A stretch of 64,000 nt of DNA. Origin: Gluconobacter cerinus. Its GTDB lineage: Bacteria; Pseudomonadota; Alphaproteobacteria; Acetobacterales; Acetobacteraceae. Shown here piece after piece: positions 1-64,000 of the stretch. A program made the position numbers and the translations under genes. The DNA is taken from assembly GCF_002723935.1 (NCBI RefSeq), contig NZ_BEWM01000002.1, positions 558,001-622,000 of the forward strand, in the 5' to 3' direction. Within the stretch, counting starts at the first letter, position 1. Each line of letters begins with the position of its first letter. The notes beneath the pieces were generated by a model. That model did not search any database. It worked only from the letters and a program-made list of their open reading frames with translations, and was not told where the DNA came from.

Positions 1-299
1 GCCGGGTTTGCACTCTGCTGGGGCGCCATGGATGGAATTTCGGAAATGTCGATTGATCCGATATCCGGCAGGTTTGCAGCATTTACACCCGGAGCCTGCG
101 GGGCATACGGAGAGGGTCCGGCAAAATAGCTTGAATCCGCCGGTGTGTTTTCTTTGGGTTCGTCGGCGTTGCCCGGGCCGGGAATAGTCGCCGAAGGTGG
201 CCCCCCGGAGCCTGCGGGAGCGAACTGAGCGTGGGCGGCGAGAGGCGAACAGGCGAGCGCGAGGCCTGCGGCTGTTGCGAGAAGGTGAGACCGGCGCAT
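1..299 (-). CDS. sldA: PQQ-dependent polyol (sorbitol/glycerol) dehydrogenase large subunit, N-terminal part
   Basis: The first 99 codons of the large catalytic subunit of the membrane-bound polyol dehydrogenase. This enzyme oxidises sorbitol, glycerol and gluconate in the periplasm and passes electrons to ubiquinone. Visible are a signal peptide (MRRSHLLATAAGLALA, cleavage near AHA-Q) and a proline-rich stretch with the segments YFAGPSPYAPQAPG and MAPQQSANP, which I recognise from Gluconobacter SldA. The beta-propeller and PQQ site lie beyond the window. The ATG shares one base with the sldB stop (TGATG), so the two are translationally coupled. Truncated by the window edge. Confidence 0.9.
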   Translation of the reverse strand, partial: MRRSHLLATAAGLALACSPLAAHAQFAPAGSGGPPSATIPGPGNADEPKENTPADSSYFAGPSPYAPQAPGVNAANLPDIGSIDISEIPSMAPQQSANP

Positions 300-679
300 C
301 AGACGGCTCCTCTGAGTGTACGGCGGGATTTCAGGCGGCGAAGGACCGGAATGGTCAGGACCACAAGAATGCCGAGAATGGTCGGGCCGAAAGCGCGCGG
401 CAGAAGGTCAATCGGGCTGACCCCGACTTCCCACAGGGACCAGACCCATGTGTAGGCCAGGGCGCCGAGGTACAGGAATGCGCCAAGCGTGCGGCCCATC
501 ACCATGAACACCCCGCTGGCGACCAGCACGATCCCGCAAATGACGTAGTAAACAGAGCCGCCCAGCATCGCGAGGTCAGCCCCCATGATGACAAAGATCA
601 GGCCCACAAGAAGAATAACGACCCCCAGAAGCAGCGTCAGCCACTCCGTCAGAGTCTTCGTGCCGTTACGGACAGCCAT
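299..679 (-). CDS. sldB: Polyol dehydrogenase small membrane subunit SldB
   Basis: 126 residues, the usual length of SldB. It is very hydrophobic, with about four to five membrane segments, and carries the family stretch RTLGAFLYLGALAYTWVW followed by IDLLPRAFGPTILG. This subunit anchors the PQQ subunit and matches the N-terminal membrane domain of quinoprotein glucose dehydrogenases. It lies directly upstream of sldA with a one-base overlap. A GGAG-type ribosome site precedes the ATG. An OprB porin ends only 87 bases upstream on the same strand, with no clear terminator between them. Confidence 0.92.
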   Translation of the reverse strand: MAVRNGTKTLTEWLTLLLGVVILLVGLIFVIMGADLAMLGGSVYYVICGIVLVASGVFMVMGRTLGAFLYLGALAYTWVWSLWEVGVSPIDLLPRAFGPTILGILVVLTIPVLRRLKSRRTLRGAV

Positions 680-766
680 GGACGTGTTCTCCGGTAAGGA
701 ATGTGCTGTTTCTGCCGCAAGAATTGATTTTGGAATGATTCATGATCCCGGTTTCCATGTGTGGTC

Positions 767-2323
767 TTAGAAAGTAATTCCGGTTTCGAAATCCAGTATC
801 AGTGGATTTTTGTACCGGTTGGTCCCGCCTGTGCTCCAGATGTACTGGGCACCAGGACGGATCAGCAGCCATGGGGTGGGGCGCCATCCGTAGTTCAGTT
901 CGATGGCGTGTTCCCCGCTTGGGCGGTAAAGACCGGTGGCGCCATTTTTCTGAAGTTCGGCGACCCAGTTGGCCATCTTGGCATTCACCCAGAGGAACTT
1001 CATGCCGAGGCTAACTGTGTCATCGGGGCGATTTTTGAACGTGCCTTTGCGTGTCAGGCCCCAGTCGACGAAGTATGGCGCGATGGCCGTTCTCGGATCA
1101 CCCCAGGTGAAGGACGCAAAAAACGATGTGCCGCGATGTGCATCCCCTGTGTCGCGCTGGATCATGCGATCGAACTGGAACCATCCGCCGAAACGTCCCC
1201 TGACCTTTGCTGTTGGTGCACTAACTAGATAGTTACTTGGAATTTCAAACATTCCATATTGGGAGTACACATTGTTGACCTGTGACGTATCCCAGTATCC
1301 GCCGATCTTGACGTTGGTTTGCAGGGGACCACTGTAATCGTCTTTTCCGCCCTGATGCCAGACAAGCTGGAAGGGCAGAAAGGTGCCGGTGGCGCCGTGC
1401 AGGTTCATCTTCCACCCGTTATGGGTGTTTCCAATCGTCGGATCAGCAGAATAGACGCCAAACTGAATGGAATAATGGTTGTTTCCGGCAGGGTAGAATT
1501 TCACCCATGCGCCGGGATGGGCCGTCGGATAGTATCCATAGCCTGAGTTGTAAGCGATGGACTGTGGCATGCCGCAGATGGCGTTGGTCTGGAACTGACA
1601 GTAGTTGTTCATACCCCAGTAGATGGACCATGTTTCGAAGTCGGTTTCAGAGTTGATTTCGCCGATCGTCGTTGAAACGTAGCGGTTCCAGTTCATCTCC
1701 CAGGACAGCAGAGACAAACGCACTGTGGGAGAGCCGTAGATTTCCTGCGGACTGTTTAGTGCAGGAAGTTTTGCACCGAGGCCCTGTCCCGCGCGGGAGG
1801 TCACGATGAAGTGGAACAGGCCGATGCTGTAGCCTGTGAGCTTCTTGAGATCGAAATCAAAATTCAGGCCGATTTCGTGTGCGTACCTCACATTCTGGGA
1901 CTTGCCGCCCATCGGGTTGCCAGCAGAATCCTGAAAGTAATGGCCCGTGATGTTCACGCCCTTGTCCGTCAGCCATGGGCGCCAGCCGCCCCAGTCCCCG
2001 GTCATGGTGCTTTGCTTCATCCAGTCATGCAGGCTGGCGGGAAGAAAGGACTGATCCGTTGTTATCGGCTGGGCAAGGTCGTTCACGCCAGGTTGGGATG
2101 GTGTGACGGTTACGGGCTTTGGAGCAGGACGGATTGTTTTGATACGGCTTTTCGCATTGCTCCTGTAGCGAAGGGCAGCATGTTCCGAGGTTGTTCGCTC
2201 ATCCTCGGATACGGTTGCGGTGGAAGATTGCGCCCGTGCAGTGCCTGTGGTGAAGGCAAATCCTGACGTAATGGCGCAGACCAGTCCCAGCGATTTGACC
2301 CATTGTCTCTCGAACGGCTGCAT
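767..2323 (-). CDS. OprB-family carbohydrate-selective porin (paralogue 1)
   Basis: 518 residues with a signal peptide ending near TARA-Q, a low-complexity linker, then an OprB barrel. Typical parts are STMTGDWGGWRPWL near residues 110-125, GWKMNLHGATG, a WGDPRTAIAPYF strand and a terminal aromatic residue in FETGITF that suits BAM-dependent insertion. It should admit sugars or polyols across the outer membrane. Its placement just upstream of sldBA suggests it feeds the periplasmic dehydrogenase; this is inference from position. A close paralogue lies at 57702-59249. A palindrome sits about 42 bases upstream of the start. Confidence 0.88.
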   Translation of the reverse strand: MQPFERQWVKSLGLVCAITSGFAFTTGTARAQSSTATVSEDERTTSEHAALRYRSNAKSRIKTIRPAPKPVTVTPSQPGVNDLAQPITTDQSFLPASLHDWMKQSTMTGDWGGWRPWLTDKGVNITGHYFQDSAGNPMGGKSQNVRYAHEIGLNFDFDLKKLTGYSIGLFHFIVTSRAGQGLGAKLPALNSPQEIYGSPTVRLSLLSWEMNWNRYVSTTIGEINSETDFETWSIYWGMNNYCQFQTNAICGMPQSIAYNSGYGYYPTAHPGAWVKFYPAGNNHYSIQFGVYSADPTIGNTHNGWKMNLHGATGTFLPFQLVWHQGGKDDYSGPLQTNVKIGGYWDTSQVNNVYSQYGMFEIPSNYLVSAPTAKVRGRFGGWFQFDRMIQRDTGDAHRGTSFFASFTWGDPRTAIAPYFVDWGLTRKGTFKNRPDDTVSLGMKFLWVNAKMANWVAELQKNGATGLYRPSGEHAIELNYGWRPTPWLLIRPGAQYIWSTGGTNRYKNPLILDFETGITF

Positions 2324-2364
2324 ATTCTCAACGGCCGGGCGGGCCGTGTCCCAACTCTGCTTAA

Positions 2365-2384
2365 GTAACGGACCGTTCCGTTAC
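2365..2384. promoter_or_regulatory. Palindromic operator candidate upstream of the OprB porin
   Basis: Perfect inverted repeat GTAACGGA-CCGT-TCCGTTAC with 8-base arms and a 4-base spacer, 42 bases upstream of the porin ATG in a 280-base non-coding gap. The geometry fits a dimeric repressor site. No regulator gene is adjacent, so the binding protein is unknown. Confidence 0.5.
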
Positions 2385-2603
2385 ATGAACATGAATCTAT
2401 CTCACGAGACGGACGAGGCCCGGGAATGACAAAGAAGAGAGAAGTTTTACAGACGCTCTTTCTGTGATTTGGAAGAAAGGGTTCTATTTGTTTTCATTAA
2501 CGTTTTTCTTGGAAAGACCGCCAAAATCTATTTGAGCGGTCATAATCCAAAGGCAGGATCACGCTTGCGTGTCCCTCCGTACAAGGCCTGCCTGGTGAAG
2601 GTC

Positions 2604-4022
2604 CTATTCGGTTTCGTAGGGCCAGTCTGCCTTGCTGAGACTGCGAGGCGCAAGGACATAGGCCACGCAGCCCAGAGCTATGGAAAGTCCTGCAATCACG
2701 CCCGCAATGCGTGTTCCCATAATGAATGGGTTGCAGGTTTGCAGAAGGAAGATCGGAATGAAATTGAAGGCATAAACAACGCCCTTCCAAGGATTTCCGC
2801 TCACCAGAAAAGGAAGCCCCCCGCAGAGGGCAAAGCCAAGCGCCAGCCCCATAAATTCCAGACTGAACAACAGGGTGTCGCGCAGGGCGAATGATGTAAT
2901 CAGGGCGTATGGAATGATCAGGCTGAGAACACGCAGCGGTATCGTGACGGACAGGCGGGAAAGCTTTGCCGAAAAGACAGACCGGACAAAGGAAAGACGA
3001 TCGCCAAAACGCCCGGTAATCAGCAGGAGAGGCCAATGCTGCCGTTGAGTAAGCCAGTTGTCGCTAACGGCGATCATCGCGCCTGCGCTGAAGACAAGTG
3101 GCTTCCAGCATGCTGCGAAACTCTTGTGAGTGAAGAGCGACATTCCCATTGCCGATATGGACATCAGAACAGGAATGAACAGGCAGCTTAGCAGGATGTC
3201 AGTTTTGAGTGTCAGAGGTGAGGTCGGTGCCAGCAGCATCTGGCGAAGCTGATAGAATGTGATGGGTTTGCGGGCCCGTGTCTTTGCTTTGCCATAAGGA
3301 AACTCCGGCAGCGCGTCTTTCAAAGACGCAGAAGCGTCGAGAGCATGCGGAGTAGCCGGAGTACCGTGAAGGCGGTTGGGCAGGGAGAGAATACTGACGA
3401 TCATGACCAGCAAAAGACAAACATCTGCTGGAATGGTGAGGATGGGTGGACGCGTCAGAAGCCATAGGCTGGCATTTGAGAGGAGGAGGAGGCCGAATTG
3501 CCCCAATATCAGGATGCCCCCTGCCAGACTGATCAGAACGCGTAGTTTCTGGGACTGGCCTTGGGGCGGGACGTACCACTGCAGCACGGTAGGGATTGAA
3601 TTGAACAGCACAAAGAAGAGGGCGTCGTGGAACGGAATGGGCGCAAAACTCAGGGCGGTACTGAGCAGTAAGACGGACACGACATCCACGATGCAGACTG
3701 CTCTTGCTTCCGCTAAAGCCAATCCGGGAATAGCAGGAGCCTGAGCTGCACCGATCTGTCTTGTAGCATGCAGTTGCAGGCAGTTCTGGATGAACATGGA
3801 TGTGAGGATGAGACTGACAACATTGGCGTGCGACAGAGCCTGCTCAAATGTCTCATGCGTCAGAAGCCTGTGCAGCCTCCGAAGATCCATTAAGGACGTA
3901 AACAGAAAGAACCCAACTGAAATCAGCAGGTAGTTTGCCCGAAGGAACACGGGGCTGGCGTAGAGTTGCAGGGCTCGCCAGAGGTCAGACCATTCCTGCC
4001 GGGTGAGGGAGAGGCTGCCCAT
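2604..4022 (-). CDS. ABC transporter membrane protein (permease)
   Basis: About 472 residues, largely hydrophobic, with roughly ten membrane segments by eye and a long hydrophilic loop near the middle (ARKPITFYQLRQMLL region). It shows no family signature I can name. It is called a permease because it starts immediately after the ATPase stop codon (TGA-CC-ATG), which implies one transcript and a transporter pair. A TTG overlapping the stop two codons earlier could also start it. Substrate unknown; an ABC-2 style exporter is the most likely reading. Confidence 0.7.
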   Translation of the reverse strand: MGSLSLTRQEWSDLWRALQLYASPVFLRANYLLISVGFFLFTSLMDLRRLHRLLTHETFEQALSHANVVSLILTSMFIQNCLQLHATRQIGAAQAPAIPGLALAEARAVCIVDVVSVLLLSTALSFAPIPFHDALFFVLFNSIPTVLQWYVPPQGQSQKLRVLISLAGGILILGQFGLLLLSNASLWLLTRPPILTIPADVCLLLVMIVSILSLPNRLHGTPATPHALDASASLKDALPEFPYGKAKTRARKPITFYQLRQMLLAPTSPLTLKTDILLSCLFIPVLMSISAMGMSLFTHKSFAACWKPLVFSAGAMIAVSDNWLTQRQHWPLLLITGRFGDRLSFVRSVFSAKLSRLSVTIPLRVLSLIIPYALITSFALRDTLLFSLEFMGLALGFALCGGLPFLVSGNPWKGVVYAFNFIPIFLLQTCNPFIMGTRIAGVIAGLSIALGCVAYVLAPRSLSKADWPYETE

Positions 4023-4024
4023 GG

Positions 4025-4894
4025 TCAATGCTCCCGCGGAGCCGTGATTTCAAGGAAGGCGTCTTCAAAGTCGGGAATGGAGACGGATGTTCCGTCAGGA
4101 AGGGCGAGGTCCTCGGTCCACCCGTGAGCAAGAATGCCGCTCTCCCGCTGCCCGAGTATCTGGCATGGCAGAGTGTGCAGTACTTCCGGAGTGCTGTGGT
4201 CCAGCCACCGGGTCTGTGTTCGGAAAACTTCTGCAGACACATCCAGAACAAGATGGCCTTGCCGAACAAACAGCAGGCGTGAGCACAGACGTTCGAGATC
4301 TGACAGAATATGGGATGAAATCAGAATACTGGCGCCAACGCGCGTTGCATAACTGCCGAGCAGATTCATGAAATCCCGCCGGGCATGAGGATCGAGGCTG
4401 GCGACAGGCTCATCCAGTACGAGGAAATCGGGCTCGTGCCGCATGGCCAGAAGAATAGCCAGACGCTGTTTCTGGCCGCCCGAGAGGTTGCGAACAATCT
4501 TTTTGAAATCCAGATCGGCCCATTGCAGCAGGATGGGATCAATAGGGGGCAGATCGCCGTAAAACGCGCCGATATAATCAATCAGTCGACCAACACTGAA
4601 CGCTGTAAATCCGCTCATGGTCTGGGGGACAAACCCGGTACGGGCCCGGAGGTCTCGCGGCAGCGAAAGAACACTTTGGCCAAAGATGTCCACAGAACCC
4701 TGATCGGGGATCAGAAATCCCATGAGACAGCCGATCAAGGTGGATTTTCCGGCACCATTGCGCCCGAGGAGAGCTACGGTTTCACCGGGTTCGACTGTAA
4801 AAGAAACGTGGTCGAGCGCAGTGAAGCTGCCGAAGCGTTTTGTGAGGTCCGTCACACGGACGGGTAAGGTCGGGGGGGCGGGCCGGATTGTCAT
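4025..4894 (-). CDS. ABC transporter ATP-binding protein
   Basis: About 289 residues from the ATG at 4894. All ATPase motifs are intact: Walker A GRNGAGKST, Q-loop in FVPQT, signature LSGGQ, Walker B FLVLDEP and the H-loop in ISSH. The DRA/CcmA-like layout (a single nucleotide-binding domain plus about 70 extra residues) resembles ABC-2 exporters. It is the first gene of a two-gene operon with the downstream membrane protein. An upstream in-frame TTG would add 13 residues but lies against the terminator and is unlikely to be used. Confidence 0.88.
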   Translation of the reverse strand: MTIRPAPPTLPVRVTDLTKRFGSFTALDHVSFTVEPGETVALLGRNGAGKSTLIGCLMGFLIPDQGSVDIFGQSVLSLPRDLRARTGFVPQTMSGFTAFSVGRLIDYIGAFYGDLPPIDPILLQWADLDFKKIVRNLSGGQKQRLAILLAMRHEPDFLVLDEPVASLDPHARRDFMNLLGSYATRVGASILISSHILSDLERLCSRLLFVRQGHLVLDVSAEVFRTQTRWLDHSTPEVLHTLPCQILGQRESGILAHGWTEDLALPDGTSVSIPDFEDAFLEITAPREH

Positions 4895-4931
4895 GCAATA
4901 AACGTTGCACAATGTTACTGAACCGACAAAC

Positions 4932-4975
4932 AAAAAAAATAGCCTGCGATCCGCACAGGAAAGCAGGCTATTTTT
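4932..4975 (-). terminator. Rho-independent terminator after the alpha/beta hydrolase
   Basis: A 13-base-pair stem (4935-4947 with 4963-4975, core AGCCTGC/GCAGGCT) with a 15-base loop. On the minus strand it is followed by an eight-base U run. It separates the hydrolase gene from the ABC operon downstream. Confidence 0.9.
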
Positions 4976-4999
4976 ATAGTCCTGGTTGAAGAACCGGGA

Positions 5000-5665
5000 T
5001 CAGTCGGCGGCCAGTGCGAGAGCCTTGCGGCCACGCATGGTCATGACGTGATCTTCCAGTGCTTCTCCGACGCGCTCAGCCTGCTTGGCGAAAATGTGGT
5101 CGGCATCGTCGAAGATACGATAATCGACCGTCACATTCTTCTGCGTGTTGAGCTTGTCGACCAGTTTGCGAATGCCTGGCTCGGGAGCCATTTCGTCCTT
5201 GCCGCCAGCGATCATCAGACCACTACACGGACAAGGTGCAAGGAAGCCGAAGTCATAATCATTGGCTGGAGGCGCAACGCTGATCCAGCCACTGATTTCC
5301 GGGCGGCGCATCAGAAGCTGCATGCCGACGAACGCCCCGAACGAGTATCCGGCGATCCATAGTTCGCTGGAGTTCGGGTTGACCATCTGCATCCAGTCAA
5401 GTGCTGCAGCTGCATCGGAGATTTCTCCGATACCGCCATCGTAACGCCCCTGGGAGCGGCCGACGCCGCGCGAGTTGTAGCGCATGACCGAGAAGCCCAT
5501 CTTCTCGAAGTGGCGATACATCGTGTACGTAATACGATTATTCATGGTGCCGCCGTGAAGCGGGTGTGGGTGCAGCACCAGGGCGAGGGGAGCGTTTGGT
5601 TCGCTGGAGTGGTGGTAACGACCCTCAAGCCGGCCATCTGGGCCGGCGAACATCACTTCAGGCAT
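5000..5665 (-). CDS. Alpha/beta hydrolase (COG2945-like)
   Basis: 221 residues from the ATG at 5665, which begins the recognisable fold (MPEVMFAGPDGRLEG). The nucleophile elbow GYSFG places Ser108. Asp157 (GGKDEM) and His190 (DADHIF) complete a likely catalytic triad. The oxyanion HPHPLHGG segment near residue 32 is typical of this short cytoplasmic hydrolase family, whose substrate is not known. The gene is divergent from the cysteine desulfurase at 5803 and ends in a strong terminator, so it is probably monocistronic. Confidence 0.82.
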   Translation of the reverse strand: MPEVMFAGPDGRLEGRYHHSSEPNAPLALVLHPHPLHGGTMNNRITYTMYRHFEKMGFSVMRYNSRGVGRSQGRYDGGIGEISDAAAALDWMQMVNPNSSELWIAGYSFGAFVGMQLLMRRPEISGWISVAPPANDYDFGFLAPCPCSGLMIAGGKDEMAPEPGIRKLVDKLNTQKNVTVDYRIFDDADHIFAKQAERVGEALEDHVMTMRGRKALALAAD

Positions 5666-5802
5666 GAATACTCTCGCTCTATGTCCGGCAGGATTACGGC
5701 CCTGCCTTCCGGTGGGCGTCTGTATATCGAGTTGAAAGCCAGAATTTCCACCAAAATCGACTCGGGATTGCGATTCCTGCAACTCTGCACGATCTAGAGA
5801 AC

Positions 5803-6894
5803 ATGACGAACGCATCTGCTCCGAACTATCTTGACGCCAATGCAACCGAGCCTCTGCGCCCCGCAGCGAGGGAGGCTGTGCTGTCCGGTCTGCTGCTGTC
5901 CGGCAATCCGTCTTCGGTCCACGCGGAAGGGCGCGAAGCCAGGCGATGTCTTGAAGATGCCCGTAGTCGTATCAGTGCGGGTTTCGGGCGGATTTCCGGG
6001 ACCTGTGTGTTCACATCAGGTGGCACGGAGGCTGACGCAATGGCCATTCATGCGTTCGGTCAAGGGCGTCGGATCCTGATCGGCGCAACGGAGCATGATG
6101 CCGTTCGTAAGGCCGCCCCGAATGCGGACGTTATTCCGGTGAATGACCAGGGCATTCTGGACCTGGAAATCCTCCGTCAGCGTCTCGCGGATGGGGCGCC
6201 AACACTTGTCTGTGTCATGGCCGCCAATAACGAGACAGGGGTTTTGTCGCCACTGGAGGATGTGGCTGCACTCTGCCGCGACTCGGGCGCACATCTGCAT
6301 GTGGATGCGGTTCAGAGCGCTGGGCGACTGCCTTTCAGCCTGACTGAGTGCAGCGTTGCTCTCTCGGGGCACAAGATGGGCGGACCAAAAGGCGCAGGTG
6401 CGTTGCTGCTGCCACGGGATGAACCGATTGATGCCCTGATGGTGGGCGGCGGTCAGGAGCGCGGTCGGCGAGGAGGAACGCAGCCTTTGCCAGCTATTCT
6501 GGGCATGGCTGCTGCTTTTGATGAGGCGCAGGCTCAGAACTGGTCCGCTATTGAGGCACTGCGGGAGCGCGTCGAACAGGTGGCGGTGGCTGCGGGAGCC
6601 CGTGTTGCCGGGCGTCAGGTCGCCCGCCTGCCGAACACAAGCTGCCTGGTCCTCGACGGGGTTGCCGCACAGGTACAGCTCATGACGCTGGATCTGGAAG
6701 GATTTTGTGTTTCTGCCGGTTCGGCATGCTCTTCTGGAAAGGTCGCGGCATCTCATGTTCTGACGGCGATGGGCGAGACGACCGGCGCCTCTCAGGCCAT
6801 ACGAGTGTCGTTGCCGTGGAATGTGAGGGCAGAGCAAGTTGACGCGTTTTGTGATGCCTATGAGCGTATGGCGCGTCGTTTGAGCAAACGTTAA
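5803..6894 (+). CDS. Cysteine desulfurase, NifS/IscS-like (first copy)
   Basis: 363 residues of a class V PLP aminotransferase fold. Visible are SGGTEA at 72-77, the PLP lysine in SGHKMGGPKG (Lys191) and the sulfur-accepting loop SAGSACSSGK (Cys309). It converts cysteine to alanine and carries the sulfur as persulfide. It differs markedly from the second copy at 7148, for example in its shorter N-terminal region, so this is not a recent duplication. It starts the plus-strand sulfur-transfer cluster. A poor ribosome site precedes the ATG. Confidence 0.85.
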   Translation: MTNASAPNYLDANATEPLRPAAREAVLSGLLLSGNPSSVHAEGREARRCLEDARSRISAGFGRISGTCVFTSGGTEADAMAIHAFGQGRRILIGATEHDAVRKAAPNADVIPVNDQGILDLEILRQRLADGAPTLVCVMAANNETGVLSPLEDVAALCRDSGAHLHVDAVQSAGRLPFSLTECSVALSGHKMGGPKGAGALLLPRDEPIDALMVGGGQERGRRGGTQPLPAILGMAAAFDEAQAQNWSAIEALRERVEQVAVAAGARVAGRQVARLPNTSCLVLDGVAAQVQLMTLDLEGFCVSAGSACSSGKVAASHVLTAMGETTGASQAIRVSLPWNVRAEQVDAFCDAYERMARRLSKR

Positions 6895-7061
6895 GGCGCG
6901 CTCATGTGGTCATTTTCCAGCCTGAGTTTCCGGGCCTGCTCTTCCAGAAGGGCGCTGCGGGCGTTGATCCATCGGCTTGAAGGGGAAATGAGCTTGAGGA
7001 GTAGAATACCGAAGGTGATGGCAAACAGAGTGCTGCCAAGGGGATCAGGTCCATGAGGCAT
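6891..7061 (-). CDS. Small single-span membrane protein, 56 residues
   Basis: Unrecognised. It begins MPHGPDPLGSTLF, has one hydrophobic helix (FAITFGILLLKLI), then a charged helical tail of about 28 residues (ALLEEQARKLRLEN) that looks like an amphipathic or coiled-coil helix. An AGGTAGAG ribosome-site-like stretch precedes the ATG. It lies antisense between the two cysteine desulfurase genes, and its stop overlaps the stop of the first. The domain-like pattern argues for a real gene, but nothing else supports it. Confidence 0.5.
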   Translation of the reverse strand: MPHGPDPLGSTLFAITFGILLLKLISPSSRWINARSALLEEQARKLRLENDHMSAP

Positions 7062-7147
7062 TCTCTACCTGAAACAGGGTTCGAGGCTGAAAAACCCATC
7101 TATATCTGGAACCGTAACGATCTGTGTTGGTCAGTGGAAGGTATAGC

Positions 7148-8296
7148 GTGATTTATCTGGATTATTTTTCCACAACGCCCTGCGCCCCTGAAGTTGTGGA
7201 AGCCATGCTGCCCTGGTTCGCGGAGGATTTTGGTAATCCACACAGTGTCCATGGCCCGGGTCAGAAAGCGGCGCAGGCTGTCGATGCAGCCCGCCAGACT
7301 ATCGCTGACCTGATCGGCGCTGAAGCCCGGGAGCTCGTTTTTACGTCTGGAGCCACGGAAGCAAACAATCTTGCCATCAAGGGAGCCGCTCGCCACCTGA
7401 AGCGCACGGGAGATGAGCGTCGTCGCGTCATTACCGTCTCTACTGAGCATAAATGCGTTCTGGAATCCGTGCGGGATCTGGAGATTGAAGGCTTTGACCC
7501 TCTTATCCTGGGAGTGGACGGGCAAGGGCGTGTTGATCCCGAGGCTCTGCGGGAGGCACTGGCGGTGCCGACACTGCTTGTCAGCATCATGACGGCGAAT
7601 AATGAGACGGGCATCCTGCAGGACATTCCACTCCTGTCACGAATCGCCCATGAGGCTGGGGCGTTGTTTCACACTGACATGGCGCAGATGGCCGGGAAGT
7701 TGCCTGTTTCACTGGATGGTATCGATCTGGCGTCTTTTTCCGCGCACAAGATGTATGGCCCCAAGGGGATCGGTGCCCTGTATGTGCAGCGTCGGCCCCG
7801 TGTGCGACTACAGCCGCTCTTTTCCGGGGGAGGGCAGGAACGGGCCTTCCGGTCAGGCACGTTGCCCACCCCTCTTGTCGTAGGGTTCGGGAAAGCTGCG
7901 GAGCTGGCGAAACGAAGATTGGATACGGATATTTTGCAGATTTCCGCCCTGCGGGATGATCTGTGGCGCCAGATTGAAACGGCACTTCCAGGGTGTGAAC
8001 TGAATGGACGTGAAGTCTCGCGCCTGCCGGGTGCACTGAATTTCTGTCTGCCGGAAGGCGTGCGGGCGACGGACATCCTTGAACGGGTCCCGGAAGTTGC
8101 CATGTCTACGGGGTCAGCCTGCTCGGCCGCAGAAATTACTCCCTCTTATGTGCTGACGGCGATGGGACTTTCTGCAGAGAAAGCATCGCGGTGCTTGCGC
8201 CTGTCGGTCGGACGCTCTACCTCCAAGCCCGGTATTGACCGTGCGGCGGCTCTTCTGATCGAGGCTGTCCGTACCTGCCAACCTTCAAGAGACTGA
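7148..8296 (+). CDS. Cysteine desulfurase, IscS-like (second copy)
   Basis: 382 residues from a GTG with a GGAAGG ribosome site six bases upstream; a GTG 24 bases earlier lacks one. Motifs: [10 protein letters not shown] start, TSGATEANN at 66-74, PLP lysine in [10 protein letters not shown] (Lys201) and the catalytic loop [10 protein letters not shown] (Cys325). The close spacing to the ferredoxin and mnmA suggests it supplies persulfide sulfur for tRNA thiolation and perhaps Fe-S assembly. It is nearer to classical IscS than the copy at 5803. Confidence 0.88.
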
Positions 8297-8313
8297 AACA
8301 AGACGGACAGCCC

Positions 8314-8628
8314 ATGCCCAAGATGACCTTTATCGAACGTGACGGTTCCCGCCGTGAAGTTGACGCGCCTGTCGGCCTGTCGGTGCTGGAAATCGCTCAC
8401 AAGCATGACATTGACCTCGAAGGCGCCTGCGAAGGTTCCCTGGCCTGTGCGACGTGCCATGTCGTGGTGGACCCGGAATGGGCTGGCAAGCTGTCCGAGC
8501 CGACCGACGATGAAGAGGACATGCTGGATCTGGCCTTCGGCCTTGAGCAGACGTCCCGTCTGGGCTGCCAGATTGTCATGACCGAAGATCTGGACGGTCT
8601 GACCGTTCAGCTTCCAAAGGCGGGCTGA
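8314..8628 (+). CDS. fdx: 2Fe-2S ferredoxin, adrenodoxin/Isc type
   Basis: 104 residues, normal for an Isc-type ferredoxin. Cluster ligands are visible as Cys39-x5-Cys45-x2-Cys48 ([10 protein letters not shown]) and a distal Cys85 (RLGCQ). The acidic stretch [16 protein letters not shown] is the usual partner-docking helix. It sits 17 bases after the cysteine desulfurase and 5 bases before mnmA, so it is in the same operon. Its likely job is electron supply for Fe-S or sulfur transfer. Confidence 0.92.
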
Positions 8629-8633
8629 AGACC

Positions 8634-9716
8634 ATGCGTATCCTCGTTGCCATGTCAGGAGGCGTGGACAGCTCCGTAGTGGCCGCGCTGCTCAAAAGGC
8701 AGGGCCACGAGGTGATCGGCGCGACCCTCCAGCTTTACGATCACGGTCAGGCGTCCAAGCCGGGGGCCTGCTGTGCCGGGCGGGACATCATGGATGCCCG
8801 CGCCGTAGCGGATAAGCTGGATTTTCCGCATTACGTCATTGATGCGGAAAGCCGCTTCCGGGACAGCGTTATTGAGAACTTCGCGGACGCCTATGCGCGC
8901 GGGGAAACTCCCGTGCCATGCGTGGCCTGCAATCAGGGCGTGAAGTTCACGGATCTTCTGGGCATGGCCCGCGATCTGGGCTGTGAAGCGATGGCGACCG
9001 GGCATTACGTCCGGCGTGTTGAAGGTCCGTCTGGTGCTGAAATGCATCGCCCCGTTGATGCAGAGCGGGACCAGACCTGGTTTCTGTTCGCGACGACGAA
9101 AGACCAGCTTGATTACCTGCGCTTCCCGCTTGGCGAGATGCCGGACAAGGCGCATGTGCGTGAACTGGCGCAGGAGCTTGGACTGGAAATCGCGGCCAAG
9201 CCGGACAGTCAGGATATCTGTTTCGTCCCAAGCGGGTCTTACGTTGATATCGTCGAGAAGCTTCGTCCCGAAATCCGGGGTGAAGGCGAGATCGTGGATG
9301 AACAGGGCAAGGTCCTTGGGCATCATGAAGGCGTTGCGCGCTATACGGTTGGTCAGAGCAAGCGGCTGGGAGACATCCATACGGCCGTTGGCGAACGCCA
9401 GATGGTAACGCGGATTGATGTGCCAAAGCGCCGGATTGTTGTTGGACCTCGCGTTCAGGCGACCGAAGTTGAGACGCGCAAGGCGATCCGTCTGCGGGAC
9501 ATGAACTGGCTGATTGATGCTCCGCCGGAAGGTGTATCTTGTGGCGTGCAGATCCGCGCTCGTGAGAAGCTCCGGGATGCGGTTGTGAAGCCATTGGCGA
9601 ATGGTGAGGCACTCGTTGAGCTTCTGGAGCCAGCCATGCCGGCCCCGGGGCAGGCCTGTGTTCTGTATGATGGGAGCCGTGTTCTGGGCGGCGGGTTTAT
9701 TCTGGCGGGAGCGTAA
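8634..9716 (+). CDS. mnmA: tRNA-specific 2-thiouridylase MnmA
   Basis: 360 residues. The ATP-pyrophosphatase P-loop is SGGVDSS (8-14). The two catalytic cysteines are Cys96 (PCVACN) and Cys196 (SQDICFVP). The family signature ATGHYVR follows at 121-127. It thiolates U34 of tRNAs for Lys, Glu and Gln with sulfur relayed from a cysteine desulfurase, which matches its position directly behind one. The gst gene starts two bases after its stop codon. Confidence 0.95.
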   Translation: MRILVAMSGGVDSSVVAALLKRQGHEVIGATLQLYDHGQASKPGACCAGRDIMDARAVADKLDFPHYVIDAESRFRDSVIENFADAYARGETPVPCVACNQGVKFTDLLGMARDLGCEAMATGHYVRRVEGPSGAEMHRPVDAERDQTWFLFATTKDQLDYLRFPLGEMPDKAHVRELAQELGLEIAAKPDSQDICFVPSGSYVDIVEKLRPEIRGEGEIVDEQGKVLGHHEGVARYTVGQSKRLGDIHTAVGERQMVTRIDVPKRRIVVGPRVQATEVETRKAIRLRDMNWLIDAPPEGVSCGVQIRAREKLRDAVVKPLANGEALVELLEPAMPAPGQACVLYDGSRVLGGGFILAGA

Positions 9717-9718
9717 GC

Positions 9719-10375
9719 ATGGCAGGGACACTTCTGATCGGGTCGCGGCGGTATTCGTCCTGGTCCTTGCGTGGCTGGCTGGCCGTCAAGCTGGCGAAGC
9801 TGGATGTGGAAGATAAGGTCATTGCTCTAAAGGGCGGTGGCAAGACCACGGAAATCCACGCACTGTCTCCCAACAAGCTGGTGCCCTATTTGCAGCATGA
9901 CGGCGCGCATGTCTGGGAAAGTCTGGCCATCTGCGAATACTGCGCCGAGCATGAGCCGTCTCTTTGGCCGCAGGACCGTGTGGTGCGTGCTCATGCCCGC
10001 AGCGTCAGCGCCCAGATGCACGCCGGTTTCCGCCCAATCCGGCAGAATTGTCCGATGGATGTGGAACGTGTTCCAGCACCTTTGTCAGAAAGTAGCGAAG
10101 ACCTGGCCAAGGATGTTGCTCTGTTAAGCGAGACGCTGAAGGGGGCACTTCTGCGCTCCGGCACGGCCACGCTGTATCTGTTCGGGGACGTCCTGACGGT
10201 GGCTGACTGCATGTATGCGCCCGTCGCTATCCGGATTCACACGTATCAACTTAATGTTGACCCCGTTGTGAAAGCTTGGGTTCAGAGCATGTTGCACCAT
10301 CCGCTCATGAAGGAATGGTACAGCCTTGCGGATGCAGAGCCTGCTGAGTGGCGACTGAGTTACGAAGACAAATAA
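9719..10375 (+). CDS. Glutathione S-transferase family protein
   Basis: 218 residues with a thioredoxin-like N-terminal half (LIGSRRYSSWSLRGWLAVKLA, then LVPYLQHDGAHVWESLAICEY with the ES glutathione-contact motif) and a helical C-terminal half. The SSWS start resembles the GST subgroup annotated for many proteobacteria with unknown substrate. It begins two bases behind mnmA, so it is probably co-transcribed. A perfect hairpin follows the stop. Confidence 0.85.
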   Translation: MAGTLLIGSRRYSSWSLRGWLAVKLAKLDVEDKVIALKGGGKTTEIHALSPNKLVPYLQHDGAHVWESLAICEYCAEHEPSLWPQDRVVRAHARSVSAQMHAGFRPIRQNCPMDVERVPAPLSESSEDLAKDVALLSETLKGALLRSGTATLYLFGDVLTVADCMYAPVAIRIHTYQLNVDPVVKAWVQSMLHHPLMKEWYSLADAEPAEWRLSYEDK

Positions 10376-10381
10376 GGGGCT

Positions 10382-10407
10382 GGCTTCGTTCAGTGGTGAA
10401 CGAAGCC
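10382..10407. terminator. Hairpin between convergent gst and lipoprotein genes
   Basis: A perfect 11-base-pair stem GGCTTCGTTCA/TGAACGAAGCC with a four-base loop. It has no U run on either side. The stop codon of the minus-strand lipoprotein gene lies inside it. It is probably a shared 3' end structure for both transcripts. Confidence 0.6.
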
Positions 10408-10605
10408 CATTCCAGTTTGAAGGGCGGTGCGAAACACATCAGACCAGATGCTGTTACCGCCGCCGCGGCCTCCACCAGGGCCACTGCCCGTCTGATTGAA
10501 CGACGGGGCATCGTTGCTGTCAGCAGTTTCTGACATATCGGACGGTGCATGCGATGCGCAGCTTGCGAGCAGGAGCATACTGCATCCCAACAACAGTCGT
10601 TTCAC
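10390..10605 (-). CDS. Small lipoprotein, 71 residues
   Basis: MKRLLLGCSMLLLASCAS has a classical lipoprotein signal with lipobox LASC (Cys16). The mature part is about 55 residues, rich in Ser, Asp, Gly and Asn, with a GPGGGRGGG run and a short terminal helix. No function recognised. It is convergent with the gst gene and has its own start region facing the topoisomerase gene. Confidence 0.7.
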   Translation of the reverse strand: MKRLLLGCSMLLLASCASHAPSDMSETADSNDAPSFNQTGSGPGGGRGGGNSIWSDVFRTALQTGMGFVHH

Positions 10606-10759
10606 ATCTGTATCCCTTACCCGTAATGCCCTTCTTGTAAGTCACCTGTGGAAAAGCAGGTGTCATGTCAGGAAGTATCAGGAAGCGTAAGCAGATCTGA
10701 CGAAACTCCGGTTCCAGCAGCACGCTGTTACAGTTGGACGGACAGGGAACCGCGAAACC

Positions 10760-11845
10760 GTGACAGCAAGACTTTCACCTGAGCAGAAACAGGCCCGGCG
10801 CGCGGGCCTGCATTATGTGGACAGGACGGAACCAGGAATTACCCGCAGACGAGCCGGCAAAGGCTTCGCCTATTACGATCCTTCCGGGGAGCGCATCACG
10901 GATCAGGACGTTATTGGGCGCCTGAAACGCCTGGGAATTCCTCCGGCTTATCGCGATGTCTGGATCTGTGCTGATCCCGATAGTCATCTTCAAGCTGTTG
11001 GCACAGATGCGCGGGGGCGGTTGCAGTATCGCTATCATCCCAAATGGCGGGAAACCCGGGACGTCGCCAAGTTTGGCCGAATGCTTGTCTTCAGTGAGCA
11101 TCTTCCTGCCTTGAGAGCGCAGGTGGCAAAGGACCTAGCGCGAAAGAAGCTGGGCCGGGACCGCGTTCTGGCCGCGATTGTCTTCATCATGGAACGGACG
11201 ATGGCCCGTATCGGAAATGACCGGTACGCGCGTGAGAACCGTAGCTATGGCCTTACGACGCTGCGGCACCGGCATGTTGATGTGACCGGAAAGCACGTCA
11301 CGCTTGATTTTCGGGCCAAACATGGGATTGAGCAGCATCTGGATTTGTCTGACGCTCGACTGGCGCGGCTTGTGTCACGCCTCGAAGATCTGCCGGGGCA
11401 ACGTCTCTTCCAGTATCTGGATGAGAACGGTGAACGCCACGATGTGCACTCACAGGATGTGAACGACTACCTTCAGACCATCACTGGTGAAGACATTACG
11501 GCCAAGGACTTTCGCACTTGGGCTGCCACGCAACTGGCTGCCGTCACGCTCTGTGCCTTCAATGGCTATGATACGAAAGCGAAAGCCAAAAAGCAGGTTG
11601 TGGAAGCGGTGAAGTCCGTGGCTGCCCGGCTTGGAAATACGCCTGCGGTCTGTCGAAAGAGTTATATTAATCCGTGCGTGGTGGATGGGCATCTGGACGG
11701 GACTTTGAGGGCTGCGTTTCAGAAACGGGCGCAGGATGTTCTGGATATGCCGGAGCATGGACTATCGGCTGAAGAAGCAGCGGTGACGGGCTTCCTGGCA
11801 AACCGTCTGCCGCATCTTCGAAATAACGGCACATCAAAGTCCTGA
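10760..11845 (+). CDS. DNA topoisomerase IB (poxvirus/bacterial type)
   Basis: 361 residues from a GTG start. It is the compact single-polypeptide type IB enzyme that relaxes supercoils through a 3'-phosphotyrosine. The YRDVWICADPDSHLQAVGTDARGRLQYRYH stretch near 64-93 is the DNA-contacting N-domain. The catalytic pocket includes the arginine in FRTW (Arg252), and the nucleophile is Tyr302 in CRKSYINP. It is probably not essential beside topoisomerase I and gyrase. It stands alone, with AT-richer spacers on both sides. Confidence 0.9.
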   Translation: MTARLSPEQKQARRAGLHYVDRTEPGITRRRAGKGFAYYDPSGERITDQDVIGRLKRLGIPPAYRDVWICADPDSHLQAVGTDARGRLQYRYHPKWRETRDVAKFGRMLVFSEHLPALRAQVAKDLARKKLGRDRVLAAIVFIMERTMARIGNDRYARENRSYGLTTLRHRHVDVTGKHVTLDFRAKHGIEQHLDLSDARLARLVSRLEDLPGQRLFQYLDENGERHDVHSQDVNDYLQTITGEDITAKDFRTWAATQLAAVTLCAFNGYDTKAKAKKQVVEAVKSVAARLGNTPAVCRKSYINPCVVDGHLDGTLRAAFQKRAQDVLDMPEHGLSAEEAAVTGFLANRLPHLRNNGTSKS

Positions 11846-11959
11846 ACCGCAGTATGTTGAAATCTTTCGCAGGAAACTCTGCCTGTTACAGAAGCTTCTG
11901 TTTCTGACGGACCGTATAAAAATGCGTCGCAACGGAATTGATGGCTGGCGACGGAAGGT

Positions 11960-11976
11960 CAGTGCATGATGCACTG
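11960..11976. promoter_or_regulatory. 17-base palindrome in the antiporter leader
   Basis: Perfect inverted repeat CAGTGCAT-g-ATGCACTG ending four bases before the AGGAGGAG ribosome site of the antiporter gene. A second smaller palindrome, CAGAAGCTTCTG, lies at about 11889-11900. Either a DNA operator or an RNA hairpin that affects ribosome access is possible. Confidence 0.45.
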
Positions 11977-11994
11977 TCAGGAGGAGAAGAACGG

Positions 11995-13248
11995 ATGAAC
12001 TCGCTGGGTCTCTTTGCCTTGCTGATGCTGGGAGCAACGTGTTTCGGGGTTTTGAACGAGCGCCTTTTCAAGCTCCCCCTGACCATCGGTATTCTCCTGA
12101 TTTCCATGGTCATTTCGATGCTGATCATGCTGATCAATCCTCTGGTGCCAGGCTACGACCTCCAGCACATTCCCCGGACCCTTCTCGGGCAGGTCAATCT
12201 TCCAGAAACGCTTCTGGAAGGGGCGCTGTCCTTCCTTCTTTTTGCCGGGGCCATGCAGGTTAATCTCGGACTGCTGCTCTCCCGCGGAAAGGCTGTGGCT
12301 GCGCTGGCTATCTTGGGAACGGTATTGGCCGTGGGGCTTCTGGCAGGCGCAGCATGGTTGGTCTTTCCGCTTCTGGGCATGAATGTTCCTTTCAGCTGGT
12401 GTGTCGTTCTGGGGGCCATCCTCGCGCCGACTGATCCGGTTTCCGTCGTGGGAATGTTGCGTCGGCTGGGCTTGCCAGAAGCTCTTCAGGCCACCTTTGC
12501 AGGAGAAAGCCTGTTCAACGATGGCGTAGGCATTGTGATGTACGGGACCGTCATCGGTCTTGCGACTGGAGAGGTCCATAGCGTTGCAATGACGGACTTC
12601 ATCGTTCGTTTTCTTGTGGAAGCGGTCGGTGGTGGCGTGCTGGGAGGTGTGCTGGGCTGGATCGCCCTGAAGATCATTCGGGGCGTGCAGGACATGCAGA
12701 TTGATCTGCTGGCTTCGCTGGCCTTGGCAACGGGCACTTACAGCCTCGCCAGCTCTTTGCACATGTCCGGCCCGATTGCCGTGGTTGTGGCAGGGATGTG
12801 GCTGGCGACCGATACAGGCAAGCGTGCAATTCCGGAGCATTCCCGCCAGGAGCTCACCACGTTCTGGGGGCTGATCGACGAAATCCTGAACGCATTGCTG
12901 TTCCTGCTGATCGGATTTGAGCTTCTCGAAATTACTCCACATCTGCCCAACCTTGTGGCGACACTCATCATCATTCCACTGTCCGTGATTGTTCGCGGAC
13001 TGAGTGTGTTCCTGTCCACAATGCCGGTTCACCTGAAAAAAGGTGAGCGTGGCAGAGCTCTCGGTGTTTTGACCTGGGGTGGGCTTCGGGGCGGGATTTC
13101 CGTGGCATTGGCCCTGGGATTGCCCCCGGGAGAACTGAGGGAGACGCTACTGCCGGTTTGCTATGGGGTGGTGGTCTTTACAATCATCGTGCAGGGACTG
13201 ACGATGGAGAAGGTGGTCAATCGGCTTTACCCGAAAGCCACCAGTTGA
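11995..13248 (+). CDS. Na+/H+ antiporter, CPA1 family
   Basis: 417 residues from the ATG that follows a strong AGGAGGAG site; an earlier in-frame ATG at 11938 lies upstream of the palindrome and is less likely. About twelve membrane segments. The ion-binding motifs of CPA1 exchangers are visible: APTDPV near 143-148 and GESLFNDG near 165-172. Expected to exchange sodium (or potassium) for protons at the inner membrane, useful in a habitat acidified by sugar oxidation. Confidence 0.88.
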   Translation: MNSLGLFALLMLGATCFGVLNERLFKLPLTIGILLISMVISMLIMLINPLVPGYDLQHIPRTLLGQVNLPETLLEGALSFLLFAGAMQVNLGLLLSRGKAVAALAILGTVLAVGLLAGAAWLVFPLLGMNVPFSWCVVLGAILAPTDPVSVVGMLRRLGLPEALQATFAGESLFNDGVGIVMYGTVIGLATGEVHSVAMTDFIVRFLVEAVGGGVLGGVLGWIALKIIRGVQDMQIDLLASLALATGTYSLASSLHMSGPIAVVVAGMWLATDTGKRAIPEHSRQELTTFWGLIDEILNALLFLLIGFELLEITPHLPNLVATLIIIPLSVIVRGLSVFLSTMPVHLKKGERGRALGVLTWGGLRGGISVALALGLPPGELRETLLPVCYGVVVFTIIVQGLTMEKVVNRLYPKATS

Positions 13249-13307
13249 GTGTATGCCTGCTGAGAGATTTTGGCAGACTGAAAATGGATCGGCAGGAGTG
13301 CGGTAAA

Positions 13308-13772
13308 ATGGTGACTTTAAAGCGGGTGATGGGTCTACTAATCGTGACGGGTGCCGTCATGGGCGTGTCCGGGAATGCATTTGCCGCCAAGGGCTTCCCG
13401 GGACAGGCAGGATGCTGGGCCGCCCTTCCGGGTGAAGACGAGCGACCGGAAGTGACGTGTCGGAGCTTCACGGAAGATCTGCTGAAAAGTCTTGAGAAAG
13501 CCACGCCTGCACAGGTGACGTCTATTCTGGGTGTTCCAGGCAAGGACCATAAGCCCACCTATTTCGAGAGCGCCAACAAAACGCCCGGAGCCTATAACGG
13601 CTACGTTGAATTGACGTATACCGCCGGACACGTCTCGGATCTGTCTGCTGTTTTGACGCAGGTTCAGCCGAACGGCATGGCAAGTGACGAGAAGGATTAT
13701 CAGTGGGGGGTCAGTAAGGCTGGCTGCTCCGATTTTCCGGGAAGCAAGAAAGCCTGCGATACGTCCAACTAA
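13308..13772 (+). CDS. Secreted protein of unknown function, 154 residues
   Basis: From the ATG at 13308 the protein has a clear signal peptide (LKRVMGLLIVTGAVMGVSG, cleavage near AFA-A). The mature part has four cysteines, two near each end (AGCW...VTCRS and AGCSDF...KKACD), suggesting disulfides in the periplasm. The middle (TPAQVTSILGVPGKD) resembles small lipoprotein/SmpA-like folds, but I cannot assign a family. It lies 59 bases behind the antiporter gene and may share its transcript. Confidence 0.65.
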   Translation: MVTLKRVMGLLIVTGAVMGVSGNAFAAKGFPGQAGCWAALPGEDERPEVTCRSFTEDLLKSLEKATPAQVTSILGVPGKDHKPTYFESANKTPGAYNGYVELTYTAGHVSDLSAVLTQVQPNGMASDEKDYQWGVSKAGCSDFPGSKKACDTSN

Positions 13773-13780
13773 AGAACGGT

Positions 13781-13810
13781 GCTCTGGATTCAGTCACTGA
13801 GGTCCAGAGC
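13781..13810. terminator. Hairpin between convergent secreted-protein and SMP-30 genes
   Basis: A perfect 8-base-pair stem GCTCTGGA/TCCAGAGC with a 14-base loop that contains the SMP-30 stop codon. No U run is present. It probably marks the 3' ends of both convergent transcripts. Confidence 0.5.
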
Positions 13811-14734
13811 TACCAGTTTTTCACGACAGGTAATGAAGAGGCGCCTGTTCTCCGGGCCACCAAATGTACAGTTTGTTGGTGACCACGGAAGAGGGATGAA
13901 CCCAAGCGTGCAGCCCGAGGCGTCGATCACGTAAATCCCATTATCTGCGGTGGTCCACACCCATCCGCGATGGTCTACGGCCAAGCCATCAGGGACGCCA
14001 TTTTCAGTGCTATAGAAGGGGCGTTTACCCGTCAGCTTTCCATGGCGGCCGACATCAAACGCATGAATGTGACAGCCTTGACCGCCAATTTTTCTGGATG
14101 TGTCCGTTACGTAGAGGGTTTTCCTGTCTGGCGAAAATGCCAGAGCGTCGGGCTGGTCCAGATCAGCCATGCGCGTCAGATCCCCAGTTTTTCGATCGTA
14201 TCGATACACGCTGCGATGGGGAAGTTCTGGTGCCGCGATATACCCTTCTCTTGCAGAGTGGATGCCGAAGATTGGGTCAGTGAACCAGAGGGTATGATTG
14301 GGGCCAGTGACAATGGCATTTGGGGCGTTAAGGCGGCCGCCCTGGTAGTGCGTGACGAGGGGCAGGGTTTCCTGACCGTCCCGTGAAAGACTGATGCAGC
14401 GACGTCCCTGTTCGCAATGCACCAGCGTGCCATCCGGGAGGAGGGCATTGCCGTTGATGAACCACGTGGGATCAATAATGGTGTGAACATGGCCGTCTGG
14501 GTGCCATGCCATCACCCTGCGCGAGATGACATCTGACCAGATGAGCCTGTTGCGGTCCTGATCCCAGACCGGGCTGTCGCCCAGCGTTGTTCCCTCGTGG
14601 AGCAGCAGAAGCGGAATATCGAAATCCAGAACCGCAGCGAGTGTCGGATCATCAATCCGGATGCCTGGAAGAGGGCCTGATGTTTCTGGTGCACCCGGCA
14701 ACCGCAGAAATGTACCAATCAGGGCGTTCTTCAC
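13790..14734 (-). CDS. SMP-30/gluconolactonase/LRE-family protein
   Basis: 314 residues forming a six-bladed propeller of the lactonase family. Typical parts are LGDSPVWDQDRNRLIWSD near the N-terminus, NGNALLPDGTLVHCEQG, LNAPNAIV, WFTDP and the metal-ligand segment VPDGLAVDHRGWVW. These calcium or zinc enzymes hydrolyse sugar lactones, which fits the aldonate chemistry of an acetic acid bacterium. There is no signal peptide, so it should act in the cytoplasm. Exact substrate cannot be read from sequence. Confidence 0.83.
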   Translation of the reverse strand: MKNALIGTFLRLPGAPETSGPLPGIRIDDPTLAAVLDFDIPLLLLHEGTTLGDSPVWDQDRNRLIWSDVISRRVMAWHPDGHVHTIIDPTWFINGNALLPDGTLVHCEQGRRCISLSRDGQETLPLVTHYQGGRLNAPNAIVTGPNHTLWFTDPIFGIHSAREGYIAAPELPHRSVYRYDRKTGDLTRMADLDQPDALAFSPDRKTLYVTDTSRKIGGQGCHIHAFDVGRHGKLTGKRPFYSTENGVPDGLAVDHRGWVWTTADNGIYVIDASGCTLGFIPLPWSPTNCTFGGPENRRLFITCREKLVALDLSD

Positions 14735-14872
14735 GCGGCGCGTCTTTTCTGGATACGCATTGCGACTTTCTCAGCCATATTTGTGGCGCAGGCCTACAGT
14801 AGTGTTTGGCTTCCCCGGACAGAGCCTTCGGAAAAGCGATATCTTACAAAAACGCCCTGATGTTCACGGGGT

Positions 14873-15805
14873 TCATGCCGGATACATTTTGCATCCTTCG
14901 GGGGTGGCCTGCCGTAGAAAGATGCCGAGTTCCCGGAAAGTGCTGGCACGTGGATCTGAGGCACGCCACACGAGCCCAATTGTCCGACTTGCTTCGGGTT
15001 CGGAAAGGGGGCGGACGGTAATGAGGTTCTCAAAATCCATCCGGTTACGCAGAGCAAGCCGGGGAATGAGCGAGAAGCCTTCGCCTGCACCAATCATGTG
15101 CCAGAGCATCTCCAGGCTTGTGGCCAATCTGGTTTCGCGCTGTCTGGGAATGGTTGGGCAGATGGACAGCGCCTGATCGCGAAGACAGTGACCGTCTTCC
15201 AGTAACAGAAGATCAGGTCGACCCAGCTGTTTCAGAGAGATCCTGTTCTTGCCAGCCAGTTCGTGCGTAACCGGAAAAACGCCCAGAAAAGCCTCTTCGA
15301 AAAGAGGAAGGGCTTCCAGCGCCTCCGACGGAGCAGGCAGCGCCATCAGAGCCAGATCGAGTTCGTTGTTTCGCAGAGACTGGACCAGCGTATCCGTCGT
15401 TCCTTCTGTCAGGCGCAGATTCAGGTTCGGATAGGACTGCCGCAGATGGGGAAGCGTGCCGGGAATATAATACGGGCCAAGCGTCGGGATGACGCCCAGT
15501 CGCAGAATGCCATCCAGCGGGCTGGTGCGCGTCCGTGCGACTTCCAGAAGATTCCGGGCTGCCGTTAAAACTTCACGGCCAAGCGCAATCAGGCGCTCTC
15601 CATCAGGTGTGGGGGCGACATGCCTGCGCGAGCGCTCGAACAGCGTAACGTCGAGAAGTTGCTCCAGCTTACGGACCTGCTCTGAAAGGCCCGCCTGGCT
15701 CACACCACAGCGTTCTGCCGCGCGGGAGAAATTGCGCAGGTCATCCACTGCCACGACATATTCGATGTCCCGAAGGGATAGGCCGGAAAGGGGAACGTAA
15801 CTCAT
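14873..15805 (-). CDS. oxyR: Hydrogen-peroxide-sensing regulator OxyR (LysR family)
   Basis: 310 residues with an N-terminal winged helix (residues 10-65, FSRAAERCGVSQAGLSEQVRKLE) and a LysR effector domain. The diagnostic OxyR segment LLEDGHCLRDQALSIC places the redox cysteines at Cys207 and Cys216, with the same nine-residue spacing as the E. coli Cys199/Cys208 pair. It likely activates ahpC/ahpF, located 2.3 kb to the right. The gene is divergent from the SDR gene across a 145-base spacer. Confidence 0.92.
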   Translation of the reverse strand: MSYVPLSGLSLRDIEYVVAVDDLRNFSRAAERCGVSQAGLSEQVRKLEQLLDVTLFERSRRHVAPTPDGERLIALGREVLTAARNLLEVARTRTSPLDGILRLGVIPTLGPYYIPGTLPHLRQSYPNLNLRLTEGTTDTLVQSLRNNELDLALMALPAPSEALEALPLFEEAFLGVFPVTHELAGKNRISLKQLGRPDLLLLEDGHCLRDQALSICPTIPRQRETRLATSLEMLWHMIGAGEGFSLIPRLALRNRMDFENLITVRPLSEPEASRTIGLVWRASDPRASTFRELGIFLRQATPEGCKMYPA

Positions 15806-15950
15806 GAATTATAGATAATACCGAACACCAAAATATGGAAGTGCGGTTTTTCCTATATTTGCATGAAAGCGTCATCGGCCTTGGCAAGACACATCTGCTG
15901 ACGAAGCGTATAAGGTTTCAAAGAATTTCCACAGCAAGGATGAAGACTCC

Positions 15951-16682
15951 ATGACACAGCGCGCTGCTCTCGTGACCGGTGGTTCCCGTGGTATCGGGGC
16001 CGCAATCGCCCTTCGTCTCGCCACAGACGGATATGACGTTGCGATCTCTTATGCCAGCAACGAAAAAGCTGCTGCGGATATCGTCAGCAAGATTGAAGCC
16101 AAGGGCCGCAAGGCTGTTGCCATCAAGGCCAATGGCGGAACAGCGGAAGGTAACCGCGCTGTTGTCACGAAGGCCGTGGAAACATTCGGTCGGCTGGATG
16201 CACTCGTCTGTAACGCCGGGATTTATCCTTACGGGCCGATCGATCAGATGACAGTTGAGCAGATCGATCAGGTGCTGAACCTGAATGTTCGTGCCGTTAT
16301 GATCGAGACGATGGAAGCTGTGAAACATCTGGGGCAGGGTGGTCGCCTGATTTACATCGGCTCTGCTTTTGGTGCCCGCGCACCTTTCCCAGGTATTTCT
16401 CTTTACTCCGCCACCAAGGCGGCTCTGGAAGGCTTTGCCCGCGGCGTAGCGCGTGATGTGGGGCCGAAGGGGATTACCGTTAATGTGGTTGAGCCAGGTC
16501 CGATCGATACGGATCTGAACCCGGCTGACGGCGAAGGTGCGGCCCTGATCAGCAGTTTCACCGCGACGAATTCCTACGGTAAGGTCGCTGATATTGCGGA
16601 TTTCGTAGGCTTCCTTGCAAGCCCTGCGGCCTCTTACATTACGGGCGCGTCCCTCCCGGTGGATGGCGGTCTGACGGCCTGA
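15951..16682 (+). CDS. SDR-family NAD(P)-dependent oxidoreductase
   Basis: 243 residues of a classical short-chain dehydrogenase. Visible are the cofactor motif TGGSRGIG (9-16), NAG near residue 89, the catalytic YxxxK in LYSATKAAL, the PGPIDTD loop and the C-terminal SYITGASLPVDGG. The lack of an acidic residue at the end of beta-2 (ISYASNEKAA) suggests NADPH preference. The substrate is unknown. Divergent position from oxyR suggests possible OxyR control, but no clear binding site was found. Confidence 0.88.
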   Translation: MTQRAALVTGGSRGIGAAIALRLATDGYDVAISYASNEKAAADIVSKIEAKGRKAVAIKANGGTAEGNRAVVTKAVETFGRLDALVCNAGIYPYGPIDQMTVEQIDQVLNLNVRAVMIETMEAVKHLGQGGRLIYIGSAFGARAPFPGISLYSATKAALEGFARGVARDVGPKGITVNVVEPGPIDTDLNPADGEGAALISSFTATNSYGKVADIADFVGFLASPAASYITGASLPVDGGLTA

Positions 16683-16801
16683 TCTAAATTAACGTGCGGT
16701 CTATCCTGTTTTCTCTCCTTGTTATCGGAGCGGATGCGCAACATTCTCCCTGCGAAAGTCGTGGGCAGGGAGATGCCGCGTAAACGCTAAAGGAAAACAG
16801 G

Positions 16802-17926
16802 ATGACGTTCGGGCGCAGGTTCTTTCTGGCAAATACAATGCTGTTTTCAGCCAGTATCGCTTTGACCGGGCGTGCATCGGCTACGGCAGCTTCAGATGGA
16901 GCGGGCGATGACCTGACCCGCTTCATCTACGCGATGCCAAAGGCCGAGATGCATGTGCATATTGAAGGCACGCTTGAGCCGGAAATGAAGTTCCGTCTGG
17001 CCCAGCGCAATGGTGTCTCCCTGCCGTACAGCACGGTTGAAGACATGCGGGCCAGTTATAACTTCCACGATCTTCAGAGCTTTCTGAAGATTTTCTACGA
17101 GGGCAAAACCGTTCTGCTCAAGGAGCAGGATTTCTATGACCTTACATATGCCTATCTGACCAAAGCAGCCTCCCAGAATGTGCTGTATGCGGAGATATTC
17201 TTCGATCCGCAGATGCATACAGATCGTGGCATTCCGTTCGCTACGGTTATGAATGGCCTCACGCGGGCGCAGGCTGATGGCCGACGTAATCTGAAGATCG
17301 ACTCCCAGCTTGTTCTTTGCTTCGAGCGGGAACTGACGGCTGAGTCTGCCATGAAGACGCTGGAGGCAGCGCTTCCCTACCGTCAGCATATTGTCGGTAT
17401 TGGGTTGGACTCTGACGAGAAGAACAATCCCCCTGACAAATTCCGGGAGGTGTTTGCCCGCGCCCGTAAAGCCGGTTTCCACCTGACGATGCATTGTGAC
17501 CTGAACCAGCTCGATACGCATGAACATATCCGGCAGGTGCTGGAAGACATTCAGGCAGACCGCATTGATCATGGCGGCAATATTCTGGAGCGTCCGGATC
17601 TGGTGGCTGTGGCAAAACGCCGAGGCACAGCGTTTACCGTTTGCCCGGTTGCCTGTGGCTGGCTGCGGGAAAATGGTGAAAACATCAACATCATTCGCGG
17701 AATGCTCGATCAGGGGCTGAAAGTTACGGTCGCGTCTGATGATCCCGCTTACATGAAGAGCAATTATGTGGCGGAGAGCCTTGTCGTGGCGCAGGGCGAT
17801 GGCGCGTTGAGCAAAGGCGATCTTCTGACGCTGGCGCGAAACAGTTTTGAGGCTGCCTGGATCAGCCCGGCGCAGCGCAAAATCTATCTGGGCAAGCTGG
17901 AAGCCTTTCGTCGTCAGTGGGCTTGA
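16802..17926 (+). CDS. Exported adenosine/adenine deaminase
   Basis: 374 residues. The metal-dependent deaminase motifs are present: MHVHIEG zinc ligands near residue 50, HCDL, IDHG and SDDPAY near the C-terminus. The segment YAEIFFDPQMHTDRGI is typical of the adenine-deaminase-like branch. The N-terminus GRRFFLANTMLFSASIALTGRASA looks like a twin-arginine signal (RRxFL then a hydrophobic stretch and an A-x-A site), so the folded zinc enzyme should be periplasmic. Most adenosine deaminases are cytoplasmic, so this location is unusual. A 9-base-pair hairpin lies just upstream (16745-16773). Confidence 0.85.
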   Translation: MTFGRRFFLANTMLFSASIALTGRASATAASDGAGDDLTRFIYAMPKAEMHVHIEGTLEPEMKFRLAQRNGVSLPYSTVEDMRASYNFHDLQSFLKIFYEGKTVLLKEQDFYDLTYAYLTKAASQNVLYAEIFFDPQMHTDRGIPFATVMNGLTRAQADGRRNLKIDSQLVLCFERELTAESAMKTLEAALPYRQHIVGIGLDSDEKNNPPDKFREVFARARKAGFHLTMHCDLNQLDTHEHIRQVLEDIQADRIDHGGNILERPDLVAVAKRRGTAFTVCPVACGWLRENGENINIIRGMLDQGLKVTVASDDPAYMKSNYVAESLVVAQGDGALSKGDLLTLARNSFEAAWISPAQRKIYLGKLEAFRRQWA

Positions 17927-18007
17927 AGGACTGGTCAGTGGGGCTGATATGAAATAGGTAGTGGTGATGAGGGTTTGATCTCTGTTCGGTTTGACCGATC
18001 AATCATA

Positions 18008-18027
18008 TTGACAGGAACTGTTTCCTG
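18008..18027 (+). promoter_or_regulatory. Candidate ahpC promoter region with inverted repeat
   Basis: A perfect -35-like TTGACA at 18008-18013 overlaps an inverted repeat CAGGAA-ctgt-TTCCTG (18012-18027), about 70 bases upstream of ahpC. No good -10 box follows, as is common for activator-dependent promoters. OxyR control is inferred only from gene content. Confidence 0.35.
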
Positions 18028-18093
18028 ACCTTCTCATTTTGTGGGACATAGGTTCCGCAACCTAACACGAGCGACAAAGCAGGAGACCTTCTG

Positions 18094-18657
18094 ATGGTTC
18101 GCATTAACTCCACACTGGCCCCGTTCTCGACCGATGCATTCCGCAACGGCGAATTCCTGACGGTCACGGATGCAGACGTCCGTGGCAAGTGGTCCGTCTT
18201 CTTCTTCTATCCGGCAGACTTCACGTTCGTTTGCCCGACAGAACTCGAAGATCTGGCTGATAATCAGGCCGCTTTCGACAAGCTGGGCGTTGAAATCTAT
18301 TCCGTTTCCACGGACAAGCATTTCACGCACAAGGCTTGGCACGACACGTCCCCGGCTATTGGCAAGATCAAGTACACCATGCTGGGCGACCCGACGGGTG
18401 TGATCTCCCGCAACTTCGGTGTTCTGATCGAAGAAGCTGGTCTGGCTGATCGCGGCACGTTCCTGCTCGATCCGGAAGGCAAGGTTCAGTACATCGAAAT
18501 CACGGCTGGTGGCGTTGGCCGCTCCGCGACGGAACTGCTGGAGAAGATCCAGGCCGCTCAGTATGTCGCCACGCATCCGGGTGAAGTCTGCCCGGCCAAG
18601 TGGAAGGAAGGCGGCGAAACGCTGAAGCCTTCTCTCGACCTCGTCGGCAAGATCTGA
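18094..18657 (+). CDS. ahpC: Alkyl hydroperoxide reductase peroxiredoxin subunit AhpC
   Basis: 187 residues, the normal length for a typical 2-Cys peroxiredoxin. The peroxidatic cysteine is Cys47 ([13 protein letters not shown]) and the resolving cysteine Cys166 ([13 protein letters not shown]). It reduces hydrogen peroxide and organic hydroperoxides in the cytoplasm and is recycled by AhpF, encoded next. Codon use looks strongly biased, as expected for an abundant protein. Preceded by AGGAGACC as ribosome site. Confidence 0.96.
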
Positions 18658-18665
18658 TTTTGCCG

Positions 18666-18713
18666 GGTGAGGCGGGATCGCCTCACCATTCCCTGCCCCT
18701 TCATCGGGGTAGG
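18666..18713 (+). terminator. Tandem hairpins between ahpC and ahpF
   Basis: The first hairpin has a perfect 9-base-pair stem GGTGAGGCG/CGCCTCACC with a four-base loop (18666-18687). A second, CCCTgCCCC/GGGGtAGGG, follows directly (18691-18713). Neither has a U run. Likely a processing or partial attenuation site that lowers ahpF expression relative to ahpC. Confidence 0.5.
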
Positions 18714-18755
18714 GCTCTTCAAGATTTCACCAATTTTAAATTGCTGGAGAAAACG

Positions 18756-20318
18756 ATGCTTCAGGACGACCTGAAAACCCAGATGCGCGCCTATATGGAA
18801 TATCTGCGCAGTGACGTCGTGCTGGAAGCTACCCTTGGCACCGACGAGCGCTCCGCCGAAGTGCGTGGATTGCTGGAAGACATTGCCAGCCTGTCCAACA
18901 AGGTGACGTTCTCCGACGCCGGAACTGCTTCCCGCCGCCCATCTTTCCTGATTCGCCGGGCCGGTTCGGTTGAAGCCGTGACATTCGCTGGCCTCCCGAT
19001 GGGGCATGAGTTTACCTCGCTGGTCTTGGCGCTGCTTCAGGTCAGCGGTCATCCGCCCAAGATCGACGCTGATCTTGGCGAGCAGATCAAAGCGCTGGAC
19101 GGAGATTTCCATTTCGAGACCTATTTCTCCCAGTCCTGCCAGAATTGCCCGGATGTGGTGCAGGCGCTGAACGCCATGAGCGTCCTGAATCCAAAAATCC
19201 ATCACGTCGCGATTGATGGGGCGGATTTTCAGGAAGAAGTCGAACGCCTTGGCATTCGGTCTGTGCCGCAGGTCTATCTGAATGGGCAGCCATTTGCCTC
19301 TGGTCGCATGGAAGTCGCGGATATTCTGGCAAAGCTGGATGCGTCTTCTGTTGAGCGTGCGGCTGCCAAGCTGAACGACGTTGCACCATTTGATGTTCTG
19401 GTACTGGGCGCGGGCCCGGCGGGTGCATCCGCAGCGATTTATGCTGCACGTAAAGGCTTGCGGACGGGCCTCGTTGCGGACCGTTTCGGTGGTCAGGTGA
19501 TGGATACGGCTGGCATCGAGAACTTCATTTCCGTCAAGGAAACAGAAGGCCCACAGCTATCTGCTGCGCTTGAAGCCCATGTGCGCCAGTACGACGTGCA
19601 GATCATCGCGTCCCAGAAAGCAGCAAAACTTGTTCCGGCGGCTCAGATTGGTGGCTTGCATGAGATCGCTCTGGAAAGTGGGGCGAGCCTGCATTCCAAG
19701 ACGGTTATTCTGGCAACCGGTGCACGGTGGCGCCAGCTAGGCGTTCCGGGTGAAGAGGAATATCGCACCAAGGGCGTGGCCTACTGCCCGCATTGCGATG
19801 GCCCGTTCTACAAGGGACGCCCTGTTGTTGTGACGGGCGGCGGCAATAGCGGTGTTGAAGCTGCAATTGATCTGGCGAATATCGTCTCACACGTTACGCT
19901 TTTGCAGCGCGGTGCGCACCTGAAGGCGGATAAGGTGTTGCAGGACAAGTTGCTGAGCCTGCCCAACGTCACGGTTCTGATGAGTGCGCTCACCACGAAG
20001 ATCGAAGGTGACGGCAAGGAAGTCACGGGTCTGACTTACAGCGACGCTGATGGTGGCCTGCACCACATCAAGACGGACGGCGTATTCGTTCAGATCGGTC
20101 TGCTGCCAAATACGGACTGGTTGAAGGGGACCCTGGATCTGAGCCCGTATGGTGAGATCGTGATCAACGATCATTGCGCAACATCAGTGCCGGGGATCTA
20201 CGCTGCGGGTGATGCGACGACAGTGCCGTATAAGCAGATTGTCATTGCCATGGGTGAGGGCGCAAAGGCCTCCCTGTCTGCCTTTGACTACCTGATCCGC
20301 TTGCCTGTGCAGGCATAA
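18756..20318 (+). CDS. ahpF: Alkyl hydroperoxide reductase flavoprotein subunit AhpF
   Basis: 520 residues from the ATG preceded by GGAGA. The order is two tandem thioredoxin-like folds with the redox pair Cys128-x2-Cys131 (SCQNCPD), then a FAD domain (VLGAGPAG near 217-223) and the thioredoxin-reductase-like disulfide Cys344-x2-Cys347 (YCPHCDG), then an NADH domain (GGGNSGVEA). It passes electrons from NADH to AhpC. Same transcript as ahpC across a 98-base spacer with two hairpins. Confidence 0.95.
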
Positions 20319-20347
20319 TTGGTGAGGCCTTGGGGAGAAGGAAAAGG

Positions 20348-21016
20348 ATGTATATGGTTCAGGCCATGCATCCTTATCTGCTCCCCCTCCTTGCCTTCGC
20401 ACTGACTGCCGCCCTTTTCACCATTACGCCGGGCCTGGATACCGCCATGACCCTCCGGACGGCCACGACGTCCGGATGGAAAGCCGGGCTGGCGGCGGTT
20501 ATGGGAATCTGTCTTGGGCTGGGCGTCTGGGGCCTGGGAGCGGCTTTTGGCCTGACTGCACTTTTGGCGGCGTCAGAGACGGCATTCACAGCCGTCAAAT
20601 GGGCGGGGGCGCTTTATCTGGGATGGATAGGCATCAAGCTGCTTCTACATCCCCGATCATCCTTGTCGAAAGAAGAGGCTGAAGCATCCGTTGAGCAGCC
20701 GACGAACCGTCCAGAGGCAGGACTGGCCTTTCGGCGCGGTTTGCTGAGCAATCTGCTGAACCCCAAGGTTGGCGTCTTTTACATGACGTTTATGCCGCAG
20801 TTTATTCCGCCCCATGTCAATGTGCGCGAATTTTCGCTTCTGCTAACCGCCATCCAGGCGTTGCTGTCTTTTGCATGGCTTGGACTGCTGGTCGCCTTGA
20901 CCATTCCTCTGGGACGCTTTCTGTCCAGTCCGACCGTCGTACGGCGTATGGACCGCCTGACCGGCAGCGTTTTCTTGCTGTTCAGCCTTAAGCTGGCACT
21001 TGCCCGTCGGGCTTGA
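20348..21016 (+). CDS. LysE/RhtB-family amino acid exporter
   Basis: About 222 residues from the ATG that follows GAGAAGGA. About six membrane segments. The family N-terminus reads ALTAALFTITPGLDTAMTLRTA, and GVFYMTFMPQF near residue 145 is characteristic of LysE/RhtB proteins. Likely exports an amino acid or derivative; substrate not predictable. Located 29 bases behind ahpF, so read-through is possible, though the function seems unrelated. Confidence 0.85.
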   Translation: MYMVQAMHPYLLPLLAFALTAALFTITPGLDTAMTLRTATTSGWKAGLAAVMGICLGLGVWGLGAAFGLTALLAASETAFTAVKWAGALYLGWIGIKLLLHPRSSLSKEEAEASVEQPTNRPEAGLAFRRGLLSNLLNPKVGVFYMTFMPQFIPPHVNVREFSLLLTAIQALLSFAWLGLLVALTIPLGRFLSSPTVVRRMDRLTGSVFLLFSLKLALARRA

Positions 21017-21126
21017 GAGCAGACTCGATTTTTCAGCACTTTTTGTGGCAGGCTGACAGCAGCAGGTCTTCTTGAATCTGGTATGCGGGGTCTGCTGATG
21101 AATGCTGTTCTGAAAGGAGCTCGATC

Positions 21127-21459
21127 ATGAGTGCAAAATTTGAACTCTATACCGACACTGCTGGCGAATATCGTTTTCGCCTGAAAGCAGCTAACGGAGA
21201 GAGTATTCTTGCCAGTGAAGGGTACAAGCAGAAAGCCAGTGCGGTGAATGGTATTGCTTCCGTTCAGAAGCATGCCCCTGACGACGCCCATTATGAGCGT
21301 AAGATTTCAGCGTCTGGAAAGCCGTTCTTTAATCTGAAGGCTTCAAACGGGCAGGTGATTGGTAGCAGTCAGGCGTACAGCAGTGAAAGTGCGCGGAATG
21401 CCGGGATTGAATCCGTTAAGAAAAATGCACCGTCAGCTGTGACGGTAGATGCTGTATAA
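21127..21459 (+). CDS. YegP/DUF1508-family protein
   Basis: 110 residues made of two copies of the YegP repeat: FELYTDTAGEYRFRLKAANGESILASEGY and YERKISASGKPFFNLKASNGQVIGSSQAY, each followed by an SA..NGI/AGIxSV helix. The family forms a small beta-rich fold of unknown function, often stress induced. Good AAAGGAGC ribosome site. It stands alone, with a hairpin downstream. Confidence 0.88.
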   Translation: MSAKFELYTDTAGEYRFRLKAANGESILASEGYKQKASAVNGIASVQKHAPDDAHYERKISASGKPFFNLKASNGQVIGSSQAYSSESARNAGIESVKKNAPSAVTVDAV

Positions 21460-21476
21460 GAAGATCTGTTAATCTG

Positions 21477-21511
21477 CCTCTGCATCATTTTAGTACTATT
21501 GATGCAGGGGT
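21477..21511. terminator. Hairpin between convergent yegP-like and LuxR-type genes
   Basis: Near-perfect 11-base-pair stem CCTCTGCATCA/TGATGCAGGGG with a 12-base loop in the 63-base convergent spacer. No long U run on either strand, so it is a weak terminator at best. Confidence 0.45.
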
Positions 21512-21522
21512 GTGTAATAAAA

Positions 21523-22593
21523 CTAGGCTATAAAGCTGATATTCTTAACAAAAGCCGTAAGTTGGCTCTGGCTATTGACGCCTAACCTGACAAAAATATC
21601 TTTGACCATCTGTCGGGCAGTTCCTTCGGTGATATTCATTTTCAAAGAAGAGTCCTTAATGGAATTCCCATTCGCGATCAGGCAGGCAATTTTTGATTGA
21701 GACGCTGTAAGGAAAAGGTTGCTCAAAATAGCTTCCGTTTCAGAATTGACTCTATGAATGGAAAAAATAACCATTCTGGTTTGTTCCATTTTGGATGAAA
21801 CGTTTATTACTTTCGCAAAGAAAATCTTATCTGTTTCGGTTTTTATTTTTATGGGATTGTGAATGTCGCCGGATCCAGAGAGGAGGCGAGAAAATTTACT
21901 GTTACCATCAGAGCTTTTCACTTGGATTGTGTTGTTTTTTATAAAAATTCCATCGGATTCCATCCGGATTAGGTTGTTGTTCGCATATACAATTTTATTT
22001 TCTGAATTAATCAGAGCAATTCCAAACGGCATTTCTTTAAAGGAATTCTCAAATATTTCATGAAAATTCTTGCTCTTGTTAAAAGAGATTCCGGTTCCAA
22101 CTGCTTGAATAACGTGCGGAATTATTCGTGTCAGGTTTTGCTTGATGATTGCGCTTGATTGTATTGTTAATCCGTCTGGAGACTGTACTGATAATAGAAA
22201 CCTATTCCCATTTTCAGTTTTGAACATGGCATGATGTATTCTTCGAACACCAAATTCCCTTAAAAATTCCATGTAAAACGGTATTTTGTCGATTTGTTTG
22301 TCAGATAAGAAGCTGTCATCAACATATAGGAAGTCATTTTCTATTTTTTTTCTTGTATAGACAGACAGAGGTGATTTGTTTCGCCAGTGATTGTAATATA
22401 ATTCTTCTGTTTTCGGATCCTGATTGGAGCCAAACCGCCATTCAGACATGTCTTCGTCTAATGGAATTAAAGATGCGCCGCCAAAACTGCTGTCTGTGCA
22501 GTATTTTGCGATATTTACTAAGGCTTCATTCCATTCGGAGCGGTCTTCTATAGTTTTATAGATATTTTTTGTAATAAAAATATGATTTTCCAT
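21523..22593 (-). CDS. LuxR-type HTH transcriptional regulator, AT-rich
   Basis: About 356 residues from the ATG at 22593; an upstream ATG at 22626 is also possible and neither has a good ribosome site. The C-terminal 65 residues form a LuxR helix-turn-helix (LTASQSKIACLIANGNSIKD...TEGTARQMVKDIFVRLGV). The N-terminal 250 residues look like a sensory region without a recognised domain. Base composition is much more AT-rich than the flanking core genes, suggesting acquisition. It is divergent from the Hint-domain gene and may control it. Confidence 0.78.
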   Translation of the reverse strand: MENHIFITKNIYKTIEDRSEWNEALVNIAKYCTDSSFGGASLIPLDEDMSEWRFGSNQDPKTEELYYNHWRNKSPLSVYTRKKIENDFLYVDDSFLSDKQIDKIPFYMEFLREFGVRRIHHAMFKTENGNRFLLSVQSPDGLTIQSSAIIKQNLTRIIPHVIQAVGTGISFNKSKNFHEIFENSFKEMPFGIALINSENKIVYANNNLIRMESDGIFIKNNTIQVKSSDGNSKFSRLLSGSGDIHNPIKIKTETDKIFFAKVINVSSKMEQTRMVIFSIHRVNSETEAILSNLFLTASQSKIACLIANGNSIKDSSLKMNITEGTARQMVKDIFVRLGVNSQSQLTAFVKNISFIA

Positions 22594-22754
22594 TTGATGG
22601 ATTCTTTCTTTTGAAGCCGGAATCATCAGACAAAAATATTCAAAAAAAAGCAAACATCCACTACCATATGGGAGTGGTGGCCAAAATTCTCATGCTTCAA
22701 AAAAACAGGCGCGGTGAGTTGCAGATCTCATCTGGCTAGAGGCAGGAGAAAACA

Positions 22755-24440
22755 ATGGTAGCGTCAGTAATTTTCACCCCAACAGGGGGTAGCCAGTCTG
22801 TCGTCAGTGCACAGAATGGCGTAGTAACTATAGATAATTCTGGAAAAATATCTGGGGCGGCATTTTATACTGGCCTTCCTGTTCCAGATGCAAGTCAAGC
22901 AACAACAGGAAGTGTTATTGTAGATAATAATTCTGTTGTAACTGCCTCAAATTGGACAATTGGAACTGCATCCGAAAGTGCAGCAGTCACAGTGAGTGGA
23001 GGGGGATCTCTATCTCTCGATAACTCAGTTTCGATCACTAGCGGATCGAAGATAATTATTGGTAATGGCGGCACTGTAGTTCTTGGTGGTTATGCAACCA
23101 CAACAACAGGCCTTATCCAGTTCGACGAAGGCGGCGGTGGAACGCTTGAAATTGCAGCAGGAACAACGCCAAGTATTATTAGTTACATTACGAATATTAA
23201 AGAAAATGATACAATCATTCTCAGCGGCCTGACGGCAGACGGTTATACGTATGAGAACGGCGTTTATACACTGACCAATCAAGGCGTACCCATTTCCGGA
23301 ACATCTTCATTCCAGCTCCCGGCAGCGAATGAAGGAACGACCTTCACGGTTTCGACGATCAACGGCAAAACTTATCTGAGAACACTGGTTGTCGTGTGCT
23401 TTTTGCGGGGATCAATGGTCCGCACCGCACAGGGAGAGGTCGCAGTTGAAGATATCTGCATTGGCGACGAAGTTACCGTTTATGACTGGCAGGCTCAGGC
23501 CGAAGTAAATCGTCCGGTCGTGTGGGTTGGAACCAAAAAGGCCTTTGTCTGCCCAGGGCTGCCTGATGACAAAGCTGGTTATCCGGTCCGTGTTCTCAAG
23601 AATGCTATCTCAGATGGTGTTCCCTATGAAGACCTGCTGATCACTGCTGAACATTGCCTGTTCTTCGACGGTAAATTCGTACCTGTGCGGATGCTCGTAA
23701 ACGGTCGTTCCATTTTTTACGACAAGAGCATCACGTCTTACGACTATTACCATGTAGAGACGGAGCAGCACTCTGTTATCACCGCGAATGGCGTTCTTAC
23801 AGAGAGCTATCTGGACACAGGAAATCGTCGCTCATTTGCTCAAAGCGGCAATGTCGTCGCCTTGGGTGGCCGTGCTAAAACATGGGCTGAAGACGGTAAT
23901 GCGCCGCTGGATGTCAGGCGCGAGTTTGTGGAGCCGCTATTCCACCAGTTTGATGCGCGTGCCAGCAAGGTCTGCTCAGAGACGGTTTCCGAAGATGCAC
24001 CTCTTACGGAAGATGCTGATCTTCACCTGGTGACGGACACAGGCACGGTTATTCGCAAGACCCGTGAAGCCAATGACCGTGTCATGTTCATGATCCCTGC
24101 CAACGTCAAAAGCGTGCGGATTGTCTCCAGAACCAGCCGCCCGAGTGACGTTATCGGCCCGTTTGTAGATGACCGACGCAACCTCGGCGTTCTGATTGGC
24201 GATATCACTCTGTTTGAGGAGAGCCGTACTCACCGGATTACAGCGCATCTGAAGACTGAGACGCTGGAAGGCTGGAGCAATCCGGAGAAGGGTAACATGC
24301 GCTGGACAGCCGGTCGTGGTCTTCTGCCGCTTGGTAGCCGCCCTTCCAACAGCATTGCCATTCTTGCTCTGCAGATCAAAGCTGGCGGACCGTACAAACT
24401 GGCGCCTCAGAACAACGCAGGCCTGTCTCTTACAGCCTGA
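22755..24440 (+). CDS. Hint-domain (hedgehog/intein-like) surface protein
   Basis: 561 residues. Residues 1-210 are a repetitive, Gly/Thr/Ser/Asn-rich beta-helix-like passenger (GGTVVLGGYATTTTGL, GGGGTLEIAAGTT) without a Sec signal. Residues 215-360 form a Hint_2 domain that starts at Cys215 (CFLRGSMVRTAQGEVAVEDICIGDEV) and includes TAEHCLFFDGKFVPVRMLVNG. Such domains can cleave at the amino side of the cysteine. About 200 further residues follow. The passenger coding sequence is AT-rich while the Hint part has core-like GC, so the gene looks mosaic. Role probably cell-surface; unproven. Confidence 0.8.
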   Translation: MVASVIFTPTGGSQSVVSAQNGVVTIDNSGKISGAAFYTGLPVPDASQATTGSVIVDNNSVVTASNWTIGTASESAAVTVSGGGSLSLDNSVSITSGSKIIIGNGGTVVLGGYATTTTGLIQFDEGGGGTLEIAAGTTPSIISYITNIKENDTIILSGLTADGYTYENGVYTLTNQGVPISGTSSFQLPAANEGTTFTVSTINGKTYLRTLVVVCFLRGSMVRTAQGEVAVEDICIGDEVTVYDWQAQAEVNRPVVWVGTKKAFVCPGLPDDKAGYPVRVLKNAISDGVPYEDLLITAEHCLFFDGKFVPVRMLVNGRSIFYDKSITSYDYYHVETEQHSVITANGVLTESYLDTGNRRSFAQSGNVVALGGRAKTWAEDGNAPLDVRREFVEPLFHQFDARASKVCSETVSEDAPLTEDADLHLVTDTGTVIRKTREANDRVMFMIPANVKSVRIVSRTSRPSDVIGPFVDDRRNLGVLIGDITLFEESRTHRITAHLKTETLEGWSNPEKGNMRWTAGRGLLPLGSRPSNSIAILALQIKAGGPYKLAPQNNAGLSLTA

Positions 24441-24461
24441 AGCCCGGTATTTTCCTGCTTT

Positions 24462-24496
24462 GGCTCTGTCCCCTTGTCGGGAGCAGAGCCTTTTTT
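24462..24496 (+). terminator. Rho-independent terminator after the Hint-domain gene
   Basis: Stem GGCTCTG/CAGAGCC with an inner TCCC/GGGA pairing, followed by six T. It ends two bases before the acnA stop codon on the other strand. Confidence 0.85.
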
Positions 24497-24498
24497 GT

Positions 24499-27189
24499 TC
24501 AGGCCGCAGCCATACCGCGCAGGACGTAAGGCAGGATGCCGCCATGGCGATAGTAATCTGCCTCGTCCACCGTATCGATGCGACACAGGAGGGAAACGTT
24601 TTCCTGTGTGCCATCGCGACGGGTGATGGTCATAACCAACGTTTTGCGAGGAGTCAGATCACTGATGCCCGCAATATTGATGGTTTCAGTCCCATCCAGA
24701 TTCAGTGTCTTACGCGTCGTTCCAGGTTCGAACGTCAGTGGCAGAACGCCCATCCCCACAAGGTTTGAACGGTGAATGCGCTCAAAGCTCTCGGCGATGA
24801 CGGCTTTGACACCAAGGAGACGCGTGCCTTTCGCGGCCCAGTCACGGGATGAGCCCATGCCGTATTCCTTGCCGCCGAACACGACAAGCGGTGTTCCTTC
24901 GTCAGCGTAGCGCGTGGCCGCATCATAGATAGACATAAGTGCCCCATCCGGCTGATGACGTGTCATGCCACCTTCGGTACCCGGCGCCATTTCATTGCGG
25001 ATACGGATATTGGCGAAGGTGCCGCGGACCATCACGCGGTCATTGCCGCGGCGTGACCCATAGGAATTAAAGTCTTTAACCGCGACCTGATGTTCCTGAA
25101 GATATTCGCCCGCAGGAGAGGACGTCGCGATGGAGCCGGCAGGCGAGATGTGATCGGTGGTGATGTTGTCACCAAGCAGCGCCAGAACGCGTGCGCCTGA
25201 AATGTCACTCGTTGTCTGTGGGTCAGCTGTCAGGCCAGAAAAATATGGTGGATCCTGCACATATGTGGAGCCAGGCTGCCATTTGAATGTGGCTGAATCA
25301 CTGGCTGTTCCCAGCGCCTGCCATTCCGGCGTGCCTTCCGTGATACGACCATACCGCTCAACGAAGGCACCCCGGGTAACCGCGGACCCAACCAGTTCTG
25401 CAACATCATGGTTGGAGGGCCAGAGATCCTTCAGATAGACGGCCTTGCCGCCCGGCGTGTGACCCAGAACGGCTGTCGTAATGTCCTGACGCATCGTCCC
25501 GAGCAGTGCGTAAGCAACCACAAGTGGCGGGCTTGCAAGGTAGTTCGCGCGAACATTAGGTGAAATACGGCCTTCAAAGTTCCGATTGCCGGACAGGACA
25601 GATGTCGCCACGAGGTTATGTCCCTCAATGGCATCAACTATCGGCTGGGCCAACGGACCTGAGTTTCCGATGCAGGTCGTGCAGCCATATCCAACGGTTT
25701 CAAAGCCCAAGGCATCCAGATCTGCCGTTAGGCCTGCACGATCCAGATAATCGGTCACAACCTGCGACCCTGGCGCGAGCGAGGTTTTGACCCATGGCTT
25801 GGGCTTGAGGCCGAGTGCACGTGCCTTACGGGCAACCAGTCCTGCGGCAATCAGAACGGCCGGATTGGACGTGTTGGTGCAGGATGTAATGGCCGCGATA
25901 ACGACCGAACCATGTTCCAGCGCGTAATCGGTTCCAGCGACCGGAGCGGTGACGATGGTATTTTCCGGTTTGACGCCGAGCGTCTCCGTCAGGGCCTGCT
26001 CGAAAGCCTCGGAGGCAGAGCGCAGTTCTACACGGTCTTGCGGGCGCTTTGGTCCTGCGAGGGACGGCGTAACGGTGCTGAGATCCAGTGCGAGCGTGGA
26101 GGAAAAGACCGGTTCTGGCGTGGACGCATCACGGAACATGCCTTGCGCCCGCAGATAGGCCTCGACAAGCGCAATACGGTGTTCGTCACGGCCGGTCTGG
26201 CGCAGGTAATCCAGTGCCAGCGCATCGACCGGGAAGAAGCCGCAGGTTGCGCCGTATTCCGGGGCCATGTTGGCAATGGTGGCGCGGTCTGCAACCGGCA
26301 GATGGTCCAGTGCGGGGCCATAGAACTCGACAAATTTCCCGACAACGCCCTTGGCGCGCAGCATCTGCGTGATGGTCAGGACAAGGTCTGTGGCCGTCGT
26401 GCCTTCGGGGAGCTTGCCATCCAAACGAAAACCGACGACATCCGGAATGAGCATGGAAATTGGCTGGCCGAGCATCGCGGCTTCGGCTTCAATACCACCA
26501 ACGCCCCAGCCCAGAACACCTAGTCCATTGACCATGGTGGTGTGGGAATCTGTGCCATACAGCGTGTCCGGATAGGCATAGGTCACGCCATCAATCGTGC
26601 TGGTCCAGACGACCTGAGACAGATATTCCAGATTGACCTGATGGCAGATGCCCGCACCCGGCGGCACAACGCGGAACTGGTCGAATGCCTGCTGGCCCCA
26701 GCGGAGGAACGCATAACGTTCGCCATTCCGCTCGAATTCCAGAGAAACGTTCTGCTGAAGGGCATCCGCACGGCCTGCGACATCGACCATGACGGAATGG
26801 TCGATCACAAGATCAACTGGCACAAGCGGATTGACCTTCCGCGGATCGCCGTTGAGCGCCAGAATGCCATCGCGCATGGCGGCCAGATCGACGACAGCCG
26901 GAACACCTGTAAAATCCTGCATCAGAATACGGGATGGCTTGAACGGCACTTCCTGCGTTGAGCCAGCGTAGTGCAGCCAGTCTGCAATGGCCTGTGCATC
27001 TTCAGTTTTGTAGCTCGTGCCGTCCGTGAAACGCAGAACGTTTTCGAGCAGAACCTTGAGGCTGACGGGAAGGCGGGAAATGTCCCCGATTTTCTCCGCT
27101 GCGACAGGAAGAGAGAAATAGCGATAGGTCTGTCCGTCAACGGACAGGTCGCGCTGGCTGCCCAGAAGATCGCGTCCAACCTGTTTCAT
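24499..27189 (-). CDS. acnA: Aconitate hydratase (aconitase A)
   Basis: 896 residues, typical for AcnA. It isomerises citrate to isocitrate using a 4Fe-4S cluster whose ligands lie in TSCTNTSNP and GYGCTTCIGNSG. Other conserved parts are DFTGVPAVVDLAAMR, YGTDSHTTMVNGLGVLGWGVGGIEAEA and the swivelling-domain motif KEYGMGSSRDWAAKG. It follows the isocitrate dehydrogenase gene by 33 bases, so the two consecutive citric acid steps are co-transcribed. In Gluconobacter the cycle is generally regarded as incomplete, so this branch mainly supplies 2-oxoglutarate. Confidence 0.96.
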   Translation of the reverse strand: MKQVGRDLLGSQRDLSVDGQTYRYFSLPVAAEKIGDISRLPVSLKVLLENVLRFTDGTSYKTEDAQAIADWLHYAGSTQEVPFKPSRILMQDFTGVPAVVDLAAMRDGILALNGDPRKVNPLVPVDLVIDHSVMVDVAGRADALQQNVSLEFERNGERYAFLRWGQQAFDQFRVVPPGAGICHQVNLEYLSQVVWTSTIDGVTYAYPDTLYGTDSHTTMVNGLGVLGWGVGGIEAEAAMLGQPISMLIPDVVGFRLDGKLPEGTTATDLVLTITQMLRAKGVVGKFVEFYGPALDHLPVADRATIANMAPEYGATCGFFPVDALALDYLRQTGRDEHRIALVEAYLRAQGMFRDASTPEPVFSSTLALDLSTVTPSLAGPKRPQDRVELRSASEAFEQALTETLGVKPENTIVTAPVAGTDYALEHGSVVIAAITSCTNTSNPAVLIAAGLVARKARALGLKPKPWVKTSLAPGSQVVTDYLDRAGLTADLDALGFETVGYGCTTCIGNSGPLAQPIVDAIEGHNLVATSVLSGNRNFEGRISPNVRANYLASPPLVVAYALLGTMRQDITTAVLGHTPGGKAVYLKDLWPSNHDVAELVGSAVTRGAFVERYGRITEGTPEWQALGTASDSATFKWQPGSTYVQDPPYFSGLTADPQTTSDISGARVLALLGDNITTDHISPAGSIATSSPAGEYLQEHQVAVKDFNSYGSRRGNDRVMVRGTFANIRIRNEMAPGTEGGMTRHQPDGALMSIYDAATRYADEGTPLVVFGGKEYGMGSSRDWAAKGTRLLGVKAVIAESFERIHRSNLVGMGVLPLTFEPGTTRKTLNLDGTETINIAGISDLTPRKTLVMTITRRDGTQENVSLLCRIDTVDEADYYRHGGILPYVLRGMAAA

Positions 27190-27222
27190 GATGTGTGTTC
27201 CCTGCTGGTCGTGTCGTCTGGT

Positions 27223-28245
27223 TTAGTGAATGGCGCGCAGGAGGGCCTGCGTGACGTCTTCTGTTGTAGCCGTGCCGCCAAGATCGCGGGTACGGATATT
27301 GTCTGTCGTAAGGATCTGCTTCATGCCGGCATCAAGGCGGGCGGACAGGTCCTGGCGTCCCACATGAGCCAGCATCATGCTGGCTGCCATCATCAGTGCG
27401 AGGGGATTAGCAATGCCCTGACCTGCAATGTCGGGTGCTGAGCCATGAACGGCTTCAAAAACAGCCATTTTCTCGCCAATATTCGCGCCTGGTGCCATGC
27501 CTAGGCCGCCGACAAGCCCCGCAGCCAGATCAGACAGGATATCGCCAAAAAGATTGGTTGTGACGAGAACGTCGTAATTTTCTGGCTTGATGACAAGCTC
27601 CATCGCGCAGGCATCGACAATGCGCTCTTCAAGCTCCACGCGGCCTTCATATTCTGCGGCTACGCGGCGGCCTTCATGCAGAAAGATGCCGCTCAGGATC
27701 TTGAGGATATTGGCCTTGTGAACCAGCGTAACCTTCTTGCGGCCGTTCTTCACAGCGTACTCGAATGCAAACCTTACGATTCGGTTACATTCCGCTCTCG
27801 TGTTGAACCCGGCGCCGTATGCCACAGCTTCCGGATCGTCCCCAACGCGCATGTAGTGTTCCATGGCGGCGTAAAGGCCCTCAACGTTTTCCCGGATCAC
27901 GACCAGATCGACGTTCTCATAACGACCGCCTGGCACGATTGTCTGCGTCGGACGCACATTCGCATACAGATCGAACTGCTGACGAAGTGTCACATTGATG
28001 GAGCGGAAGCCTTTGCCAACAGGCGTTGTCAACGGGCCTTTCAGCACCAGGCCCGTACGGGCGATGCTTTCCAGCGTCGCATCAGGCAGGGCGCTTCCCT
28101 GGCTCTCTAGAGCGCCCATGCCTGCGCTCTGATGGTCCCAGACAAAAGGCGCTCCCAGAGCATCAAGCACTGTCGTGACAGACGCCATGATTTCTGGTCC
28201 GATACCATCACCGGCGAGAAGGGTAGCGGGGATCTTGTCGGTCAT
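27223..28245 (-). CDS. Isocitrate dehydrogenase, NAD-type (isocitrate/isopropylmalate family)
   Basis: 340 residues of the beta-decarboxylating dehydrogenase family: LLAGDGIGPEI at the start, RQQFDLYANVRP, the substrate segment VIRENVEGLY, the catalytic lysine in VHKANILK, NLFGDILSDLAAGLVGGLG and the cofactor loop HGSAPDIAGQGIANP. The aspartate-containing NAD loop and the short length favour NAD-dependent isocitrate dehydrogenase over isopropylmalate dehydrogenase, and the following acnA supports this. It is the first gene of the operon, facing a LysR regulator. Confidence 0.85.
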   Translation of the reverse strand: MTDKIPATLLAGDGIGPEIMASVTTVLDALGAPFVWDHQSAGMGALESQGSALPDATLESIARTGLVLKGPLTTPVGKGFRSINVTLRQQFDLYANVRPTQTIVPGGRYENVDLVVIRENVEGLYAAMEHYMRVGDDPEAVAYGAGFNTRAECNRIVRFAFEYAVKNGRKKVTLVHKANILKILSGIFLHEGRRVAAEYEGRVELEERIVDACAMELVIKPENYDVLVTTNLFGDILSDLAAGLVGGLGMAPGANIGEKMAVFEAVHGSAPDIAGQGIANPLALMMAASMMLAHVGRQDLSARLDAGMKQILTTDNIRTRDLGGTATTEDVTQALLRAIH

Positions 28246-28334
28246 GGGGGCGTCCTGTCTGTCCGTATGTGAGAAGGCGTGCGGACTTTAGAGAGGAAAA
28301 CTGTTAGATCCAATATTTCCATACAGGTTTCATC

Positions 28335-28349
28335 ATACCTTAAAGGTAT
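28335..28349. promoter_or_regulatory. LysR-type T-N11-A palindrome
   Basis: Perfect 15-base palindrome ATACCTT-a-AAGGTAT that matches the LysR T-N11-A box. It ends three bases before the LysR start codon in the spacer shared with the divergent icd-acnA operon. Probably the autoregulation and/or activation site. Confidence 0.6.
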
Positions 28350-28352
28350 CGC

Positions 28353-29285
28353 ATGGTTGAGCTTCGTCATTTCCGCGCCGTTGTTGCCATCGCGGAGGAA
28401 GGCACCCTGACACGAGCCGCAGAACGGCTGGGGATTCAGCAGCCTCCTCTCACGCGGATGTTGCGCTCCTGTGAAGAAACCATGGGTGTTCAACTTTTTG
28501 AGCGTCATGCCAAAGGGATGCGCCTGACGGCTGCTGGACGCAGTATGCTCAAGGGGGCTTATGACATTCTCGACCGTGTAGACGAGACGGTTGAAGATGT
28601 CCGTCGTGTCGTGCGGGGCGAGAGCGGGGAGCTATCTGTCGGCTTCACCAATTCCGCAATGTGCCACCCCAGTTTACCCGCCGTTTTGGGGTATTTTCGC
28701 GAAAGCTGGCCGGATGTCACGCTTGGCCTGACAGAGGGGAATTCCAGTCAGTTGCTCGGCGCCTTGCGAGACGATCTGGTGGATGTCGCGTTTGTCCGTG
28801 CGTCCATCCCGGATGTTTCGGACGTTATGGTGGAGTTGATTCTGGAAGAGCCCATGGTTGTGGCTGTGCCCAAGGCCCACCCCCTTGCGGACAATCCTCC
28901 ACCAGAAGGGCTCAGACTGGCTGATCTGGAAAATGAAGACTTCATTCTTTATCAAAGCCAGTACAACAACGGTCTGTACAAGACGATCGTGGATGCCTGC
29001 CTCGGGGCAGGTTTTATGCCCAATATCCGCCAGAAAGGGCCGCAACTCATGGCGGCTCTCAGTCTTGTAGCCGGGGGGTTGGGGATTTCCGTGGTTCCGC
29101 ACTCCATGCAGCAGCACCATGCGGGGCAGATCACCTATATTCCGCTTTCGTCCCGCACGGCGCTGACTGCGCCGGTTTATCTTGTGTTCAGGTCTGTGCG
29201 TATGACGGGCGCCAAACTGTACTTCATCCATCAGGCTCGGCAGATGCGCACGCGCCAATTTGGGACAGGAAAGGCGGTTTTCTAG
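28353..29285 (+). CDS. LysR-family regulator divergent from icd-acnA
   Basis: 310 residues. N-terminal winged helix (MVELRHFRAVVAIAEEGTLTRAAERLGIQQPPLTRMLRSCEE pattern, residues 1-45) and a C-terminal periplasmic-binding-like effector domain from residue 90. The QQPPLTRML recognition helix resembles the CbbR/BenM-like branch that senses aromatic or carboxylic acids. By position it may control the icd-acnA operon. Its 3' end overlaps the stop of the metallopeptidase gene by four bases. Confidence 0.85.
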   Translation: MVELRHFRAVVAIAEEGTLTRAAERLGIQQPPLTRMLRSCEETMGVQLFERHAKGMRLTAAGRSMLKGAYDILDRVDETVEDVRRVVRGESGELSVGFTNSAMCHPSLPAVLGYFRESWPDVTLGLTEGNSSQLLGALRDDLVDVAFVRASIPDVSDVMVELILEEPMVVAVPKAHPLADNPPPEGLRLADLENEDFILYQSQYNNGLYKTIVDACLGAGFMPNIRQKGPQLMAALSLVAGGLGISVVPHSMQQHHAGQITYIPLSSRTALTAPVYLVFRSVRMTGAKLYFIHQARQMRTRQFGTGKAVF

Positions 29286-30364
29286 CCGAGCGCCTGTGTC
29301 TCCCGGATCAGGGAATGAATAAACGCCAGCTTTTCCCGCACTCCGGACGTCAGCACAAAGGGATAAAAGTCTGAGAGGCCCATGGAGCGGTTAAGGCTGT
29401 TGACTGCTGATGTCAGGGGGACCCAGGCCTCCATGATTTCGTCAAATGTGGACGTCAGATACGGATCGTTTCCGGGGCCGTTGGTTGAGAGGGGTGATGC
29501 ATCCGGCAGAACGGGATGAATGGTTACGCCATACGCCCATGCGGTCTCCAGAGTGGAAACGATATGGAGGTAATGGGCCCATGTTTCTGCAAAATCTTCC
29601 CAAGGATGGGACGTCGCATACATGCTGACATGCCGTTCCCGCCAGTCTTCCGGCGGTGGGTTGTTGTAATGATTTTGCAGGGCCTCCTGATAGTCCTGCT
29701 GGTCATCGCCGAACACTGCGCGGCAACTCTCCAGGCGCCCTGCATCCCGAACCAGAACATTCCAGTAATAGTGTCCGATTTCGTGCCGGAAATGACCGAG
29801 AAGGGTGCGGTAATACTCGCCCATTTCTACCCGCATCCGCTCGCGTTCGGCGTCATCGGCTTCACGGATGGCTAAAGTAATCAGACCGTTGTTATGTCCG
29901 GTCATAATTGGGGCAGAGCCGTCTGCGGCATCGTCCAGGAAATCAAACGCCAGACCGTTATGAGGGTCTTCCCAACGGCTCCGGATTGGAAGCTTGAGGC
30001 GAAGCAGCGTGTAAAACAACCGATGTTTGGCGACTTCTATCTTCCGCCAGCGCTCAAGATTTTTCGGATTGTCGAGGTTGGGAATTGTCCGGTTGAAGCG
30101 GCAGGCAAAGCAGATGGCGGGCCTGCCGGATCTGTCTGGCGTCGTCAGCCAGTTGCAGGCGTCATAGGCATGGTTCGCACAGTAGACGAGTTCTGCATGC
30201 TGAACCTGTTCTTCCACGGGGTGCCAGCGGCCCGTTCCGGTCGGTTCCAGCGCGGTCAGCGTTGCCAAACCGGGAAGATAGCCCACGGGATGATGGCAGG
30301 ATTCACACGCAATATTTTCGAAATACAGAGCCTGCTGGCAGCACTGACATGAGAAAAGCTTCAC
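29282..30364 (-). CDS. Putative zinc-binding metallopeptidase (COG4307-like)
   Basis: 360 residues from a GTG with AAGGTG upstream. The N-terminus is a cysteine-rich zinc ribbon (Cys6, 8, 9, 20, 23, then CANHAYDAC and ICFAC). The central HEIGHYYW motif (His194, Glu195, His198) is a zincin active site. The rest is helical and has no transmembrane segment. This family is often found near the ATP-grasp, alpha-E and transglutaminase genes, as here. Function not established; a role in processing a ligated peptide or protein is inference. Confidence 0.78.
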   Translation of the reverse strand: MKLFSCQCCQQALYFENIACESCHHPVGYLPGLATLTALEPTGTGRWHPVEEQVQHAELVYCANHAYDACNWLTTPDRSGRPAICFACRFNRTIPNLDNPKNLERWRKIEVAKHRLFYTLLRLKLPIRSRWEDPHNGLAFDFLDDAADGSAPIMTGHNNGLITLAIREADDAERERMRVEMGEYYRTLLGHFRHEIGHYYWNVLVRDAGRLESCRAVFGDDQQDYQEALQNHYNNPPPEDWRERHVSMYATSHPWEDFAETWAHYLHIVSTLETAWAYGVTIHPVLPDASPLSTNGPGNDPYLTSTFDEIMEAWVPLTSAVNSLNRSMGLSDFYPFVLTSGVREKLAFIHSLIRETQALG

Positions 30365-30403
30365 TGTTTCGGCACCTTATTGCAGCTCTTGCGAAGCATG
30401 ATG

Positions 30404-31252
30404 TCAGGTATTGGTCTCTCTGTGCAAATGTTGTGCTTCCATTAGGACATCAAACCGCGCCTGACAGTGATCCAGAAGCCCTGAAACAGGGGCAGCCTCT
30501 TCCGGTGTCGCCGAAACGGCAAGGGGAATATGGTTCTGGGCTGTAACCAGACCCGAAGTCGTGTCGAATCCGAACCATCCTGATTCCGGTACCCAGATTT
30601 CAGCCCAGGCGTGCAAGTCACAGGTCAAGGTCTGGCTGCCTGTATCCAATGGCTTTGGCTGAATCAGGTATCCGGAGACAAACCGAGCTGCGAAGCCCAA
30701 CCTGCGCGCGAAAGCAATCATTAACCACGCACTATCTCGGCAGGAGCCCGTCAGGCGGGAGAGAGTCTCAGCTGGAGCCCAGGTGCCGGGCTCCATACGG
30801 GTCTTATAGTGCAGAGATTGGGCCAGTTTGCGATTGAGCCAGATCAGGCGAGCCAGATCTGTTTCTCCCGCTGAAAGGAATTGACCGTCAAGAAAGCCGT
30901 CCAGCAGGTCTGGATCAGACGTAGTCACTCTGTAGGCGGGATTGTCCGGTGTCTGTGAAAGCGGCTGACCGCCCTTTTGAAAGGGGTCATAGGGCGTGAT
31001 ATCCACAGTCATACGGACTTCGATATCGAAGTGAGAGACCTGCTCGGCAAAGATGGCTTCGGCAACCGTATTTTCGTGGGCGTCCAACCGCCACGCGATC
31101 TGACCTTCGCCAGGACCGACGTTCAGGGCGTAGGTCAGGACAGGGTTGCGTGCGTTAACGAGCGGCCGCAGCCGGATGGTCTGAGGGCCCAGGAAGACGG
31201 GACGGTCATAGCGATAGGACGTGTGGTGGCGAAGCGTCACGAGCGTGTTCAT
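30404..31252 (-). CDS. Transglutaminase-like cysteine peptidase family protein
   Basis: 282 residues. N-terminal beta domain (TLRHHTSYRYDRPVFLGPQTIRLRP pattern) followed by a transglutaminase core with the triad Cys171 (GSCRDSA), His214 (LHAWAE) and Asp230 (GFDTT). The family acts as a protease or amidase more often than a cross-linker. No signal peptide. It is divergent from the ATP-grasp/alpha-E operon and upstream of the zinc peptidase. The four genes form a conserved cluster, which I recall as predicted peptide ligase systems. Confidence 0.85.
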   Translation of the reverse strand: MNTLVTLRHHTSYRYDRPVFLGPQTIRLRPLVNARNPVLTYALNVGPGEGQIAWRLDAHENTVAEAIFAEQVSHFDIEVRMTVDITPYDPFQKGGQPLSQTPDNPAYRVTTSDPDLLDGFLDGQFLSAGETDLARLIWLNRKLAQSLHYKTRMEPGTWAPAETLSRLTGSCRDSAWLMIAFARRLGFAARFVSGYLIQPKPLDTGSQTLTCDLHAWAEIWVPESGWFGFDTTSGLVTAQNHIPLAVSATPEEAAPVSGLLDHCQARFDVLMEAQHLHRETNT

Positions 31253-31513
31253 TGTGGCAGATTTCCGCGATCCACTCTCATGACCTGATGTTCCCTGCTC
31301 CCCTGATGTCCCGTTAGCTCGGGATTATCCTTCCTTTATCGTAACAGGAAGAACGGCAACGGCAACTCTCTTGATATATTCTGGGAAAAACAAAACTGCT
31401 CGCTGCTTTTATTGCTTGGCAAACAGAAGGGAGTTGATAGGTTAATAAATAATCGTAATGATCCGGCCGGGTATGGTTCATACAGCTGTCGGGTAAGGAA
31501 ACGGGGCAAACAG

Positions 31514-32986
31514 ATGAGGTCCAACGTCTTGCAATCCCAGGTCCAGGAAGCCGGCATTTTCTCCGCTTATCTCAAGCCCTCGTTTTTCTGTGAGCTGATG
31601 AACCGGGGAGAGGCGTTACCTGAGGCCCTGCAACTGGTTCAGGACAGGCTGTCCCAGTTCGACATCAAGGAACTCCGCCACCGTACATCCAATGCGGAAA
31701 CCCAGTTGTACCGTCTTGGTATCACCTTCACGGTTTACTCTGACCGGGAGGCCATTGACCGGGTTTTACCTTTTGATGTGATCCCCCGCGTTCTGACCGC
31801 TGACGAATGGGCGTTTATCGAAAAAGGCGTGCAACAGCGCGTCAAGGCGATCAATCTTTTCCTGTGGGACATCTATCATGATCGCAAGATCCTGCAGGAC
31901 GGTATCATTCCCGCAGATCTGGTTCTGAAAAATGCCAATTACTGTCAGGCTATGGTCGGCGTGGATGTCCCGGGTGGCGTGTATGTCCATATTAATGGAA
32001 CGGATCTGATCCGCGATCGCAGCGGGCAGTTCCTTGTTCTGGAAGACAACGCCAGAACCCCGTCAGGCGTGTCATACGTCATTGAAAACCGGCACATGAT
32101 GCTGCGATTGATGCCGGATCTGGCATCAGGGATGCCTCTTCGTTCGGTAGAGGATTATGGGCTGCGTCTGCATCGGGCGCTTTGCGATGTCGCACCGGAA
32201 GGCGTGACTAACCCGCAGGTCGTTCTTTTGTCTCCCGGGATCTATAACTCAGCCTATTTCGAGCATGTCTTTCTGGCACGCGAGATGGGTGTTCCTCTTG
32301 TTGAGGGGCGCGATCTCCTCGTTGAAAACAATCATGTTTACATGCGAACTGTCGCTGGGCTCCGACCTGTGCATTCGATCTACAGACGCATTGATGACGC
32401 TTTCCTGGACCCGCTGGCTTTCAATCCGGAAAGTCTTCTGGGCGTTCCCGGACTGGTGGAAGCCTACCGTCAAGGCAACGTGACGATTGCCAACGCTCTC
32501 GGGACCGGGGTTGCGGACGATAAGGCCGTGTACGCGTATATGCCGCGGATTATCCGGTACTATCTGGAAGAAGAACCCATTCTGGGAAGCGTTGAAACGC
32601 ACATCTGCGCTGAGCCAGAAGGGCTGGCCTTTACTTTGGCTAATCTGGAGAAGCTTGTCGTCAAACCTGTCGGGGAGTCCGGAGGCTATGGGCTTCTGAT
32701 AGGGCCACACGCAACGGAGAGCGAACTCGAGGAATTCAGGCGCCGACTGACGGAGAACCCTTCCAATTATATCAGCCAGCCCGTGATCGATCTTTCGGTG
32801 ACGCCAACCCTGTGTGACGCAGGCGTTGAGGCGCGGCATGTTGACCTACGTCCCTTCGCATTAACCGGAAAAACGACATGGGTGCTTCCGGGGGGCTTAT
32901 CGCGTGTGGCTCTCCGTAAAGGATCTCTGGTTGTTAATTCCTCCCAGGGCGGAGGATCGAAGGATACATGGGTGATGTCCGTATGA
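31514..32986 (+). CDS. Circularly permuted ATP-grasp protein (COG2308)
   Basis: 490 residues from the ATG at 31514; an in-frame ATG at 31412 would add 34 residues lacking family character. Recognisable parts are RVKAINLFLWDIYHD, GIIPADLV, the ATP-grasp segments DLIRDRSGQFLVLEDNARTPSGVSYVIENR, VVKPVGESGGYG and the terminal QGGGSKDTWVM. This family is predicted to form amide bonds (peptide synthesis) using ATP. It overlaps the alpha-E gene (ATGA), so the two products are probably made in fixed ratio. Confidence 0.9.
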   Translation: MRSNVLQSQVQEAGIFSAYLKPSFFCELMNRGEALPEALQLVQDRLSQFDIKELRHRTSNAETQLYRLGITFTVYSDREAIDRVLPFDVIPRVLTADEWAFIEKGVQQRVKAINLFLWDIYHDRKILQDGIIPADLVLKNANYCQAMVGVDVPGGVYVHINGTDLIRDRSGQFLVLEDNARTPSGVSYVIENRHMMLRLMPDLASGMPLRSVEDYGLRLHRALCDVAPEGVTNPQVVLLSPGIYNSAYFEHVFLAREMGVPLVEGRDLLVENNHVYMRTVAGLRPVHSIYRRIDDAFLDPLAFNPESLLGVPGLVEAYRQGNVTIANALGTGVADDKAVYAYMPRIIRYYLEEEPILGSVETHICAEPEGLAFTLANLEKLVVKPVGESGGYGLLIGPHATESELEEFRRRLTENPSNYISQPVIDLSVTPTLCDAGVEARHVDLRPFALTGKTTWVLPGGLSRVALRKGSLVVNSSQGGGSKDTWVMSV

Positions 32987-34011
32987 CACAGCTTTCCCCA
33001 ACGGCATCAGGCATGCTTCCCGGCCTGAATACCCTTCTGTCCCGGTATGCCGAAAGCATGATGTGGCTGGCGCGCTACATGGAGCGGATTGAAAATCTGG
33101 CACGTCTGATTGAGGTAACCGAGGCGTTCGTACGAGGCCCGGACGGACGGACGTCCTGGGATACAATCGTTCAGATCAATTCAGACGAAGAGCGGTTCAG
33201 CGCTCTTTATCCAGCGGCTACCGAGCAGGACTATCTACAGTTTTACATTACGGATGTTGCAAATTCGAGTTCCATCAAGGCGATGGCCAACTCTGTTCGT
33301 GAAAATGCCCGTTCGGTTCGTCCCCTGATTTCCACAGAAATGTGGATGCAATTGAACGTCTTCACACGCTGGGTCCTTGATCTTCAGGCGTCCGATATCC
33401 GCAGGACTGGCCTTTCTGCGTTGTGTAATCGCATCAAGCAGGACTGCCAGACCCATACAGGCGTAACCGAAGGCACTTTATACCGCGATCAGGCATGGCT
33501 CTTTTACCTTCTGGGGCGGCATATGGAGCGGAGTGACCAGATCACCCGTCTCATAGACACGCGATATCATACGTTGCTTCCCCAGGAAGAAGTGGGCTCT
33601 GAAATCGATACGACACAATGGGCGTCTGTTCTGCGATCTGCGGCTGCATATCACGCATTTCGACGCTTGCAGCCGGTCACGACAACGCCAGCAAATGTGG
33701 TCGGATTTCTACTGAAGAACGAAGGATTTCCCCGGTCTCTTGCCTTGAATTTACGACAGACTGATAGCGTTCTGGGCGCATTGTCCACGCACTACAATCT
33801 GCGCAAGCAATGCTATGCCGTACAGGAACGTCTGGCCGACCTACGCGCAAGTCTCGAAGATCAAACGGCAGAAGAGATCATTATTCGTGGGCTGCATGAA
33901 TATATGCACTGGATTCAGGGGCAGATAGAAACAATCCAGACGGAACTGGTGACTGCTTACTGGCCCCCAGCAGCTACGCAGCACGTATCGGATGCCAGTG
34001 TCGCACAATAG
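32983..34011 (+). CDS. Alpha-E domain protein (COG2307)
   Basis: 342 residues from the ATG that overlaps the ATP-grasp stop (ATGA) and has GGTGAT six bases upstream; an ATG 15 bases earlier is the alternative. All-helical, with the family start LLSRYAESMMWLARYMERIENLARLIEV and repeated R-rich helices (RHMERSDQITRLIDTR). It is the conserved partner of COG2308 ATP-grasp proteins, with an unproven scaffold or acceptor role. A 7-base-pair hairpin at 34042-34063 may end the transcript. Confidence 0.88.
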   Translation: MTQLSPTASGMLPGLNTLLSRYAESMMWLARYMERIENLARLIEVTEAFVRGPDGRTSWDTIVQINSDEERFSALYPAATEQDYLQFYITDVANSSSIKAMANSVRENARSVRPLISTEMWMQLNVFTRWVLDLQASDIRRTGLSALCNRIKQDCQTHTGVTEGTLYRDQAWLFYLLGRHMERSDQITRLIDTRYHTLLPQEEVGSEIDTTQWASVLRSAAAYHAFRRLQPVTTTPANVVGFLLKNEGFPRSLALNLRQTDSVLGALSTHYNLRKQCYAVQERLADLRASLEDQTAEEIIIRGLHEYMHWIQGQIETIQTELVTAYWPPAATQHVSDASVAQ

Positions 34012-34087
34012 AGCAGGAAGGGGCTGATCGCTCGAATAGGGGAAGAAGTGGAAATCCTTCTTCTCGGGCATTGAGGATAAATATGAA

Positions 34088-34996
34088 TTACTTATTGAGA
34101 TCCATATTATGGATGAAGAAATCCACAACTTCTGAAACCAGTTTCTTCGAATCTTGCCGCCAGTAAACCCCTACGTTGAGGGTAATATCGGAAAGGTCCT
34201 CGATGTTTTTATTTTCTTCAAATTTGTATTTTACTGATTTTAAATAGGATATCGTAGACATTCCTATGGTCTCAGGATTGTCTATCAAGCTGGATGCACC
34301 AATGATTGAATTTAGTTCAATCAGGTTTTTCGGTGTTTTTAAGCCATTATATTCGAGAATAGAGTCGAATCTATCGCGCATAGCTGTTCCACGAATGGGT
34401 AGAACCCATACTTTTGATTGAAAGCTATCCCAGTTTCTAACTATCTCTTTCATTGAATAGGCGCGATCTTTATCGATAATAACACATTTATCTTGGATGA
34501 GATATTTATAGTTAATCCTATCATCTATTATGTCATTATAAGCACTGGCAAAGATTATATCTGTTCTTCCCTTCAGAAGAGAGGAAAATAGATGCTCTCT
34601 TGACCCATAATTTACTGTAAAATTTACATTTTTAGATGAAACTATAGACAAGATACATTTCATCATCTCTGAAATAATAGAGTTTGATTGAAATGATATA
34701 TTCACATAGTTTTTTTCGTTATAGATATTATCTATATCAATAATCATCCTATCTATTTCTTTTTCAATTAAAATACTAGATTCTACAACACGTTTCGCAA
34801 TCTCATTGGGTATAAGTCCATGTATAGTTCTTGAGAAAAGTGTTTTTCCAATAATTTTTTCAAATTCTATGCACGTTTTGGATATTGCGGCGGGGGTTAA
34901 AGACATAACTTCGGATGTTTTTTTTAAGTTTTGTATTTTATAAATATGTTTTATTACGTTTAAATGACGAATTTTAATGTTGGATTTTCTATTCAT
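34088..34996 (-). CDS. LysR-family regulator, AT-rich orphan
   Basis: 302 residues. N-terminal helix-turn-helix (HLNVIKHIYKIQNLKKTSEVMSLTPAAISK) and a LysR effector domain. It is extremely Lys/Ile/Asn-rich and its codons are AT-rich, unlike the adjacent alpha-E gene. It has no obvious target gene: upstream lies about 480 bases of AT-rich DNA, then a decayed integrase. It may be cargo left from an earlier integrated element. Confidence 0.78.
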   Translation of the reverse strand: MNRKSNIKIRHLNVIKHIYKIQNLKKTSEVMSLTPAAISKTCIEFEKIIGKTLFSRTIHGLIPNEIAKRVVESSILIEKEIDRMIIDIDNIYNEKNYVNISFQSNSIISEMMKCILSIVSSKNVNFTVNYGSREHLFSSLLKGRTDIIFASAYNDIIDDRINYKYLIQDKCVIIDKDRAYSMKEIVRNWDSFQSKVWVLPIRGTAMRDRFDSILEYNGLKTPKNLIELNSIIGASSLIDNPETIGMSTISYLKSVKYKFEENKNIEDLSDITLNVGVYWRQDSKKLVSEVVDFFIHNMDLNK

Positions 34997-35478
34997 TTAA
35001 ATTCTTCCCACGAATTTTAAGAATTATTGAATATTTACCACGTGCTATCGAGTGGATTGCTTTGTTTTTCTAGGCTCATTCTTTGTTGCAATAAGAAATA
35101 TTCATCTCTTTTTCTGGGGCGCTTTCTTATTTCGTGGACGAAGATCAATAGCATTTCTTAAAAGTGTGGATATCAACTTTTTTTTGACATACAAAAGATT
35201 ATCTATTTTTTCGGATTTTTAACTAATTTTACCGATTGAGAAAAATGTAGAATTAAAATGGATAAATATAATATTTCGAAAATATCATATGTATTTTAAT
35301 AATTGTATTTGATTTAAGGTATACTTATTTATGTGTTTTAATTTTCATTAAAAAATATGTTCGATTTTAAAATTTACAATTAATTAAATTAAAAATAAAA
35401 CTATTCCGTAAACTTAGTTTCTCTTGGTTTTGACTTTTCAGAAGAATGATGCATTCGAAAAACCTTTGATGAGTACCC
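34997..35478. other. AT-rich intergenic region without a gene
   Basis: About 480 bases. The stretch 35030-35430 consists almost only of A and T runs, unlike anything else in the window. I see no coding frame, RNA gene or clear repeat. It could hold the promoter of the AT-rich LysR gene and resembles DNA targeted by xenogeneic silencing proteins. Confidence 0.6.
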
Positions 35479-36012
35479 TTACTTTTTTAACTCAGGGTCA
35501 CTCGCAGTGGGGGAAGGACCGGACAAGCCATGTCCAGTGCGGCTCGCAGATTTTCCCAGCTTGTGAATGATGTCGGTCAGAGCACTGATTTCGAGAGCAA
35601 TCTTCTCAAGCACGCTGGAAACCCGCTGATGGTCTTCCATTCTTGCCAGAAGTGCTCGGCGTTCATGGTTTTGTAGCAGGACTTCAGAGCCTGAATCTCA
35701 CTGTCGTAGGTCTGGACAATGGACTGGAACAGGTCCTGCTGGACAGGATGCAGGTCAGATGTGGCTAGGAGCCTCCTGAAAGGTCTCAACCGCTTTGTTG
35801 AGCGAGGATGTTTCTTCCGATGAAGACATGGCCAGACTGATGCACTCGAAAAGCTGAGAGGTCAGTCCATACATGGCACAGGCACGGGTTCTGGCAAGAT
35901 TTCTGTTGAGGGTCTCCAGGGAGTGCCAGATTTCCCGTTTTCCCAGAACAGGCCGAAAACGAACGGGAATCCCGCGTCTGAAATGGAAACCGGATTGCAG
36001 ACGAATCAGCAC
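35479..36012 (-). pseudogene. Decayed integrase N-terminal remnant
   Basis: The first 85 codons (from the ATG at 36012) resemble the start of the intact integrase at 44075-45817: both share HFRR, a P.RP.LGK core and EIW.SL, then the helix with an RACAMYGLTSQLFECI-like pattern. The frame then breaks. Two further open segments continue in other frames, ending with DPELKK and a TAA at 35479. No catalytic domain remains. It lies 91 bases left of the att-like repeat, almost the same distance as the intact integrase from the tRNA. Confidence 0.7.
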
Positions 36013-36102
36013 AACAGGGTTCGTTTTGTAGAAGCCCCTTGTAGAAGAACGGGGGCTCCGGGTTGCTGAAAACCCTAAAAGATTTTTGTTTTCAATAACT
36101 TA

Positions 36103-36128
36103 TATGTGGTACGAGCTGCGGGACTCGA
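36103..36128. repeat. attL-like copy of the tRNA-Leu 3' end
   Basis: 26 bases (tatgtggt-A-cgagctgcgggactcga) identical at 25 positions to 45907-45932, which is the 3' end of tRNA-Leu plus four flanking bases. The rest of the tRNA is absent here. This is the expected scar of site-specific integration and marks the left end of the element. Confidence 0.8.
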
Positions 36129-36608
36129 CCTGCTCCTCAACATTTTTGGGGTGTTGGGAGTGTCTCAATTTCAGCAGAAAACTGCGGATATGATGCTCTT
36201 CTCAGTGAACATTATGGAGAACAGGTTTGGAGAAAAACTGAGGCTAGTCAAGGGTTCTGTGGTGGTGGCCATATTGGCGTGAAGGAAGATGCGGCTAATT
36301 TTGAAATCGTTCCGGGGTACTGCGGGTCGCTCCGGGTTTGTGTATGTGATAATCGGTCATGTCGGGTGGTGGATAGATTTTTTCAATCAATCACAAATTA
36401 TAGATAAAACGATTGATAGACACTTTGGATATCGATCATGCGTCAAGATGGCAGAATAACACCGTCGCATTGTAATTTTTTTAGAGCCAACAGCCATTCT
36501 CTCCTGATTCCGTCATGCAGAAGAAAAACGTGTAAATTTTGTCTTGCAAGCCTGGATTTCTATACACAAACCAGGCAAAAAGCATGAGAAGTCATGGAAA
36601 GCGTTTAA
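36129..36608. other. Non-coding left end of the integrated element
   Basis: About 480 bases between the att copy and the methyltransferase gene. One plus-strand frame stays open for about 100 codons but has no start codon or ribosome site. I found no control gene for the restriction system and no RNA gene here. It probably contains the methyltransferase promoter. Confidence 0.5.
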
Positions 36609-37991
36609 ATGCCCACACTCTCTCCTCCGAAGCTCTCGATGGTCGATCTGTTCGCCGGTTGCGGCGGACTATCGCTTGGCATGGAGAATGCTGGTTTCAC
36701 TCCAGTATTTGTCAATGAGCTAAACAAGGATGCACTAGCAACTTATCTTGCCAACCGACACCACGATGTCGGGGGCAAACCATTCGCAGACCAAAAACAT
36801 CTACACTGCAATGATGCTAATGACTTGCAAGGTGACAGACTGGAGCGGATGGTCTCAGATTTATCAGCCCTTGGGATTGAATTTCCTACGTTGATCGAAA
36901 CACAATCTAATTCAAAGCCTCGAGTAGAACGAGGAACTTTAGATTTATTAGCTGGAGGACCGCCTTGCCAAGGGTATTCGGGGATTGGTCATCGTCGCTC
37001 GTATTCGGTCGATAAAAAGGACCTGCCATCGAATCAGCTATACGGCCGAATGGCTCAAATTATTCGTCGTTTACGTCCCCGTATCTTCCTGTTTGAAAAT
37101 GTCCGTGGCTTGCTTAATTCTAAGTGGACACGGGAAGGAAATGAATTAATTTGGCCAGACGTTCTAAGAGAATTCCAAGATATTCCAGGTTATCAGGTTC
37201 GCTTCACTCTGGTACGCGCTTCCGATTATGGTGTTCCACAGAATCGCCCCCGAGTCCTGCTAGTAGGGATAAGGGATGACATCGTTGAGAAAAGTTTTTC
37301 CGTAGATCTCGGGGGGGATCAATTAGATGCTGTGCAGTGTGGTTTTTTGCCAAAACCAAACCCGTCAGAGGCGCCTGATTTAGAAGAGCTCCTGAGCGAC
37401 CTCGTCGATCTTGACGCGCAACATCGCCTTGAAACACAGGACTTCAAAAGTAGTAAGTTTCAAACGACTGAGTATCCAAGACCTCCGCAAACTGCAATTC
37501 AACAGAAGTTGCGTCAGCCTCCGCCAGTTCATGAAGAGCGGTCTAACCAACTCACCGACCACGAATACTCAAAACATGCGCTGCGGATCGTGCAAAAGTT
37601 TAAGCACATGATCGAGCACGGTGAGATCCCTGCGCACGCACGTACAAAAAAGTTCGCGCAAAAAGTTCTTCCAGCAACATGGGGAAACGGCCGCCCAACG
37701 ATAACAGCAACATCTATGCCGGACGATTATGTACATTACTCTCAATCGCGCGTACTAACAGTTCGAGAATGGGCTAGATTACAGCTTTTCCCGGATTGGT
37801 ACAGATTTGAGGGAAAGCGAACTACCGGTGGCATTAGACGCGCTGGCAACCCCAGAGAAGGCCTCTTTGACCGTGAAGTCCCCAAGTATACCCAAATTGG
37901 GAATGCTGTACCTGTCGGGCTCGCGGAGCGTGTTGGAAATAACTTTAAATATATTATTGAAGGCGCATTGAATAATGTTAGAAAAAAGTGA
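36609..37991 (+). CDS. DNA cytosine C5-methyltransferase of a type II R-M system
   Basis: 460 residues. Motifs in order: I DLFAGCGG (13-20), IV GGPPCQGYSG with the catalytic Cys120, VI FENVRG (162-167), VIII PQNRPRVLLVGIR, and X in YTQIGNAVPVGLAE. It methylates cytosine C5 to protect host DNA from the endonuclease encoded next. The recognition sequence is not readable from sequence. The gene overlaps the endonuclease gene by 17 bases. It has lower GC than the core genes and lies on the mobile element. Confidence 0.93.
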   Translation: MPTLSPPKLSMVDLFAGCGGLSLGMENAGFTPVFVNELNKDALATYLANRHHDVGGKPFADQKHLHCNDANDLQGDRLERMVSDLSALGIEFPTLIETQSNSKPRVERGTLDLLAGGPPCQGYSGIGHRRSYSVDKKDLPSNQLYGRMAQIIRRLRPRIFLFENVRGLLNSKWTREGNELIWPDVLREFQDIPGYQVRFTLVRASDYGVPQNRPRVLLVGIRDDIVEKSFSVDLGGDQLDAVQCGFLPKPNPSEAPDLEELLSDLVDLDAQHRLETQDFKSSKFQTTEYPRPPQTAIQQKLRQPPPVHEERSNQLTDHEYSKHALRIVQKFKHMIEHGEIPAHARTKKFAQKVLPATWGNGRPTITATSMPDDYVHYSQSRVLTVREWARLQLFPDWYRFEGKRTTGGIRRAGNPREGLFDREVPKYTQIGNAVPVGLAERVGNNFKYIIEGALNNVRKK

Positions 37992-39171
37992 TTTTTCTAT
38001 AGTAAAAGCGCTAGAGATTTTAGGGAAAATTGGCGTTGAATCTGCCTTGTTAGTCCCAACCAAGACAGGATTAGAAAAATCAATATTTGATGCGACTGAT
38101 AATTTACGCCAATATCTGTCGAATCTCCAATACCATGATTTTAGGCAGCAGGGGCAAGGTCAAGGCTGCAAGATACAGCGCGAAGCTTTTCTAGTAAGAG
38201 CGAATTCGCTCGAGAAGACCACAGTTTCAATGTATCGCCCAGAAACTAAAAGAGGTGACCCAAGGATTTGGCTTGGGCATTCTGTGCGATCATACGCGGC
38301 GGCTTATAATCTTCTAGCTATCGTTGTTTTAGACAGCGTCATGTACATTCTGAATATGAGTGATCGTGCTGTCCGGTCCTCTTTTACTAATGACGATTCG
38401 CCTTTCAGAAAAATTGTCGACCAATATACTTCGCCCTCCTCTGTGGCCAGAGAGCTTCTCGGGCTGCTGCGGGGTATTTCGCAACAAGGATTTGTAAAGA
38501 CGCTGAGGTCTGGGGATACTGGAGTTGGCTATACGCTAGAGACCCTACTCGGCATTTCTGCGAACTCGCGTAAGGCACCGGATTTCAAAGGAATAGAAAT
38601 TAAGGCGAAACGTAGCAGAGCGGGCTCAGGAGTTAATCGCTCTACTCTTTTTTCTAAAGCTCCCAATTGGAAACTTAGCCCTATTGGCAATGCTAAAAAC
38701 CTCCTAGTCATGCGAGGTTATGATGACAAAAATGGCCGTCGTTCTCTGTATCATACACTCGATGCAGCAGAGCCAAACTCATTGGGATTAACCCTTGAAA
38801 TTGATCCAGAGTGCGATTGGCTAAAACAAGTTTATGTCGACCCTTCAAGTGGGGCACGTGTGCACGACGTTACTTGGGAGATTCCGATTCTAAAAAATGA
38901 CTTAGCTGCTAAGCATCAAGAGACTTTTTGGGTAAAAGCAGCTTGCCGGGGCCGAGGAAACATGGAAGCGTTTCATTACGTCGAAGTTCAGCATACCCAA
39001 AAAGCTATGACTGCAAATCTGCCAGCTTTAATCGAAGCTGGGGTTCTTACGGTTGATTATGCCCTTCATTATAATGGCACTAGAGCTCGAGATCACGGTT
39101 ATTTATTTAAAATTCGTCCTGATAGCCTTGGAGCATTATTCCCCCCGCCGCGTATTCACGCTTTGTTGTAA
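37975..39171 (+). CDS. MvaI/BcnI-family type II restriction endonuclease
   Basis: 398 residues. The C-terminal half carries the family active site: Glu189 (TLETLLGI), Asp203, Glu208 and Lys210 (APDFKGIEIKAK), then a conserved WVKAACRGRG and HYVEVQHTQKAM region. The N-terminal 180 residues are unrecognised and may bind DNA or regulate. Known MvaI and BcnI cut CC(W/S)GG as monomers with N4-cytosine methylases, whereas here the partner is a C5-methyltransferase. Start overlaps the methyltransferase 3' end, so translation is coupled. Confidence 0.82.
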   Translation: MLEKSDFSIVKALEILGKIGVESALLVPTKTGLEKSIFDATDNLRQYLSNLQYHDFRQQGQGQGCKIQREAFLVRANSLEKTTVSMYRPETKRGDPRIWLGHSVRSYAAAYNLLAIVVLDSVMYILNMSDRAVRSSFTNDDSPFRKIVDQYTSPSSVARELLGLLRGISQQGFVKTLRSGDTGVGYTLETLLGISANSRKAPDFKGIEIKAKRSRAGSGVNRSTLFSKAPNWKLSPIGNAKNLLVMRGYDDKNGRRSLYHTLDAAEPNSLGLTLEIDPECDWLKQVYVDPSSGARVHDVTWEIPILKNDLAAKHQETFWVKAACRGRGNMEAFHYVEVQHTQKAMTANLPALIEAGVLTVDYALHYNGTRARDHGYLFKIRPDSLGALFPPPRIHALL

Positions 39172-39279
39172 ATGACAATATAAGAGATTTAGAAATATTC
39201 TTTTTCATTTGCTTTGGAAGCATAAAATATTAATACGCACTAAACTTGTCTAAAAAGGGATTTTTACTCCCCCCTAAAA

Positions 39280-39795
39280 TTAGGAGGCAAGCTCATCAAT
39301 CAACGACTCTTCATTTCCTCCGTATATAATGCTTCCTAACTCGTCTATAAGCTCTAAAGATATTGCCAGTCTATATCGCATGCTTCTTAACGTAACATTT
39401 GTTGTATTTGCTTCTTTCCCATGCGCAATATCATTCCGACTGGCTATCAAAGAATTTATTTCACTTTTATAATTATCTTTACTTTCAAGCCACCTATTGA
39501 ATTTCTCAGACCAGCTCAAATCAAAAGATCTAAGAATAAAATCAATATTACTTATTTTCATATTGCGTGATTCTGGCCAGGTGTCTGAGATATATTTATC
39601 TAGGCGCGATATTTCATGTGATGAAACGAATTCGAGAAGGATTTCTTTGAATGATTGTTCGATATATCCTGATATCAAGACACTTACGTATTTTGCCCAG
39701 TCGGCTTGTTCTTCTGGATCAGAAGGACTTTTTCGGGCCAACGCTTCAAGGCGTGCACGGTAGCTATGGCGCAATGCATTTGAAGATATACTCAT
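39280..39795 (-). CDS. HEPN-domain nuclease candidate (MAE_28990/MAE_18760-like)
   Basis: 171 residues from the ATG that overlaps the DUF262 stop (ATGA). All helical. The HEPN catalytic motif R-x4-6-H appears as SRNDIAHG (Arg120, His125), preceded by EINSLIA. N-terminal ALRHSYRARLEALAR and SGYIEQSFKEIL match the MAE_28990-type family as I remember it. HEPN proteins of this type are usually metal-independent RNases used in toxin or abortive defence. Tight coupling suggests the DUF262 protein senses or controls it. Convergent with the endonuclease gene. Confidence 0.72.
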   Translation of the reverse strand: MSISSNALRHSYRARLEALARKSPSDPEEQADWAKYVSVLISGYIEQSFKEILLEFVSSHEISRLDKYISDTWPESRNMKISNIDFILRSFDLSWSEKFNRWLESKDNYKSEINSLIASRNDIAHGKEANTTNVTLRSMRYRLAISLELIDELGSIIYGGNEESLIDELAS

Positions 39796-41003
39796 TTTTT
39801 TAAGAATTCTTCCAAAGAAACCCGAAGACGCACTGAAACACGATTGGTATCGTTTGTGAATTTGTCTACAGACCACAAATAACCTTTTTGATTATCTGGA
39901 ATACTTGAAATTTCTTCGCCTTTATCATCTAGCCCTCGCGTGTCCTTGTGAAGATTTTGCAATTTTTCTTTAATAGATTGCTTCCCGAGTATTTCTTTTG
40001 CTTGATCTGTGGCTTCTTGAATATCCTTATAAATTTTGTCACCTAAAATTGACATTAAGGATACAACAAGAGCATCAAAACGGGTTATTATGAAAGTTCC
40101 ACCAGTCTTTAATGCAGAATCTCCTAAGCTTTCTCTAATCATACTCACTGATGATTTAAAAATAATTTCAATATTTCTACATTCTTCTTGTGGAATATTC
40201 CTATTATCGCTTATAAATGCGTCTAAAAATTTTGGCATACTTGCTTTATAGTTCGATCCGTTTTTATAAAGAGCAATCGCTCTTAGTATGGCCTCTTGGT
40301 CTTTCATGCGACTATGAACGTTACCAAATAGAGCTCGCCAATCTTCGTAATTGTTAATGTTTTGTATCGTTGTTAAAAGATTACCGTGGAAAATGCTTGC
40401 CCTTACTTCCTGAGAAGTTAGAGCTTTTCCACTCGTGTTTAACCTCTTAAATATTTGAATAATGGCTGCGTTGTATTCTTTTCCAAGTTCTTTATCGTCG
40501 TGTTTTGGGTTTGGTTTAATTACTACGGCATGAATTACTGCATCGGATAGCGTACGCTCATCGGATTGGTCTATAATTTTTGCTCTTTTATTGTAAGTAT
40601 CTCTGCGCTTACTGTGGTATTTATTTTTTAAATCTTGGGGTATATCCACTCCAGAGAGAGAAAACTCTCCATTTAAATAGGATTGAAGCGTTTTAAGTCT
40701 TTGCTGGCCATCGATAATATTTAACTTGCTTGTCTCAGAATCTTTCGCGAGAAATATTGTTGGAACGGGCAGCCCAAGAATAAGAGATTCGATGAAACGT
40801 GATTTTTCAGCATTGGACCAAACAAAGCCCCGTTGAAATCCAGGTACGTAGATATCCTCGCGGTTAAGGCGTTTCACGAGACCTTCTACATCTACATCCC
40901 AGCCATAGCTGCTTACCTCGAAACGATAACCGTTCTCTGTTTCTGCCTCACTATTATCGTCTTTAATTTCTGTGTCTTCAATGTAATCTCTGTCATTGTG
41001 CAT
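39792..41003 (-). CDS. DUF262-domain protein (GmrSD-like sensor/NTPase half)
   Basis: 403 residues. The ParB-like DUF262 core is clear: YVPGFQRGFVWS (52-63), IESLILGLPVPTIFL and the hallmark DGQQR (98-102). GmrSD-type enzymes continue into a DUF1524 HNH nuclease, but no HxxP-type nuclease is visible here; the C-terminus ends in a short charged tail. The nuclease role may be taken by the HEPN protein encoded directly behind. AT-rich promoter region upstream (41004-41106). Likely anti-phage or anti-plasmid module on the element. Confidence 0.82.
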   Translation of the reverse strand: MHNDRDYIEDTEIKDDNSEAETENGYRFEVSSYGWDVDVEGLVKRLNREDIYVPGFQRGFVWSNAEKSRFIESLILGLPVPTIFLAKDSETSKLNIIDGQQRLKTLQSYLNGEFSLSGVDIPQDLKNKYHSKRRDTYNKRAKIIDQSDERTLSDAVIHAVVIKPNPKHDDKELGKEYNAAIIQIFKRLNTSGKALTSQEVRASIFHGNLLTTIQNINNYEDWRALFGNVHSRMKDQEAILRAIALYKNGSNYKASMPKFLDAFISDNRNIPQEECRNIEIIFKSSVSMIRESLGDSALKTGGTFIITRFDALVVSLMSILGDKIYKDIQEATDQAKEILGKQSIKEKLQNLHKDTRGLDDKGEEISSIPDNQKGYLWSVDKFTNDTNRVSVRLRVSLEEFLKK

Positions 41004-41114
41004 TTTTGATAATCCAAAATCTCATAAAAGACTCTTGAAAAGAAATATCATATTGTTGCAGATTAAGTAAATAATTAATTTGATATTATTTTCGTTAAAT
41101 GCGTCCTATGTCGC

Positions 41115-41354
41115 GGTCAGGTTGAGAAGATGAACCGAACAATCAAGGAGGCAACCGTCAAGCGCTTCCATTACGACAGCCATGGGCAGTTAAGGACGCA
41201 CCTCAGCGATTTCATGGCAGCCTATAACTTCGGGCGAAGACTCAAGACCGTGAACGGCCTTACCCCTTACGAAGGCGTCTGCAAAATATGGACTTCAGAG
41301 CCAGAAAGATTCATCATCAATCTAACCCACCAAAACCCAGAGCCAAACAATTAG
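41115..41354 (+). pseudogene. IS481-family transposase C-terminal fragment
   Basis: About 79 codons beginning at GQVEKMNRTIKEATVKRFHY and continuing through AAYNFGRRLKTVNGLTPYE and KIWTSEPERF, the usual C-terminus of IS481 transposases including the last part of the DDE domain. The N-terminal two thirds and both inverted repeats are missing. It separates the defence genes from the mobilisation genes and suggests past rearrangement inside the element. Confidence 0.85.
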
Positions 41355-41365
41355 AATACCTCGGG

Positions 41366-43114
41366 CTACGAGGAAGGCGCAGGAGAGAGCCTTTGAGAAA
41401 TTTTCGGCGGATGGAGCACAATTCCCCCTCCATTTCGAGCCTGTTCTAGCTCTTTGAGCGCTGCTTGCAAGTCGCCTCTCCTTTTATGTGCTACGATGAA
41501 GGCTTTGATCTCCTTCGATACCGAAGCAGGCGGTTGCCACACATCGCGCAGTCGCTCCATCCGCTGCTCTGCGGCCTCTCGCGCAACATGATGATCCGCA
41601 TACCAGTCCAAGATGATTTTACGCCGCTTTTGTTCTGCCTCCCGTGCGTATTCTTTCAGAAGACTCCGACATTTGTCCTTATCTACCAAGACGGCCAGCA
41701 TTTTATGACGTGTATGAAGAACAGCACGTCTTGCCTGTTCTCGCTCGTCGGGAACAGGTAGCTCCAGTGCAGCTGGTGGACGCGTCGTTAAGCCGAGACG
41801 GTAGAGAATATATTCGAGGAGATAGCGCAGGATCTCCCCTAGATTAGCTGCGGCCTGCCGTAGTTGTTCTTCATCTTGCGAGAGACGTTTTTTCTGGAAG
41901 ACCTGCCATCGCAGTGCGCGTGCTTCCTTCAGGCGTTCTCGGGCTGCTACAAATTCTTGACCTGCTGTGTTCAGCTTGCGGCGTAACGTGGCGATATCTT
42001 GCATCAAAAGATCGGCCTGTTCGTCGACCGATAGAAACCTCTTGTTTTCCAGCAGATGCTTTTTCTTCAAGATCTCCTGAGAAGCTCTGAAGTCTTTCTG
42101 CCAGTCCTCGAGATAACGACGGAAGCCGTCGGGCAAACGAGCCGGCTCAGCCCAGGACAAGATTTTAGGCGTATGACCTGTACGCTTCAGCGGGACGATC
42201 TGTGCATCCTCTGGGGGAGAAGAGGGTTCAGGCGTTTTTGCCGCTTTGGATGGAGACGAGAGCTTTAAGGGTTTTCTTCTGTTCTTTGCCGTTAAGCCTT
42301 CTTTCTCCAAAAACTCCCGGAAGTCCTTCATCCTGACTTTTGTCAGCCGTGTGAATGACCCGATCAGCATACCATCTTGGGTTTCAATGATATGGGCATC
42401 CCGACGTCTGTCTGTACGATCCCCCGATCTCATGTGCCAGTTTCTGGTGGCCAAGAGCTGGCGAAAGGCTGTCAGGTTATTGTCTGAGGCTTGCCAGAAG
42501 CTCAGGATTTCCTGTCTGGCCGTCGGGAGGTCAAAATCTTGCCGCTCGGTGATTCTCCGAGCTTGCGATGTATAGGCTGCAACCGGACGAGCAAACCTGT
42601 CTTCAGGCGCAAGGGCTGCAATTCTGTCAGCAGCATCGTGGTTGCCATCTGCCCTCAGCGCCTTTGCGATAGCGTGATCATGCCGTCCGGGAACGAGGGA
42701 GTGGCCTAATCGCAACTCTTCAAGCCGGGCAATTTTCTCAAGCCGTTGCCAAGAAAATCGGCTGCTCAGCACATGATCCTCCTGCCATTCCGGCAATAAG
42801 AGGTGGCCATGTGTGCTGCCATCTTTCTGATGGATGACGAGTGCCATGCGACTGGGATCAGCTGATAGCTCTGCACAGATGCGTTCCGCAAAAAACGCCA
42901 GCTGTTCATCCGTCATAGGCTCTGCGGGATTGAAGGCAATATGTCGCAGGCCATAGCGGATACCTTCACGCCGTGCCTCTTTCATCCAATCCTTTAAGAG
43001 ATAGTCACTTCCCGACAAAACGCGGATGGCTTCATTCTTGGGACCGGACAGAACATGTCGGGAGACGGACTTATAGCCGCTCGCCGTCCGAATGCGTGTC
43101 TCTTGCACAATCAT
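41366..43114 (-). CDS. Relaxase/mobilization nuclease
   Basis: 582 residues. The metal-binding motif of relaxases is visible as His95-x6-His102-x-His104 (IHQKDGSTHGHLLLPE). A tyrosine near the N-terminus (Tyr14 in ASGYKSVSRH) is a candidate for the nicking residue. The C-terminal 300 residues are charged and helical with coiled-coil character. It should nick at oriT and lead transfer of the element. No type IV secretion genes are present, so the element would be mobilizable only with a helper. It starts 21 bases after the mobC-like gene. Confidence 0.82.
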   Translation of the reverse strand: MIVQETRIRTASGYKSVSRHVLSGPKNEAIRVLSGSDYLLKDWMKEARREGIRYGLRHIAFNPAEPMTDEQLAFFAERICAELSADPSRMALVIHQKDGSTHGHLLLPEWQEDHVLSSRFSWQRLEKIARLEELRLGHSLVPGRHDHAIAKALRADGNHDAADRIAALAPEDRFARPVAAYTSQARRITERQDFDLPTARQEILSFWQASDNNLTAFRQLLATRNWHMRSGDRTDRRRDAHIIETQDGMLIGSFTRLTKVRMKDFREFLEKEGLTAKNRRKPLKLSSPSKAAKTPEPSSPPEDAQIVPLKRTGHTPKILSWAEPARLPDGFRRYLEDWQKDFRASQEILKKKHLLENKRFLSVDEQADLLMQDIATLRRKLNTAGQEFVAARERLKEARALRWQVFQKKRLSQDEEQLRQAAANLGEILRYLLEYILYRLGLTTRPPAALELPVPDEREQARRAVLHTRHKMLAVLVDKDKCRSLLKEYAREAEQKRRKIILDWYADHHVAREAAEQRMERLRDVWQPPASVSKEIKAFIVAHKRRGDLQAALKELEQARNGGGIVLHPPKISQRLSPAPSS

Positions 43115-43135
43115 GGCGAGGCACCTGCATCGCTT

Positions 43136-43555
43136 TTAGTGCAGGACAGGGTCTGTCGTCTGTTCCGTGGTTTGGGAGAGAAAGCGTCGACGCCGTAGCA
43201 GAGGTAAAGAGCGTAGCAAGCTGTCGGTTCGGTCTTTGGTTATCTCAATGGCATCGAGAACATTACCGCAGCGAACAGCCTCTCCACAATGAGCAGCATG
43301 GGCTAGCTGATTAAGGTTGTTGCCGATGCGACTGAGCTCAAGGCGCAGGAGGCGCAGTTCAGGACCAAGCTCTGATTTCTGCTGTCCTGTCATCGCCTGC
43401 TCTTGCAGAAGAGACCGGACATAATGAGCTGTGGTCGCATGGCCATGTCGTCGGGCTGTTCTGGCCCATACGGCGAGTTCAGCCGGGTGGGCTCTGATGG
43501 AGAGGCGAGAACTACGAGGAGGCGACGCTTTTGGTCGGGAAGGCGTGCAAGGCAT
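43136..43555 (-). CDS. MobC-like relaxosome accessory protein
   Basis: 139 residues from the ATG with AAGGAT upstream. A ribbon-helix-helix-like N-terminal half (RLSIRAHPAELAVWARTARRHGHATTAHYVRSLL) and the MobC signature ELSRIGNNLNQLAHAAH. It would bind near oriT and help the relaxase. First gene of the mob operon, with a candidate oriT directly upstream. Confidence 0.8.
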   Translation of the reverse strand: MPCTPSRPKASPPRSSRLSIRAHPAELAVWARTARRHGHATTAHYVRSLLQEQAMTGQQKSELGPELRLLRLELSRIGNNLNQLAHAAHCGEAVRCGNVLDAIEITKDRTDSLLRSLPLLRRRRFLSQTTEQTTDPVLH

Positions 43556-43597
43556 GACTGTATCCTTTTTGGGGTCAACGGGGGAGGAATTCCCCCT

Positions 43598-43680
43598 TGC
43601 CAGCTGTTCTATGCACCCGGAACGGGTAGCCATAGAGCACTGCTGGCTCAGGACAAGAAGGCCTCACAAAACAGGATAGC
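43598..43680. other. Candidate origin of transfer (oriT)
   Basis: A nested inverted repeat lies upstream of mobC: GCCAGC (43599-43604) with GCTGGC (43642-43647), CTATG with CATAG, and an inner ACCCG-gaa-CGGGT. On the minus strand 43672-43680 reads GCTATCCTG, matching the TATCCTG nick motif known from RP4/Ti-type origins. Position and structure fit an oriT; nicking is not shown. Confidence 0.45.
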
Positions 43681-43751
43681 AATTCAGAAGCGGGATTTCA
43701 GAATAGGACAAAAGAAAAGTCTATTTTATCAAGAATATTTATTCAAACTTC

Positions 43752-44075
43752 TTATTGTTCCTTTCGTATATCATGGAACCGCGTTTCTGCTACTTCCCAC
43801 GGAATTTGGCTCTGTGCCAGAGAGCGAATTTTCTGGAGACTATATTGTTGTCTCTTCTGATAATAATGTCCGGAGCCCTTTGCGAGCCATCCACCGATTC
43901 CCTGTGCCGCGAGAGCATGAGCGGCGCGGGAAATCTCTTCGTCGGTGGGGGTGCTGTGACGTCCGAGCAGAACGTGTCGGCCGTCTTCTACGAGAATGAG
44001 CCAGTCCTGAAATTCTGATTTGGAAGGAGAGGGCTTCATGGCTGGAAATTCGGCTCCGTTGTAGGGGAACGGCAT
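43752..44075 (-). CDS. Hypothetical protein coupled to the integrase
   Basis: 107 residues. The ATG overlaps the integrase stop (TGATG); an ATG 36 bases later is the alternative. No recognised domain. The core (DWLILVEDGRHVLLGRHSTPTDEEISRAAHALAAQGIGGWLAKGSGHYY) is compact, slightly basic and may form a small mixed fold. The coupling suggests a role in integration or excision control, such as an excisionase-like function, but this is inference only. Confidence 0.55.
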   Translation of the reverse strand: MPFPYNGAEFPAMKPSPSKSEFQDWLILVEDGRHVLLGRHSTPTDEEISRAAHALAAQGIGGWLAKGSGHYYQKRQQYSLQKIRSLAQSQIPWEVAETRFHDIRKEQ

Positions 44076-45817
44076 CAGATGTGCCCTTTAGGAGACGGCA
44101 GGCTGAAAGCCGGATACTGAATGGCTTCGACCGTCCTTTGCAGGTTGGTGAGGTCAATACCGCTCAGATATGTTGTGGTGCCCTGACTCTTATGGCTGGA
44201 TTCATGACCCAGCAGGGCATCAATCCAGAGTTCGCGGATATCGCTGTCCTGATTTCTCAGAAGCGTCGAGACGGTATGACGGAAGCCATGGAACGTGACG
44301 GCAGGGGGAAGGCCCATCATCATCTTGTAGCGAGAGAACGCCCGGCTGAAATCGGCTCCGCGAGACCCATCCTGTGAAGCCTTCAGGTCAGGGAACAGGT
44401 ATTTCTCCTCCGTTTTTCGGAATGTCAGAAGACCCCAGTCCAGCAAAGCGGAATGAACGGGAACAAGACGCTCTCCCGCTTCGGTCTTGGGGGACCAGTT
44501 GTCTTCAGGATGTGCACAGATGCGGAAGCAGGGAACACCCTCCACGTCCTGAATGTCTTCATTGCGCAGGTTGCAGATTTCTCCAAGACGCATGCCGCTA
44601 TAGGCGGCGACCATCGTAATGCTCATGAAGGTCTCTGCCGGAATGCTGCAAGCGGGCCATGGCGTCCGGGCCAGTCTGTTCATTTCTTCCTGCGTCCATG
44701 CCCGCCGGGAAGTGCGCTTGCTCAGGTTGAAGTCCCAGCCACGCCAGGGGTTCTCTTTCGCCATGTTCCTGCGCACAAGGTCACCCCACAGGGATGAAAC
44801 GCACATGAAGTGGTTCTTGACGGTTTTTGCGCTGAGTGTCGGAAGGTCCTGTGAGGCGGCTCTGTCGATTTCTTCCTGAAGGGACAGGGTTCTGTTTTTG
44901 CCATGGGATGCTGGGAGCGAAAACAGGACATCCCGGAAATTGCCTGCGACCTCGCCATCAATCTGGCAGAGGGGGAGATCGCCAAAAGCGTCCATGAAAA
45001 GGGTGACAGTTCGCGATGTGGCCCGTTGTGTCTCTGGGCTCTTGGCCGGTTTGTTGTTTAGAAACCGTTTCAGGGCGGCAGACAGCAGGACGGGTGGTTT
45101 CGTCTTTGATGCTGGTGTGGCGGGGACGATTCCGGGTGTTTCGGAGGGCGTTATCTCTGGCTGAGGAGCCGGAATGACGGGAGCGGATCGGACGGTCGTG
45201 CTTTCGATGGCCTTAGTCAAGGTGCTGACAAGTGTGTCATGCAGCCGTCTGATTTCGGTTTCGAGAACCTTTTTCTCGGTCTGGGTCGTTCGCGTTTCCT
45301 GTACCGCTTGATACGCCAGCGCTGTCAGCTCTGTCTGTTGCTTGAGGGCAATCGCGATGACTTCCTCGAGGTTTTCCTGATAATGTTTGACGTCGTGGGC
45401 ATGGTTCAGGACGCTCTTGTAATATTGGGCCTTTCCAGCCATTTCGGCCGCTTCGACAGCGGTTTTCTGGATAAGCTTCTGCTGGGCGAGCATGTCGCGA
45501 TAATCATCCAGCAGCGCATAGGCAAGCTCTTCATTCGTTCGCAGCCCGCGCTCGCGTATGTAGGCGATCAGACGTGGGTTGGTAATGGACGCATCCGGGA
45601 ATGGGGAAACCTTGGGAGGCGTCTGTGAAGGGCTCACGCTGCGAAGGCTCCGGAAAAGATCGGTGGTCTGGGCGTGCAGGTCTGCCGCACGGCGTCTGGC
45701 TTCTATCTTGCCTGCGGTTCCCAATGAAATCCAGATCTCGCTTTTGCCAAGCAGGGGCCGAAGCGGCGAGGGAACGATGCGGCGGAAGTGATAGCGCGAA
45801 CCGACCAGTTTGAGCAT
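44075..45817 (-). CDS. Site-specific tyrosine integrase of the element
   Basis: 580 residues. The N-terminal 60 residues are the SAM-like/DUF6538-type start (YHFRRIVP.PLRPLLGKSEIW pattern), then a long helical region, then a catalytic domain from about residue 390. Catalytic residues are visible in SGMRLGEI (first Arg), HGFRHTVS (His-x-x-Arg), LLGHESSH and the tyrosine in TTTYLSG. It lies 93 bases from tRNA-Leu, into whose 3' end it presumably integrates. It is the intact homologue of the remnant at 35479-36012. Confidence 0.9.
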   Translation of the reverse strand: MLKLVGSRYHFRRIVPSPLRPLLGKSEIWISLGTAGKIEARRRAADLHAQTTDLFRSLRSVSPSQTPPKVSPFPDASITNPRLIAYIRERGLRTNEELAYALLDDYRDMLAQQKLIQKTAVEAAEMAGKAQYYKSVLNHAHDVKHYQENLEEVIAIALKQQTELTALAYQAVQETRTTQTEKKVLETEIRRLHDTLVSTLTKAIESTTVRSAPVIPAPQPEITPSETPGIVPATPASKTKPPVLLSAALKRFLNNKPAKSPETQRATSRTVTLFMDAFGDLPLCQIDGEVAGNFRDVLFSLPASHGKNRTLSLQEEIDRAASQDLPTLSAKTVKNHFMCVSSLWGDLVRRNMAKENPWRGWDFNLSKRTSRRAWTQEEMNRLARTPWPACSIPAETFMSITMVAAYSGMRLGEICNLRNEDIQDVEGVPCFRICAHPEDNWSPKTEAGERLVPVHSALLDWGLLTFRKTEEKYLFPDLKASQDGSRGADFSRAFSRYKMMMGLPPAVTFHGFRHTVSTLLRNQDSDIRELWIDALLGHESSHKSQGTTTYLSGIDLTNLQRTVEAIQYPAFSLPSPKGHI

Positions 45818-45906
45818 GAATCTTCTCCGATTCTGGAGAAGAGCTTTGGAGAACCAACCCGCAGATTGCGGGCCATATCCTCATGTTTCCAATGAAATCA
45901 GACAGT

Positions 45907-45932
45907 TATGTGGTGCGAGCTGCGGGACTCGA
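45907..45932. repeat. attR copy overlapping tRNA-Leu 3' end
   Basis: Direct repeat partner of 36103-36128 (25 of 26 bases equal). It includes the T-arm 3' strand, acceptor strand, encoded CCA and four flanking bases. The tRNA stays intact because the element restores its 3' end. Confidence 0.8.
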
Positions 45933-45996
45933 ACCCGCACGCCCTTACGGACTCGAGATTTTAAGTCTCGTGCGTCTACCATTCCGCCAAGCTCGC
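45911..45996 (-). tRNA. tRNA-Leu (anticodon TAA)
   Basis: 86 bases including an encoded CCA. The acceptor stem GCGAGCT pairs with AGCTCGC. The anticodon stem is CGAGA/TCTCG with loop CTTAAAA and anticodon TAA at 45961-45963 (reverse strand), which reads UUA. A long variable arm (GTCCGTAAGGGC region) and a GGTTCGAGTCC T-arm fit a class II leucine tRNA. It is the integration target of the element. Confidence 0.96.
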
Positions 45997-46003
45997 ACAC
46001 GCC

Positions 46004-46687
46004 TCATGCTGCTCGCAGCAGGGCGGTCCCGTTTTGGCTCAGCCAGCGCTCTGCTGCAAGACGTCCTGTGCGTCCATTTGTGCAAAATCTGTCAACTAAG
46101 CTCCAAAAAGCAGCGCTATGGTCAAAATGTTGAAGATGAGCGAGTTCATGGATCACGACGTAATCTCGAATTTCCGGAGGCGTCATGACCAGACGCCAGC
46201 TCAACATGATGCGTCCTTTTCGGGTGCAACTGCCCCAGCGAGACCGGACTTCCCGCAAATCGACACGGGACGGCACAAGCCCCATTCTTTTACTGTGCAG
46301 TGCAACAGCCTTCGAGAGATGCTCTTTTGCTAGGGTGTGCAGAAAATCCTTTACGCGACGTTCGGTATGAGCCGCATCTCCGCTGACATGAAGGCCATCT
46401 GAATCCAGCCATGTGCCACGGCGGGCATCTGGCTCGTGCAGAATGGGAACCGGTGATCCTTCGATCATGACTTCGTGCCCATCAGCCAGCACGCGTTTTT
46501 CAGGCAGAGCAGCGAGAGAGGACGTAATCCAGTCCATATGCTGATGGACGAACGCAAGACCCTGCCGCTGGCTGATGCGCTCCGGCATTGTAACAACAAC
46601 ACTGCCGTCTTGAGCATCAATGCGGAGGGTCATGCGGCGTGCACGAGGCGAACGTCTCCATACAAGAGGGACGGTCGGCGGAAGCAT
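46004..46687 (-). CDS. YgjP-like zinc metallopeptidase (DUF45)
   Basis: About 227 residues from the ATG at 46687, four bases after the YcgN-family stop; ATGs at 46729 and 46792 would overlap that gene. The N-terminal RRSPRARRMTLRIDAQDGSVVVTMP and the RWGSCTRKGRIMLSWRL segment are typical. The zincin motif HELAHLQHFDHSAAFW lies near the C-terminus. Family members are SprT/M48-like peptidases of uncertain function. Last gene of a five-gene minus-strand operon, ending next to the tRNA. Confidence 0.87.
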   Translation of the reverse strand: MLPPTVPLVWRRSPRARRMTLRIDAQDGSVVVTMPERISQRQGLAFVHQHMDWITSSLAALPEKRVLADGHEVMIEGSPVPILHEPDARRGTWLDSDGLHVSGDAAHTERRVKDFLHTLAKEHLSKAVALHSKRMGLVPSRVDLREVRSRWGSCTRKGRIMLSWRLVMTPPEIRDYVVIHELAHLQHFDHSAAFWSLVDRFCTNGRTGRLAAERWLSQNGTALLRAA

Positions 46688-46691
46688 GGGG

Positions 46692-47180
46692 TTAGCCGGA
46701 GCGCTTTCTGGAAATGCACGCGGGTGCATTCGCAGGCCACTCACCGGGCCATGCGGTAATGTAATTCTCCAATGGGCCCGCGCGGCGCTCACTTACGCAG
46801 CGCCCGCCTGCTGAAGCGCCGGCAAGCAGAACGCTGTCCTGCGTCCCGGAGCGAAGAGGGTGCCATTCTGGAAGATCGAACCCGTCTCGCAGTAATCGAT
46901 AAGCGCAACTTGGTGGGAGCCAGTCGATTTCAGCCAAGAGTTCAGGCGTTAGAGTAACGCAGTCCGGCACCTTGCGATGGCGCTTCGGATAATCTGTGCA
47001 ACGGCAGGTCTGTGTGTCCAGCAGTCGGCAGGCAACGGTCGTGTAAACGATCTCGTCTGTGTCTTCGTCGCGGAGTTTGTTCAGGCAGCAACGCCCACAT
47101 CCGTCACAAAGGGATTCCCATTGCTCGGAGGTCATCTGATCTAGCGGCGTGGTTTGCCAGAAAGGAGAAACTGAAGTCAT
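46692..47180 (-). CDS. YcgN-family cysteine-cluster protein
   Basis: 162 residues from the ATG that overlaps the upstream stop (ATGA). The family cysteine pattern CDGCGRCCLNKLRDEDTDEIVYTTVACRLLD followed by CRCTDYPKRH...PDCVTL and WLPPSCAYRLL is complete. It probably binds an iron-sulfur cluster or zinc, with unknown role. Typical length is about 150 residues. Coupling to the truncated permease upstream appears to be an operon accident rather than function. Confidence 0.9.
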   Translation of the reverse strand: MTSVSPFWQTTPLDQMTSEQWESLCDGCGRCCLNKLRDEDTDEIVYTTVACRLLDTQTCRCTDYPKRHRKVPDCVTLTPELLAEIDWLPPSCAYRLLRDGFDLPEWHPLRSGTQDSVLLAGASAGGRCVSERRAGPLENYITAWPGEWPANAPACISRKRSG

Positions 47181-47608
47181 GGCCGATCCAGTATCACACA
47201 GCCGAGGCACAACAGAACCGCTATTGTCAGGGAAAGCAGGGCGGCGGGTAAAAGCAGGGGAAGCCATATTAATTTCAGGCGGGTCGTCAGATCTGCTCCC
47301 AGGCCGATTGCTGCGCGCGTTGTTCCGATGGGCAGTCCAAGTAACGTGGCTCCGAACGGCATCATGACAGCTGGGGAAATCAGAACACCCTGGAGGATGT
47401 CATAATGTCGGCCGATAAAGCTTAGTCCAGCGCGATGAAGTTCAGGCAGCGCAAAAGCGAGAGCCGGACCGGGCAGTAGAACCAGCAAACCAAGAAGGCG
47501 TACGTGTCGGGCTGGCAGAAGACGCATCAGCAGCGTGATGACACCACAGCCAATGAGCAGGCCGAGTATAATGGCGGGCAAGTGAAGCCGCATGGAAATG
47601 GACATCAT
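47177..47608 (-). CDS. Half-length ABC permease-like membrane protein
   Basis: 143 residues with about four membrane helices. Near the end, TTRAAIGLGADLTTRLKLIWLPLLLPA matches the EAA loop of importer permeases (usual form EAA..G......F..I.LP), but the glutamate is replaced. Normal PotB/PotC-type permeases are about 270 residues, so this one lacks roughly half. It starts within the stop of the binding-protein gene (ATGA). Together with the degenerate ATPase it suggests a relic or repurposed transporter. Confidence 0.65.
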   Translation of the reverse strand: MMSISMRLHLPAIILGLLIGCGVITLLMRLLPARHVRLLGLLVLLPGPALAFALPELHRAGLSFIGRHYDILQGVLISPAVMMPFGATLLGLPIGTTRAAIGLGADLTTRLKLIWLPLLLPAALLSLTIAVLLCLGCVILDRP

Positions 47609-48702
47609 GGCTTGCTGCTGCCGTACCAGTCCTGAAACCGTTGCTCCAGCTGGTCACCGTATTTCGTCCAGAACGCGTCATTGACGGACAAAGCTGTTCC
47701 TCGCGGATCAAGGACGCTTTCAGGCATGTCGTTCAGGTGTGGAGACTGAGTGTGTAGTTGGGTCAGGGTTTTCTGTGCAGTCGTTGTCGGGTTGTTAGCC
47801 GGAATTGCCCAATAGAGTGCCGTGCTGAGAGTTTGCTCTGGCTGCGCGACAAAAAGAGAAGCCGCTGGTCCCGCTTTGACTTTCATGCTGACGCTGGAAA
47901 TTTCCGTCATGGGGGCGCTGGTCATGAGTGCGCTGCTTTGTTCCATAATCCGGGCGGCATCATCGGGTGTTTTCCACCACACAATATAGGGTCGCAGCAG
48001 ATCCAGCTTGTGAAACGCACGACTAACACCCGCGGGCGTGGACAGCGCAGTATAAATGTCACGCGCGTCTATTCCGTCCGCAAGCAGGGCAATTTCCAGC
48101 GTTGTACGTGCGCCAAGATAAAGACCGCGGCGTCCTGGATGACGTGCAACGTCCCAGAAGTCTTTCCAGTCAGGTGCGGCAGGTAGTCGTGAACGATCCC
48201 ATGCGAGCGCCATGATCGTCTGGCCTCCGGGCAGGCCACATCCCTGAGTGCCGTCCAAAGGATGGACCCAACCTTTCTGACAGGCATCTGCAAGCTGGCT
48301 GCCGTTTAACAGGATAGCAGCCCAACTAGGGTTCGATGAATGAACGCCCGTTTCCAGCGTGCTGTATTGGCCGTCCCATTCAACCTGCTTCAGCGACTTG
48401 TCGCTTGTGATCAGGGCATTCGCAGTCACCGCACCTTCAGGAATGGCCCAGCCGGGGGCGGGAGGAGCAGGTTTGGCTGCACGACGATGTTTTGTGGAGT
48501 GGTGTGTAACCGCTCGTTTATGCGCGTGCGCCGAGGCTTCGGATGGCGAGAACACAGAAGCGACACTTTGGCCGACATGGGAGAAGAAATCCCCGATGTC
48601 ATCGGAAGGGCGGGTGCTGCTTGCGGATGTGGCGTGCGCGTGCATGTTGGCAGGCAGAACCTGTATCGCAAGCAGGCCCACCAGAAATGCTGCAGGACGC
48701 AT
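47605..48702 (-). CDS. Polyamine-type periplasmic solute-binding protein
   Basis: About 365 residues from the ATG at 48702, which begins a good signal peptide (MRPAAFLVGLLAIQVLPA, cleavage near AHA-T); an ATG at 48792 would add 30 residues. After a Ser/His/Lys-rich linker the PotD-like fold is seen in GQTIMALAWDRSRLP, WKDFWDVARHPGRRGLYLGARTTLEIALLADG and YWAIPANNPTTT. It would bind a small ligand in the periplasm. Its partners are a non-catalytic ATPase and a half permease, so transport is doubtful. Confidence 0.75.
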   Translation of the reverse strand: MRPAAFLVGLLAIQVLPANMHAHATSASSTRPSDDIGDFFSHVGQSVASVFSPSEASAHAHKRAVTHHSTKHRRAAKPAPPAPGWAIPEGAVTANALITSDKSLKQVEWDGQYSTLETGVHSSNPSWAAILLNGSQLADACQKGWVHPLDGTQGCGLPGGQTIMALAWDRSRLPAAPDWKDFWDVARHPGRRGLYLGARTTLEIALLADGIDARDIYTALSTPAGVSRAFHKLDLLRPYIVWWKTPDDAARIMEQSSALMTSAPMTEISSVSMKVKAGPAASLFVAQPEQTLSTALYWAIPANNPTTTAQKTLTQLHTQSPHLNDMPESVLDPRGTALSVNDAFWTKYGDQLEQRFQDWYGSSKP

Positions 48703-48834
48703 GATACGACCGAGACCCGCCCGGCATCGTGCCGGGAGCGTATGTCGCAGAAAGAAAGCGGGCCGGGTCAGAATGGTGTCCTCAATCAGCATGAAGAAGT
48801 CAGGCGCCGATGCCTGACCGAATGCGGCGGCACT

Positions 48835-49995
48835 TTAATACAGGTCGGCACGAAGCGGAAAGGCCGTTGCATGGCCGGCTGGCCAGGCGAGCTGAACGGC
48901 GGCTCCGGCGCGTGGCAGCTTCTGGGCCTGAAGGGGCGGACGTCGGAGCTCAATCTCGGTACCATCCGGGCAGCGCACCCGCATTCTGATATGATCGCCA
49001 AGATGAACGCTGTCCGTCAGTGCGCCGCGAACAGGTGGCGCTTCCTCATCATCAAGACCAAGAGACTGGCTGCCGAAAAAGGGCGAGATCCGATCCGGGC
49101 GAACGCAGACCAGGCAGGCGTGACCTTCTTGAAGCGTATCGTCGGATGCGAGAGCTTCCACAATGCCGCCGCAGGCAAGTTGAACGCGCGCGACGTCATC
49201 CGCAATATCCAGAACCTGCCCGGTCAAGGCATTGGCTTCACCAAAGAGTGTCGCCACTCCAACGTCTGATGGGCGATCATACAGTTCAGCCGCTGTTCCG
49301 CACTGAAGCAACGCCTCTTCATTAAAGAGGGCGATCTGCCCCCCTGCGCGCAATGCGTCTTCCTTGCGCGTGACGCTTTGCAAAACGCTGAGATTTCGCG
49401 CGCGCGACAGTTTCGACAGCAGAGACGCGATGCGTCGACCAGCGTGGATGTCCAGACCACCGTATGGGTTGTCGAGCAACAGAATGGTTGGGGCGGTTAC
49501 GAGTGCGCGGGCCAGCATTGCACGGAAGGTCTGTTCTGGATTGAGGTCCTGCGGAGAAAGATTTCCCAGCCCATCCAGTCCCAGAAGAGACATCATGCGA
49601 CCCGCACCCGCATCGGCTTCTGCAAGGCTTTGTCCTTGGGCGCGCAGGGCGAAAACGATGTTACTGCGCGTATCGAGGTGAGGAAACAGCGGATCTCGGG
49701 TACTGATCAGCACAATGCTGCGTTGCCCAGCGGGACGGGATGTAACATCTGTCTCCTGCACAAGGACGCGCCCCCCCATGGGGGGAGAAAAACCTGCGAT
49801 CAGATCCAGTAGGCCAGATAATGCGGCTTCATCAGTTCCATAGGCGGTAACCGTTTCCCCCTCGGAAACCGTGAGGTCAAACGCTTCTCCTCGCAGTCCG
49901 GCGCGCAGAGCTTCAAGCCGGAGGGCAGGAGCCAGGCGTGTAGCGGGCTTCTTGCGGCGTGTGGGGGAAGGTGGGGCGCCGGGTGGGCGGGACAT
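48835..49995 (-). CDS. Degenerate ABC-type ATPase homologue (PotA-like pseudo-ATPase)
   Basis: 386 residues, full length for PotA-type ATPases with a C-terminal TOBE region, but every catalytic motif is altered. The Walker A region is GTDEAALS (53-60, no GKS/T). The Q-loop glutamine is absent (LISTRDPLFPHL). The signature is LNPEQ instead of LSGGQ. Walker B ends in Asp175-Asn176 (no Glu), and the H-loop histidine is Arg210. The frame is intact and the fold is conserved, so it is maintained but should not hydrolyse ATP. First gene of the operon, with AGAGG as ribosome site. Confidence 0.8.
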   Translation of the reverse strand: MSRPPGAPPSPTRRKKPATRLAPALRLEALRAGLRGEAFDLTVSEGETVTAYGTDEAALSGLLDLIAGFSPPMGGRVLVQETDVTSRPAGQRSIVLISTRDPLFPHLDTRSNIVFALRAQGQSLAEADAGAGRMMSLLGLDGLGNLSPQDLNPEQTFRAMLARALVTAPTILLLDNPYGGLDIHAGRRIASLLSKLSRARNLSVLQSVTRKEDALRAGGQIALFNEEALLQCGTAAELYDRPSDVGVATLFGEANALTGQVLDIADDVARVQLACGGIVEALASDDTLQEGHACLVCVRPDRISPFFGSQSLGLDDEEAPPVRGALTDSVHLGDHIRMRVRCPDGTEIELRRPPLQAQKLPRAGAAVQLAWPAGHATAFPLRADLY

Positions 49996-50081
49996 GCAAC
50001 CTCTGATAATGCTTTTGCGTTTGAAGCCAGATACCGGGCCTGATTCCCAGGTCCCTATTTGATTGCAATGAGGGTTTGAAC

Positions 50082-50360
50082 ATGAGCCGCGATACCGTCA
50101 AGAAGAACATCGAAGCTGCAGCCGAGACAACGCAGGACCAGATCGAGACGCTGCGCAAGCAGGTTGAGCAGATCCTGAACGACTATGTTAACCCGGCTCT
50201 GCTTCAGGCAGCGGACCGTACAGAGCATGCCGTTGCAAATGCCCGCAAAATCACAGATCATGAAATTGAAAATGTATCGACGCGTGTGCAGTCGCGGCCC
50301 ATCGCCGCTATTCTGATTTCCGCTGTGGTCGGTTTCCTGGCGGGCCGTTTCTCCAAGTAA
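50082..50360 (+). CDS. DUF883/ElaB-YqjD-like membrane-anchored protein
   Basis: 92 residues from the ATG with GAGGG upstream. A long amphipathic helix (VKKNIEAAAETTQDQIETLRKQVEQIL) precedes one C-terminal membrane helix, AAILISAVVGFLAGRFSK, a hallmark of this family, whose E. coli members anchor stationary-phase ribosomes at the membrane. Followed by a holin-like gene, a common pairing. Confidence 0.83.
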   Translation: MSRDTVKKNIEAAAETTQDQIETLRKQVEQILNDYVNPALLQAADRTEHAVANARKITDHEIENVSTRVQSRPIAAILISAVVGFLAGRFSK

Positions 50361-50442
50361 TCGGCACGTGACCTTTCAGGCGGGAGGCAGGCCATTCACA
50401 GACCTGCGCCCGTCCTGTTAGAAATAAAGGCAACGATCCTCC

Positions 50443-50877
50443 ATGAAGCCCATCGAACTCGGTCAGGAAGTCCTTTCCGCCCAAGGCCAGATTCTCTCTC
50501 GCTCCGCCATGCGAATCGGCCGGAGAGTTGCGTGCGCGCTTGTTGCCGTTGTCTTCCTGCTGTTCGCAGCCATTTCTTTTCACGGCTTTCTGTGGGCGTT
50601 CTTCATCAGCGTTGCAGGTCTGAGCTACGTCAAAGCCAGTCTGTGCGTTATCGGCGTTGATCTGTTCTTCGTGCTGATTTTTGCAGTTCTTGCTGCATGG
50701 TCGATCCCCGACGTTGTTGAGATTGAGGCGCGTATTCGTCGCGACCGCAAGTTGGTCGAACTGAAGCAGTCTGTTGCCATTACAGCCGTTACTGGTCTTC
50801 TGCTGGGGCCAATTGGCCGTTTTACGGGCAAAAGCTTCCTGTCCATTCTGAAGAGTTTCTTCAGTCATTCCAAATAA
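50443..50877 (+). CDS. Phage-holin-family (superfamily III-like) membrane protein
   Basis: 144 residues. Two central membrane helices (VACALVAVVFLLFAAISF and VGVDLFFVLIFAVLAAW-like), a basic N-terminal helix and a basic C-terminal helix with a third weak hydrophobic stretch. The layout matches the YqjE/phage_holin_3_6 proteins that travel with DUF883 genes. No prophage is nearby, so a lysis role is unlikely. Confidence 0.7.
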   Translation: MKPIELGQEVLSAQGQILSRSAMRIGRRVACALVAVVFLLFAAISFHGFLWAFFISVAGLSYVKASLCVIGVDLFFVLIFAVLAAWSIPDVVEIEARIRRDRKLVELKQSVAITAVTGLLLGPIGRFTGKSFLSILKSFFSHSK

Positions 50878-50929
50878 GACATTTTATGACTGATTTTTGT
50901 CAAAGCCATCTGGCCAGTTGTAGGTTAAT

Positions 50930-51001
50930 GGCGTAAGCACTTCGCCTGTGCCGTGATTACGCCCTTGGGGGAGTCGTCACGGACTTGCGAGGAGTCCCGT
51001 G
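50930..51001 (+). promoter_or_regulatory. Structured leader upstream of the DUF1656-HlyD-OMF operon
   Basis: Two inverted repeats in the 171-base spacer: GGCGTAA (50930-50936) with TTACGCC (50957-50963), and a bulged stem CACGGACT/AGTcCCGTG (50978-51001). They could form an RNA leader or an operator. No known riboswitch consensus was recognised. Confidence 0.35.
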
Positions 51002-51048
51002 GAAAGTTCGTCGAACAGTCCGTTAGTTGGCACCAAGGTCACAGCCTG

Positions 51049-51243
51049 ATGCTTACGGAAGTCAATCTCTTCGGCGTCTTTGTCGCACCCCTCTCAATTT
51101 ACGCCGTTGCAGCAGTGTTCGTAACACTTCTGTTGAGAAGCATTCTGTGGCGAACCGGTGCTCTGAGCTGGTTCTGGCACGTCGCCCTCTTTGAAATAGC
51201 GCTCTATGTCTGTGTTCTCTGTCTACTCATCCTTTACGTCTAG
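51049..51243 (+). CDS. DUF1656 inner-membrane protein (AaeX-like)
   Basis: 64 residues from the ATG at 51049; an in-frame ATG further upstream would run through the structured leader. The family opening reads TEVNLFGVFVAPLSIYAVAA, with two membrane helices. DUF1656 proteins accompany the HlyD-type adaptor and FUSC pump of AaeAB-like efflux systems. The adaptor follows 12 bases later, but no FUSC gene is present. Confidence 0.85.
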   Translation: MLTEVNLFGVFVAPLSIYAVAAVFVTLLLRSILWRTGALSWFWHVALFEIALYVCVLCLLILYV

Positions 51244-51255
51244 GAGGGGTCGGCT

Positions 51256-52167
51256 ATGAACTGGACCCGCAGTGTGATCCGCGTTCTGCTGACTCTGATT
51301 GTCCTGGCGATGGCCATTGGCCTCGGTCGGACCATGTGGGACATTTACGTTCTGGCACCATGGACGCGCGATGGCCGTGTTCGTGTGTACGTCGTAGATG
51401 CAGCCCCTGAAGTTTCCGGAACAGTTGTTTCTGTTCCTGTCGTGGATAACCAGTTTGTCCATCGCGGTGATCCGCTTTTCGTTCTCGATCCCGTTCGCTT
51501 CCGCCTTGATATTGACGCCGCCCGTGCCCGCCTTGCCGGTGCAGACGAAGACCTCAAGCTGAGATCTTCAGATGCCAAGCGTCGTATGGGCCTCGGTGGC
51601 ATTGTGTCTGCCGAAGAGCAGGAAGACTTCAACTCGAACGTTGAAACCCAACGCGCCAAAGTAAATGCTGCAAAAGCCGAACTGAATACGGCGCTGCTGA
51701 ATCTTCAGCGTTCCACGGTCTATTCGCCAGTTGACGGGTACATCACCAACTTGAACCTTCGCGTCGGTGATTATGCCCATGCTGGTCAGCCTGGTCTCGC
51801 CGTGATTGATGCCCACAGTTACTGGATCAACGGATACTTCGAAGAAACCAAGATGCACGGTGTGCATGTTGGGGACGCGGCCCGTGTCAAACTCATGGGT
51901 TACAAGCAGATCCTGCCTGCCCACGTCGTCAGCATTGGTCGTGGTATTAACGATCGTAACGGCGTGTCAGACCGTCTTGGTCTGCCAGACGTGAACCCGA
52001 TTTTCACGTGGGTCCGTCTTGCGCAGCGTATCCCGGTTCGTCTGGAACTGGATAACGTTCCGCCGGAAATCACTCTCGCGGCCGGCATGACCGCAACCGT
52101 CACGATTGGGCGCGAAACGCCGGGCGCCCGTGGCAAGTTGACCACCTGGCTGCAGAACCATCTCTGA
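51256..52167 (+). CDS. HlyD-family efflux adaptor (AaeA/EmrA-like)
   Basis: 303 residues. One N-terminal membrane helix (VIRVLLTLIVLAMAIGLG), then the lipoyl-like half DAAPEVSGTVVSVPVVDNQFVHRGDPLFVLDP, a hairpin of about 80 residues and the returning half STVYSPVDGYITNLNLRVGDYA. The C-terminal beta-barrel includes NPIFTWVRLAQRIPVRLEL, as in AaeA. It bridges an inner-membrane pump to the outer-membrane channel encoded next. Probable role: aromatic acid or drug export. Confidence 0.9.
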   Translation: MNWTRSVIRVLLTLIVLAMAIGLGRTMWDIYVLAPWTRDGRVRVYVVDAAPEVSGTVVSVPVVDNQFVHRGDPLFVLDPVRFRLDIDAARARLAGADEDLKLRSSDAKRRMGLGGIVSAEEQEDFNSNVETQRAKVNAAKAELNTALLNLQRSTVYSPVDGYITNLNLRVGDYAHAGQPGLAVIDAHSYWINGYFEETKMHGVHVGDAARVKLMGYKQILPAHVVSIGRGINDRNGVSDRLGLPDVNPIFTWVRLAQRIPVRLELDNVPPEITLAAGMTATVTIGRETPGARGKLTTWLQNHL

Positions 52168-52168
52168 C

Positions 52169-53677
52169 ATGTCACGCAACAAGCTTCTGACCCTCGCTCT
52201 CAGCACCTGTCTGTCACTTACGGCCTGCACCGTCGGGCCGAATTTCAAGCCAGACAAGATCAAGGTGCCCGACACCTTTGTCGAGCAGCCACAATCGGTG
52301 ACGGCAGCCGAGATCGCGCGGACCGAAGCAGACATGAAGGACTGGTGGGCCCAGTTCCATGACCCGATGCTGAACGAGCTGATCGAGGCCGCGGTCAAGG
52401 GCAACTATGATCTGCAGATTGCATCGCAGCACATCATTTCGGAACGGGCTGTCCGGCGGCAGGCTCAGGCAGCGTGGTATCCGCAGCTTGATGCAGCTAT
52501 GGGCGGTGGCGATGACCGGTATTCCATCAATGTCGACAACTGGCCGCTCCGCCCTGGAAATCCGGCAAACCGGCCTCAGGCTTCGGTTCTGACCTACGGT
52601 GCTCGCGCCAGTTGGGAAATCGATCTGTTTGGGCATATTTCCCGGCAGGTCGAGGAACGTAAGCGGCTCGTTGAGGAATCTCTGGAAAACCGTCGCGCTA
52701 TTCTGTTGTCGCTGCTGTCCGAAGTCGCATCAGACTACGTGACGTTGCGCGGTATTCAGGAACGGCTTGCAGTCACGGAACACAGCATCGATGTGGCACA
52801 GCGTTCCCGCGAGCTGACTGAAAAGCTTTACACGCACGGCTTGGGTAATACGTTGGCTGTAGCGCAGGCACAGACGGAAGAGCATCTCGAGCGCTCGCGG
52901 CTTGCTCCACTGCACTCGCAGGAAGAGCGCCTGATCCATGCCATTTCCATTCTGCTGGGTGAAATGCCCGGCAAGCTGGAGGAAGAGCTGGACGTGCGGC
53001 GCCCTCTGCCGTCTGTTCCTGCGTTCCCGGCGTCCCTGCCGTCCATCGTCTTGGCAAATCGCCCGGATATTCGGGCCACGGAAGCGCATTATGCAGCGGA
53101 CATGGCTCAGGTCGGTGTGGCGGTTGCCAACCTCTATCCGAAGTTCATGATCCCGCTGACGTTCAATCCGAACGCTTCTGCCGCCTATCAGGCGTTTCAG
53201 ATGGGCGGCATGGCCTGGAGCTTCATGATGATGGCTTCGCTGCCCATCATTCATGGCGGTCGTTATACAGCAGAAATTGCTCAGGCTCGTGCAGAAGCCG
53301 AGGCGAGCCGTCTGGTGTATCGTAAAACCGTGCTGAAGGCCTTCGCTGAAGTTGAAGATTCAATGGGTGACTGGCGCCATGACAATGAGCTTGTCACGCA
53401 GCTTGAAGAGGCCGCGACGGATTCCGGTCTTGCCCGTGACCGAGCGCAGAAGCTGTTTAGCGCCGGTCTGACCGGGTATCTGAATGTCCTGACGACTGAG
53501 CAGACAGCACTTTCTGCTCAGGATCAGGCAGTCGTGGGACGTATGGCCCGTCTGCGTGACGCCATTTCGCTTTACACGGCGATGGGTGCGGGCTGGCAGG
53601 GCCGTCAGCTCACCGATACGCGTCTGCCGATTGAAGTTGGAAAGCAAAACGCGCTGGTACGGGCCTTTACGCGCTAG
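52169..53677 (+). CDS. RND-type outer-membrane efflux lipoprotein (NodT/OprM family)
   Basis: 502 residues, start one base after the HlyD stop. Lipoprotein signal with lipobox LTAC (Cys20) followed by TVGPNFKPD, the usual NodT/OprM start. WEIDLFGHISRQVEERKRL and LANRPDIRATEAHYAADMAQVGVAVANLYPKF are family segments. TolC-like helices follow in both halves. It should form a trimeric channel in the outer membrane for the HlyD partner. Confidence 0.92.
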   Translation: MSRNKLLTLALSTCLSLTACTVGPNFKPDKIKVPDTFVEQPQSVTAAEIARTEADMKDWWAQFHDPMLNELIEAAVKGNYDLQIASQHIISERAVRRQAQAAWYPQLDAAMGGGDDRYSINVDNWPLRPGNPANRPQASVLTYGARASWEIDLFGHISRQVEERKRLVEESLENRRAILLSLLSEVASDYVTLRGIQERLAVTEHSIDVAQRSRELTEKLYTHGLGNTLAVAQAQTEEHLERSRLAPLHSQEERLIHAISILLGEMPGKLEEELDVRRPLPSVPAFPASLPSIVLANRPDIRATEAHYAADMAQVGVAVANLYPKFMIPLTFNPNASAAYQAFQMGGMAWSFMMMASLPIIHGGRYTAEIAQARAEAEASRLVYRKTVLKAFAEVEDSMGDWRHDNELVTQLEEAATDSGLARDRAQKLFSAGLTGYLNVLTTEQTALSAQDQAVVGRMARLRDAISLYTAMGAGWQGRQLTDTRLPIEVGKQNALVRAFTR

Positions 53678-53727
53678 GACAGGATTGGCTCGCAACAGGG
53701 CAAGAACAGTTTGAACGGAGTCCTGTC

Positions 53728-54696
53728 ATGATGCCTGTCTTTCTGCGATCATTTGCTCTGCTGGCTGCTGTTATGTTGGGAACTGGTCTTTCCGAGGCAG
53801 CAACCGAGCGTGATCTTGAAGCGCCTGGGCCACTTGGGCCGTTATCTGGCACTTATCTTGACGCGGGGAAAACAGCACCCGTTCTTCTGCTCGTCCCTGG
53901 CTCGGGCCCCACAGACAGAAACGGGGATTCAGCGTCTGGCCTCAAGCCGGGAACGCTGAAACTGTTGGCTGAGGGACTGGCTGGGCGGGGTATTTCAACG
54001 GTTCGCGTTGATAAGCGTGGTATGTTTGGAAGTGCACGAGCGGTCGCGAACGGGAACCACGTTACCATTCAGGACTACGTGACGGACGTTCAGAACTGGA
54101 TCTCTGTCATTCGCAAAGAAACGGGGACGCGTTGCGTATGGCTTGGTGGACATAGTGAAGGCGCATTAGTCGTACTTGCTGCATCTCAGCATAGCCAGGG
54201 TGTCTGTGGTTTGATCCTGTTGTCAGGGCAGGGGCGACCAATGGGTGAACTCATCCGGGCGCAGCTTCACGCCAATCCGCGCGCGCGCACGGTTCTTCCA
54301 CAAATTGATAGCACCATTGATGCTCTTGAAGCAGGCCACCGTGTTGACCCGCTAACGTTACATCCCGGTTTACAGGCATTGTTCAACGCGGACGTGCAGG
54401 GATACCTGATTGATGTCATGCGTTATGATCCTGCTGCACTTCTGAAGGCGTATCATGGCTCCGTTCTGCTGGTGCAGGGTGGAAAGGATCATCAGATCAG
54501 CCCGACAGAAGATCTGCCTTTGCTACAGGCTGCTGACCCTCGCGCGACGACTGTTTATCTGCCCTCTGCAAGTCACTTTCTAACGGACATGCCGGGTGTT
54601 GATTCCAAAACCATGACCGGAGCTGGCCTTCCTTCTTTCGGCCCTCTTGATCCAGATCTGGTGCCGCATGTCGCGGAGTTTGTCCTCGGTCATTGA
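53728..54696 (+). CDS. Secreted alpha/beta hydrolase
   Basis: 322 residues with a signal peptide (FLRSFALLAAVMLGTGLSEA). The hydrolase fold shows VLLLVPGSGPTDRNGD as the oxyanion segment, the nucleophile Ser143 in GGHSEGALV, an aspartate in GGKDHQ and a histidine in ASHFL. The PGSGPTDRNG start is typical of a family of periplasmic serine esterases with unknown substrate. It follows the efflux operon by 50 bases. Confidence 0.82.
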   Translation: MMPVFLRSFALLAAVMLGTGLSEAATERDLEAPGPLGPLSGTYLDAGKTAPVLLLVPGSGPTDRNGDSASGLKPGTLKLLAEGLAGRGISTVRVDKRGMFGSARAVANGNHVTIQDYVTDVQNWISVIRKETGTRCVWLGGHSEGALVVLAASQHSQGVCGLILLSGQGRPMGELIRAQLHANPRARTVLPQIDSTIDALEAGHRVDPLTLHPGLQALFNADVQGYLIDVMRYDPAALLKAYHGSVLLVQGGKDHQISPTEDLPLLQAADPRATTVYLPSASHFLTDMPGVDSKTMTGAGLPSFGPLDPDLVPHVAEFVLGH

Positions 54697-54745
54697 CCCG
54701 AAGCGATCAACGTCACACATCTGAAAGTAATGGAGGAATAAACCA

Positions 54746-54904
54746 ATGGCACAGGATGGTCACCCGGCTGAGGATTACCTCAGACCAAAGCTGGACAGTC
54801 TGATTGAAGAAGGTGTGAGCGCGGGATTTTCGCGTGATGTCGTACTTGCCGTACTGATTGATCTTCTGGATGACGGCGCAGCAGATGATGCGGAGTTGAG
54901 ATGA
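54746..54904 (+). CDS. Small protein, 52 residues, upstream of dnaJ-like gene
   Basis: Starts MAQDGHPAEDYL with a good GGAGGAAT ribosome site and ends ELR. Acidic, with two predicted helices. The stop overlaps the start of the DnaJ-like gene (ATGA), indicating translational coupling. No family recognised. It resembles short adaptor-like proteins such as the CbpM-type modulators encoded beside cbpA in its genomic position, though not in length. Confidence 0.7.
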   Translation: MAQDGHPAEDYLRPKLDSLIEEGVSAGFSRDVVLAVLIDLLDDGAADDAELR

Positions 54905-55812
54905 AAGACCCTTATTCAGTTCTTGGGGTTTCCAAGACGGCCACGGACAAGGAAATCCGCAGCGCATACAGGAAGCTGGCCAAGCAGTACCATCCGGACC
55001 ACAACCCCGACAGCAAGGACGCGGAAGAGCGGTTCAAGGCTGTAGGTCAGGCGTATAACATCGTCGGGGACAAGGAAAAGCGTGCGCGCTTTGACCGTGG
55101 CGAGATTGATGCCGAAGGGCAGGAGCGTGGCCCGTTTGGCGGTGGTGGCTTCGGTGGTGGCGGTCCGGGAGCCGGGGCACATGGCTTCCAGGGAAATTTC
55201 AATCAGGAAGATCTGGGCGCGTTCTTCTCCGACATGTTTGGTGGCGGCGGATTTAGTGGGGACTTCCAGCCCGGTGGTGCGGCAGGACGTCGGGCCACGA
55301 AGGGCTCTGACCGCCGCTTTTCCGTGACCATTACCTTTGAACAGTCCGTTCTTGGGACGTCTCTGGATCTGGCTTTGGGCGAAGGCGGTCATACGGAAGT
55401 TCGTATTCCGCCGGGCGTCGAAGAAGGACAGACCCTGCGTGTACGGGGTAAGGGCGCGCCAGGTCGTCCGGGGATGGATGGTCAGCCGGGTGTTCCAGGT
55501 GATGCGCTGCTGACGATTTCGGTCACGCCAGACAAGCGTTACGTCCGCGATGGTCGTAATCTGCGCATGACCCAGAATGTCGATCTCAAGACAGCTGTTC
55601 TGGGCGGGAAAGTGACCGTGGCAACCCCGAAGGGAGACGTCGCGGTGAAGGTGCCCAAACATTCCGACAGCGGGAAAGTTCTCCGTCTTGCCGGTCGTGG
55701 TATTGGCGCTGACAAAAAGAACCCCGCAGGTGACCTGTTCGTGACGTTGCAGGTGCATATCGGGACGGTTTCTCCTGAGCTGGAAGCCTTCTTCGCTGAG
55801 CAGGAGGCCTGA
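54901..55812 (+). CDS. DnaJ-class co-chaperone without zinc finger (CbpA-like)
   Basis: 303 residues. J domain at 1-65 with the HPD motif in QYHPDHNPD, then a Gly/Phe-rich linker (GGGGFGGGGPGAGAHGF), then the two C-terminal substrate-binding barrels (VTITFEQSVLGTSLDL and LLTISVTPDKRYVRDGRNL). The zinc-finger cysteines of DnaJ are absent, so it is of the CbpA type. It stimulates DnaK in the cytoplasm. Embedded between two tiny genes in what looks like one operon. Confidence 0.9.
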   Translation: MKDPYSVLGVSKTATDKEIRSAYRKLAKQYHPDHNPDSKDAEERFKAVGQAYNIVGDKEKRARFDRGEIDAEGQERGPFGGGGFGGGGPGAGAHGFQGNFNQEDLGAFFSDMFGGGGFSGDFQPGGAAGRRATKGSDRRFSVTITFEQSVLGTSLDLALGEGGHTEVRIPPGVEEGQTLRVRGKGAPGRPGMDGQPGVPGDALLTISVTPDKRYVRDGRNLRMTQNVDLKTAVLGGKVTVATPKGDVAVKVPKHSDSGKVLRLAGRGIGADKKNPAGDLFVTLQVHIGTVSPELEAFFAEQEA

Positions 55813-55814
55813 TT

Positions 55815-55964
55815 ATGGGAATGATCCGTCGCGCAAAAGCACGTATTCCAGACTGGCCATGGCGTCAGATTATTGGTGGCATTTTCGCCATCATCTTCGT
55901 TGTCGTGCTGAGCGTGATCGGATCCCATGCCCTCATCCTCGCCGGGGAGTGGCATTTGCCCTAA
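55815..55964 (+). CDS. Small membrane protein, 49 residues, after the CbpA-like gene
   Basis: MGMIRRAKARIPDWPW is a basic N-terminal helix followed by one membrane helix (IIGGIFAIIFVVVLSVIGSHALIL) and a short tail GEWHLP. A strong AGGAGG site lies inside the 3' end of the upstream gene, two bases from whose stop this one starts. No family recognised. It is followed directly by a terminator. Confidence 0.7.
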   Translation: MGMIRRAKARIPDWPWRQIIGGIFAIIFVVVLSVIGSHALILAGEWHLP

Positions 55965-55967
55965 GAT

Positions 55968-55997
55968 AAAGCCCGTCTTTGTTTTTGACGGGTTTTT
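55968..55997 (+). terminator. Rho-independent terminator abutting the POT transporter start
   Basis: Stem CCCGTC/GACGGG extended by A-T pairs, loop of nine T-rich bases, then five T. The T run ends one base before the ATG of the peptide transporter gene. Confidence 0.8.
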
Positions 55998-55998
55998 C

Positions 55999-57507
55999 AT
56001 GACCTCTTATTCTACACCTGCCTCCGGGCAACCGCTGGCGACGACACGTCGTCGCGCCTTTACCGTTGTGCTGGCAATCGAGCTGTGGGAACGGTTCGGT
56101 TATTACGGCATGCAGGCAGTTCTGACGCTGTTCATGGTCCAGCAGCTTCGAATGGCCGATACCACGGCCAATCTGATGCTGGGGGCCTTCTCCGCCCTGA
56201 CCTACATCACGCCTGTTCTGGGTGGCGTGCTGGGAGATCGTTTTCTCGGGACGCGGCGCACTATGGTTATGGGAGCTATTTCCCTTGCCATCGGCTACGC
56301 CTGCCTTGCCGCTTCTTTGACATCACCGACACTGCTCCTGCTGGCCATGGCGCTGATTTCTACAGGAAATGGCCTCTTTAAGCCGAATGCGGGTAATCTG
56401 GTTCGCCGGATTTATGAGGGGGATAATGCCGCCCTCGATGCGGCGTTCACCCTCTATTACATGTCCGTCAACGTTGGCTCCACGGTGTCGATGCTGCTGA
56501 CACCGTGGCTACAGGTTCACTATGGCGCACCTGTTGCTTTCGCGACCTGTTCGGTCGGGTTGGTGATTGGGTTGCTCTATTATGTGTGGCGTTCGGGATG
56601 GCTTGCCCAGACAGCCAGTCCTTTGGAAAAAGAGCGCGTGCCTGCCAGCCGTTTTGCTCTTGTGGGGCTCGGACTCCTTGCGCTGACTGTTTTTAACGCC
56701 TGGATCATGAGCAGCGACGGCCTTGCCCGGATCTGTATTTTTGCTGCCGCTGTGTTGCTGTTCCTGTCCTGGGTCGTCCTGTACGTCCGTGCACCGGGAG
56801 AAGAGCGACCGGGTTTGCGGCTTACATACATGCTGTGCCTGCAGGGAACGATTTATCTCGTTTTTTATCAGCAGATGATCACGTCCTTGACGTTGTTCGC
56901 ACTACGAGATGTCTCAGGCGACTTCAGCATCGGCGGCGTAACGCTTTTTCATATGTCTGCCGGGCAGTTTCAGGCTCTTAATCCGATCTGGATTATGGCG
57001 ATCAGCCCACTACTGGCGATTTTGTATAATCGGCTGGGCGCACAGGGGCGGGACCTGTCGCTGGCTCGAAAAATGCTGATTGGCTACGTGATGGTGGCTA
57101 TGGCTTTCGCGGTTTGGTGGCTCTCTGCCGTCGGAACGACAGGTTTGGTTTCCCCCTGGATTATGGTCGCGGGCTACGGACTTCTGTCTTTCGCCGAGTT
57201 GCTGACAAATGGTTTGGGTCTGGCGATTGTGGCCCGCTATACGCCCGCGCGTCTAAGTGGCTTCATGATGGGCGCACTTTATCTGCTGTGGGGCATTGCG
57301 ATGTATGTGGGCAGTGTCATCGCCAACCGCGCGGCCATGCCTGCCGATATGGCAGCTTCCGCGGGAAATGCCCTGTATGCCAGTTTGTTCCGGACGTTGT
57401 GCGAAGTGGCGGTTGTTGTGGTGGTGATTCTGGCCTGCCTGAAGCCTTTGACACGCCGTTGGGACCGAGAACACATAACTGTGAACAGGAAACTTTCGCC
57501 GAATTGA
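55999..57507 (+). CDS. POT-family proton-dependent peptide transporter
   Basis: 502 residues from the ATG at 55999. The POT proton-coupling motif ExxERFxYYG is present as ELWERFGYYG, followed by LGGVLGDRFLGTRR and GNGLFKPNAGNLV, plus about fourteen membrane helices. Imports di- and tripeptides with protons. The start codon lies one base after the T run of a terminator and has no ribosome site. Either the mRNA is leaderless, or translation begins at the upstream ATG (55927) inside the previous gene. Confidence 0.9.
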   Translation: MTSYSTPASGQPLATTRRRAFTVVLAIELWERFGYYGMQAVLTLFMVQQLRMADTTANLMLGAFSALTYITPVLGGVLGDRFLGTRRTMVMGAISLAIGYACLAASLTSPTLLLLAMALISTGNGLFKPNAGNLVRRIYEGDNAALDAAFTLYYMSVNVGSTVSMLLTPWLQVHYGAPVAFATCSVGLVIGLLYYVWRSGWLAQTASPLEKERVPASRFALVGLGLLALTVFNAWIMSSDGLARICIFAAAVLLFLSWVVLYVRAPGEERPGLRLTYMLCLQGTIYLVFYQQMITSLTLFALRDVSGDFSIGGVTLFHMSAGQFQALNPIWIMAISPLLAILYNRLGAQGRDLSLARKMLIGYVMVAMAFAVWWLSAVGTTGLVSPWIMVAGYGLLSFAELLTNGLGLAIVARYTPARLSGFMMGALYLLWGIAMYVGSVIANRAAMPADMAASAGNALYASLFRTLCEVAVVVVVILACLKPLTRRWDREHITVNRKLSPN

Positions 57508-57701
57508 ACCATGTGAAGGTTTTGTAATTCGGGAGAAAACCTAGGAAAAAGATTAGACATGATCTGAAGTGATGCGGCGGAAGTGTCGCATTACGAAAAC
57601 AACCGTCTTCCTCTCTCTATTCCGGACCGGCATCGGCCTGTATGGGAAAGTCATTCATGATTTCCGGTTACAGGCGACGTGAGAAGGAGACGCGGGAAAA
57701 G

Positions 57702-59249
57702 ATGCAGAGGTTTAAAAGCGGTTTGACGAAGGCTCTGGGGGCGGCCTGTCTTTTGAGCACGACGCTCTCCACACCCCAGATTGCATACGCCGAGACGGCT
57801 TCTGCATCTGATCAGGGAAAACCTGGTCAGCCTCGCGCCCATAATAGTGCGGGGCACCCGGTTCTTCGCACCCGGTCCATCCAGCCAACCCCTCTGCTGG
57901 TCAAACCCGCTCCGACCCCGTCGCACCTTGCTGACGTGCAGCCTTCAGATACGACAGAAAACCGCTTCTTCCCGGCCAGCTTCCATGACTGGCTGACGCA
58001 GAGCACCATGACCGGTGACTGGGGCGGATATCGCACCTGGCTTACGGAAAAAGGGATCAACATCGGTGGTCACTTCCTGCAGGACAGTGCAGGAAATCCG
58101 ATGGGTGGTAAGGCCAAGACCGTTCGTTATGCGGATGAATTCGGTCTTAACATCGATCTCGATCTGAAGCGTCTGACCGGCTGGAACCTTGGCCTGTTCC
58201 ATTTCCTCAGCACCGCGCGTCAGGGGCTGGGTATCGGTGCCAAGCTTCCGGCGCTGGATAGCCCGCAGCAGATCTTTGGATCTGGTGAGACCGTACGTCT
58301 GACCCGTCTTTCGTGGGAGATGCCGTGGAACCGGTATGTTTCTACCGAAGTCGGTGAAATCAACACTGAGAATGATTTCGAGCAGTCGTCCATGTACTGG
58401 GGCATGAGCCAGTACTGCCAGTTTGAGTCCAACGCCATCTGCGGTATGCCGCAGTCTGTCGCAATGAACTCGGGCTACGGATATTACCCGACGGCGCATC
58501 CGGGTGCCTGGGTGAAGTTCTACCCTGCCGGAAACAATCATTACCTGATCCAGTTCGGTGCGTATTCGGTCGATCCGACCATCGCCAACACCCATAATGG
58601 CTGGAAAATGAACCTTCATGGTGCAACGGGGACGTACGTTCCGTTTCAGCTTGGATGGCATCAGGGCGGTAAGGACGATTACAGCGGCCCGCTTCAGACC
58701 AACATCAAGATTGGTGGCTACTGGGATTCTTCTCAGGTCAAGAACGTCTATGGCCAGCTTGGCACATTCGGCGTTCCGACAGAGTATCTGATTTCAGCGC
58801 CGACCCAGCAGGTTCGTGGCCGTTTTGGTGGCTGGTTCCAGTTCGACCGTATGCTGGAACGTGACAAGGCTGATCCGAACCGTGGAACATCGTTCTTCGG
58901 ATCTTTTACCTGGGGTGATCCCCGCACCGCGATTGCACCTTACTTCATTACGTGGGGCATCACGCGTAAGGGGACCTTCCCGAGCCGACCCAATGATACG
59001 ATCAGCCTCGGCATGAAGATGCTGTGGGTGAACCCGAAGCTGACGATCTGGGCGCGACAGATGCAGGCTGCCGGGGCAACAAACCTGTTCAAGCCGTCTG
59101 AAGAGCACGCCATTGAATTGAACTATGGCTGGCGTCCGACCCCGTGGCTCGTGATTCGTCCGGGTGCGCAGTATCTTATGCATCCCGGGGGTACCAATCG
59201 CTACAAGAATGCTCTGCTGCTTGATTTTGAGACGGGCATTACCTTCTGA
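57702..59249 (+). CDS. OprB-family carbohydrate-selective porin (paralogue 2)
   Basis: 515 residues from the ATG with AAGGAGA upstream; an earlier in-frame ATG at 57642 adds residues without signal character. Signal peptide ends near AYA-E. The mature part closely parallels the porin at 767-2323: STMTGDWGGYRTWL, DSAGNPMGGK, GWKMNLHGATG, WGDPRTAIAPYF and the FETGITF end. Most differences lie in the N-terminal linker. Likely sugar or polyol uptake channel of the outer membrane. Confidence 0.88.
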   Translation: MQRFKSGLTKALGAACLLSTTLSTPQIAYAETASASDQGKPGQPRAHNSAGHPVLRTRSIQPTPLLVKPAPTPSHLADVQPSDTTENRFFPASFHDWLTQSTMTGDWGGYRTWLTEKGINIGGHFLQDSAGNPMGGKAKTVRYADEFGLNIDLDLKRLTGWNLGLFHFLSTARQGLGIGAKLPALDSPQQIFGSGETVRLTRLSWEMPWNRYVSTEVGEINTENDFEQSSMYWGMSQYCQFESNAICGMPQSVAMNSGYGYYPTAHPGAWVKFYPAGNNHYLIQFGAYSVDPTIANTHNGWKMNLHGATGTYVPFQLGWHQGGKDDYSGPLQTNIKIGGYWDSSQVKNVYGQLGTFGVPTEYLISAPTQQVRGRFGGWFQFDRMLERDKADPNRGTSFFGSFTWGDPRTAIAPYFITWGITRKGTFPSRPNDTISLGMKMLWVNPKLTIWARQMQAAGATNLFKPSEEHAIELNYGWRPTPWLVIRPGAQYLMHPGGTNRYKNALLLDFETGITF

Positions 59250-59273
59250 TTTCTCTGGCAAAAGCCAGACATG

Positions 59274-59310
59274 AAAAACGCGCCACCCGAGTAAGGTGGC
59301 GCGTTTTTTT
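59274..59310. terminator. Bidirectional terminator between porin and siderophore receptor
   Basis: Stem of about 9 base pairs, CGCGCCACC/GGTGGCGCG, with a seven-base loop. It has five A on the left and seven T on the right, so it can end both convergent transcripts. Confidence 0.9.
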
Positions 59311-59332
59311 GTGCCTGTAATCTGATGTGAAA

Positions 59333-61582
59333 TCAGAGGTCAGTCGTGAAGGAGAACTTGAATGTCCGGGGCAGGCCTTCAAGCAGATAGCCGTTGAAGG
59401 ACGAAGACCAGTAGCGTGTGTTGGCGATGTTATCGACGCCAAAGCGCAGAGTGACAGGCTTGTGGTACGTCGTGAACGTATAGCGTGCTGCCAGATCAAA
59501 GCGCGTCCAGACGGGCAGATGCAGGGTATTGGCTGTGTTAACCCACTGCTTGCCTGTATTGACGACACGCCCGACGACCGTGGCCCCCTTCAGGAACGGG
59601 AGATCGTATTCCAGATTGCCGTTGATCGTATAATTCGGAATGCCGATTGCTGAATTGCCATTCTGCAGGCCGCCAGCAGTGTGCCGCAAGTCCGCATCAA
59701 TCAGCGTGCCGCCGCCATTGAATCTCAATCCCGGCAGGATTTCTCCATTCACCGTGAGTTCGATGCCACGGTTTCGCTGCAAACCGTCCTGTTTGTAAAC
59801 GGAATACCCCGTGCCTTCGATGGGTACGTTATAAGAATTGGGGCGTGAAATCTGATAAAACGCCAGAGCAGCGCTGAAGCGACCAATGTCGTACTTGGCG
59901 CCGATTTCATACTGGGCAGACTTATAGGGCGGGAAAATCTGTCCGACATTTTGGGCACTGGCAGGGGCTGTATCACCCTGAGACATGCCCTCAATCCGGT
60001 TGAAGTAAATGGACGTCTGACGCGTCGGGTGAATGACAAGACCGACAACAGGCGTAATGGCATCCTGGTTGTATGGAGTGCTTAACGAGCCTCGGCCGGT
60101 TGTGCTGTAGTTATACCCGTTGATCATCATGTTCTGGTAGCGGAAGCCCCCGGTGAGGGCGACGCGACCATTCAGGAAAGACATCGTGTCAGAGAAAAAC
60201 AGGCTGTACAGGCGTGTCCAGTTTGTCGTCTGCGGATCGTTTAAAACACCCCCAACGAAAGTCTGAGCCGGGGAGGCAAACTGCGGCGTCTTGTAAATGT
60301 TGGTGGTCGGAGAGGTCAGGGCCATCGCGTAGGCCGCAGCCGAATCTTCCCAGAGCGCAGAGCCACCAGCATTGACTTCGTGCTTGATGAAGCCCGTTCG
60401 GAAGTGCGCCCGAACGCCGGCGCGGGTGCTCTCATTCGTCTGATTGTAAGGCACATACATGCTGCCCGCAGTTGCGGCGCCGGTGGCTGCATCCGTTAGG
60501 GTCGGGCTGGAATAGTTGCCCTTCTCATTCGCGTTCAGGGCACCAAAGGCCCCATATAGGGTCACATTTTTGGAGAGATCATGCTCAATGTTCAGCATGC
60601 CAAAAATGTAGTTCAGGTCATTATACGCCCATTTCTGACCGAAATTGTGAGACGGGGCGACCGGGCGCGGAACGCTGGTGACAGATGAACTTAGCATCAG
60701 CCCAGGGCGGCCACCATCAACGCCCTGATTCTGATAGTTCATGTCCATCGAAATGCGTGTGCTGTTATCGCGACTGTGCCAGTCAAAATCAGCCCCCAGA
60801 GCGGTGGAGTGCCGGTATTCATTATTGATGGAATCTTCGCCGGATTGTCCGGCAACGTTCAGGCGAACACCGAACTGCTTCTCCGTTCCAAAACGACGGC
60901 CCACGTCAATGCTGCCGCCTCCCATGGCGCTGCTCGTGTAGTCTCCCGTCAGACGGGTGATGGGGGCATCCGTCGCATGTTTGAACATCAGGTTAATGTT
61001 GCCGCCAATAGCAGACCCACTCGGTGCAGCGCCGTTCAGGAACGCGCTGGCGCCGTTGAGAACCTGAACACTGTCGTAGAGCTGGGGTGAAACAAGCTGG
61101 CGGGGCGTGATGCCGTAAAGACCATTGATGGCCACGTCATCACCGTTGACGGCAAAACCGCGGATGACAAACATTTCCGAGAAGTTGCCGTATCCATACG
61201 TCGTGCGAACGGATGGATCATTTTCCAGAACCTGTCCCAGCGTCTGGGACTGCTGGTTCAGGATCATGCTGGAAGAATAACTGCGAATGTTGAAAGGCAC
61301 ATCCAGGCCCTTCTTGTTTCCGAGTGCACCAAGCTGTCCGCCACTCGTGACTTCCATCTGGTTCCGGCGCTTGGCCTTTACGATGATTTCTTCATCGGTC
61401 GGCGCGGATGATTTGGCCGCGCTGGGCGCTGCCGCAGCCTTGTTGGGCGCGACCTGGGTCTGGTTCGGCAAAGGACTTGCTGCATAGGCGAAAGCGGGAA
61501 GGGTTGTTCCGGCCAGCAGCAGGCAGGCCAGGTGCCTGCGATGGCGAGCAGGTCTGGGGCGGGAAAGCAGATATGCGCGCAC
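59333..61582 (-). CDS. TonB-dependent siderophore receptor
   Basis: 749 residues from a GTG preceded by GAGG; the reading frame extends upstream but crosses the iron-box-like site. Signal peptide near HLACLLLAGTTLPAFAYA. Plug domain from about residue 95 (SMILNQQSQTLGQVLENDPSVRTTYG and the FVIRGF motif), then a 22-strand barrel. Similar to FhuE/FoxA-type ferric hydroxamate receptors; the siderophore is not predictable. No synthesis or export genes are adjacent. Confidence 0.87.
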   Translation of the reverse strand: MRAYLLSRPRPARHRRHLACLLLAGTTLPAFAYAASPLPNQTQVAPNKAAAAPSAAKSSAPTDEEIIVKAKRRNQMEVTSGGQLGALGNKKGLDVPFNIRSYSSSMILNQQSQTLGQVLENDPSVRTTYGYGNFSEMFVIRGFAVNGDDVAINGLYGITPRQLVSPQLYDSVQVLNGASAFLNGAAPSGSAIGGNINLMFKHATDAPITRLTGDYTSSAMGGGSIDVGRRFGTEKQFGVRLNVAGQSGEDSINNEYRHSTALGADFDWHSRDNSTRISMDMNYQNQGVDGGRPGLMLSSSVTSVPRPVAPSHNFGQKWAYNDLNYIFGMLNIEHDLSKNVTLYGAFGALNANEKGNYSSPTLTDAATGAATAGSMYVPYNQTNESTRAGVRAHFRTGFIKHEVNAGGSALWEDSAAAYAMALTSPTTNIYKTPQFASPAQTFVGGVLNDPQTTNWTRLYSLFFSDTMSFLNGRVALTGGFRYQNMMINGYNYSTTGRGSLSTPYNQDAITPVVGLVIHPTRQTSIYFNRIEGMSQGDTAPASAQNVGQIFPPYKSAQYEIGAKYDIGRFSAALAFYQISRPNSYNVPIEGTGYSVYKQDGLQRNRGIELTVNGEILPGLRFNGGGTLIDADLRHTAGGLQNGNSAIGIPNYTINGNLEYDLPFLKGATVVGRVVNTGKQWVNTANTLHLPVWTRFDLAARYTFTTYHKPVTLRFGVDNIANTRYWSSSFNGYLLEGLPRTFKFSFTTDL

Positions 61583-61629
61583 GGAAAGAAGCCTCGATTG
61601 GAGGGGAAGATGTGCGCTACATACGGTAA

Positions 61630-61644
61630 TGAGAATTAATCTCA
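61630..61644. promoter_or_regulatory. Fur-box-like site upstream of the siderophore receptor
   Basis: TGAGA-ATTAA-TCTCA inside a taATGAGAATTAATCTCaa context, about 48 bases upstream of the receptor start. It resembles the Fur consensus built from GATAAT repeats. Iron repression is expected for such receptors. Confidence 0.5.
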
Positions 61645-61695
61645 AATAAATCAATGTAACTTAATATGACTGCGTCTGTGTGCGGGATGCGGGCA

Positions 61696-61731
61696 CAAAA
61701 AAAGCGAAGCCTTTTTCGGGCTTCGCTTTGT
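61696..61731 (-). terminator. Rho-independent terminator after the third porin
   Basis: A perfect 11-base-pair stem AAAGCGAAGCC/GGCTTCGCTTT with a seven-base loop. On the minus strand it runs into a seven-base U tract. It ends the porin transcript before the receptor promoter region. Confidence 0.88.
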
Positions 61732-61752
61732 CGTGGTTGGTTCGTCGCTAGT

Positions 61753-63321
61753 TCAGAGCACAACGGTGAACTGAACCCCCAGCACAGCGGCATCACGAAA
61801 TGTCGTCGTCGCGCTGGGGCGTTGGATGTATTGGAAGTCGGGCTGGATCGCCATCGCACGGGCCACATGCGCGCTATAAAACAGTTCGTACACGTTCTCA
61901 TGGCTCTGCGGGCCATAGACTGTGCCCCACTGGTTGTCCTGATAGGGCAGGTTGAGCTGCTTGGAGGATTCCTGCTGCAAGGCTGCCGTGGTGCTCATGT
62001 CGAAGTGCTGCCACATGGCGCCGACAGTATCGAGCGGACGGCCCCACGCTTTGCCCGTATCAATCATGCCGACCCATGTATGGTCTCGCATGGCGACGGT
62101 CTTGCCGTCACTGTACATGGCGCCCGCCATAAGGATCAGACCGTTGGTATCACCGGGCCCGTTGCGCATCAGCATCTGATCCATGATCAGCCACGCACTG
62201 TTTCGCCCGGCTTCATAGCGGCGAGGTAGGCCGGTCTGCTGCCACGAGTTCCCGTGAATGTCTTCGTACAGGTTCAGATAGCGTGAATTGTCGTAGGAAT
62301 ATCCAAGCTCGTAATGACCAACGAGATGGTTTTTCCCAAAACGGGGAATCCAGCCGATTTCGACAGGCGTAGAGAACTTCCCTAGCCCCGATTGCGCCCA
62401 GGACCAACCGGAAATGCCGCCGTTGTAAGCATGCGGGCTTACGGCGAAGAGGCCACCCATAATGTATGTATTGGCCGTTGGCATGACCCGGGCAATGGCT
62501 GCAAGGTTACCGGACGGCCAGTCGCGGTTGCCTTCCGTGTACTTATTTGGTGCTGGATTTCCGCAGACGGCGACGTTCATGAAGTCGCAGAAAAGTGGCG
62601 AGGCAGCAAAGAAAGAACCGACCGGAATCCAGCCAGCGCTGATGTCGATACGGTTATGGTAGAAGGATGCCTCTCCATACATCGACACGAGATGCGCTAC
62701 GACGTTGCCACGTGCACCATAGATTTCCTGCACGGGCGCAATGGAATCCCCGAACATCCGGGAAACGTTCTGGCCATGTCCGTTGACGATCAGCGTATGC
62801 GTCCAGAAGTTTTTGATACCGGCCATTTTGTCCCAGTCGATATCCACTTCGACGCCGACCTGCCCCGTATCCGAATAGGCGCGGTCTTTACCGCCCGTCA
62901 CATTGCCGGCGAATTCTTCGTTAACTGCAGCGAGGAGATGAATGCCATGATTGACAAGCCACGGCTGGATGCCGCCCCAGTCTCCGAAGAAATGCTGTGA
63001 TCCCATGGGGGCTGCGAAAAACGCACCAGGGTCTTCAACTTCGTCAGGAGTGCCAGCGCTGCGTACGCCGCGCATGTTGTTTTGCAGGATGGGAACGCGT
63101 CGCCCTGTATCCATAGGGTGAGACGTCAGTTCGGATTTGCTGTTGCCTGCCGAGGGTTCCGCCGACGGGCCTGCCGTCGGGGTTGAACCTGAAGGCGAGG
63201 CCGACTGACCCCAGGCTTGGCCTGGCGCAAAAGCCAGTGTCGAGGCGGACAGGAGTCCCAGAAAAACGGTCCGCAGATGTCCGGAACGAAAAAGGCGAGC
63301 GTGATCAGTCAGCACGACCAT
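61753..63321 (-). CDS. OprB-family carbohydrate-selective porin (divergent third copy)
   Basis: 522 residues. Signal peptide ends near AWG-Q, followed by a Ser/Pro/Gly linker. The OprB barrel is seen in FFGDWGGIQPWLVNHGIHLLA, NVTGGKDRAYSDTGQVGVEVDID and WEIGWIPRFG-like strands, ending VLGVQFTVVL without the usual terminal Phe. It shares only the GDWGG core with the other two porins in the window. It probably transports sugars or related small molecules through the outer membrane. Confidence 0.85.
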   Translation of the reverse strand: MVVLTDHARLFRSGHLRTVFLGLLSASTLAFAPGQAWGQSASPSGSTPTAGPSAEPSAGNSKSELTSHPMDTGRRVPILQNNMRGVRSAGTPDEVEDPGAFFAAPMGSQHFFGDWGGIQPWLVNHGIHLLAAVNEEFAGNVTGGKDRAYSDTGQVGVEVDIDWDKMAGIKNFWTHTLIVNGHGQNVSRMFGDSIAPVQEIYGARGNVVAHLVSMYGEASFYHNRIDISAGWIPVGSFFAASPLFCDFMNVAVCGNPAPNKYTEGNRDWPSGNLAAIARVMPTANTYIMGGLFAVSPHAYNGGISGWSWAQSGLGKFSTPVEIGWIPRFGKNHLVGHYELGYSYDNSRYLNLYEDIHGNSWQQTGLPRRYEAGRNSAWLIMDQMLMRNGPGDTNGLILMAGAMYSDGKTVAMRDHTWVGMIDTGKAWGRPLDTVGAMWQHFDMSTTAALQQESSKQLNLPYQDNQWGTVYGPQSHENVYELFYSAHVARAMAIQPDFQYIQRPSATTTFRDAAVLGVQFTVVL

Positions 63322-63621
63322 AAGGCAGCGAATCTCTCTTCTGTCTGATGATGGCGAACAGGAAGACGGTCTTCTTCGAAGACTTTCCCACAGGGTGGGG
63401 CGAAGAAAATGAATTCCAATTTATGGAGTGAGAGGTGGTGTGTCGCAGACCGTCCGACCCGCTGTCAATGCGTGCAAGGGAACTAAAATGGTTTGGTCTT
63501 TGACCATGAGAAGTGTGACATTGTGTGGATGGAGACCATCATGGTCCAGATAAAGGGCAACTCCCGGAGCATTATGGCGTAAGACAATCTCTTGATTTTT
63601 TGTTTTTTTACAGGAGGCAGC
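63322..63621. promoter_or_regulatory. Divergent promoter region between porin and POTRA gene
   Basis: 300 bases without a gene. It contains an inverted repeat GTCTTC-ttc-GAAGAC (63369-63383) near the porin side and a small TGGTC-ttt-GACCA repeat near 63500. No promoter boxes are convincing. Confidence 0.4.
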
Positions 63622-64000
63622 ATGAGGTTCTCTCGTTCCATGCTGACACGTGCAGGAGTGGGTCTTGCCGTGGGAGCGATTTTAACGACCGGTTCGGTTC
63701 TGGCCGAGCCCGCTACAGGTCCAGTCGCTCCCCCACCTGTTCCCGCTCTCGATTCCCCTCTTCAACTGGGCTCGGTGTCTGTGGAGGGAAACAAGCGTGT
63801 TCCATCTGCGGATATTCTCGCAGCATTCGGCTATCACGACGGTCAGAACGTCACACGTGCGAAGCTGGCAGACGCACAGAAGCAGGTCGCGACGCTGTAT
63901 CAGTCACGCGGCGTTGGGGCGGACCTTGGTGAGCAGTTGCATATCTCCGCCAACAAGGTGGATGTGAAGCTGCTGATGAGGGAGCACGATCAAAGGACTG
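63622..64000 (+). CDS. POTRA-domain periplasmic/outer-membrane protein, N-terminal part
   Basis: 126 codons visible, cut by the window edge. Strong AGGAGG ribosome site. Signal peptide (RAGVGLAVGAILTTGSVLA), a proline-rich linker, then a POTRA repeat: LGSVSVEGNKRVPSADILAAFGYHDGQ followed by AKLADAQKQVATLYQSRG. POTRA domains belong to BamA/TamA, two-partner secretion transporters and FtsQ. The short linker suggests a BamA/TpsB-like or small POTRA protein; the missing part is needed to decide. Confidence 0.75.
   Translation, partial: MRFSRSMLTRAGVGLAVGAILTTGSVLAEPATGPVAPPPVPALDSPLQLGSVSVEGNKRVPSADILAAFGYHDGQNVTRAKLADAQKQVATLYQSRGVGADLGEQLHISANKVDVKLLMREHDQRT

Follow-up and report, generated by a model that had tools for sequence, protein, structure and literature searches.

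A DUF262-HEPN gene pair carried on a tRNA-Leu element

The window analysed here, a 64,000-nucleotide stretch of Gluconobacter cerinus DNA, contains two minus-strand genes that are joined by a four-base ATGA overlap, one encoding a DUF262 protein (39792-41003) and the other a HEPN protein (39280-39795, counted from its own ATG), and the coordinates, strand and overlap given for them in an earlier note on this DNA were correct. The pair lies on a tRNA-Leu element of about 9.8 kb that is flanked by a 26-bp repeat, with the following features:

36103..36128, no strand: att repeat, left copy, 26 bp, end of the element (from blastn of the tRNA-Leu region against the window, 25/26 identical)
36609..37991, plus strand: C5-cytosine DNA methyltransferase (PF00145, 192 bits)
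37975..39171, plus strand: MvaI/BcnI-type restriction endonuclease (REase), 398 aa (PF15515, 182 bits; cut-off 25)
37975..38424, plus strand: REase N-terminal domain (residues 1-150), a homologue of the B3-like N-domain in long DUF262 proteins (BLASTP)
39280..39795, minus strand: putative RNase effector, a HEPN protein of the RiboL-PSP-HEPN family, 171 aa (PF18735, 61.4 bits)
39421..39438, minus strand: HEPN active-site motif R120-N-D-I-A-H125 (translation)
39792..41003, minus strand: DUF262 (GmrSD_N) protein, 403 aa, with a ParB/Srx-fold domain and a C-terminal helical domain (PF03235, 96.4 bits)
40698..40712, minus strand: DGQQR motif, residues 98-102 (translation)
41366..43114, minus strand: relaxase (PF03432, 24.5 bits, just below the cut-off of 24.6)
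43136..43633, minus strand: MobC/NikA-like mobilisation protein (PF21983 and PF05713, both above their cut-offs)
44075..45817, minus strand: tyrosine integrase with DUF6538 (PF00589 and PF20172)
45907..45932, no strand: att repeat, right copy, at the 3' end of tRNA-Leu (45911-45996, minus strand)

The repeat, with 25 of 26 bases identical and one copy in the tRNA-Leu gene, bears out the earlier view that the pair sits on an integrated mobile element, whose recognised genes also include a 107-aa ORF beside those for the MobC/NikA-like protein and the integrase. Since the methylase, the REase and the DUF262-HEPN pair are all located between the att repeats, the cargo of the element is a restriction-modification (R-M) system plus the pair. 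The convergent type II restriction gene that had been noticed next to the pair does encode an REase, of the MvaI/BcnI type, but it is not a lone gene, as a C5 methylase gene precedes it and the R-M system is whole. The same cassette (window 36089-43607; 93.5% across 7.5 kb of DNA) is present in Gluconobacter cadivus, while the DNA on the integrase side differs. Of 26 genomes of the genus, two were found to have the REase, namely that of the window and one with coordinates matching G. cadivus, and the pair lies alongside in both. Just outside the element, a low-GC stretch (window 34088-36012) holds a gene that looks LysR-like by eye, as well as a short ORF similar to the beginning of a DUF6538 integrase, possibly what is left of an earlier insertion.

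Domains, motifs and conservation of the pair

The Pfam GmrSD_N domain (PF03235) covers residues 42-205 of the DUF262 protein with 96.4 bits (cut-off 33.2). As had been noted from the letters alone, a DUF1524/HNH nuclease half was not found, the profile search giving no Pfam domain beyond GmrSD_N at E up to 1, and the HEPN gene lies beside the DUF262 gene, in the position of that nuclease. The DGQQR motif at residues 98-102 was likewise as described, being invariant in 36/36 aligned DUF262 relatives; among the matches listed (120 of 1350) it is present in 119 of 120, the sole exception being P0040, a 293-aa piece. The predicted structure of a DUF262 relative with 50% identity aligns to BrxU 1-416. 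When compared with the PADLOC models, the DUF262 protein scored higher with NsnA (185 bits, residues 29-394), a label whose meaning was not found by literature search, than with PD-T4-2_A (160 bits, E 1.7e-47, residues 53-347), a model that gives no curated cut-off. In viral contigs, the query gave one partial match of 33% and then none, and hence no useful relative. The genome of the window itself has two further GmrSD_N matches (G000:C13, L061) on a 19.9-kb contig, in open frames of 630 and 834 aa.

The small protein matched HEPN_RiboL-PSP (PF18735) with 61.4 bits (Pfam; cut-off 28.4). HEPN_MAE_28990 (PF18737), the family under which it had earlier been placed, scored 24.3 bits, below its cut-off of 26.8, so that MAE_28990 is not the best family name. 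The HEPN fold itself held up: besides the Pfam score, the top PDB matches of the predicted structure (pTM 0.82) were mostly HEPN proteins, while a PDB sequence search with the protein gave no match. The R-x4-H motif at Arg120/His125 had been read correctly, both residues being invariant in 41/41 aligned rows, and the motif runs on as H-G-K-E (RNDIAHGKE in the window), also unchanged in 41/41 rows at the positions checked. The PADLOC model PD-T4-2_B matched the protein weakly (19.1 bits, E 2.6e-4). As a member of a HEPN family that carries an R-x4-6-H motif, the protein is a putative RNase.

The pairing of the two genes proved to be conserved. DUF262 was searched for in five partly overlapping genome samples (family, 299 genomes, E up to 1e-15; class, 385, phylum, 398, and a second family, 248, each at 1e-30; a third family, 395, at 1e-40), as well as in plasmid and phage collections. 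The resulting census comprised 37 distinct loci: every match listed by the five genome searches, together with the window and G. cadivus, 7 matched plasmid records and 3 of 20 phage records. It does not count L037, nor the two additional GmrSD_N genes in the window's own genome. A HEPN gene with R-x4-H lay directly downstream in 22/22 loci with a DUF262 score above 200 bits (strong loci), a line set after the scores had been seen, with profiles built from homologues; the window and G. cadivus, both among the 22, are near-copies. At a 150-bit line, the count was 24 of 25, L041 being the locus without HEPN. The two genes overlapped or were within 18 nt of each other in 21 of the 22 strong loci (13 overlap; the exception, L038, has 211 nt between them), and DGQQR was present in 21 of them, L029 having DGYQR instead. 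A second HEPN profile, seeded with 13 of the strong-locus HEPN genes and 12 database homologues, the window's own included, also recovered the HEPN genes of L030, L053, L056, L060 and L076, which were not seeds; that of L071 was weak by this profile (E 6.8e-5) and clear by Pfam (53 bits). Eight of the 15 weak loci (below 200 bits) had a downstream HEPN gene, five by the second profile (E 6e-6 to 2e-3) and three by Pfam. With these eight included, R-x4-H was present in 30/30 paired HEPN genes, the HEPN-like string being chosen by eye in proteins with several. At one locus (L055:4319-5200), a SMODS nucleotidyltransferase gene is found about 0.9 kb behind the pair.

Contig sizes gave strong but indirect evidence of the same association. 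Among 118 of the 120 listed DUF262 matches (120 of 1350 being listed; P0002 and the contig-less P0091 left out) and 43 of 44 HEPN matches (P0001 left out), 19 of the 43 HEPN matches were on contigs equal in size to those of DUF262 matches, and there were 20 equal-size pairs versus 0.29 expected, a number reached in 0/2000 jitters. The pairing of DUF262 and HEPN exceeds chance by far.

A reader-like domain common to the REase and DUF262 relatives

The catalytic part of the REase (about residues 165-389) matches R.MvaI (2oa9, E 1.8e-11). In single BLASTP comparisons, its N-terminal domain proved homologous to the extension that long DUF262 proteins have at their N-terminus (P0073, E 7e-23; P0118, E 4e-18). 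In the model of P0073, this extension is predicted to form a B3-like DNA-binding fold, and the B3-type readers among the fold matches of the model include EcoRII-N with its cognate DNA; from this model we infer that the N-domain of the REase is B3-like as well. The idea that the excess of about 120 aa in the long DUF262 proteins is a C-terminal HEPN fusion was rejected, as the excess is N-terminal, and the N-terminal stretch of a 507-aa ORF at L053, which appears by eye to be non-coding read-through, was not taken as a domain. On a Hymenobacter plasmid (L031:4446-6011), the DUF262 protein of a DUF262-HEPN pair bears an N-terminal MTaX1 domain (PF20296).

The DUF262 protein of the window is of the B3-less form, with a layout closest to that of BrxU. 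In the window, in G. cadivus and in Phaeobacter, the reader-homologous domain sits in the REase and the DUF262 protein is without B3. A tree of 51 DUF262 cores, in which several phage and plasmid rows are on very long branches and of unsure placement, requires at least two changes for the B3 forms: the B3 clade of P0073, P0078 and P0121 is sister (99/98) to the group of the window, G. cadivus and Phaeobacter, and P0117, which has no B3, is placed inside the other B3 clade. In Paraglaciecola, the locus consists of a divergent C5 methylase, a 311-aa protein (L075:10493-11428), a B3-DUF262 protein and HEPN. The position of the 311-aa protein between the methylase and B3-DUF262 suggests an REase of unfamiliar type, an identity that is a guess, since the protein had no match in the PDB sequence search, Pfam or PADLOC. 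Four other proteins (P0174, P0175, P0177 and P0191; 412-416 aa) combine an REase-like N-domain with a different C-terminal part that ends in a hydrophobic stretch, and are perhaps a third effector type with the same reader; P0191 and the REase P0169 are on contigs of equal size (5486). The domain common to the REase and the related DUF262 proteins is likely a clue to sensing.

For R-M genes near the loci, the counts come without a background rate, from flanks that vary in length and contigs some of which end early. A C5 methylase was found within about 6 kb of 6 of the 22 strong loci (window, G. cadivus, Phaeobacter, Rhodococcus, Akkermansia phage and Paraglaciecola), was not found within that distance of the other 16, and was found near 3 of the 15 weak loci (L058, L069 and L051, the last without HEPN). 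Other methylases, which were picked by motif and hence give no systematic count, included an Eco57I-type enzyme close to the strong locus L039, an N6_N4_Mtase match adjoining the weak locus L048 and a few more. Equal-size contigs linked the REase weakly to either partner, with 3 REase-DUF262 pairs versus 0.56 expected (reached in 39/2000 jitters) and 1 REase-HEPN pair versus 0.19 expected (reached in 340/2000). Seven plasmid records had a full-length B3-type REase, and of the six that were opened, Phaeobacter alone has the pair; by profiles, no DUF262 or HEPN match was found at the R-M loci of the Alisedimentitalea, Vibrio, A. baumannii and Acinetobacter plasmids, and on the Moritella plasmid the methylase is directly followed by the Dazbog genes (DzbA 355 bits, DzbB 170 bits). 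A universal link of the pair to R-M is thus unsupported, given the loci without a C5 methylase and the R-M plasmids without the pair. The Moritella marina plasmid (NZ_CP044398, L068:625-3106) represents a second DUF262-like and R-x4-H pair that is tied to a B3-type MvaI/BcnI R-M system.

A putative sensor-effector module and its known relatives

We consider it probable that the two genes form an anti-phage module of the PD-T4-2 kind, layered on the R-M system, in which the DUF262 protein would sense the state of DNA and gate a HEPN RNase. The families, the motifs, the operon, its conservation, the R-M system on the same element and the reader-domain homology are read from the sequences themselves. 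The DUF262 protein would correspond to BrxU/GmrSD minus the nuclease half, with a ParB/sulfiredoxin-fold nucleotide-binding domain (bearing DGQQR) and a helical domain, and the role of the nuclease would pass to the separate HEPN protein from the overlapping frame. In the uninfected cell, HEPN would be held inactive by DUF262, presumably through direct contact. A cue on foreign DNA would cause DUF262 to bind nucleotide, or to hydrolyse it as an NTPase, and to change shape, whereby a HEPN dimer would be released or activated; this dimer would cut RNA, and phage growth would stop, probably at a cost to the cell. The most likely cue would be the DNA state at the sites of the R-M system next to it, or close to these sites, since related DUF262 proteins bear a B3-like reader that has a homologue in the N-domain of the REase. 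As the DUF262 protein of the window is without this reader, it would depend either on the DUF262 surface itself or on the REase.

In its fullest form, which we put forward tentatively and consider rather unlikely, this reading would describe an R-M system with an RNA-cutting arm. The B3-type reader would serve both the DNA-cutting REase and the HEPN-gating DUF262 sensors, the methylase would protect the shared sites, and unmethylated incoming sites would meet restriction first and RNase-driven shutdown if that fails; one scheme would thus come in two layouts, with the reader either fused to DUF262 or, as in the window, confined to the REase. The shared domain provides a concrete candidate trigger, DNA at R-M sites, for the sensor of this putative RNase, and, if this is true, R-M and RNase-based shutdown would be linked in a single decision between self and non-self, for which the methylase would be the shared safety catch.

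The best of the alternatives, which is quite possible though not the outcome we expect, is that DUF262 detects phage DNA that has been base-modified to escape R-M and then activates HEPN, so that R-M and the pair would be complementary in the way of BREX and BrxU. In GmrSD and BrxU, DUF262 goes with modified-cytosine targets, and in SspE with phosphorothioate, and the B3-less layout of the window protein is the one closest to BrxU; however, the C5 methylase is encoded on the same element, so that such a sensor must tolerate its mark, and EcoRII-N with cognate DNA, among the B3-type fold matches, is a site-specific reader. It is somewhat unlikely that the HEPN pair is unconnected with R-M and that two independent defence systems just happen to share an element. 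Defence genes cluster in general, and both the 16 strong loci at which no C5 methylase was found within about 6 kb and the absence of the pair from at least 5 of the 6 opened R-M plasmid loci would fit such co-travelling, but the reader-domain homology links the REase to two distinct DUF262 clades, including the sister clade of the window's own, and a C5 methylase accompanies the Gluconobacter (two near-copies), Phaeobacter and Paraglaciecola loci, the first two of which share the REase type.

An addiction module that maintains the mobile element, with HEPN as toxin and DUF262 as antitoxin, is improbable. The overlapping genes, the small element and a HEPN fold like that of MNT-partner toxins would suit it, but the window protein has H-G-K-E following R-x4-H and not R-x4-H-x-Y, the motif whose Tyr is AMPylated by MNT antitoxins, and PD-T4-2 protects against T4, although toxin-antitoxin and defence roles are compatible with each other. 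That HEPN is no RNase here and serves as a structural or DNA-cutting partner, as other DUF262 systems cut DNA, is very improbable in view of R-x4-H in all 30 paired HEPN genes.

The module favoured here, a DUF262 sensor gating a putative HEPN RNase, resembles several known systems in part. It differs from HEPN-MNT toxin-antitoxin pairs in that the partner is DUF262 and not MNT and that R-x4-H-x-Y is not present, and from the type IV enzymes BrxU and GmrSD in that DUF262 is without the DUF1524/HNH part and has a separate HEPN protein instead. UbaLAI is an MvaI/BcnI-type REase with an N-terminal effector domain, and the REase of the window is like it, by description and not by sequence, in having an MvaI-like catalytic part and an extra N-terminal domain. 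Dazbog (DzbA-DzbB) likewise combines a DUF262-like protein with a second protein that has an R-x4-H string, while in PADLOC the DzbA and DzbB models matched neither window protein at E up to 1. A literature search, largely outside subscription papers, found neither 'B3 domain' together with DUF262 or GmrSD, among the matches listed (20 of 23), nor HEPN with restriction-modification and MvaI. DUF262 and HEPN turned up together in an anti-phage context in two papers, and HEPN does not occur in the main text of the GmrSD phylogeny paper (PMC4619093).

The pair is not the new kind of candidate for which it had been taken. The relevant entries of the 2013 HEPN survey describe Ribo L-PSP-HEPN as active-site-bearing and in an 'operon with ParB'; for MAE_28990 they give a ParB nuclease and a DNA methylase (Anantharaman 2013, PMC3710099). 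The window pair shares with the former the HEPN family, the partner fold and the retained R-x4-H, having PF18735 over its cut-off and a ParB-fold/DUF262 partner in its operon; the table entry itself names no R-M or reader-domain link. The validated E. coli system PD-T4-2 emerged from a functional screen, and its deletion in ECOR65 dramatically raised T4 plaquing (Vassallo 2022, PMC9519451); a 2023 review lists its components as DUF262 and PF18735, without DUF1524 (PMC10952713); the passages of these three sources that concern us state no trigger for it. The window pair has the same composition, and its DUF262 protein scores 160 bits with PD-T4-2_A. It differs in that NsnA fits this protein better (185 bits), in that PD-T4-2_B gives 19.1 bits on the HEPN protein, and in that the close clade of the window, G. 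cadivus and Phaeobacter loci has R-M on the same element. Given these scores and the published domain pairing, the pair is, as judged from its proteins' sequences, of a known kind, a divergent member of the PD-T4-2 kind.
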